Virus record (IMG/VR): IMGVR_UViG_3300032086_002987
Span: 1-32,141 of that record
Length of the DNA: 32,141 nucleotides
Source of the DNA: a virus
Strand: one strand, 5' to 3'
Below the pieces are notes generated by a model. That model saw nothing but the letters and a program-made list of their open reading frames with translations. It was not told where the DNA came from and made no database searches. Below, in pieces: positions 1 through 32,141 of the stretch. The position numbers and the translations under genes were made by a program. Positions within the stretch are counted from its first letter, which is position 1; each line of letters opens with the position of its first letter.

Positions 1-28
1 ATCGGCAGAAAAGTCAATAGGTCTTGAG

Positions 29-148
29 TCATTTTTGGAAAATATACTCAACTATTTTTATTAATTCTGTACCGTAAAAGTAAGCGCCATATACTACCAT
101 AACGCCAATCAGTGTGTGAGCCATTGCATCTAAAATTTTATCTAACAT
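29..148 (-). CDS. Small putative single-span membrane peptide
   Basis: A short minus-strand reading frame of 39 residues when begun at 148, or 44 when begun at the in-frame ATG at 163. I prefer 148 because an AAAGG stretch lies 7 bases before it, whereas the ATG at 163 has no visible ribosome site. The middle of the peptide, around HTLIGVMVVYGAYFYG, is hydrophobic enough for one membrane segment; the N-terminal part is amphipathic (MLDKILDAMA). It stops at TGA (31-29). No family is recognised. It is the leftmost gene of the leftward accessory module, and a perfect 16-bp palindrome lies just upstream. Its size and composition resemble the small membrane peptides common in phage accessory regions, but coding is inferred from start signal and composition only. 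Confidence 0.45.
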   Translation of the reverse strand: MLDKILDAMAHTLIGVMVVYGAYFYGTELIKIVEYIFQK

Positions 149-169
149 CTTATTGCCTTTCATTAATTG

Positions 170-185
170 TTATACTTAAGTATAA
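170..185. promoter_or_regulatory. 16-bp perfect palindrome, operator-like
   Basis: TTATACTTAAGTATAA reads the same on both strands, with no interruption. It sits 7 to 22 bases upstream of the ATG at 163 of the small minus-strand gene, in a very AT-rich tract that also contains TATAATATAT. Position and symmetry suggest a binding site for a dimeric regulator or a promoter/operator overlap for the leftward peptide gene. The function is inferred. Confidence 0.35.
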
Positions 186-260
186 TATATATCGTCCATA
201 AGTCAAGTAATACTTTAATATAATATCAGAATAAACACATGTTTTTTATTGGCAGTACCT

Positions 261-331
261 TACTGTCATTATGGCAGGGGCAGTTATTTGTTCTGTCATC
301 TTGGCATCTGTTACTGTCATTTTGGCGGGGG
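261..331. repeat. Three short direct repeats, operator-like array
   Basis: Copies of CTGTCATnnTGGC begin at 263, 293 and 314. The first and third extend to a 20-base unit (261-280 and 312-331) with 18 identical positions and a G-rich end. Each unit has partial dyad symmetry (CTGTCA against TGGCAG), clearest in the first. Start-to-start spacings are 30 and 21 bases, close to three and two helical turns. The stretch lies in the 230-base gap between the small membrane peptide and the HNH gene, where I find no credible gene. The G-rich third unit can also pair with CCACCC/CCGCC near 380-393. A protein-binding array or an RNA leader are both possible. Confidence 0.4.
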
Positions 332-393
332 TGGTGTAAACACAACCAAGACACACAGAATTAAATGTCTATCCCAATCCACCCTAACCGCCC

Positions 394-843
394 CTATCGG
401 TAGTATTGGCGCCCTCCTCCTTCTTTTGGTTGATTCAACAGAGGCATATTCGCTTCCTCTGGAGTCCGCCCACCTTTTTTAGAGTTACATTTGAAACAGG
501 CGCACACAAGATTCTCCCATGTATCTTTTCCGCCCCGCCATTTTGGTTTTACATGATCCAGAGTTAGTTTGTCTGGATTCTTTATGCCACAGTACTGACA
601 TGTATAATCATCGCGCAAAAATATATTTCTTCGACTCGGCCCCGCCTTATATGTAAAAGATATAAACTTTTTAACCATTGCCACCTTGGGTAGTGGATAA
701 TATTCCCCATTCGCCCCGAATATTCTTCTCTCATGGAACTCAATTGGTACAATCGCCCCTTTGAGCAACAAAGTGATTCCTTTTTGCCACGAGAGTTTAG
801 TTAGTATACTATAATCCATATTTAATATTAATGTTGTTTCCAT
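394..843 (-). CDS. HNH endonuclease (HNH_5-like)
   Basis: This 149-residue protein has the layout of the common bacterial/phage HNH family of about 165-180 residues. Residues 1-40 form the N-terminal region ([16 protein letters not shown], a variant of the family's 'LNATYEPLNVVSW' opening). The nuclease core follows: [17 protein letters not shown] with a CxxC zinc pair at 82/85, [13 protein letters not shown] with the catalytic His97, [12 protein letters not shown] with Asn111 and the second Cys pair, then [13 protein letters not shown] start it at 843 rather than 900. The ATG at 843 follows the methyltransferase stop by one base and has a weak AGG site, while the longer form would overlap that gene by 56 bases. 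The two genes are probably co-transcribed leftward. Such HNH proteins occur as free-standing homing-type nucleases or as packaging helpers; the position away from the terminase favours the former. Confidence 0.85.
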
Positions 844-844
844 T

Positions 845-1486
845 TTACCTACAGAGTATAAAAATATCTCCCTTATCCCTATTCTCCCACTCGAACCCAT
901 TCCTGACGAGGAATTCTTCTGCTAATTTCATAAAATCCTCATTGACTCCATGACAATCCCAGCAATTCTGATAGTCTATTGTTAGATCAAACCATTCGCC
1001 CAGTATTTCTTTCAGATAGCCTATAGATAACTCTCTTGGATGAGGGGGATAAGTATATATATCAAGTCCTCTACACCAGTTTTGAAAAACCTTATAACAA
1101 TGCAAATTAGGTGTACTTATGAACACCGCCCCTTTATCTTTTACCAATCGCGCACACTCAGACACTAAATTTATCACACCGCTCCCTGTGAAATGATTAA
1201 GTTCCAAAAAATCATCTGTATCTTGATCTTTGATATGTTCTATCAGCTCCATACACAACACCAAATCAAACTCACCCTCAATCGGTATGTCATATCTAAG
1301 GTCGGTACTAGTATTTGTTATGTCTAAATCAAATCGCTCATTTAAGATCCCGGTAAAGACTGTAGGAGTACCAAGCTCCAACACTTTAATATTATTTCTT
1401 AACACACCATTCTCTTCAAGATAACTAATAGTTATATCAAACCTTCTCTTATGTGTATTCAAATAATTGATTTCCCAATCTTCCAT
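845..1486 (-). CDS. SAM-dependent class I methyltransferase
   Basis: A 213-residue protein with a Rossmann-type methyltransferase core. The SAM-binding motif I is VLELGT at 35-40. The acidic strand-2/strand-4 region has [11 protein letters not shown] at 75-85, the usual 'xxxEVIEH' signature of Methyltransf_11/23-type enzymes. A post-core strand reads VFISTPN near 120-126, where these families have 'STPN'. The C-terminal third ([11 protein letters not shown]) resembles the segment following the core in SAM enzymes that act on small molecules, sugars or lipids. No DNA target-recognition domain or DPPY/PCQ motif is visible, so a DNA methylase role is unlikely. It is the first gene of the leftward module, one base upstream of the HNH gene. 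A partial TTTGTGTA match lies on its own strand at 1543-1536, upstream of the ATG. The substrate is unknown. Confidence 0.8.
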
Positions 1487-1583
1487 TTCTCACCACACCC
1501 AAAATCGCCCTTGAAGTTTTCCTGCTATTCTTTTTTACACAAATAGTCACAATAGTTTCATGGCATCTTTTTTAAAAAACACT

Positions 1584-1596
1584 CTTTTTTGTGTAT
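1584..1596 (+). promoter_or_regulatory. Putative late promoter motif (copy 1)
   Basis: A T-run followed by TGTGTAT (1590-1596) in the divergent intergenic region, about 75 bases upstream of the acidic-protein start. This is one of seven intergenic copies of the same motif in this window. A separate host-like TATAAT occurs downstream at 1614-1619, so this gap may hold two promoters. Confidence 0.55.
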
Positions 1597-1669
1597 AGCT
1601 TTTTACATCTTACTATAATATGATAGTAGATTTTTATTTTTTTAACATTTTATTGAATGGAGTGCGCAC

Positions 1670-1918
1670 ATGTTCAATAGTAAAAACGAACCTAAGAAGG
1701 TTGAAGCTGCTGAAGATTTTGTAGCTAAGGCTTCCGAAGAACTAGAAGAGGCGGTTGCTGAAGAGATCGAAGTTGAAGATCCGGCTGTAGAAGAAGCGGC
1801 GGCGATCATTGAAGAGTTAGCTGAAGAAGTAGCAGAAGAAGAGGTTGCTGAGGAAGTTGCCGAGGAAGCTGTTGCTGAGGATACCCCACCTGTAAGACAT
1901 AGAGGGCCTCAAGCTTAA
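1670..1918 (+). CDS. Acidic low-complexity protein, function unknown
   Basis: An 82-residue protein. Residues 9-72 are almost entirely Glu, Ala and Val, with tandem EEVAEE-type units (EELAEEVAEEEVAEEVAEEA). The C-terminal ten residues differ sharply (TPPVRHRGPQA), proline- and arginine-rich. The composition predicts a highly charged, helical or disordered protein. A TGGAG site lies 9 bases before the ATG. Its stop codon overlaps the ATG of the sigma-like gene (TAATG), so the two are probably translationally coupled. It is the first gene after the divergent region and its promoter motif. I recognise no family. By position it could be a partner of the sigma factor, or an acidic DNA-mimic or core protein; there is no sequence evidence for any of these. 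Confidence 0.7.
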   Translation: MFNSKNEPKKVEAAEDFVAKASEELEEAVAEEIEVEDPAVEEAAAIIEELAEEVAEEEVAEEVAEEAVAEDTPPVRHRGPQA

Positions 1919-2418
1919 TGCGAATACCTAGTAATATGTCAGAACAAGAAGTTGTTGACACGATTACTAAAGTATCCGAAAGACTGTCCAACAAATATAC
2001 ATTTGCGTTTTACACGGCTGAAGATATTCGGCAAGAAGCCTTTATTTTAGGAATGGAAGCTCTAGAGAGATATGATGAAGGAAAGCCTCTTGAGAACTTT
2101 CTGTTTGTCCATATTGGTAACAGACTGAAAAACTTCAAGAGGGATAACTATTTTAGACATGATGAGGGGAAGGCGGAGAAGGTTCAGAAGAGAAAGCGTA
2201 ACTTGTTGGAGCCGGCGAATCTGGAAGACTTTAGTATAGCTAAAGGGGGCGACGACTTGAGTTCAAAGATTTCTGACGAAGAAATTATAGAATTAGTAAA
2301 GAGAAATATACCGGCGAATATGAGGGCGGACTTTCTTAGACTATGTGCGGGAGTCACGCTGCCCAAGGCGAGGCGTACCGAAATAATGGGTGTTATTAGG
2401 AGGATCGTAGAAGGATGA
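1918..2418 (+). CDS. Late-transcription sigma factor, T4 gp55-like
   Basis: A 166-residue protein related to sigma-70 region 2 as found in T4-type gp55 late sigma factors. Residues 34-80 carry the core. AEDIRQEAFILGMEALERYD matches the region 2.1/2.2 helix that contacts the RNA polymerase clamp. PLENFLFVHIGNRLKNFKRD matches the region 2.3/2.4 helix that melts and reads the -10 element. Residues 83-120 are a charged linker. The C-terminal 45 residues (SDEEIIELVKRNIPANMRADFLRLCAG) look like the reduced tail seen in gp55 relatives rather than a full region 4. I do not see the hydrophobic/acidic clamp-binding end of T4 gp55; this protein ends in RRIVEG. Its length is close to T4 gp55 (185). It starts in the TAATG overlap and ends overlapping the next gene (ATGA). 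It is the best candidate to read the TGTGTAT motif found before the structural genes. Confidence 0.8.
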   Translation: MRIPSNMSEQEVVDTITKVSERLSNKYTFAFYTAEDIRQEAFILGMEALERYDEGKPLENFLFVHIGNRLKNFKRDNYFRHDEGKAEKVQKRKRNLLEPANLEDFSIAKGGDDLSSKISDEEIIELVKRNIPANMRADFLRLCAGVTLPKARRTEIMGVIRRIVEG

Positions 2419-3212
2419 AGAAGCGAGGTAGGTTCTCAGTAGAAGAGGTGCAATTTATCGAGCAGAATTGCGAGGCTCTTTCTCCACAGGCAATAGCGGA
2501 TCAGCTAGATCGAGATGTTTCATCTATTACCAAACATATCGAAGACAATATAGGTTTCTCAGCGAAGCAGAAAAGGGAAGTTGAGGCTCATCAAGAGCTA
2601 AAACGGAAGCCTTACTATAAGGAGCTAGAAAAACAGTTCTCCGAGGCTGAATTAGAGATGTTTCAGTTTCACTTCAAGAAAATGTGGGCTCAATTCAAGG
2701 ACGACGTGTTTCATACAGAAGAAATCCAAATCGTCGATACTATCAAGCTCGAAATTCTAATGAACAGAATCCTGACGGCTCAGCAGGATAATATTACAAA
2801 CATAGAAAACACGCAGATGCTTATAGACGTTGAAAAGCAGATGGATCATCAAGATCAAGACCGTGACTACATCTCGTCGTTAGAGCGACAGGTAGCTATG
2901 TTTAGGGCGGCTCAAGAGACGCTATCTAAGGATTACAAAGATCTGCAAGCACGTAAGGCAACAATGCTCAAGGACCTAAAAGGTACTCGTGAGCAGCGAA
3001 TCAAAGCTATTGAAGACTCTAAGCTTACGTTTGCATCGTTGGTGAAAAAGATTGCATCAGATCCTAATTTCAGAACCAATATAGGACTAGAGATGGAAAA
3101 AATGCGCTTAGCTACAGAAGCAGAGAAAGAGCGCTTATCAGAATACATAAAATATGAAGACGGGCAAGTTGACCAGCCCTTTCTTTCATCAGACACTGTT
3201 AAAGGAGATTAA
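2415..3212 (+). CDS. HTH/coiled-coil protein, probable terminase small subunit
   Basis: A 265-residue protein. Residues 5-45 form a helix-turn-helix or Myb-like unit (GRFSVEEVQFIEQNC, then LSPQAIADQLDRDVSSITKHIE). The rest is strongly helical and charged, with long coiled-coil stretches around 145-200 and 225-245. An N-terminal DNA-binding HTH followed by an oligomerising helical region is the plan of phage small terminase subunits, which recognise the packaging site and regulate the large subunit. The gene lies upstream of the large terminase, separated by five genes, which is more distant than usual. ATG overlaps the sigma stop by four bases, with AGGAGG 11 bases upstream. The small-terminase call rests on architecture and position. 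A transcriptional regulator is the alternative. Confidence 0.55.
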   Translation: MKKRGRFSVEEVQFIEQNCEALSPQAIADQLDRDVSSITKHIEDNIGFSAKQKREVEAHQELKRKPYYKELEKQFSEAELEMFQFHFKKMWAQFKDDVFHTEEIQIVDTIKLEILMNRILTAQQDNITNIENTQMLIDVEKQMDHQDQDRDYISSLERQVAMFRAAQETLSKDYKDLQARKATMLKDLKGTREQRIKAIEDSKLTFASLVKKIASDPNFRTNIGLEMEKMRLATEAEKERLSEYIKYEDGQVDQPFLSSDTVKGD

Positions 3213-4307
3213 ATGAAGACAGCAGTAATTTTTGGCGTAACTGGCCAAGACGGATCATACTTAACTGACTTGCTACTTTCGGAAGATTACAAAGTGATTG
3301 GCGTCGCCCGAAGAAGTAGTGTGGACACGACCGAACGGATTGACAGGCATGAGAAAAATAATTCTTTTTTGCTAGTTGAGGGAGACATCACGGATGGATT
3401 CTGTGTTTCGGACATTATTAATAAATACCAGCCTGACGAAGTATATAATCTTGCAGCACAGTCTCACGTTGGTACTTCTTTTAAGCAACCGACACTGACT
3501 TGGGATGTTACCGCTGGAGGATGTCTAAATATACTAGAAGCGATCAGAGTTTCCCCAAGATGTGACGATATTAAGTTTTATCAAGCGTCATCTAGTGAGA
3601 TGTTTGGCAAAAACTTTACTGTTACAGATTATGGAAAATATCAAGACGAAGATACGGCTTTTATGCCTCAGTCACCATATGCAATTGCAAAACTTGCAGC
3701 TCACCACTTAGTTAGAAATTACAGAGATAGCTATGGTATTCATGCGTCTAGCGGAATCCTGTTTAATCACGAAAGTGAAAGACGTGGCGAAAATTTTGTA
3801 ACTCGTAAGATTACAAAGTGGATTGGCAGCTTTGTAGAGTGGCTAAATACAAACAATCTTGCAGCGCACCAGTTAACAGCGACTTCATCCGAAAACGAGA
3901 AGATATACGCTTCTGGACACCAAGAATCATTTGATAAATTAAGATTAGGAAATTTACAAGCAAGGAGAGACTGGGGACATGCGAAAGACTATGTACGAGC
4001 AATGTGGCTCATGCTCCAACAGGAAGAGCCAGACGATTATGTCGTCGCTACTGGAGAAACACACAGTGTTGAGGAATTTTTGGAATACGCTTTTAGGCAC
4101 GCTCATCTTGGTGATTGGAGTGAGTACGTGTACATTGACCCTGAATTCTTTAGACCCGCTGAAGTTGATTACTTACTTGGCAACCCGTCCAAAGCAACAG
4201 CAAAGCTCGGATGGGAACCAGAAATAAAGTTTCAAGAGTTGGCTGAATTAATGACGGAGGCTGATATTAATGAGAAATTACGACGACCCGGCTTACAAGA
4301 AGTTTAG
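3213..4307 (+). CDS. gmd: GDP-mannose 4,6-dehydratase
   Basis: This enzyme converts GDP-D-mannose to GDP-4-keto-6-deoxy-D-mannose using bound NADP, the first step toward GDP-fucose and related 6-deoxy sugars. The 364-residue sequence shows the extended short-chain dehydrogenase fold: GVTGQDGSYL at 8-17 (GxxGxxG cofactor loop), RRSS at 33-36 (NADP ribose phosphate), LAAQSHV at 80-86, SSSEMFG at 126-132 (Ser where most homologues have the catalytic Thr, with Glu129), Tyr156 and Lys160 of YxxxK, and GNLQARRDWGHAKDY at 246-260. Residues about 203-245 are longer than in typical GMD, replacing the usual short segment before GNL. An AAAGGAG site lies 5 bases before the ATG. Such genes are known phage auxiliary metabolic genes, thought to alter host surface polysaccharide. 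Its place inside the packaging cluster is unusual. Confidence 0.93.
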   Translation: MKTAVIFGVTGQDGSYLTDLLLSEDYKVIGVARRSSVDTTERIDRHEKNNSFLLVEGDITDGFCVSDIINKYQPDEVYNLAAQSHVGTSFKQPTLTWDVTAGGCLNILEAIRVSPRCDDIKFYQASSSEMFGKNFTVTDYGKYQDEDTAFMPQSPYAIAKLAAHHLVRNYRDSYGIHASSGILFNHESERRGENFVTRKITKWIGSFVEWLNTNNLAAHQLTATSSENEKIYASGHQESFDKLRLGNLQARRDWGHAKDYVRAMWLMLQQEEPDDYVVATGETHSVEEFLEYAFRHAHLGDWSEYVYIDPEFFRPAEVDYLLGNPSKATAKLGWEPEIKFQELAELMTEADINEKLRRPGLQEV

Positions 4308-4527
4308 AACAGATGTCTTGAGAAGGGACAAGTTCTGTTGTAAAATGTGTAAGGCGAGTGGCAAAAAGAAGAAAATGTACGTTCACCATATTAGAAAATG
4401 GGCTAGTGCGTCTTCTCTAAGATTTGATGTCGGTAATGGGATTACACTTTGCTACAATTGTCACAAAGAAGTAACTGGTAAAGAAGAACACTACGAGTCT
4501 TATTTGTTAGGTTTAATCAATGGCTAA
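4270..4527 (+). CDS. Small HNH endonuclease
   Basis: An 85-residue HNH protein. The core begins with WR-type replacement residues YKKFRTDVLRRDKFCCKMC, giving the CxxC zinc pair 24/27. VHHIRKW follows with His39/His40, then GITLCYNCHKEV with Asn56 nearby, Cys61/Cys64 and His65. Almost the whole protein is the nuclease domain, as in the short free-standing HNH proteins found next to terminases that help packaging, and in Gp74-type proteins. A GGAGG site precedes the ATG by 9 bases. The gene begins inside the end of gmd (38-base overlap in another frame) and its end overlaps the ERCC4 nuclease gene by 8 bases, so it is built into the packaging operon rather than being a recent insertion. Confidence 0.85.
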   Translation: MRNYDDPAYKKFRTDVLRRDKFCCKMCKASGKKKKMYVHHIRKWASASSLRFDVGNGITLCYNCHKEVTGKEEHYESYLLGLING

Positions 4528-5044
4528 AAAGAAAATACCAAACTATACAGTAATTAAGGACACGAGAGAGCAGCGCGGTTGGATCTTTAATAAAGTTGAC
4601 CGATGTAATGGTATGCTTACCGAAACCTTGAAAACTGGTGATTATACATTGCAAGGATTTGAAGATCAGGTTTGTATTGAAAGAAAAATGAGCGTCGAAG
4701 AGATTGCTAATAATCTAGGCAAACAAAAGAAAAGATTTGATGCCGAAATACAAAGAATGATTGAGTACCCCTTCAAGTATATTGTTTGTGAGTTTTCTAT
4801 GTCTGATTTGATTGATTATCCAAATTCTATCTTTAGCGACAACATGAAGAGCCGAAGACCTGATTACGTTCAGGCTCAAATTAGCAAAAGAAGAATAACC
4901 GGCAAATATTTACTGAAGACTTTGTTAGAGTACCAAACTTGGCATGGCATACATGTTCTTTTCTGTGACAACAAGACCAACGCATTTAAAGTGACTGACA
5001 GTATATTCAAGAGGTTAAATGAGATGTTTCATGGTCAAGACTAA
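4520..5044 (+). CDS. ERCC4-domain (XPF/Mus81-like) nuclease
   Basis: A 174-residue protein with the ERCC4 structure-specific nuclease fold. DTREQRGW at 14-21 matches the family's opening strand. The catalytic part TGDY (39-42) and IERKM (53-57) matches GDx(n)ERKxxxD, with Glu59/60 standing in for the final acidic residue after ERK. It lacks the helicase and the tandem HhH domains of cellular XPF, as expected for a stand-alone phage enzyme. The family cuts branched or flap DNA 3'-side; here it could trim junctions in replicated concatemers before packaging, or repair DNA. ATG follows a TAGG site. The gene overlaps the small HNH gene upstream (8 bases) and the ClpP-like gene downstream (26 bases). 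Confidence 0.85.
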   Translation: MAKKKIPNYTVIKDTREQRGWIFNKVDRCNGMLTETLKTGDYTLQGFEDQVCIERKMSVEEIANNLGKQKKRFDAEIQRMIEYPFKYIVCEFSMSDLIDYPNSIFSDNMKSRRPDYVQAQISKRRITGKYLLKTLLEYQTWHGIHVLFCDNKTNAFKVTDSIFKRLNEMFHGQD

Positions 5045-5690
5045 TAGGTCTCAGATATATTCCGCGCTGTCAAATTGGCACGACTATGGTGTTCTTAGCC
5101 AGACAAGAGAAATATTCCTTGGATCTGGAGACGATGGCTTAGATTCTAAAGATTCAGCTACCTTCCTGAAGAATCTTATAATGCTTGAGTCTCTGGGTCC
5201 ACACCCTATAATTATCCACCAGTATAACATTGGTGGAGATCAAGCTGCGGGCTTTGCTATCTACGACGCTATCAGGGCAAGCAAATGCAAATTCTTATTT
5301 ATGTCTTATGGTAGTGCGTCTTCTATGGGAAGTATAATTCCACAAGCCGTTGTTGGCAAAGGTCTGAGGGTCACACACCCGAATACAGAGTGGTTAATCC
5401 ATGAAGGGTCTTGTGAGACCAGTGGAACAACAAAGCAGTTTATATCGAACGCTGAGGCCCTTAAAAGGTCAAAAGAATTAATGTATGACATATTTGTCAA
5501 TGCATGCAAGAAAGGTGCAGCCTTTAAGGGTAAAAAACCTGCAGAGATTAAGGCTATATTAAAACGCAGATTAAATGTGAAAGAAGATTGGATTCTCGAT
5601 GGATATCAAGCTGTCGAATATGGGTTTGCGGATATTGTGTTCGGCAAAGGTCAAAATAATTCCATCGAAAATATACTCAAGAGATTGTAA
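5019..5690 (+). CDS. ClpP-like serine protease
   Basis: A 223-residue protein of the ClpP/S14 fold. EIFLGSGDD at 31-39 is the first strand. GSASSMGS at 98-105 contains the nucleophile, Ser102 by alignment to ClpP GxAASMG. WLIHEGS at 125-131 gives His128. KEDWILDGYQAVEYG at 188-202 aligns with ClpP ERDxFxxxxEAxxYG, giving Asp190. The triad therefore looks complete. The start at 5019 follows AGAGG by 4 bases; an in-frame ATG at 5031 is possible. It overlaps the ERCC4 gene by 26 bases and its TAA overlaps the terminase ATG. Phage ClpP-like proteins often mature the prohead, but this phage also has a protease fused to its scaffold, so the target here is open: a second head-protein cleavage or degradation of host proteins. 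Confidence 0.85.
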   Translation: MRCFMVKTNRSQIYSALSNWHDYGVLSQTREIFLGSGDDGLDSKDSATFLKNLIMLESLGPHPIIIHQYNIGGDQAAGFAIYDAIRASKCKFLFMSYGSASSMGSIIPQAVVGKGLRVTHPNTEWLIHEGSCETSGTTKQFISNAEALKRSKELMYDIFVNACKKGAAFKGKKPAEIKAILKRRLNVKEDWILDGYQAVEYGFADIVFGKGQNNSIENILKRL

Positions 5691-7687
5691 TGAAAAAAGA
5701 AAATATAGAGAAAGTATTGCAAGATGCTTGGCTTGGCATCAATGTAAAAGACGAAGATTTATTTAATCCGATTGATTTTATATTTCACGACGGAGACACC
5801 GATAAGATTTTGGAAAGAATCGCTTGGCTGTTTATGCAACCCGAGTATTTCTCTTTCGCATGTAAATATATCCTCAATATAGAAATTTCTCCGTTTCAAT
5901 CTTTGCTACTAAAAGAAATGTGGAACAAGAAGTTTCCAATGCTGGTTGGCAGTCGTGGTATGGGTAAGTCATTTATACTTTCTGTATATCCATTGCTTCG
6001 AGCCTTATTTATGCCACGGAGAAAGATCATTGTCGTCGGTGCGGCCTTTAGACAGTCGAAAGTGCTTTTTGAATACATGGATACCATCTGGAAGAACGCG
6101 CCTGTTCTGAGGGATCTGTGCGGCTCTAGAAGCGGACCAAGAAGAGATGTTGATAGGTGCGTGATGCATATTGGTGATAGTACAATTACCTGTCTTCCTT
6201 TGGGCGATGGTAGTAAGATTCGTGGTCAACGTGCAAATGATATTATTGCTGACGAGTTTGCTTCCATCCCCAGAGACATTTTTGAAAACGTTGTTGCCGG
6301 TTTTGCCGCTGTAGCTGCGTCTCCAATCGAAAAGGTAAAACAAAGAGCTCAAGAAAAGAAAGCGAAAGAGTTAGGCGTTGTAATCCAAGATGAAAAACAA
6401 AACTCAGGTATCGTAGAAAAATCAAACCAAATTATACTTTCTGGTACGGCATATTATGACTTCAATCATTTTGCTGATTACTGGAAAAGGTATCGAGCCA
6501 TTGTAAACAGTAAGGGCGATAGATTCAAGCTTCAAGAAGTATTTGGTCAAAATGTACCAGAAGACTTTGCTTGGGATGAATATTCTGTGATCCGTATGCC
6601 TGTTACTTCATTGCCCGAAGGCTTTATGGATGATGGCCAAATTGAACGAGCAAGAGCTACTGTACACTCTGGTATCTTCCAGATGGAGTATGGAGCTTGT
6701 TTTACTACAGACAGTCAAGGGTTTTTCAAAAGATCTTTGATTGAAAACTGCATAGCCTCAGAAGAAAACAATCTAAAAATTAAAGGCGAAGAAATACAGT
6801 TTGAAGCTATGCTGAAAGGCGACCCAAATAAAAAATATATATTCGGCGTTGACCCGGCATCGGAAGTTGACAATTTTAGTATTGTTGTTCTTGAATTGAA
6901 TGGCACACATCGAAGAGTCGTTCATGTGTGGACTACGAACAGAAGTCAGCATAGAGACCAACTAAAGGCACACCTTGTGGACGAAGATGATTTCTACTCT
7001 TATTGCGCTAGAAAAATTAGGAACTTGATGAGAGTTTTTCCTTGTGTGGAAATTGCACTTGATGCTCAGGGTGGTGGTATCGCTGTCATGGAAGCTCTGC
7101 ATGACAAAGACAAAATAAGAGAAGGTGAGCTACCGATTTGGCCTGTAATCGACTGGGACAAACCAAAGGACACCGATAATGAACAGGGCCTGCACATTCT
7201 TAAGATGTGCCAGTTTGCAAAGTATGATTGGCTAGCTGAAGCTAATCATGGACTTAGAAAAGACTTTGAAGACAAGATCGTTTTATTTCCTGCTTTTGAT
7301 GCGGTCAGTCTTGGTCTTTCGGCAGAAGACGACAATAGAACTGGCAGAGTGTACGATACATTAGAAGACTGTGTAATGGAAATAGAAGAACTTAAGAACG
7401 AGCTATCTATGATTGTTATGACTCAGACTTCTACAGGGAGAGAAAGATGGGACACTCCAGAAATTAAAGTTGCCGCTGGTAAAAAGAGCAGATTAAGAAA
7501 AGACCGTTACTCTTCTTTGATCATGGCAAACATGAGCGCTCGTCACTTCGGCGCACAGCAATCAGTTGTAAAGTACGATCATTACGGCGGTTTTGCCAAT
7601 AAATCTCAAGGGCAACAACCTAAAGATGATGGCCCTCTCTACAATGGCCCTTCTTGGTTTACAGAAAATCTAGGCGATATCTATTAA
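5690..7687 (+). CDS. terL: Terminase large subunit
   Basis: The DNA-packaging motor, 665 residues, with both expected domains. The ATPase has Walker A GSRGMGKS at 87-94, Walker B DIIADE at 184-189 with Glu189 as catalytic base, and the coupling motif SGTAYY at 251-256. The RNase H-like nuclease has GVDPASE at 386-392 (Asp388), VEIALDAQGGG at 453-463 (Asp458) and a third acidic site in RKDRYSSLIMA near the C-terminus. This nuclease cuts concatemers at the start and end of packaging. Walker A of the GxRGxGKS type is seen in T4-like and related terminases. It starts in the stop of the ClpP-like gene (TAATG). After it comes the first promoter motif of the head module. A charged insert (residues 214-245, KVKQRAQEKKAKELG) separates Walker B from motif III. 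Confidence 0.95.
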   Translation: MKKENIEKVLQDAWLGINVKDEDLFNPIDFIFHDGDTDKILERIAWLFMQPEYFSFACKYILNIEISPFQSLLLKEMWNKKFPMLVGSRGMGKSFILSVYPLLRALFMPRRKIIVVGAAFRQSKVLFEYMDTIWKNAPVLRDLCGSRSGPRRDVDRCVMHIGDSTITCLPLGDGSKIRGQRANDIIADEFASIPRDIFENVVAGFAAVAASPIEKVKQRAQEKKAKELGVVIQDEKQNSGIVEKSNQIILSGTAYYDFNHFADYWKRYRAIVNSKGDRFKLQEVFGQNVPEDFAWDEYSVIRMPVTSLPEGFMDDGQIERARATVHSGIFQMEYGACFTTDSQGFFKRSLIENCIASEENNLKIKGEEIQFEAMLKGDPNKKYIFGVDPASEVDNFSIVVLELNGTHRRVVHVWTTNRSQHRDQLKAHLVDEDDFYSYCARKIRNLMRVFPCVEIALDAQGGGIAVMEALHDKDKIREGELPIWPVIDWDKPKDTDNEQGLHILKMCQFAKYDWLAEANHGLRKDFEDKIVLFPAFDAVSLGLSAEDDNRTGRVYDTLEDCVMEIEELKNELSMIVMTQTSTGRERWDTPEIKVAAGKKSRLRKDRYSSLIMANMSARHFGAQQSVVKYDHYGGFANKSQGQQPKDDGPLYNGPSWFTENLGDIY

Positions 7688-7700
7688 TTGTGTGTATAAT
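7685..7700 (+). promoter_or_regulatory. Putative late promoter motif (copy 2)
   Basis: TAATTGTGTGTATAAT, with TGTGTAT at 7691-7697, starts right at the terminase stop codon and 56 bases before the portal ATG. This copy resembles an extended -10 (TGTG then TATAAT), which leaves open recognition by the host sigma-70. Confidence 0.55.
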
Positions 7701-7746
7701 CATTTACAATACAATTAACAATACCATTGACTGGAGAGCAATATAA

Positions 7747-9873
7747 ATGTCAGACGATCTATACTTAACATGGGGCGATGATTTAGAACGTAGTCAAGCT
7801 TACGAACAGGCTTCAGATAACATAAATGCGTATGATGGCGTACAAAAATCTTTTGCATACGACTATAGAACATTTATTGACACGGAACCTTCACGTTCTG
7901 TAAGACCTTCTTTTTATCGTAGTGATTACACTGCTTTCCGTCCGGGAGAAGCTGTACCCAAACACCAGAAGCGAATTATCAAGATGTGCATGCAGGCATA
8001 TGATAAAGTCGGAATCATTAGAAATGTCATTGACTTAATGGGTGACTTTGCAGCTCAAGGTATCACCCTAGTGCATCCTAACCGTTCGGTAGAAAGATTC
8101 TATCGCAAGTGGTTTGAAAATGTAAATGGGCATGACCGCTCAGAGAGATTCCTCAACTATCTTTATAGATGTGGTAATGTGGTTGTAAAAAGACGTACAG
8201 CTCGCCTCAACAAAAATAAAGAAGCTGAACTAAAAAGAAGTACGGCTGCTCCAGATATGAAGATAGAAAATGTTCCAGTGGAGCGAAGAGTTATACCTTG
8301 GAAGTATGACTTCTTAAATCCGCTAGCCGTAGATATTAAGAATAATGGTGCCGCATTTACAGGCGACATAGAATATGTTCTTAAGGTGTCAAAGAATACT
8401 GTAAACTCAATGATGAGTTATCAAGGAAGAAAAGGCGTTAACAAACAACTTCCTACAGATATCGTAAATAAGTTTAAGAATGGCGAAAGAGAGATTGAAT
8501 TAGACCAGAACAAACTTTCTGTGTACCATTACAAGAAAGATGACTGGAACCTGTGGGCAAACCCAATGATCTATGCTATTCTTGATGACATTATAATGTT
8601 AGAGAAGATGAAACTTGCTGACTTAGCTGCGTTAGATGGTGCTATTTCTAATGTAAGACTATGGACAATTGGTGACTTAGATCATAAAATTATTCCAACA
8701 AAAGCTGCTATTAATAGGCTAAGAGATATTTTAGCTAGTAATGTTGGTGGTGGTACTATGGATTTGGTTTGGGGTCCTGAAATTGATTTCAAAGAAAGTA
8801 CAACTCAAGTATATAAATTCTTAGGTGCAGAAAAATATCAACCAGTTCTAACGAGCGTATACGCTGGACTTGGAATACCTCCTACACTTACTGGCGCTGC
8901 AGGAGCTAGTGGAGGGTACACTAATAATTATGTAAGCCTCAAGACTCTAATTGAAAGATTAGAATATGGTCGTGAAATATTAAAAGAGTTCTGGTCTCAA
9001 GAAATTAAGATGGTACAACAGGCTATGGGCTTTAGATTTCCAGCTGAAATGCATTTTGATTCAATTATACTATCTGACGAAGCAGCTCAAAAACAATTAC
9101 TAATGCAGCTCGCAGACAGAGATATTATATCTCAAGAAACTCTACTGGAGAGATTTAGAGAGATCCCTAATATCGAAAGGATCAGGGTTCGCCGAGAAAC
9201 CAGAGAAAGAGCTAAAGACTCTTCTGCTCCGAGGAAGGCTGGTCCTTTCCATAATCCACAGCATTCGGATGACGTTGCTAAATTGGCAATGACAAAAGAT
9301 TTGCTAGATAATGATGAGTATTTGGAAACATTAGGTTTGCCGCCTGCGGAGAATGTTGAAAATGATCCTCCTGCAGATCAACCTAAAAGACTGGAAGAGA
9401 ATAATTCTCCAGAACAGGAAGAAGCTTTTAGTCCTGTGTCTGAAAACCCAGAAGGTGGAAGACCTATGCACTCCCGAGATTCTGGCCCAAGAAAACAAAA
9501 GAGAGTTCTACCTAGAAGTGGAGAGGGTGTAGCAAAAACCTTATGGGCTTACGAAGCACAGAAGGCAATTGCTGACTTGGTTACACCGATGGCTTTAGAG
9601 CACTATCAAAAGAAAAACGCTAGAAGTCTTACAAAATCAGAGTTTGACGAGCTAGAATATCTTAAATTATGCATATTGACTGGCATGAAGCCTTATATGG
9701 AAATAGATGCAGATGTGATTAAATCAATCATTGACGCAAGCACAAAACCTTCTAAGGAATTTACTGAAGCGATTGAAAGTGCTGTAGCTTCTTTTGCCGA
9801 TACTCAAAATAGAAAACCAAGTATTGATGAAATGAGATACATCTACGCTTCAACCTTTGCGAGCTATAGCTAG
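7747..9873 (+). CDS. Portal protein
   Basis: A 708-residue portal, forming the ring at one vertex through which DNA enters and leaves. Residues 80-150 (VIDLMGDFAAQGITL, then RFLNYLYRCGNVVVKRR) match the portal wing and stem entry. Around 380-420 the portal signature GGYTNNYVSLKTLIERLEYG is clear, followed by LKEFWSQEIKMVQQAMG. Residues about 520-590 are a low-complexity, Pro/Glu-rich linker. The C-terminal 120 residues (TLWAYEAQKAIADLVTPMAL onward) are a helical extension not seen in standard portals, possibly a crown or barrel inside the head. The length exceeds usual portals (400-550). A TGGAGAG site precedes the ATG. It follows the large terminase directly, as in most phages. Confidence 0.9.
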   Translation: MSDDLYLTWGDDLERSQAYEQASDNINAYDGVQKSFAYDYRTFIDTEPSRSVRPSFYRSDYTAFRPGEAVPKHQKRIIKMCMQAYDKVGIIRNVIDLMGDFAAQGITLVHPNRSVERFYRKWFENVNGHDRSERFLNYLYRCGNVVVKRRTARLNKNKEAELKRSTAAPDMKIENVPVERRVIPWKYDFLNPLAVDIKNNGAAFTGDIEYVLKVSKNTVNSMMSYQGRKGVNKQLPTDIVNKFKNGEREIELDQNKLSVYHYKKDDWNLWANPMIYAILDDIIMLEKMKLADLAALDGAISNVRLWTIGDLDHKIIPTKAAINRLRDILASNVGGGTMDLVWGPEIDFKESTTQVYKFLGAEKYQPVLTSVYAGLGIPPTLTGAAGASGGYTNNYVSLKTLIERLEYGREILKEFWSQEIKMVQQAMGFRFPAEMHFDSIILSDEAAQKQLLMQLADRDIISQETLLERFREIPNIERIRVRRETRERAKDSSAPRKAGPFHNPQHSDDVAKLAMTKDLLDNDEYLETLGLPPAENVENDPPADQPKRLEENNSPEQEEAFSPVSENPEGGRPMHSRDSGPRKQKRVLPRSGEGVAKTLWAYEAQKAIADLVTPMALEHYQKKNARSLTKSEFDELEYLKLCILTGMKPYMEIDADVIKSIIDASTKPSKEFTEAIESAVASFADTQNRKPSIDEMRYIYASTFASYS

Positions 9874-9902
9874 TTTTATAGTAAAAAATTAACTATTATA
9901 TA

Positions 9903-9918
9903 TTTTTTGTGTATTATG
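9903..9918 (+). promoter_or_regulatory. Putative late promoter motif (copy 3)
   Basis: TTTTTTGTGTATTATG, with TGTGTAT at 9908-9914. The ribosome site AAGGAG begins only 8 bases later (9923-9928), so transcription must begin within a few bases of the motif. It therefore has to work as a -10-type element; there is no room for it to be a -35 box. This copy fixes the meaning of the others. Confidence 0.6.
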
Positions 9919-9937
9919 ATGTAAGGAGATCTTCATT

Positions 9938-11491
9938 ATGAAAATATATGCACAAGAAATACAAGATGGTCTTGAGCAAGTAATCAAAGAAAACAATACA
10001 ATTGCATATTGTTCTCATGTTATTTGTCAAGATGATACTTTAATGACTAGCGAGGCATCGGTTGACGCTGATAAGGCCGTCGCTAGATCTTTTTTTGAGC
10101 TTCAAGAATCACAAGCAGAAAACAAAGAACAGATTGACTTATACTATCTAAGCTCTGTTTTAGTTAGTAGCGGTTGGAATAAGAACGATGATGTTTTCGA
10201 TGCTAAAGAGATGTGGGAAGCTCGTTCCACTCCAGAAGATAAACAGTTTAATTACATGCACAATGAAAAAGATATCATTGGTCATATTACAGGTAATTAT
10301 GTTACTGATTTTAGTGGAAACAAATTAGATGATAAATTGTCTTGGGAAGAAGCTGGCTCACCGAAAGACTTCAACATCATATCAACTGGTGTTCTATATA
10401 AGTCTTGGAGTGATATGGAACTTCGCGAGAGAATGCAAAATATAATCGAGGAAATTGAAGAAGGAAAATGGTTTGTCTCGATGGAATGTTTGTTCCCAAA
10501 CTTTGATTACGCTTTAAAAAATTCACAAGGCGAAATGAAAGTTGTAGCAAGAGAAGAGGCTTCGGCATTTTTGACGAAACATCTTCGAGCATACGGGGGA
10601 ACAGGAAAGTACGAGGGTTACACAGTAGGTCGTTTATTAAGAAATATATCTTTCTCTGGCAAGGGCTTGGTTTCTAAACCTGCTAATCCTCGAAGTGTCA
10701 TTTTGAATGACAACCAAAGTTTTAGTGAATTTGAAAGTGAATTAGTTACTGTTTCATCTATAAAGGAGAATAAGATGTCTGATGTCTTACAGAAACAGTT
10801 GGACGACGTTAAAGCTGAACTTGTTGAAGCTCGCGCCGCCAACGAAACTATGAAGCAGGAAATGGAAGCACAGAAGTCTGAAGCTATTGAAAGCCAGCTT
10901 AAAACTTTTGAAGCCGAAATTACTGCTAAGGACGAAGCTATCGCTGAAGTCCAAGCTAAAGCTGACGAGGCTTTGGCAAAAATTGCTGAACTAGAAGAAA
11001 GTCTTTCTGCTAGTGAAGAAGCAAAGCTCGAAGCAATCGCTAAGGTTGCTGAAATCGAAAAAGCTGCTGCCCTCGAAAAGAGAGTTGCCGCTTTAACTGA
11101 AGCTGGTCTTGAAGGTGAAGAATTGGACGAAGCTATCGCTCGATTTGAAAACCTTGATGATTCTACCTTTGATTTTGTCGTTGCTGCGATGAGCCCTAAA
11201 ATGCTTGAACAGCAAAAGAAGATGAAAGAAAAAGAAGAAGAAAAAGAAGAAGCTCGCAAACATGAAGAAGCTCGTAAAAAGGAAGAAGCACGTAAAACTA
11301 TGGCTGATGAAGTTCTTGAAGAAGAAGTAGAAGAAGCTGAAGCAAGTGTTGAAGTCCTTGAAGAAGTAGAAGAAGAAGCTGACCTAGCAATGGCTGAAGC
11401 TATTGACGAAGACGATCCTGCAGAGGAACTTCGCTCTTCAGCTAGTGAATGGTTTGGTACTCTTCTAAAGTCAACTGCAAACCTTAAATAA
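9938..11491 (+). CDS. Prohead maturation protease fused to scaffold
   Basis: A 517-residue two-part protein. Residues 1-255 are a serine protease of the prohead type. SSGWNKNDDVFD at 77-88 is the 'new material' strand of these proteins. FNYMHNEKDIIGHI at 104-117 holds the likely catalytic His108, WFVSMEC at 178-184 the likely Ser181, and VSKPANPRSVI at 245-255 the 'PANP' motif usual at the end of the domain. Residues 280-517 are a Glu/Ala/Lys-rich coiled coil typical of scaffold, with a helical C-terminal anchor (SASEWFGTLLKS) that would bind capsid protein. AAGGAG lies 9 bases before the ATG. A second start inside the frame (at 10775) very likely makes the scaffold alone, as in lambda C/Nu3. 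The full-length form would bring a protease into the prohead to digest the scaffold. Confidence 0.85.
   Translation: MKIYAQEIQDGLEQVIKENNTIAYCSHVICQDDTLMTSEASVDADKAVARSFFELQESQAENKEQIDLYYLSSVLVSSGWNKNDDVFDAKEMWEARSTPEDKQFNYMHNEKDIIGHITGNYVTDFSGNKLDDKLSWEEAGSPKDFNIISTGVLYKSWSDMELRERMQNIIEEIEEGKWFVSMECLFPNFDYALKNSQGEMKVVAREEASAFLTKHLRAYGGTGKYEGYTVGRLLRNISFSGKGLVSKPANPRSVILNDNQSFSEFESELVTVSSIKENKMSDVLQKQLDDVKAELVEARAANETMKQEMEAQKSEAIESQLKTFEAEITAKDEAIAEVQAKADEALAKIAELEESLSASEEAKLEAIAKVAEIEKAAALEKRVAALTEAGLEGEELDEAIARFENLDDSTFDFVVAAMSPKMLEQQKKMKEKEEEKEEARKHEEARKKEEARKTMADEVLEEEVEEAEASVEVLEEVEEEADLAMAEAIDEDDPAEELRSSASEWFGTLLKSTANLK
10760..10776 (+). promoter_or_regulatory. Internal ribosome binding site for scaffold
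   Basis: ATAAAGGAGAATAAGAT lies inside the protease-scaffold gene with its AAAGGAG 6 bases before an in-frame ATG at 10775. The same 17 bases occur at 11987-12003 as the ribosome site of the major capsid gene. A perfect, duplicated Shine-Dalgarno string inside a coding frame is hard to explain by chance. Confidence 0.8.
10775..11491 (+). CDS. Scaffold protein from nested in-frame start
   Basis: The same frame and stop as the protease-scaffold fusion, begun at the internal ATG (Met280 of the long form), gives 238 residues: MSDVLQKQLDDVKAEL onward, an almost continuous charged coiled coil (Glu, Ala and Lys dominate), with a very acidic segment near the end (VLEEEVEEAEASVEVLEEVE) and a final WFGTLLKS helix. 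Scaffolds guide capsid assembly and are then removed. Nested scaffold genes in frame with the protease are established for lambda (Nu3 in C), and the gene order here is the same. The evidence is the perfect ribosome site and the exact domain boundary. Making the scaffold in excess of the protease would be the purpose. Confidence 0.75.
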   Translation: MSDVLQKQLDDVKAELVEARAANETMKQEMEAQKSEAIESQLKTFEAEITAKDEAIAEVQAKADEALAKIAELEESLSASEEAKLEAIAKVAEIEKAAALEKRVAALTEAGLEGEELDEAIARFENLDDSTFDFVVAAMSPKMLEQQKKMKEKEEEKEEARKHEEARKKEEARKTMADEVLEEEVEEAEASVEVLEEVEEEADLAMAEAIDEDDPAEELRSSASEWFGTLLKSTANLK

Positions 11492-11512
11492 TTAAGAGAA
11501 GGAGAATATATA

Positions 11513-11977
11513 ATGGCTCTTAAATCAGATAGAAATGAAGTACAAACTGACATTAGCTTCTTCATGAATGAAGTTGCTACTAGAGGTGGTATTGCTTCTT
11601 TGTCAACTGGTGGTAGTGGTGCTGCTATGGATCAAGGTGCTGCTTTGGTTACTTATGCTGCTACTGCTTCCGGTAAAGTTCCTATGGGTATTTTGTTGAA
11701 CGATATGGTTAATCTTGACCTTACTCGTCAGCACATTAACCAACACAAAGATGAAGTCCAGAAGGGTGGTAAAGTTACCATCTTGCGTAAGGGCTACATT
11801 GTAACTAATAGTATCGAAGGCGCAGATCCTTCCGCTGGTGACTCAGTTTATCCTGCTCACAGTGGTAATGTTGCTGCATCCGATATTGTTGGTGATGGAA
11901 CTGTGTCTGCTATTGGTCGTTTCCTCTCATCGAAAGATGAAGATGGTTACGCTAAAGTAGAAATCAACCTACCGTAA
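11513..11977 (+). CDS. Probable capsid decoration protein
   Basis: A 154-residue protein between the scaffold and the major capsid protein, the place of lambda gpD. The N-terminal part is Gly/Ala/Ser-rich and flexible (GGIASLSTGGSGAAMDQG). The middle, VPMGILLNDMVNLDLTRQ and GGKVTILRKGYIVTN, looks like a small beta-barrel. The end (DGTVSAIGRFLSSKDEDGYAKVEIN) is the strand pair usual in such proteins. These features fit a decoration or head-stabilising protein that binds the outside of the expanded capsid. AAGGAG precedes the ATG by 7 bases, and it shares the transcript from copy 3 of the promoter motif. The family call is by fold-like pattern and position. Confidence 0.7.
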   Translation: MALKSDRNEVQTDISFFMNEVATRGGIASLSTGGSGAAMDQGAALVTYAATASGKVPMGILLNDMVNLDLTRQHINQHKDEVQKGGKVTILRKGYIVTNSIEGADPSAGDSVYPAHSGNVAASDIVGDGTVSAIGRFLSSKDEDGYAKVEINLP

Positions 11978-12004
11978 CTTTAGCTCATAAAGGAGAATAA
12001 GATA

Positions 12005-13009
12005 ATGAATATGAAAGAACGTCCTTCAGCAGATTTTATCGAACTGCTCAAAAGATCAGGTAGTTCCGATAAAGCAGTTGCAATCGAAGCACAACGAGAA
12101 ATCGCTAAAGCTTTAGAATTGCCACTTCGTAAAGGCGTATTGTTCGGCGATGTTGTAACTTCTATTTATGAAGCTATGCCACTTGAGCCGGGTGCTACAC
12201 CTGAATTTCCACTTGACCTTCTTGCTCCGGGTACAGAAAGCGATCACGTTGCTTACACTAATCCGGGTCATGGTCGTATTCCAGAACGTAGCGTCGAAGG
12301 CGATTACGTAATGGTCAACACTTACGGCATCACAAGCTCGATTGACTTCTTGCTTAAGTATGCTCGTGAAGCTAACTGGAACGTTGTTGCTCGCGCAATG
12401 CAAGTTTTAGAAGCTTCATTTGTAAAGAAAATCAACGACGACGGATGGCACACTTTGCTAGCCGCTGCTGTTGATAGAAACATCTTGGTCTATGATGCTG
12501 ATGCAGCTGCTGGTCAGTTTACAAAGCGTCTTGTATCTTTGATGAAGACTGTAATGCGTCGTAACGGTGGTGGTAACAGTGTTACTGCAAATGGTCGCTT
12601 GACTGACCTTTACCTCTCACCAGAAGCAATCGAAGACATCCGCAACTGGGGTGTTGATCAGCTTGACGAAGTTTCACGTCGTGAAATTTACGTAGCAGCT
12701 GACGACGGAGCTCCATTGACTCGTATCTTCGGTGTTAACCTTCACGACTTGTTTGAGTTTGGTGACAACCAAGAATATCAAAACTACTTCACTAGTGATC
12801 TCGGCGGTTCTCTCCAGACAGCTGATGTAGAATTGGTAATCGGTTTGGACCAAGCCTCTAACGATAGCTTTGTAATGCCTGTTAAGAAAGAAGTTGAAGT
12901 TTATGAAGATGAAGCTCTTCACAGACATCAGCGTCAGGGTTACTACGGTTGGGCTGAGATTGGATTTGGTGTTCTTGACAATAGAAGAGTTCTCGCTGGC
13001 TCATTCTAA
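12005..13009 (+). CDS. Major capsid protein
   Basis: A 334-residue protein in the position of the major head subunit: after scaffold and decoration genes, with a very strong ribosome site, and followed by a strong terminator. Segments compatible with the HK97 fold include ALELPLRKGVLFGDVVTSIY (N-arm and start of the E-loop region), YGITSSIDFLLKYAREANWNVVARAM (spine helix), RLTDLYLSPEAIEDIRNWGVDQ (P-domain helix with the LYLSPEA motif) and IFGVNLHDLF (A-domain strand). No long N-terminal delta domain is present, which agrees with a separately encoded scaffold. An in-frame ATG at 12011 is an alternative start. Codon choice is more regular than in the neighbours, as expected for a highly expressed gene. 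Confidence 0.9.
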   Translation: MNMKERPSADFIELLKRSGSSDKAVAIEAQREIAKALELPLRKGVLFGDVVTSIYEAMPLEPGATPEFPLDLLAPGTESDHVAYTNPGHGRIPERSVEGDYVMVNTYGITSSIDFLLKYAREANWNVVARAMQVLEASFVKKINDDGWHTLLAAAVDRNILVYDADAAAGQFTKRLVSLMKTVMRRNGGGNSVTANGRLTDLYLSPEAIEDIRNWGVDQLDEVSRREIYVAADDGAPLTRIFGVNLHDLFEFGDNQEYQNYFTSDLGGSLQTADVELVIGLDQASNDSFVMPVKKEVEVYEDEALHRHQRQGYYGWAEIGFGVLDNRRVLAGSF

Positions 13010-13030
13010 TATAGAACCTAATTCTAGAAG

Positions 13031-13065
13031 AAACCGTCCTATTGTCATGATAGGGCGGTTTTTTT
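13031..13065 (+). terminator. Rho-independent terminator after capsid gene
   Basis: A 12-bp stem (13031-13042 with 13050-13061, one G-T wobble, core CCGTCCTAT against ATAGGGCGG), a 7-base loop, and a run of seven T at 13059-13065. It begins 21 bases after the capsid stop. The T-run is also the T-run of the next promoter motif, so one transcript ends where the next would begin. Confidence 0.9.
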
Positions 13066-13071
13066 GTGTAT
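13059..13071 (+). promoter_or_regulatory. Putative late promoter motif (copy 4)
   Basis: Seven T then GTGTAT, with TGTGTAT at 13065-13071, followed by two copies of TTTATATATA at 13071 and 13088. It lies 37 bases before the fibre start and overlaps the T-run of the capsid terminator. Confidence 0.6.
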
Positions 13072-13107
13072 TTATATATAAGAGTCTTTATATATAGGAG
13101 TTTTAGC

Positions 13108-16100
13108 ATGGCATTAGTACTGGCAGAAGACGCTGTAAAAGAAACAACATCAACAACTGGCATAGATGTACTGTTACTTTCTGGTGCAGTTTCTGGCTTT
13201 TCTACATTTGCTGCCGGTATAGGAGCAAACAACACTACTTATTACACTATAGAAGATGCGAATGGCAACTTTGAAATTGGTGTAGGTACTGTTAGGACTT
13301 CTCCAGACAGGTTAGAAAGAAATATAGTATTGGCCAGTAGCACTGGTTCTAAACTAGCTTTGTCTTCAGGTACACATACGGTTGAATCGGGTTATGCTAG
13401 TAATAGAGATACCTTCCTTGAAACTATAAAATATACTGCCTGTAGCCCTAAAAGTATTTATGTTCCATATGACGTTTTTGCTTCTCGTGAAGTCAACGCT
13501 TCTACAGGTACTTTTAGCAATAATATCAATACCCCTCTTTTAGACATGACGCCGATCTCTGAGGCTGATTATCCGACTCACCAAGAAGGTCTAGTCTTTT
13601 ATGATAATGAAAACAAGGCATTAACAGTTTATAATGATGAAGCTGATATATCTCTTCAAGTTGGTCAAGAGCAATATATTAGAGTAAGAAACAACACGGG
13701 TAGTACAATCAATAATGGGCAAGCTGTTAGAATTGCAGGTGCTCATGGCAACGCTGCTCCAACTATAGCCTTAGCATCTGCAGATACTGAAGATAATTCA
13801 ACAGTCGCTGGAATCGCCACTCACTCTATAGAAAACAACTCTTTTGGATATATTACGAGTTTTGGTATTGTAAGAGATTTAAATACAAATTCTTTTAATG
13901 GGGGCGACGAGCTATTTTTATCCAGCAGTGCTGGAGAGCTTGTCAATGTTGCTCCGTTAGCTCCTAATTTCTCTTCGGCCATTGGATATGTTATCAGCAA
14001 ACATCCCAGTAATGGAACTATTTTAGTTGCGTTAGGCAAACACAAATTGGGTGGAGGAGATCTTAATTCTTCAGCAAAAGTTTATCACAGTGGTATCCCT
14101 TTTGTTAGAGACGTATCAGACATAACATCTGGAGGTATGGTTACTAGCCCAGAGTTTGTTTATGCTAGTGGATTACAACAATTAAGACTTGGTGTTGGTG
14201 GCCTTGTACTTGATAATGTAAATGTTAGTGGCGTTCAGACTTCTGCAGAACCTTTTGTTGATAGCGATTTAGTTATTATGACAGCTGCAGCAATAGAAGA
14301 TAGATATAGTAGTAGCGGTGCTGGAACGATGAATACCGTCAAACGAAATAATGTTCAGGTTGGCGGGAGCGATATAGTTACATTAAATTTTTCAAGTGAT
14401 TTCGGTGTTACCGAAGATCCAGACACAGAAATAGATATTACAATAGGTACGCTTAATCAAAATACTACTGGAAGTGCTGGAAGTTTTTCATCAGCTGTTA
14501 CTGTTACATTGAGTGGAGATGTTACTGGGTCTGCGAACTTTACAAGTGCAGGCGACACTGCAACAATAAGCACAACAATTGCTGATGCCGGTTTAACTTC
14601 TATAGCAGGTCTTGTTACAGCTGCTAACAAAATGATCTACACCACAGCTCTCGACACATACGCAGTTGCAGACCTAACGGCAGCTGCTAGAACTTTGTTA
14701 GATGACGCTACTGTCGGTGACATGAGAACTACTTTAGGTGTTTATGCCTCTACTACTACTCTCAACAATATAACAAATCCTGATGGGGATTTAAGTTTAA
14801 ATAGTAATAAGATCACAAACCTAACAGATCCTACTGGCGATCAAGACGCAGCTACCAAGTCATATGTTGATGCAATTAAATCAGGCTTAGATGTCAAGGA
14901 TTCTTGTCATGTTGCCACCACAACAGCTGGCACTTTGTCTACTTCTTTTGCAAATGGGCAAACAGTAGATGGTGTTACTCTAGTTACAGGTGATAGAATA
15001 CTAATTAAAGATCAAGCAACAGGATCAGAGAACGGTATCTATACTGTCAATTCTGGCGGTGCTCCAACTAGAGCTACAGATTTTGATTCAAATGCAGAAG
15101 TGACTTCTGGGGCATTTACTTTTGTAGAAGAGGGCACTGTCAACGGTGATGGAGGTTTTGTCTTAACAACAAATGACCCAATTACTGTGGGCACTACCAG
15201 CTTGACTTTTGTACAGTTTTCAGGAGCTGGTCAAATAACTGCTGGTACTGGATTGAGCAAATCTGGGAATACGCTGAACGTTAACATAGGTAGTGATGTT
15301 CAGGCTTATGACGCCGGTTTAACATCTATAGCTGGATTAACTACAGCTGCGAACAAAATGATATATACTAGTGCTTCTGATACTTATGCCGTCACTGACC
15401 TGACTGCCGCCGCTAGAACCGTATTAGATGATAGCACTGTTAGCGACATGAGAACTACACTGGGTGTGGCGATAGGTAGCAACGTTCAGGCTTATGATGC
15501 TAACCTGAGTGCAATTGCTGCATTAAGTAGTGCAGATGGTAATTTCATTGTAGGAAGTGCTGGTGGTTGGGTAGTAGAAAGCGGAGCCACTGCAAGAACC
15601 AGTCTCGGCGTAGATCCAGCTGGTACTGACAATTCTACAAATGTCACCCTTGCTGGCACTCTTGACTACATAACTATATCAGGACAAGAAATAACAAGAA
15701 ATGCCATTGATTTAGCCGCAGATGTCACGGGGACACTTCCTGCAACTAATGGTGGGACTGGGTTAACATCAATTTCAACTTTACTGAACTCGAATACCAC
15801 CTCATCTGATGTTGGACTGGGGAATGTTGAAAATACAGCTTTATCGACATGGCCCGGCACTTCCAATATAACGACTGTCGGAGCTTTAGATGCTGGTAGT
15901 ATTACTTCTGGATTTGGAAATATTGACAATGGTAGTAGTAGTATTGCTTGTGGGTCTCTTGATATATCCGATGGAAATATAACAAATGTTGGAGACATAG
16001 ATTGTGATAGCATTAGCGTTGCAGATGCCGCAAATGGGTTGAATGTTGATTTATCTGGCGCAAATACTGGCACTGGGAAAATTACACTTAAGGATAATGT

Positions 16101-16629
16101 TGCTAGCGCACTAGATATCACAGAAAGTTCCAACTCTTATATTAAATTTAATACGCAAGACAAGACTGATGAGGTAACATATAGTAAGGAGGCGGTTGAA
16201 ATATCAAAACCTCTTAAATGTACACAAGCGATTCATTCTTCGATCTCTAAAACTAATGCTATATCAACTGGACAGACTTTGAAGGGCGGAGGAACGGGGA
16301 ATGTCGTAACATTAGACCTTGCATCCGCTGGATTCTTTAGAGTTCAGCTCACAGCAAACGTAGATGAAATTTGGTTTAAGAATCAATCTGAGGGGCAGAA
16401 AGTTATTATCAGATTTGAGCAAGACGCTACAGGTAGTAGGACAGTAGACTTCTCTGCTTTTTATGCTTATGATGGAACTGCGGTCGCTGTTAATTTTGCT
16501 GACGGCACTGCTCCAACTCTGACAACCACAGCCAGTAAAGCAGATATTATAGGATTCTTGAACTTTGGTATTCCTGCTGGTAGTGTTCATTATTACAATG
16601 CTGTAGTTATAGGACAAAACTTTAGTTAG
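13108..16629 (+). CDS. Large fibre protein with repeats
   Basis: A 1173-residue fibre. I start at 13108 (AGGAG 8 bases upstream), not at the earlier in-frame ATG at 13066, which would overlap the promoter. Residues 1-95 are a conserved phage N-terminal module (VKETTSTTGIDVLLLSGAV, then GVGTVRTSPDRLERN). Residues 493-544 and 735-786 are two copies of a fibre repeat (AGLTSIAGLxTAANKMIYT to DLTAAARTxLDDxTVxDMRTT), with a partial third at about 795-835. Between them lies NKITNLTDPTGDQDAATKSY (hinge motif of tail fibres) with a beta-domain ending FVQFSGAGQI. The last 110 residues (VDEIWFKNQSEGQKVIIRFE, then TLTTTASKADIIGFLNF) form a C-terminal domain common in phage fibres. It sits between capsid and connector genes, away from the tail tip, so a head or neck fibre is as possible as a tail fibre. 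Confidence 0.8.
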   Translation: MALVLAEDAVKETTSTTGIDVLLLSGAVSGFSTFAAGIGANNTTYYTIEDANGNFEIGVGTVRTSPDRLERNIVLASSTGSKLALSSGTHTVESGYASNRDTFLETIKYTACSPKSIYVPYDVFASREVNASTGTFSNNINTPLLDMTPISEADYPTHQEGLVFYDNENKALTVYNDEADISLQVGQEQYIRVRNNTGSTINNGQAVRIAGAHGNAAPTIALASADTEDNSTVAGIATHSIENNSFGYITSFGIVRDLNTNSFNGGDELFLSSSAGELVNVAPLAPNFSSAIGYVISKHPSNGTILVALGKHKLGGGDLNSSAKVYHSGIPFVRDVSDITSGGMVTSPEFVYASGLQQLRLGVGGLVLDNVNVSGVQTSAEPFVDSDLVIMTAAAIEDRYSSSGAGTMNTVKRNNVQVGGSDIVTLNFSSDFGVTEDPDTEIDITIGTLNQNTTGSAGSFSSAVTVTLSGDVTGSANFTSAGDTATISTTIADAGLTSIAGLVTAANKMIYTTALDTYAVADLTAAARTLLDDATVGDMRTTLGVYASTTTLNNITNPDGDLSLNSNKITNLTDPTGDQDAATKSYVDAIKSGLDVKDSCHVATTTAGTLSTSFANGQTVDGVTLVTGDRILIKDQATGSENGIYTVNSGGAPTRATDFDSNAEVTSGAFTFVEEGTVNGDGGFVLTTNDPITVGTTSLTFVQFSGAGQITAGTGLSKSGNTLNVNIGSDVQAYDAGLTSIAGLTTAANKMIYTSASDTYAVTDLTAAARTVLDDSTVSDMRTTLGVAIGSNVQAYDANLSAIAALSSADGNFIVGSAGGWVVESGATARTSLGVDPAGTDNSTNVTLAGTLDYITISGQEITRNAIDLAADVTGTLPATNGGTGLTSISTLLNSNTTSSDVGLGNVENTALSTWPGTSNITTVGALDAGSITSGFGNIDNGSSSIACGSLDISDGNITNVGDIDCDSISVADAANGLNVDLSGANTGTGKITLKDNVASALDITESSNSYIKFNTQDKTDEVTYSKEAVEISKPLKCTQAIHSSISKTNAISTGQTLKGGGTGNVVTLDLASAGFFRVQLTANVDEIWFKNQSEGQKVIIRFEQDATGSRTVDFSAFYAYDGTAVAVNFADGTAPTLTTTASKADIIGFLNFGIPAGSVHYYNAVVIGQNFS
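14584..15467 (+). repeat. Two coding repeats in the fibre gene
   Basis: DNA at 14584-14741 and 15310-15467 encodes the same roughly 52-residue fibre unit (AGLTSIAG to RTTLGV). The two units are similar at the protein level but diverged at third positions, so the duplication is not recent. A degenerate third unit follows at about 15487-15612. Confidence 0.75.
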
Positions 16630-16643
16630 TAAGGATTTAGTTT

Positions 16644-18020
16644 ATGCCAACAACAACGGTAAGTATTGGATCAAATCAGAGTATATCTACAGTCACTCCT
16701 GCTAGCACTTCTGGTAGCAACCCCTATGTCATAACATTTACGTCAACTCCAAGCTCAAGCGTTGCTGTTGGAGATCTATTCGTAATTGCCGATGAGACTA
16801 CTTTTTTTGCAACGTATACGTATTTGCTCACCAATATTTCTGGAAGTAATTATACCTTGAAACAGGTTGATGATGGTGGTAGCGGAATGGGCGACTTGAG
16901 TCCTTATGGCAATTTTTACGACATGTCTTATCAGCAGTCTGCTGGAACTTTTAAAAGAGCCTTCTCTACAATTACTTTGTTTGAAGCTATGGTAGATGAT
17001 GCAAGTCCATCATATTGGGGAAGTAGCGATGATGTTGTTGGCGAGCTTCATGCAGATTCTAATTTTACGGATGCGACTGTTAACTTTGACAACAAGCAAA
17101 GTTTGTCTTCCGTAACTCTTTCTGTCTATGAAGACGACAGGCATGATGGAACGGCAGAAAGTGGAGCTTTATGGAAACCAACAGCTAATTCTGGTCATAA
17201 CGTAGGTATTCTTAGAATTAATATAGATAACATGACTGCTGAGTGGCTGGACATAAGTTTAGATAGTCTGGACTCTAGAAATACTAATAAGGCTATAGTT
17301 CTTGTAGGAACTAACAATAACAATATCATAAGAAATAATCTTATACATGACAAAAATGGAAACCCCGGAAGCACTGGCCCATTTATGATACATACGATTG
17401 CAGCAGGGGCTTCATCAGACAGCCTTTATATATTCAATAATATTATATACAACATAGTTGAAACGTCTAATGATAGTGCAAGTGCAGTTAATACAAATCT
17501 TTGGGGTGGAAATGCTTACATCTATAATAATACTGTTTATAACATAGTGTCAAATGGAAGCACAAAATATGCGATTGCTTATAGATTTGGCAACCCAGCA
17601 AGCTCTAACACAAGAATAAAAAATAATATAGCCTCAAAATTAGACTCTGCAAATGCAACTGGAGAAAGAGCTTATGAATACGGACCCAACAATGGAGGGG
17701 CAGGAACCGTTGATGAAGCCTATAATCTTTCAGACGATACAGCATCGACTGCATATGAAGCCAGTGGAACAGGTTCTCTAATAGATAAGACTTTAGCCGA
17801 AATAGCTTTTGTTTCTACTACTGCTGGTTCAGAAGATTTGCATATACAGAGCAGCTCTGTTTGCGCTGAGGCCGGAGTTGACCTTGGAACTACTAATGAA
17901 GCTAATATTGATATTAATGGAAGAGATAGAGATGCTGAGGGAGACACTTGGGATATAGGCGCTCATCAAGTAAGTGAAGCGGCGGCGGATACTGGCGCAA
18001 TGTTTATAATGTTTGATTAG
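16644..18020 (+). CDS. Right-handed beta-helix structural protein
   Basis: A 458-residue protein. Residues 20-130 look like a beta-sandwich attachment domain (NPYVITFTSTPSSSVAVGDLFVI). Residues about 210-380 carry the stacked rungs of a right-handed parallel beta-helix: NNNNIIRNNLIHD, SLYIFNNIIYNIV, NAYIYNNTVYNIV and NTRIKNNIASKL, each with the Asn ladder that marks pectate-lyase-like folds. The C-terminal end (ANIDINGRDRDAEGDTWDIGAHQ) is the 'D-G-R...DIGAxE' capping motif of such proteins. AAGGA precedes the ATG. It follows the fibre gene in the same unit. Beta-helix proteins in phages are usually tailspikes or depolymerases that bind or cut polysaccharide; no catalytic residues can be assigned here, so binding is as likely as cleavage. 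Confidence 0.75.
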   Translation: MPTTTVSIGSNQSISTVTPASTSGSNPYVITFTSTPSSSVAVGDLFVIADETTFFATYTYLLTNISGSNYTLKQVDDGGSGMGDLSPYGNFYDMSYQQSAGTFKRAFSTITLFEAMVDDASPSYWGSSDDVVGELHADSNFTDATVNFDNKQSLSSVTLSVYEDDRHDGTAESGALWKPTANSGHNVGILRINIDNMTAEWLDISLDSLDSRNTNKAIVLVGTNNNNIIRNNLIHDKNGNPGSTGPFMIHTIAAGASSDSLYIFNNIIYNIVETSNDSASAVNTNLWGGNAYIYNNTVYNIVSNGSTKYAIAYRFGNPASSNTRIKNNIASKLDSANATGERAYEYGPNNGGAGTVDEAYNLSDDTASTAYEASGTGSLIDKTLAEIAFVSTTAGSEDLHIQSSSVCAEAGVDLGTTNEANIDINGRDRDAEGDTWDIGAHQVSEAAADTGAMFIMFD

Positions 18021-18028
18021 GAAATAAA

Positions 18029-18898
18029 ATGGAAGTTATAGTAAAAGTAAATGATGGCCCAGAGCCAAGCTCATATAAAGATGGCGACATTGTGCAGGCA
18101 TTTTCTATGTATGATATTTATTATTGCCACGCCCAACACAAGTGTCATGTTAACAACTTTGGTTTAGATGATGTCACGGGTAATAGATCTCCAGAAGAAC
18201 TACTGATAAAATTTCTCGAAAAAACAAAGACCTACAAGTTTGAAAGGCTAAACTCAAACGAAGTAAAGAAAACAAATTTAATTACAGATGAAGTGAGTAT
18301 ACTCAATAAAACACCAAATGCAGATGGTGAGAGAATTGATGTGCATGCGTATTTGGTTAGAAGACTTAAAAAAGAAAGTCATCTGATATTTGGAAAATCA
18401 GGCAGAGAATATTGGTATGGCAAAGAAAGAAGCAATATAGATGTTAATGCAGTTTGGAATGACATAGAAACGCACACCGACTTTTTACAATCTGACCACA
18501 TACATTATCCCTTGTCTGATCTAGAGAGAAGGCTTTTTTTTACAGCTAATTGTTGTATGCATGGACACGAACATGACCATAACGACCTTCCCGGACATGC
18601 GGCATGTCTAGATAATACTTGTGGGTGTAATTTATCTGAATGCACTAATGATTTTATATCAGAGAGAATATCTTCTGTAGTTCAGGTTCATAACGAGGGC
18701 ACAGAAGATGAATACAACGAAATACTACACAGAAGAAAATTTCAAGTACCTTATTGGGATTTAGCTACAACCTTGTCATACAATGTAGATAATATTAGAA
18801 ATAGTTCAGTATATACAGACGAAAGGAAGCAGTTAAATGATAGACCTGCAGCTGACCTCCTTACTCTGGATAAAGTTGCCGCCGGAATCATTACCTAA
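18029..18898 (+). CDS. Cys/His-rich protein of unknown function
   Basis: A 289-residue protein with no family I recognise. Two metal-ligand clusters stand out. Residues 33-40 read CHAQHKCH. Residues 175-205 carry 11 Cys/His residues in 31 positions: CCMHGHEHDH, then H190, C193, C198, C200 and C205 (TCGCNLSEC). This density suggests binding of zinc or another transition metal, perhaps two ions. The remainder is mixed and charged (LEKTKTYKFERLNSNEVKKT). The final third (FQVPYWDLATTLSYNVDNIR) looks globular. AGGA precedes the ATG by 7 bases. It is the last gene before copy 5 of the promoter motif and shares a unit with the fibre and beta-helix genes, so it may be a virion component or fibre-assembly factor. 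No transmembrane segment or signal is visible. Confidence 0.6.
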   Translation: MEVIVKVNDGPEPSSYKDGDIVQAFSMYDIYYCHAQHKCHVNNFGLDDVTGNRSPEELLIKFLEKTKTYKFERLNSNEVKKTNLITDEVSILNKTPNADGERIDVHAYLVRRLKKESHLIFGKSGREYWYGKERSNIDVNAVWNDIETHTDFLQSDHIHYPLSDLERRLFFTANCCMHGHEHDHNDLPGHAACLDNTCGCNLSECTNDFISERISSVVQVHNEGTEDEYNEILHRRKFQVPYWDLATTLSYNVDNIRNSSVYTDERKQLNDRPAADLLTLDKVAAGIIT

Positions 18899-18919
18899 AC
18901 TTTTATGCTATTATTGCAG

Positions 18920-18939
18920 ATTTATTGTGTATACTAATA
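18920..18939 (+). promoter_or_regulatory. Putative late promoter motif (copy 5)
   Basis: ATTTATTGTGTATACTAATA, with TGTGTAT at 18926-18932, in the 82-base gap before the connector gene. The T-run is broken by one A. It lies about 50 bases from the ATG of the connector. Confidence 0.55.
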
Positions 18940-18980
18940 CAGGAGCACTAGCTTTATACTTCATATAAGGGAAAAATCAA

Positions 18981-19496
18981 ATGGCTTGGACAACAGATTT
19001 ACTATTATTTGTGAGAGCCTTGATTGGTGACTTAGATAGTTCTAAGTACACTGATTCAAGACTAGAGCAAATTATCGTGGTTGGAGCCTACAATGTTAAC
19101 GATGCAACTGATTTCGATTATACATATACTGTAGATATTGCAGCCAAAACTATCACACCTGATCCAGTGGTAAACAAAGATACAGACTTTACTGTGCTGA
19201 CAGCATATAAGTCAGCCTGTATAATTATAGGTAGTGAAGTTAAAACAGAAGCAGCTAATTCACTTTCTCTTAGAGATGGACCTTCTGCGATTGACCTAAG
19301 AGGAGTTGCCACTACCTTAAATGCACTCTATAAAGATCTTTGCCAAAAATACGAAGAGCTATTAGATTCATACAAAGCTGGTAACAGAATCTACGGTCAA
19401 GCAATTCTTGGTCCTTACAGTCCGGGAAGTGCCATTGTTAATACACAATTCCAATATGGATACAGTAGATCTGGTACTGTATTCGAGAATCAATAA
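18981..19496 (+). CDS. Head-tail connector (adaptor) protein
   Basis: A 171-residue protein at the start of the neck module. The helical N-terminus (TTDLLLFVRALIGDLDSSKYTDSRLEQIIVVGA) is typical of HK97 gp6-like adaptors, which begin with a short helical bundle binding the portal. The following strand-turn pattern (TYTVDIAAKTITPDP) and helical part (LTAYKSACIIIGSEVKTEA) fit the same family. The C-terminal 50 residues (AGNRIYGQAILGPYSPGSA) are an extended tail, as often used to reach neighbouring subunits. AAGGGA precedes the ATG. The protein would sit below the portal ring and join the head to the stopper and tail. Family membership is by pattern and gene order. Confidence 0.7.
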   Translation: MAWTTDLLLFVRALIGDLDSSKYTDSRLEQIIVVGAYNVNDATDFDYTYTVDIAAKTITPDPVVNKDTDFTVLTAYKSACIIIGSEVKTEAANSLSLRDGPSAIDLRGVATTLNALYKDLCQKYEELLDSYKAGNRIYGQAILGPYSPGSAIVNTQFQYGYSRSGTVFENQ

Positions 19497-19509
19497 AGGA
19501 GATTACTAG

Positions 19510-19947
19510 ATGACTACATCAAAAATTATAGGTGGTAATGGTTTCAATGAAGGCGGCGGAACAGTCTTCACTACAAATACAGGTGAGACAAAAGAGATAT
19601 CTGCAGAGTTCAACAGGGATGCACTTCCTCAAGATGAATTCAGGTATGGTATTACTGAATATGAAAAGATTTCTGCTGGAGCTGCAACACAAACTCTTCG
19701 TGCTGCTGTCGCTGGAAGACAGATCGAAGTTTTGAGCTATGTGTTTGTAGTTGATGCAGCTTCTACGGTAACATTCAAGTCGAATACAACTGCTATCACT
19801 GGCGGGATGGAACTTCCTGCAAACGGTGGAGCTTCTGCTGTTTCTGCTGACGAACAAGGCTTAATGATTACAGAGAAAGGCGAAGCTCTAAATATTACTA
19901 ATTCTGCAGGCAATATAGCTGGTCATGTAACATATAGGATTGTATAA
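19510..19947 (+). CDS. Beta-rich virion protein, function uncertain
   Basis: A 145-residue protein, predicted mostly beta. The N-terminal 45 residues are Gly/Thr/Glu-rich. The C-terminal 100 (AGRQIEVLSYVFVVDAASTV, then FKSNTTAITGGMELPANGG and GEALNITNSAGNIAGHVTYR) resemble a small jelly-roll module that recurs in phage structural proteins, including decoration and tail-associated ones. AAAGGAG lies 9 bases before the ATG, and the stop overlaps the next gene (TAATG). It lies between the connector and head-closure genes, so it is probably a neck or head accessory part. Confidence 0.65.
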   Translation: MTTSKIIGGNGFNEGGGTVFTTNTGETKEISAEFNRDALPQDEFRYGITEYEKISAGAATQTLRAAVAGRQIEVLSYVFVVDAASTVTFKSNTTAITGGMELPANGGASAVSADEQGLMITEKGEALNITNSAGNIAGHVTYRIV

Positions 19948-20465
19948 TGCCTATCGTAATACCAACTGGAGTCTTTAACGTATACAATGAGGCGGTGGAG
20001 CTTTTTGAGCGCACCGTCACATTAGTATATCCAGAGAAAAAAGAGCAGTGCCCGAACTGTTACTTAGACACCCTTGGTACGCGCACTCGTTCTGTCAGTG
20101 TATACAGAACTAATGGCCCATATCCATTTGCTCGTGGTATGCCATGTCCTTACTGTAATGGGAAAGGATACAAAGCTGTTGAGTCGGAAGAGAATTTAGA
20201 TGTTAGAATATACTGGGACCAAAGGTCTTACAGAGATATAGGTATTCCTATTGACCTACCAGAAGGGTCAATACAGGTTATTTGTAACATGAAAGAAATG
20301 CCTAAATTAGAGAGGGCAAAGTATTTGATTCCACAATCATATGGTAATATTTCTAACTACACGACAATGAAGTTTGTTAAGTCCGGCGCATATCATCCTC
20401 AAGGTTTTAAACAAAATCCTGAGAAGTATGCCGTGAGTTTTTGGGTAAGAAATGGGCAGCAATAA
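19947..20465 (+). CDS. Head-closure-type protein with zinc ribbon
   Basis: A 172-residue protein with two Cys pairs, CPNC at 35-38 and CPYCNGKG at 67-74, separated by 28 residues. They make a zinc ribbon; the second resembles the CxxCxGxG units of DnaJ. The rest is beta-rich (VRIYWDQRSYRDIGIPIDLP, then GNISNYTTMKFVKSGAYHPQ). The position after the connector and before the neck protein is that of the head-completion or stopper protein. Zinc-ribbon versions of this protein occur in some large phages. It starts and ends in TAATG overlaps, so it is coupled to both neighbours. The function is inferred from order; the zinc site is read directly. Confidence 0.65.
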   Translation: MPIVIPTGVFNVYNEAVELFERTVTLVYPEKKEQCPNCYLDTLGTRTRSVSVYRTNGPYPFARGMPCPYCNGKGYKAVESEENLDVRIYWDQRSYRDIGIPIDLPEGSIQVICNMKEMPKLERAKYLIPQSYGNISNYTTMKFVKSGAYHPQGFKQNPEKYAVSFWVRNGQQ

Positions 20466-21091
20466 TGGTTGGTTTAAGATTAACACAGTCAGCAGCTACG
20501 TTTGAAAAGTTAGTATTAAATGCTTTGGTTGTTGACTTAAATTCTTATTTTAAAAAGTCCTTAGTTAATATCACAGACCCTGTACGTCAAGAGGTTAGGC
20601 AGGCGCTCCTCTCGTCTAACACGATTCTTGATCTGTCGGGCCCTTCAAAACTCAGAGCTGCTTTGGGTATACCTAAAGGACAAAATGTAACTACTTCAAT
20701 TATTGAGGCTGTCGCTAACTCTGTTATCATTGTTCCAAGACCAATAAAGCTTACAGGCAAAAACTTCACTGGTGGATTTTCAATTAATGTACAGTCTGAT
20801 GATTTTGCAAATTTGCTTGGTGCAGATTTTGGTCGTGTCGATACAGAAAAAGGTGCTCAGATACCTTGGCTTAGTTGGCTCTTGACTAGAGGCTCTTCTA
20901 TTATTGTCGCTAATTTCGGTGTGAAATATAGATCGGGCACTGGTAGAAGTGGAGGAGGACAAATGGCGAAAGGTTATGCTCCATTCAGTATTGATCCTAT
21001 CCACTCAGGTACACTTGGAGATAATTTCGTTACTAGAGCCTTAGAAAAAAATGCAGACGATATAATTAAAGCTATAATGAGGGCCTTCTAA
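20465..21091 (+). CDS. Neck/tail-completion protein
   Basis: A 208-residue protein beginning at the ATG that overlaps the previous stop (TAATG). A longer TTG-started form at 20441 is less likely. The N-terminal 85 residues are helical, with a conserved-looking VRQEVRQALLSSNTI and SGPSKLRAALGIP. The second half contains ITDP...GGFSINVQSDDFANLL, IPWLSWLLTRGSSIIVANF and a Gly/Ser/Arg loop (RSGTGRSGGGQMAKG), followed by DNFVTRALEKNADDI. This pattern, with 'PWLxWLL' and 'DNFITRAL', is familiar in phage proteins of the neck or tail-completion class (HK97 gp10 position). The exact role is inferred. Confidence 0.7.
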   Translation: MVGLRLTQSAATFEKLVLNALVVDLNSYFKKSLVNITDPVRQEVRQALLSSNTILDLSGPSKLRAALGIPKGQNVTTSIIEAVANSVIIVPRPIKLTGKNFTGGFSINVQSDDFANLLGADFGRVDTEKGAQIPWLSWLLTRGSSIIVANFGVKYRSGTGRSGGGQMAKGYAPFSIDPIHSGTLGDNFVTRALEKNADDIIKAIMRAF

Positions 21092-22050
21092 TGCCAGACG
21101 ATTACAAATCACTAAAAGGTGTTCTTAACACTCAAGACGTTAGTTTCTCTAATAATCTGCTAGAAAACTTTATTGTTTTTTATGATTGGGGCTTCACTAA
21201 TGCTGGAGGATTCTATAATATAGATATTCCTGAATCTGGTTTATATGGCGGAGATAAGCATAAACTAAGAGCTGTTGATGACCCTAATTATAATGATGGT
21301 CAGGTCTGGGAAGCGTACAGAAGTAACTGGGTTTGGGAGACTGGCGTGGCAAACTCTGAACAACCAACCAGAATTTCTGGCGTTTTTGTAGCAGATACTT
21401 TTAGAGCTACAGGTAATATCCAGCAGCCATTCCATATAAATTACCCTGACGGTAGAGTTATTTTTGATACCGCTATCGCCACCACTTCTGAAGTAAAGCT
21501 CGAATATGCCCACAAGTGGATTAGTGTAATTCCAGCCGAAGGTGTGCCTTGGTTTAGAGAAATACAAGAAGGTTCTATGAGGCTTGACAACGATACCTTT
21601 ACCCAGTTTGGTTCTGGAGATTGGGCGCAGTTAGGACAGACTAGAGTGCAAATGCCAACCGTAGCTATTGATGTTGTCGGCGGCGCATCTCTCAATCCGT
21701 TCCAGCTTGGAGGCGGACAAAATGTTAATTCTGATCTGCTATTCTATGTTGTAGCAGAAAATCATTGGGAATGTACAAATATTATGGACCAGATTGTTTC
21801 TCAGAACGATAGAGAAATTTGGCTGTTTGATTCTAACAAAATTGCTGTATCTGGAGTCTATCCATTCAACTACAGGGGTGAAATAAACGAAAATGCTTTG
21901 CCTAGCGGTTTATATCCTCAGTTAGTAGACAATCACAGAAATAAAAGATGTTATATAAATAATAGTCAAGGTCAAGGAGTTACACAGCTTTCTCCAGATC
22001 TTTACATAGGTGTTGTTCGCTGCTCTACAGAAATAACTAACGCAATATAG
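21091..22050 (+). CDS. Structural protein in tail-terminator position
   Basis: A 319-residue protein that opens in a TAATG overlap with the neck gene. It is rich in aromatic residues and beta-prone throughout (NLLENFIVFYDWGFTNAGGF, NSDLLFYVVAENHWECTN, DREIWLFDSNKIAVSG). No catalytic motif, coiled coil or membrane segment appears. The gene order neck protein, this gene, promoter motif, tail tube is the place where siphophages encode the tail terminator, but at 319 residues it is roughly twice the size of known terminators (about 130-160). The central segment DVVGGASLNPFQLGGGQNVN looks like the terminator's middle strands. It could be a terminator with an extra N-terminal domain or a different neck component. 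Confidence 0.55.
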   Translation: MPDDYKSLKGVLNTQDVSFSNNLLENFIVFYDWGFTNAGGFYNIDIPESGLYGGDKHKLRAVDDPNYNDGQVWEAYRSNWVWETGVANSEQPTRISGVFVADTFRATGNIQQPFHINYPDGRVIFDTAIATTSEVKLEYAHKWISVIPAEGVPWFREIQEGSMRLDNDTFTQFGSGDWAQLGQTRVQMPTVAIDVVGGASLNPFQLGGGQNVNSDLLFYVVAENHWECTNIMDQIVSQNDREIWLFDSNKIAVSGVYPFNYRGEINENALPSGLYPQLVDNHRNKRCYINNSQGQGVTQLSPDLYIGVVRCSTEITNAI

Positions 22051-22060
22051 CGCTTTTTCT

Positions 22061-22074
22061 ATTTTTTTGTGTAT
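22061..22074 (+). promoter_or_regulatory. Putative late promoter motif (copy 6)
   Basis: ATTTTTTTGTGTAT, with TGTGTAT at 22068-22074, continuing ATACTTATAA. It lies about 62 bases before the tail-tube gene, a gene that needs very high expression. A weak CGC/GCG hairpin at the upstream stop precedes the T-run. Confidence 0.6.
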
Positions 22075-22135
22075 ATACTTATAACCAAGCCAGAGATAGA
22101 TACAATATATACGTATATTTTACAAGGAGTCAATT

Positions 22136-23143
22136 ATGGCAACTAACAATAGAATATTCTATGCTGTTCAATCAGTTGCTGTTTGTAAAACCGGCTTCCC
22201 GCCATCAGGAGGAGCGAGTGCAAACGTCGCTTTTCTAAAGGGTGTGCAGTCTGTCGGTATTACAACCAACTTTACTCTTGAGCAAGCGTTTGAATTGGGT
22301 CAAGTAGAAATCTACGAAAACTCAGAAGATATTGCTGATGTTGAAGTTACCATCGAAAAATTAATTGATGGTGAAAAACTTATTTACCTATCTGCAGTAG
22401 GTAATGTTGGTAAAACAAATGTTGTTTCTGCTTCAGCTAATCAGTGTGATGTTTACTTAGCTATTTACGCAGATACTAACACTTCAACTGATAGCCAAAC
22501 ACCAGAAAAGGTTGTTAACTGTTCGGGTATGTATGTAAGCTCAATCTCTTATACTTATCCAGTTGATGGTGCTGCAACTGAATCTGTCACTCTTGTCGGC
22601 AACGATAAGTTCTGGTCAGATAACACAGCTGGAGTTATTGCTGATCCGTCAACCAGTTACGGTAGTCCTGCAACAGGAACTGACGGAAGTGATGTTCCAG
22701 TTTCCGGTATCATCAGAAGAAATAATGTTGATGTTGCCGGTTCTACGCTACCTGCAGAAGTGGAAACACAAGGTCCTGCTACAAGCAGACACCTCCAAAA
22801 TATCAGCATCAGTGCTGACTTTGGTCGTGAAAACATTTTGGAACTTGGTCGTTTTGGACCTTACTACAAATATGCTACATTCCCATTTGAAGTTACTTCA
22901 GAATTTGAAGTTATTGCTACAAGTGGTGACTTAGTTAGTGTATCTGGTAATGCAGAGAACTTAACAGATAGAACCATCATTATTAAAGACGAAGCTGGCA
23001 CTACTATTAATTTAGGAACTAAGAATAAACTTACTTCTGTTTCTTATTCTGGTGGTGACACTGGTGGTGGAAACGCAACTGTTTCATTCTCTTACTCAAC
23101 CTTTAACGATATTAAAGTTGATGGCGGAGGAACTTACTACTAA
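22136..23143 (+). CDS. Major tail tube protein
   Basis: A 335-residue protein that begins its own transcription unit with a strong AAGGAG site 8 bases before the ATG. Near the N-terminus, FLKGVQSVGITTNFTLEQAFELGQVEIYE is typical of tube subunits (a strand followed by the 'F-E-x-G' turn). DVEVTIEKLIDGEK and GMYVSSISYTYPVDGAATESVTLVGNDKFW match the main beta-sandwich of tube proteins. The Thr/Ser/Gly-rich C-terminus (YSGGDTGGGNATVSFSYSTFNDIKV) forms the last strands. A tube protein before the tape measure and no sheath-size gene beside it point to a non-contractile tail. At 335 residues it is longer than the lambda or HK97 tube proteins, with the extra length probably in surface loops or a C-terminal domain. 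Confidence 0.8.
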   Translation: MATNNRIFYAVQSVAVCKTGFPPSGGASANVAFLKGVQSVGITTNFTLEQAFELGQVEIYENSEDIADVEVTIEKLIDGEKLIYLSAVGNVGKTNVVSASANQCDVYLAIYADTNTSTDSQTPEKVVNCSGMYVSSISYTYPVDGAATESVTLVGNDKFWSDNTAGVIADPSTSYGSPATGTDGSDVPVSGIIRRNNVDVAGSTLPAEVETQGPATSRHLQNISISADFGRENILELGRFGPYYKYATFPFEVTSEFEVIATSGDLVSVSGNAENLTDRTIIIKDEAGTTINLGTKNKLTSVSYSGGDTGGGNATVSFSYSTFNDIKVDGGGTYY

Positions 23144-23227
23144 TTTTTTGCGCGTTAGTCGATTTAGATATATAATATATTAGGACAGACGGCGAGCGCA
23201 CTATAGTTTAGGATTTTTTAGGACGGA

Positions 23228-24280
23228 ATGATGTCGAGTATCGAGATCGAAAAAGCTTTATATAGAATTATACAGGGTCGTTTACGATATAAATCGTATG
23301 ACGGCCTTGTTCTATATATATATGAACCCACCCCAGAACTGATATATCAGTCACATGAAATATATGATGAAGCTTATGATGAGGCTTACAAAAGGGGTGT
23401 CTATGTTAAATCAGAGATTCTACCAATATTATTAGAGAACGATTACTGGTCTCCTCTAGACGACAAAGAAGCTGAGAGATTAGAAAAGCAGGTAGAAAAC
23501 AAGAAGCTAGAGTGCTTTCAAAATTTTGTACATAAAAAGAAGCTGATGCAATTAAAAAGAGAATTGGCGCATTTGAAAAAAATGTGGATCAATGCTTTAA
23601 CAAAAAAACATTCTCTAGACCATTTAACCTGCGAAGGTGTGGCGTCTTATGCTAAGTCGCTGTGGCTACTGTCAAAAACAACCAAACTGCCCGATGGGTC
23701 AGACTATGACTGGAAAAAAGTAACACTTCCACAGTTGATAGGGTTTTGCAATGAAAATAAAATAGATGATAGCCTTTTACGTGAGATAGCTAGAAATGAG
23801 CCTTGGAGAGGTATGTGGCACGGAGGTAAGGGTACGGAGATTTTTGGCGTGCCATTTACCAGAATAGATGGATACCAATCAAGACTATGTTCTTATGCTA
23901 GAATGTATGATAATGTAGCAGAACATCCCGAGTCGCCCAATGAAAAAATATTACAAGACGATGACTGTCTAGATGGTTGGTTTATATTCCAAAAAAGAAA
24001 GACAGAAAGAGAGAAAAAACAAAGTGAAATAGACGGCATGATTACAAACGAAAAGATCCGTAATTCAGATGAGATCTATGTAGTTGCACAAAATAGAGAA
24101 GATGCCTCACAAATATATGACATAAATGACCCTACTGCCAGAAACATTATCAGGGAAAGAGATGAGAAAATTACAGGGAAGGAGGGTATGAAGTTTACTG
24201 AACTTAATGACGTTCAGCGTCAATTACAAATAGAAAGAAACAAGAAGTTTACAGATACAATGCGTTCAAATAGAACTTAA
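23228..24280 (+). CDS. Tail-region protein, possible assembly chaperone
   Basis: A 350-residue, charged and mainly helical protein. The start is MM, with AGGACGG just upstream; the second Met at 23231 is an alternative. The N-terminal 75 residues include tandem YDEAYDEAY. Residues 90-130 are a basic coiled coil. The central part includes LDHLTCEGVASYAKSLWLLS, RNEPWRGMWHGGK and SRLCSYARMYDNVAEHPESP, followed by DDDCLDGWFIFQKRK. The end is highly charged and probably coiled (REKKQSEIDGMITNEKIRNS). The gene lies between the tail tube and the tape measure, where phages encode the chaperones that hold the tape measure during tail assembly. The acidic DDD-LDGW motif looks conserved, but I cannot assign a family. 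A chaperone role is inferred from position. Confidence 0.55.
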   Translation: MMSSIEIEKALYRIIQGRLRYKSYDGLVLYIYEPTPELIYQSHEIYDEAYDEAYKRGVYVKSEILPILLENDYWSPLDDKEAERLEKQVENKKLECFQNFVHKKKLMQLKRELAHLKKMWINALTKKHSLDHLTCEGVASYAKSLWLLSKTTKLPDGSDYDWKKVTLPQLIGFCNENKIDDSLLREIARNEPWRGMWHGGKGTEIFGVPFTRIDGYQSRLCSYARMYDNVAEHPESPNEKILQDDDCLDGWFIFQKRKTEREKKQSEIDGMITNEKIRNSDEIYVVAQNREDASQIYDINDPTARNIIRERDEKITGKEGMKFTELNDVQRQLQIERNKKFTDTMRSNRT

Positions 24281-24296
24281 TTTTAAAGGAAGAAAG

Positions 24297-24662
24297 ATGG
24301 ATGATTATAACAGTTTGTTAAAAACATCTCTTGATCTTAAAAGAAAGAGAGATGAGAAATTTAAGGAGATATCGAAAGATCGTCTTTATCAAATAGCAAA
24401 GAAAAAGATTCAGACGACAATGATCGGAGCTTTAGATAGTATAGAAAAGAACTTTTCATTTTTGTGGGAAAGTGACGGAGAACCCTCTCCAGAACAGACC
24501 CAGCTGAAATCTATATTTGAAGAAGCTCGCGCGGAGATTCTAGATAGAGGAAACACACAAATTAGAAATCTTCAGGCGGAAATGACACATTATGATATTT
24601 CTTGGAAAAGATACAAATTAACTTTACCAGTGGTAGATAAAGGAGAAAAAGATGGAAAATAA
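24297..24662 (+). CDS. Small helical tail-region protein
   Basis: A 121-residue protein, all charged helix: SLLKTSLDLKRKRDEKFKEI, QIAKKKIQTTMIGALDSIEK and EARAEILDRGNTQIRNLQ. No Cys is present and no membrane segment is visible. AAAGGAAG lies 5 bases before the ATG. Its last 11 bases overlap the start of the next gene in the +1 frame. The composition and location before the tape measure fit a tail-assembly factor. Unlike lambda G/GT, there is no canonical slippery heptamer at the overlap, and the next gene has its own strong ribosome site. I recognise no family. Confidence 0.6.
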   Translation: MDDYNSLLKTSLDLKRKRDEKFKEISKDRLYQIAKKKIQTTMIGALDSIEKNFSFLWESDGEPSPEQTQLKSIFEEARAEILDRGNTQIRNLQAEMTHYDISWKRYKLTLPVVDKGEKDGK

Positions 24663-25623
24663 ACCAGAATTTGTAGAAGTTGTAGGGAAGGACTCAAAAG
24701 ACAATGATGTAAAAGTTTTTGTCAAGCAACCCTCAACTAAAGAATACAGAGATTCACAAGTTGAATACAATAGGGCCTTTCGTTCTGCTCTTGAAGGCGG
24801 AGCCATTCTAAAAAAGAAGTTAGGCGAATATATGCGTAGTCAAGGACTTTGGGACGATGCCAAAGATTCTGAAGAACAGAAATTGTTGGCTCGTATTTCT
24901 GATCTTGATGGCCAACTCAAGAAGGGTGGTATTCCACTTTCTGAAGCAAAAGAGATTGCTCTAGACTTGCGTAGAATCAGAGGTGAGTTTAGAATGTTGA
25001 TTGCTGAAAGAACTGTCCTTGATGGTAATACTGTAGAAGGTCAGGCTGACAATGCAAGATTTAATGCCCTTGTTTCTTTATGTGTTTACAAAGAAGACAA
25101 AGCAACACTTGCCTTTAGCGATCTTAATTCATATGATAAAGTTGCTGATGAGGAGTGGGCGGCAAAAGCCGCTGGTGAATTGGCCAGTATGATTTATGAA
25201 CTAGATCCAGACTATGACAATTCATTGACTGAGAACAAGTTCTTGAAAACCTATAACTTTGCTGATGAAACTAATCAACTTGTCAATAGTGATGGTCATC
25301 CAATTTTTGTAGACAGAGAAGATAACAATAAAGAATACCTTATTGATAAAGAAGGTAAATTTATTGCCTATAATACTGATGAAGGATACAAGAATCAAGA
25401 TCCTGAAGATTCGTATCTTGTAAACAAAAATGGTGATAAGGTTGATAAAGACGGCAATATTATTGAGGGATTCTCTCCATTCTTGGATGATTCTGGTAAA
25501 CCAGTTCCAGTTCCAGAAAAAGCTGAAGATTCTACAGAAGAAACTGAAGAAGAAGCAGCTGAAGAAGCGGAAAATGCGCCAAAAAAACGAGGTAGACCAA
25601 AAAAGACTGAGGAAGTCTCGTAA
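24652..25623 (+). CDS. Tail-region protein with C-terminal AT-hook
   Basis: A 323-residue protein whose ATG follows AAAGGAG by 6 bases. Residues 1-190 are a helical and globular part (PSTKEYRDSQVEYNRAFRSA, LLARISDLDGQLKKGGIPLS, LDLRRIRGEFRMLIAERTVL). Residues 205-275 hold short units of a 'V/I-N/D-x-x-G-x' type (LVNSDGHPIFVDRE, YLIDKEGKFIAYN, YLVNKNGDKVDKDGNIIEGF). Residues 280-310 are very acidic (EDSTEETEEEAAEEAEN). The last 20 residues contain PKKRGRPKK (310-318), a textbook AT-hook, which binds the minor groove of AT-rich DNA. The gene directly precedes the tape measure, as tail-assembly chaperones do. A DNA-binding tail on such a protein is unexpected; the basic patch might instead bind the tape measure or another acidic partner. 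Function unknown. Confidence 0.6.
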   Translation: MENKPEFVEVVGKDSKDNDVKVFVKQPSTKEYRDSQVEYNRAFRSALEGGAILKKKLGEYMRSQGLWDDAKDSEEQKLLARISDLDGQLKKGGIPLSEAKEIALDLRRIRGEFRMLIAERTVLDGNTVEGQADNARFNALVSLCVYKEDKATLAFSDLNSYDKVADEEWAAKAAGELASMIYELDPDYDNSLTENKFLKTYNFADETNQLVNSDGHPIFVDREDNNKEYLIDKEGKFIAYNTDEGYKNQDPEDSYLVNKNGDKVDKDGNIIEGFSPFLDDSGKPVPVPEKAEDSTEETEEEAAEEAENAPKKRGRPKKTEEVS

Positions 25624-25638
25624 TTTTGTGTATATAAT
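25624..25638 (+). promoter_or_regulatory. Putative late promoter motif (copy 7)
   Basis: TTTTGTGTATATAAT, with TGTGTAT at 25627-25633, begins at the stop codon of the AT-hook gene, 89 bases before the tape measure ATG. A terminator-like hairpin lies between this motif and the gene it would serve. Confidence 0.55.
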
Positions 25639-25651
25639 TTTGGACAGTCTT

Positions 25652-25695
25652 AAAGGGGTAGTATTGATGCTTAGGCATTGTGCTGCCCTTTTTTT
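25652..25695 (+). terminator. Terminator-like hairpin in the tape measure leader
   Basis: An outer stem pairs 25652-25663 (AAAGGGGTAGTA) with 25681-25691 (TGCTGCCCTTT): eleven pairs, two of them G-T, with one bulged G. An inner ATGC/GCAT stem closes a TTAG loop at 25671-25674. Seven T follow the stem (25689-25695). It has the form of a rho-independent terminator. It lies downstream of promoter copy 7 and 26 bases before the tape measure ATG, so it would end the upstream transcript and could also attenuate a transcript starting at copy 7. Confidence 0.65.
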
Positions 25696-25721
25696 ATTAT
25701 AAACATCGCGCGAGAGAAAAA

Positions 25722-28700
25722 ATGGCAGGAAGATTCGTATTAACAGCACAGTTGCAGGTACAAGCACCTACTAATTTGACGCAGGTTCGTAGACAGATAC
25801 AGCAACAACTTAGTAATGTTACTATTAATCCACAGATTAATACGCAAGCTTTAGCTAATTTTCAGAACCAACTAAACAATACAAATAAAGCTGCACAAAA
25901 CGCAAATAAAAATTTAAGAAATGCTAGCAGATCCGCTTCTAGTCTAGGAGCGTCTTTAGGTGCTGCCGCTAGAAGATTTGCTTCTATTACTTTGGCCACT
26001 GGTGCATTCTTAGCTTTGGCTAGAGGTATTAGTGAAGCATTTGGTAGAGCGATTGAGTTTGAAAGAGAGCTAATCAAGATATCTCAGGTTACAGGTAAAA
26101 GCGTAAGCTCTCTGAAGGGTTTGACTGCAGAAGTCACCAGACTTTCTACTAGCTTGGGTGCGTCTTCTGCTGAACTTTTGAACGCATCAAGAACGCTATC
26201 TCAGGCGGGTTTTTCGGCGACAAAGGCGAAGCAAGCGCTTGAGATTTTGGCACAGACTGATCTAGGTGCTACGTTTGAAAATATAGCGGATACTACTGAA
26301 GGTGCAATTGCTCTTTTGAGGCAGTTTAGAAAAGAAGCCGCAGCCAGTGGTGGAGACATAGCTTTTCTTGGTAAGTCTATAGATGCAATCACTGCCGTTT
26401 CTAAGAACTTCGCTGTTGAAGCTAGCGATTTAATTGCTGTGATACGTAGAACTGGGGGTGTGTTTGAGGCTGCAGGCGGTAAGATTAATGAGCTGATTGC
26501 CTTATTCACTTCTGTTCGTGGTACAACTCGTGAAACTGCTGAAACTATCGCTACTGGCTTTAGGACGATTTTTACTCGTATTCAGAGAACAGAAACAATA
26601 GATCAACTTAGAGAGTTAGGAATTGTTCTGCAGGATTCAAGCGGTAAGTTTGTCGGCCCTCTTGAGGCAATTAGAAAGTTGTCATTGGCTTTAGGTGCTT
26701 TAGATCCTAGAGACTTTAGATTTTCACAAATCGTTGAACAGCTTGGTGGATTTAGACAGGTCGGTAAAGTTATTCCGCTTATCAAGCAATATAGCACAAG
26801 TGCTGAAGCTTTAGCTATCGCTAACAATTCTATGGGAGAAACTGCTAGAGACGCACAGAAAGCTCAACAAGGCTTGGGCGTAGAGTTCCAAAAATTAGGT
26901 GAGAAGTTCAATGCTACTATTCGCCGCATCGCAGACAGTGACACATTCCAAAGTTTGGCTAGAGGTGCTATACAATTAGCAGAAGCTGTGCTCAAAGTTG
27001 TTGATGCGCTAGAGCCTTTACTTCCAATGCTGACCGCTTTAGCTGCTTTTAGTTTAGGTAGAATAGCTTTACCTGCTTTAGGTCGATTTTCTGGTGTGAC
27101 AGGAAGAAATAAGGGCGGCAGGATATACGGATTTAATCAAGGCGGTCTTGTTCCGGGAGTTGGAAATAAAGACACTGTTCCTGCAAGATTGACGGCTGGA
27201 GAATATGTTCTCCAGAAGTCTGCCGTTCAGCGTATTGGTGTAGACAATCTGGCAGCTATGAATGCCGGCATGGGATATAATGCTGGTGGAACAGTAACTG
27301 CCGGAAAGAATTTTTACGGAATGACAATGCCTAAACCGGGAGCTTCAATCGCGCAAGATGCGGCTAGAGCTAGAAAAACACTTGGCACACCAAAAAAAGG
27401 AGGCACCGCAAAGAGTGGCCAACCTGTAGACATGGGCAGACTGAGAAGCGCTATATCATCAAGTACCATGTCCTTCGCTCTTGCTGGAGGCAAAGCTCCG
27501 GGAGGTTTGTCTCTTAGTCTTGCACAGCAATCAGGCTTTTACACAATGAGTAAAGATAGAAGCCTCGGTAGCGCTGGTTTACCTTTGAGTTCTTTATCTA
27601 GAGATGCTTATGGAGCTTTAGTTTCAGCGGTAATGGGGCGACATCCCGCAGTTAAAAGAAAAGATGTCGATATGGTCAGAAAGGGCGGTGGTAGGCTGAA
27701 GGGTTCCCTTATGGGAGGAATGAAATTTCCTGTAGCGAATATACAAAGTGAAGGGTTGAGAAAAGCGCTTACAAATGAACTCAAAGGATTTGCAGAACAG
27801 CATGTTGGTGAAGGTGTTCATGACACCCTGAAGTCTATACAGACAGACGAAAAAACTAAGAAGCTCATAAAAACAGCAGGTCTTAAGATTACAGACAAAG
27901 ATATAAAACGAGCCACTAAAGCCAGTAAAAGAGATGATCAGGCTGTAGACTCTATGGTTGGTTACATGTTTGAAGGTGCGATAAATGGGTTGACAGGAGC
28001 TACACCTGCTACGGGCCAAGCTAGTTTTGATATACCTAAAGGGTCAATGAGATCTGCTGCATCTGGCATGAAGGGGCTTTTCGGTGCTCAGACTTCTAAG
28101 ATGTTAATGGCGGAAGTCAAGAAAAATAACAAGAAATTTTCGTCAATACCAAGTAAGCTTAGTACCTTTATTGAAAACAACAAGACAACATCACGGTCGA
28201 AAACTGGCCTTAGACATAAAAATATTAAGGTTGGAGCTTACAACAGAGGGGGACAAGTAGATACTGTTCCTGCTGTTCTTACTCCCGGAGAATATGTTAT
28301 GACCAAAAGTGCTTCTGAAGCTATTGGTTATGATAATCTAGACAGAATGAATAAAACTGGTGTTGCCCATTTCAATGCTGGTGGTATAGTTGGCGGTACT
28401 GTCCGTGCTGGCAAAAATTATTATGGTGCTAAACCTCAGCCGGGCTTTCCTGCACCTCTGTCTGGTCCACGAGTAAACACGCCAAATACGCCTAATCAAA
28501 AGCAGGGTGGTGGAAATTTGGCTGTGCTTGGCCTACTAGCTTCGACTGCCGGTTCAGCCGCTGCACAAATGGGTAACTTTGAAGAAAGCACAGCAAACAT
28601 GATTACTCAATTTTCTATGTTAGCTGCGGTTGTTGCGCCTTTAATATTTGAGATGACCAAAGCCGCACTTTCAACGAAGTTCTTTAGCGAATCAACTCAA

Positions 28701-31700
28701 AAAGGCGCAGGTAAAATTGCTGCGGGGTTCGCGGTTGCTGCAGCAGCCACAGCCTTAGTGGTCTCTATATATAATAAACAAGCAGCGGAGGCAAAAAAAC
28801 AAGTCGCAGCCCAAAGAGAACAGATATCAAACCTAGCTGAAGGTAAAGCTGTTGGTTCAAGTTTAAATGAGCTCAAACAAAAAGTTCAAGAAAATGCTAA
28901 CGCTCAAGAGCAAGCGAAAGCCTCTGCTACGGGTGCGACATACGGGGGTGGAGGAGGAGCTCTAGCGGGTGCGGGTATTGGCTTTGCTCTCGCCGGGCCT
29001 ATTGGTGCTGGTATTGGTGCTGCGATTGGCGGTATTACAGGTGCGATTGCTGGCGGAGAGGTTGTGGGCACGAGCTCCGGGACAACCAGTGATGAGCGAA
29101 AAGCTTTAGATGATGTCACGATAGCCGCGTATAAGTCTGCCCAAGCCATCGGAGAATACACTACAGCACAATCAGAAATCAACAGGCTCGGTTTAGAGGG
29201 TGCAGATAGATTAAAAGCTCAAAATGAAGCTTCAAGAAAATTTAACGCTCAATCTAGAGATGCTACAAATGCTTTTGAGAAGCTGAAAGACATTGATCCA
29301 AAAACAATGGGCGTTGACGCTATTAAAGAAGGGTTTGAACAGGCAAAGGGCTTAGCTGAGGAACAAGGCAAAGTTGCAATGCAGGTAGCTAGTGATACAA
29401 AAGCTAGCCTTGATTCTGTGTCACAAGATTTTCTTAATAATGGCAAAAGCGCCAAAGAGTTATTTGCTAATCCAGACTTCAAACAGGGGATGTTGAATTA
29501 TGTCCAATCTCTTGAGCAAGGCTATGCTGCTCAGCTTTTCTCAAGTGGCGCCTTAAGAGAACAAGCTGAAGAGGCGGCTAAACTCACAGAAGGTTTTAGC
29601 GCGCTTGACGAGGCAGGCAAAGAAAAGAGAATTCAGGAACAAGAATCGGCTATGGTCCAAGCCAAAGCCTCTAAAGACGCTAGAGATGCTGGTAATAAAT
29701 ATCTAAAATCAATCCAAGACCAATCTGATGCAAATGAAAAAGCTAGAAAAGAAGCGGCGCAGAGAGCTGCTGTAGAAAGGCTCTTGGCACAGAAAGCTCA
29801 AGCTGCTGCCGACGCACTAGCCAAGTTTGAACAATCCGCAGCTATGATGGACCAAGCGATGAAGAATATGGACATTGCTATGGGTAACTTGACGGGTACT
29901 GTAAAAAGGCATAAAGTTGAAAATGATAAACTCATTGCCGGTATTGCTAAAGGTAATGTAACTGCAAGTGGCTCAGCTGCATTGACTCAAATCGGAAAAG
30001 ATTTTGGCTTAGAAGACGAAGCAAAAGCTATAAATAATATTCTAAAAAGAGAGCGAGCTGTTAGAGAAAAACTTGTAGCCGGTATTGGTAAGTTCGGGGG
30101 TTTAGGAGGAGAAGCTGGCTCGAAAGAAAATATCAAGAAATTTGTTGAATCAGCTGGTATTAATTTTGATGGCTTAAGCGACGAGATACAAGCGGAAATA
30201 GAAACAAAATTCAGGGACGGTATTGATGCTGCTGATATAGAAGCTGTCATGAAGCTTCTCAAGACACCTGTAGATGCTCAAGTAAAAGTTTTCCAAAAAT
30301 TAGCTCAGCTTCAGAACCAATATCTAGATAGACTTGACACAGCTAATCAGGCTATCTTAAAAGCAAAAACAGAGTTTAGAAAATCTCTCGTCTTTGAAAA
30401 CAAGGTCAGAGTTACTGGCATAAGAAGACTGTTCAAAGCTTTAGGTAAAGAGGTTGGAGTAAGAGAAGAAAGACAAATACAGGCAATGGAGGTGGGCGCT
30501 AGAACTCGTCCGCTTGGTGTCGCTCCAAACAGGACAGCAATTGTTGGCGGTATAGCTGCCAGAAATGCTAGATTGCAGCAATTGAGAACTGCCGGCGCAG
30601 ATGGTGGAGTAGGAGGTGTCGCTGCCGCAAATGAAATGAGAGAACTTCAGGCAGAAACAAAGGTACTCAAAGAAGCCCTTAAAGAACTAACAGACCAGAC
30701 AAAGATCGCAGAAGCAATTTTCGCTGACCTCGAAAAGGAAAGAGAAAAGCGCGGAGTCATGCAAGACCAGATCAAGGACTTTACTTTTGCTACTAATGAG
30801 GGCAGAAGGGAAATGACTCAAAACTTCATGGCGCTCAATAGAGTTCTACAGACGGGCGACTTAAATGCCATTCCTGATAAATTTAGAGGTGCAGTTGGTC
30901 AGCTTTTAGATCAGTTCAAAGATATACCTATTTTCCAAGGTCAGACTGGAGGCGATATTTCTAAGAGGCTTCAGATACAACAGCTTGATAGACAGTTTAG
31001 ATTTGCTAGTGGAGGAAGACAAGGAGTACCTCCAGAATTAGTCAAGGCTATTTTTGAAGCAACAACTAAAGAAGAAAAGTTGATTGATGACCTTAGAAAA
31101 CTTAATCAGGAAGAACAGCAGGCTGCACAAGCTCTTACGAAAATACAATCGCAAGAAAATACTCTTCTTATTGAAAACATGAAAATGCTTATTAACCAGA
31201 TTAAGCTACTGGTACAAGCTTTCACTGCTCAAGCAAAACCGGCTGCGAAAAAGGCTAATGGTGGATTAATTTATAGAGCTGGTGGCGGATCAATATTCCA
31301 ACCAAGAGGCACTGATACAGTTCCAGCAATGTTGACTCCGGGTGAGTTTGTTATAAGGAAAAGTGCTGTTGACAAGATTGGTGTTGGTGCACTTACTGCA
31401 CTTAACAATGGTAATGCCAGTACTGTTTACAGGGCTAACGGTGGTTTTGTTGGATCTACATCTGGAGGAGCTCTTTCATTTGCCGCTTCTCTGGCTAATA
31501 TAATGCTTGCTGACCCACGAAAACTTAATGAAACTGCACTATTTAAGACGGCGTCTCAAGACGGGAAAAAGAAAGGGCTTGAATCTCTCAGGAACTTTGC
31601 AAAGGCTCCAAATTTTGGCAATAGTATGCTTGGGAATATAGCTACTATTGTTCGTGTTGCTGGCGCACTTGGAGACCCTAGATTAGGATTAGTTAAGTTT

Positions 31701-32141
31701 GGCAGGATAGATCAACCGGGTAACCCTAAGTTAGGTGACTTCGCTACACTTTTAAGTGAAGCTGGAGGACTATTGTCTATACAGGGTGGTGGTATGAACC
31801 CCTCACTAAAACTCAATCCCGCCTTTAGAAAAAATGCAAGACTTGTAGCTGTTCCGCAAGCAAGAAGGGATGCATATGAGTACGCTGGCACCAACCCAAC
31901 AGCAATGCAGTTACTTAATAATCCAGCGACTAAAGATCAGGCTCAACAGGCTATTCTTGCTCATGCATTTTTGAAAAATAGTAAAAACCCTAGTGTTATT
32001 GGGGGTAGAGCTCTCGCTGCGGGTGCAAGTATAACAGGTCCTCAAAGAGCTCTAATAAAACAGTTCTTTCCTCAGTTATGGGCGAATACTGGAGGTCTTC
32101 TAGAATTTCTAACATCAGCCGAGGGTCAGGCGAAAAAAGGT
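25722..32141 (+). CDS. Tape measure protein, incomplete at window end
   Basis: The open frame runs from 25722 to the last base without a stop, 2140 codons, so the true protein is longer. It sets tail length and probably enters the host membrane with the DNA. Residues 1-60 are Gln/Asn-rich. Residues 60-400 form the conserved tape measure core (FERELIKISQVTGKSVSSLK, TLSQAGFSATKAKQALEILA, RTGGVFEAAGG, TRETAETIATGFRTIFTRI). Three copies of a TVPAxLTxGEYV-type motif lie at about residues 472, 840 and 1846. There are hydrophobic segments around 930-985 (LAVLGLLASTAGSAAAQM; MLAAVVAPLIFEM). A glycine-zipper, alanine-rich stretch around 1073-1117 (AGAGIGFALAGPIGAGIGAA) suits membrane insertion. Long coiled coils fill 1150-1700. 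The ribosome site is weak (GAGAG). By length, the tail should be unusually long, well over 300 nm if about 0.15 nm per residue applies. Confidence 0.92.
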   Translation, partial: MAGRFVLTAQLQVQAPTNLTQVRRQIQQQLSNVTINPQINTQALANFQNQLNNTNKAAQNANKNLRNASRSASSLGASLGAAARRFASITLATGAFLALARGISEAFGRAIEFERELIKISQVTGKSVSSLKGLTAEVTRLSTSLGASSAELLNASRTLSQAGFSATKAKQALEILAQTDLGATFENIADTTEGAIALLRQFRKEAAASGGDIAFLGKSIDAITAVSKNFAVEASDLIAVIRRTGGVFEAAGGKINELIALFTSVRGTTRETAETIATGFRTIFTRIQRTETIDQLRELGIVLQDSSGKFVGPLEAIRKLSLALGALDPRDFRFSQIVEQLGGFRQVGKVIPLIKQYSTSAEALAIANNSMGETARDAQKAQQGLGVEFQKLGEKFNATIRRIADSDTFQSLARGAIQLAEAVLKVVDALEPLLPMLTALAAFSLGRIALPALGRFSGVTGRNKGGRIYGFNQGGLVPGVGNKDTVPARLTAGEYVLQKSAVQRIGVDNLAAMNAGMGYNAGGTVTAGKNFYGMTMPKPGASIAQDAARARKTLGTPKKGGTAKSGQPVDMGRLRSAISSSTMSFALAGGKAPGGLSLSLAQQSGFYTMSKDRSLGSAGLPLSSLSRDAYGALVSAVMGRHPAVKRKDVDMVRKGGGRLKGSLMGGMKFPVANIQSEGLRKALTNELKGFAEQHVGEGVHDTLKSIQTDEKTKKLIKTAGLKITDKDIKRATKASKRDDQAVDSMVGYMFEGAINGLTGATPATGQASFDIPKGSMRSAASGMKGLFGAQTSKMLMAEVKKNNKKFSSIPSKLSTFIENNKTTSRSKTGLRHKNIKVGAYNRGGQVDTVPAVLTPGEYVMTKSASEAIGYDNLDRMNKTGVAHFNAGGIVGGTVRAGKNYYGAKPQPGFPAPLSGPRVNTPNTPNQKQGGGNLAVLGLLASTAGSAAAQMGNFEESTANMITQFSMLAAVVAPLIFEMTKAALSTKFFSESTQKGAGKIAAGFAVAAAATALVVSIYNKQAAEAKKQVAAQREQISNLAEGKAVGSSLNELKQKVQENANAQEQAKASATGATYGGGGGALAGAGIGFALAGPIGAGIGAAIGGITGAIAGGEVVGTSSGTTSDERKALDDVTIAAYKSAQAIGEYTTAQSEINRLGLEGADRLKAQNEASRKFNAQSRDATNAFEKLKDIDPKTMGVDAIKEGFEQAKGLAEEQGKVAMQVASDTKASLDSVSQDFLNNGKSAKELFANPDFKQGMLNYVQSLEQGYAAQLFSSGALREQAEEAAKLTEGFSALDEAGKEKRIQEQESAMVQAKASKDARDAGNKYLKSIQDQSDANEKARKEAAQRAAVERLLAQKAQAAADALAKFEQSAAMMDQAMKNMDIAMGNLTGTVKRHKVENDKLIAGIAKGNVTASGSAALTQIGKDFGLEDEAKAINNILKRERAVREKLVAGIGKFGGLGGEAGSKENIKKFVESAGINFDGLSDEIQAEIETKFRDGIDAADIEAVMKLLKTPVDAQVKVFQKLAQLQNQYLDRLDTANQAILKAKTEFRKSLVFENKVRVTGIRRLFKALGKEVGVREERQIQAMEVGARTRPLGVAPNRTAIVGGIAARNARLQQLRTAGADGGVGGVAAANEMRELQAETKVLKEALKELTDQTKIAEAIFADLEKEREKRGVMQDQIKDFTFATNEGRREMTQNFMALNRVLQTGDLNAIPDKFRGAVGQLLDQFKDIPIFQGQTGGDISKRLQIQQLDRQFRFASGGRQGVPPELVKAIFEATTKEEKLIDDLRKLNQEEQQAAQALTKIQSQENTLLIENMKMLINQIKLLVQAFTAQAKPAAKKANGGLIYRAGGGSIFQPRGTDTVPAMLTPGEFVIRKSAVDKIGVGALTALNNGNASTVYRANGGFVGSTSGGALSFAASLANIMLADPRKLNETALFKTASQDGKKKGLESLRNFAKAPNFGNSMLGNIATIVRVAGALGDPRLGLVKFGRIDQPGNPKLGDFATLLSEAGGLLSIQGGGMNPSLKLNPAFRKNARLVAVPQARRDAYEYAGTNPTAMQLLNNPATKDQAQQAILAHAFLKNSKNPSVIGGRALAAGASITGPQRALIKQFFPQLWANTGGLLEFLTSAEGQAKKG
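27136..31420 (+). repeat. Three TVPAxLTxGE(Y/F)V motifs in tape measure
   Basis: Units at about 27136-27270, 28240-28360 and 31256-31420 encode a Gly-rich lead-in, then DTVPARLTAGEYVLQKSAV, DTVPAVLTPGEYVMTKSAS and DTVPAMLTPGEFVIRKSAV, followed by IGxxxLxxMN or IGxxxLxxLN. The first two are also followed by AGKN(F/Y)YG. They match at the protein level, not closely at the DNA level. Confidence 0.8.

Follow-up and report, generated by a model that had tools for sequence, protein, structure and literature searches.

A conserved promoter-terminator leader that probably keeps tape measure gene output low in a group of uncultured, mostly marine phages

Genes around the leader

The sequence analysed here, referred to as the window, is a fragment of 32,141 bases from IMG/VR. 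It comes from a large group of bacterial viruses, uncultured and mostly marine, whose DNA reaches 138-158 kb in relatives of the window. The terminase of the window is at best ~25-27% identical to those of cultured phages, so that the searched collection contains no cultured phage close to the group. Matches to genome bins were discarded as evidence for the host because these metagenome bins were mixed, with Flavobacteriales, SAR202, Verrucomicrobiales, and others among them.

The leader under study lies between two genes on the + strand. The upstream gene (24652-25623) encodes 323 aa with a Lys-rich C-terminal tail, and its homologs are 50-72% identical and syntenic. The downstream gene (25722-32141, open at the window end) is firmly identified from profile matches (PF10145, 1.3e-22; phrog_28, 7e-26) as the tape measure protein (TMP) gene; it runs for 2140 codons in the window and for 2404-3300 codons in relatives with longer DNA. 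A GAGAG at 25712-25716 is a possible weak ribosome-binding site for TMP. Within the TMP frame, ~80 bases (~31308-31387) have 82% DNA identity to a region of Synechococcus phage S-SCSM1 annotated as lysozyme/endolysin. In the annotation of Staley and CB473P1, the TMP gene starts either directly at the end of the preceding gene or 16 nt beyond it.

Further upstream, the gene at 22136-23143 (+) encodes a probable major tail (tube) protein, as its AlphaFold model (pLDDT 77.7) matches siphophage tail-tube proteins, the best structural match being 8xan (E 1.4e-10).

A repeated late-type motif and a candidate sigma factor

The upstream TAA directly abuts TTTTGTGTAT (25624-25633), which forms part of the putative promoter copy 7, TTTTGTGTATATAAT (25624-25638, +). 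Seven copies of the motif were found on the + strand of the window (~1587, 7691, 9908, 13065, 18926, 22068, and 25627), five of them with exact TTTTGTGTAT, while neither the minus strand of the window nor a reversed-pattern control gave any. The conserved part is TGTGTAT, and the copies precede late genes on the + strand. In the TMP loci of relatives, where intergenic DNA is ~3% of the bases, 138 intergenic matches were on the + strand and 6 on the - strand. In a profile of 55 TMP and 82 other copies, almost every copy, whichever its class, has a purine 9 nt downstream of TGTGTAT; we took this purine as the start point of transcription, predicted to be G25642 (+) in the window. GG at the predicted start is largely confined to TMP leaders (51/56 TMP motif hits versus 13/84 other copies; one of the 56 is a chance TGTGTAT inside the loop of L107).

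A generic promoter scan for the housekeeping sigma-70 hexamers (TTGACA/TATAAT, 16-18 apart) made no call at 25624-25638. The window does encode a phage sigma factor with sigma-70 region 2 (1918-2418, +; PF04542, 25.6 bits, above the cut-off), and such proteins are encoded in 13/13 large relatives checked. A repeated, strand-biased motif before late genes together with a phage sigma gene is the pattern of a phage sigma-dependent late promoter, and the sigma factor at 1918-2418 is a candidate reader of the motif. A match to single-subunit RNA polymerase was found in none of the 13 relatives, which is a weak negative as the PF00940 control matched nowhere; PsbA likewise had no match in these 13. 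The motif copy at 1587 lies just upstream of the sigma-factor gene, so the sigma factor may drive its own expression. Adjoining the sigma gene is a nucleotide-sugar epimerase / GDP-mannose 4,6-dehydratase-like gene (3213-4307).

A terminator-like hairpin between the motif and the tape measure gene

Downstream of copy 7, the leader folds into a hairpin at 25652-25692 (+) with an RNA MFE of -21.9 kcal/mol (z -3.99; 0/200 shuffles as good). A stable, G-C-rich hairpin with a T tract right after the stem (seven T, 25689-25695) is the form of an intrinsic (Rho-independent) terminator, and we infer that transcription would terminate here. The sequence-only reading had placed copy 7, a hairpin with seven T, and the TMP ATG (25722) in this order, with a terminator some 50-60 bases after the start. 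Both statements hold, with the G-C-closed stem core now set at 25656-25688 and the predicted start at 25642, so that the predicted short leader RNA (25642-25695) would be ~53 nt long.

Scanning all T runs on both strands of the 32 kb returned only two strong terminators, 13034-13065 and 25656-25695, both on the + strand; the values of the d'Aubenton-Carafa type score used are relative only. A generic terminator scan did not list the TMP-leader hairpin, because its rules are simple and the stem is broken by an unpaired base. Rfam gave no match over the gathering score in the window. At the other strong terminator (13027-13065, +) the order is terminator then promoter, as had been proposed, and the two even share sequence: the T run of the terminator (13059-13065) is that of promoter copy 4.

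Conservation of the layout among relatives

Relatives were gathered with the TMP N-terminus, which yielded 77 distinct leaders including that of the window (76 without it). When these were clustered by TMP at 80% identity, the motif was present in the leader of 33/50 clusters, and the hairpin then followed in 32/33. Absence of the hairpin from relatives, which had been named as grounds for giving up the idea, was looked for, and the hairpin is present. The nine closest relatives (a set that left out L095) retain GGACAGTCTT followed by AAAGGGGTAG and (G)CTGCCC(C)TTTTTT, or slight variants of these, while the loop changes freely; the 5' part GGACAGUCUUA is near-identical. The stem and unpaired parts of distant clades are entirely different, and these clades nevertheless keep the order of stop codon, motif, start, hairpin, T tract, and TMP ATG. 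The order thus persists between very distant relatives, L184 (AGTGTATATAAT, hairpin, ATATTTTTA) being the most diverged of those that show it.

The spacing is kept as well. In 55 leaders, the motif starts at a median of 1 nt after the upstream stop codon, the stem mostly starts 26-37 nt after it, and the predicted leader RNA is 29-67 nt (median 47). No conserved RNA sequence was found in the leader across clades. RNAalifold over mixed clades was weak, since the stems are not homologous column by column, and covariation in the window's own clade was one-sided only.

Exceptions to the layout are of three kinds. A clade of 12 has TMP without motif or hairpin (L169-L173, L175, L176, L179, L181-L183, and L186); six relatives have a terminator without the standard motif (L158, L164, L165, L166, L180, and L185); and in L153 a small ORF is inserted between the promoter-terminator unit and TMP. 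In most of the clade without the motif (L169, L171-L173, L175, L179, L181, L182, and L186), the upstream stop is followed by TGGATAGTGTAGTC or a slightly altered form. This piece lies just before the TMP ATG, essentially once per locus, and most of its variable positions are three bases apart, which hints at a tiny ORF (MDSV-like). The giant hairpins of L158, L164, L166, L160, and L167 contain a similar piece.

Specificity of the terminator for the tape measure gene

Among intergenic copies of the motif, a hairpin of <= -10 kcal/mol follows 48/56 TMP hits versus 3/84 others (Fisher p 2.6e-25, uncorrected for kinship of the sequences). Apart from the tally by 80%-identity clusters, the counts reported here are not phylogenetically independent. 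The stricter terminator score gave 22/55 TMP copies versus 0/83 others. In 52 leaders, T accounts for 58-90% of the bases at each of positions +1 to +7 beyond the stem and fades by +10, the enrichment being limited to the first ~9 bases. Several clades have a short T tract or one offset by 2-4 bases (median d-score -5); termination may be weak in these clades, and its efficiency may vary widely.

Across 1.07 Mb of relatives, strong terminators are found in the TMP leader (22 loci), after the tube gene (~23), and rarely elsewhere. The second hotspot lies 2.2-2.5 kb before TMP, just after the homolog of 22136-23143; in L162, for instance, a strong terminator at ~7549-7583 (CAAGGTCGCCTACGC...GGGCGATCTTG-TTTT) follows the tube gene and is conserved in ~23 relatives. 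The window itself has only a modest hairpin after the tube gene. Promoter copy 6 (22065-22079, +), predicted to serve the tube gene, has no terminator between it and the gene. In 28 aligned relatives, the tube-gene leader (e.g., L124:6414-6441) carries a conserved element, (C)CTTTACCAGAGG, exactly where transcription is predicted to start; ACC in it may be enclosed by a 5-bp stem. The leader of the window (22065-22135) carries the diverged form AACCAAGCCAGAGATAG.

A brake on tape measure transcription and its alternatives

With moderate confidence, we favour the interpretation that the TMP leader is a promoter-proximal terminator that brakes transcription initiated at copy 7 as well as transcription arriving from upstream, leaving low readthrough for TMP. 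A late-class promoter, probably recognised by host RNA polymerase with the phage sigma factor, would initiate at G25642, and its polymerases would reach the intrinsic terminator within ~50 nt; polymerases coming from the tail-tube region would encounter the same terminator. The last ribosome on the upstream gene should not mask it, as the stem starts ~30 nt beyond the stop codon (28-32 nt in the window, depending on whether A-T pairs are counted). For tR2 in E. coli, the last ribosome masks the terminator at distances below ~27-30 nt from the stop, and efficiency is ~0.9 beyond this distance (PMC4824070). Most transcription would thus stop in the leader, producing either a ~53-nt RNA or the 3' end of upstream mRNAs, and a minority would read through to give TMP mRNA, which would match the few copies of TMP per tail. 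As the promoter-then-terminator arrangement is real, specific to TMP among the promoters of the phage, and conserved, limiting TMP output is the best supported of the three functions offered by the sequence-only reading.

The second of these functions was an attenuator needing antitermination. No antiterminator fold came within 3 kcal/mol of the terminator (median -1.4 versus -14.5 kcal/mol). ORFs spanning the hairpin occur in 25/55 leaders, whereas shuffles of the unpaired part give an expectation of 28.5; control of the trp or riboswitch type is thus not supported. The candidate leader peptide of the window clade was rejected, its frame being broken by a 2-nt insertion (L104 and L105) and early stops (L088 and L108).

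The brake explains only in part why a promoter is placed before the terminator. A weak promoter or a lone terminator would suffice for low output, which argues against dosage as the only aim, and dosage alone explains neither this order nor the GG start of TMP leaders. That the promoter is strictly kept upstream suggests that its RNA, or a hairpin at the 5' end of the mRNA, also matters. Regulated antitermination, in which RNA polymerase starting at copy 7 would read past the terminator only once modified by a factor of the phage or host, would account for a promoter followed at once by a terminator, for the retention of the promoter upstream, and for a GG start specific to TMP leaders. Yet the unit precedes only TMP while other late genes are served by the motif with no such unit, no NusG-type factor was matched in 13 relatives, and the leader carries no sequence element conserved across clades, which together make this mechanism unlikely. 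The broader notion of a regulated gate, whereby a short RNA from copy 7 is the default and a phage factor licenses timed readthrough into TMP, we regard as doubtful; if true, tape measure supply would be coupled to the stage of assembly across a whole family of mostly marine phages.

Alternatively, the hairpin could shield the long TMP mRNA from 5'-end decay, with termination being incidental. Such a role would account for the promoter upstream of the hairpin and for the weak T tracts of some clades, and the tube-gene leader likewise has a conserved element at its predicted start. However, T is enriched only over the few bases that immediately follow the stem, as in a terminator, whereas the element of the tube leader lacks such T, and some relatives keep the terminator without the motif; we find a stabiliser quite improbable. 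Still less probable is a dedicated gene for a small RNA of ~50 nt that merely happens to be located before TMP. Although it would have its own promoter, its own terminator, and a 5' part that is near-identical in the closest relatives, this unpaired part differs in other clades, Rfam has no match, and the element always lies before TMP. The third function proposed from the sequence, a short leader RNA, has little support as a trans-acting RNA for the same reason, the difference of the 5' part between clades. A search for targets of the 5' part found AAGACTGTCC exactly once elsewhere (1980-1989) along with a few one-mismatch places, slightly above chance. The site at 1980-1989 lies in the sigma-factor gene, and AAGACTGTCC is exactly complementary to the ten bases with which the predicted leader RNA begins; this match is probably due to chance. 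Finally, that motif and hairpin are unrelated pieces of AT-rich intergenic sequence has a negligible probability: with two mismatches allowed, the window shows no more than a mild enrichment of the motif, but the hairpin z (-4.0), the conservation over tens of clusters, and the strand bias of the intergenic motif hits already contradict it.

Comparison with known systems

One of the closest parallels is the late leader of lambda, pR'-tR', with its 6S RNA and Q antitermination. Both have a late promoter closely before an intrinsic terminator and would make a short RNA if termination wins. They differ in that pR'-tR' serves the whole late operon with a leader of ~190, whereas the TMP unit serves TMP only with ~50 nt, uses a motif unlike the sigma-70 consensus, and has no antiterminator identified by a search confined to the NusG family. 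In promoter-proximal attenuators of the trp/pyrBI and riboswitch types, too, a single gene has an intrinsic terminator that acts prematurely in its 5' leader, but the TMP leader has neither their competing antiterminator fold nor a leader-peptide signal. Our literature search, with subscription papers largely outside its scope, returned no tape measure gene described as having a leader of this kind. The positions given here are precise enough to be tested, in a group of phages that lacks cultured relatives.

T-phi of T7, a partial terminator after gene 10, lowers transcription past an abundant structural gene. The TMP leader would resemble it in stepping transcription down after such a gene, but T7 uses another polymerase (single-subunit matches in 0/13 relatives, with a control that matched nowhere), and the TMP unit has a promoter first. 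One known tail-cluster terminator near tube and tape measure genes is alike in location; it stands after the tube gene, like the second hotspot of the relatives, and is not a promoter-then-terminator unit at TMP. The copy numbers required of tail proteins differ greatly, from a handful for the tape measure to hundreds for the tube. In essence, the TMP leader and the hotspot after the tube gene suggest that these phages set tail-protein dosage at the level of transcription, with the promoter-terminator leader probably serving to keep the output of the TMP gene low.
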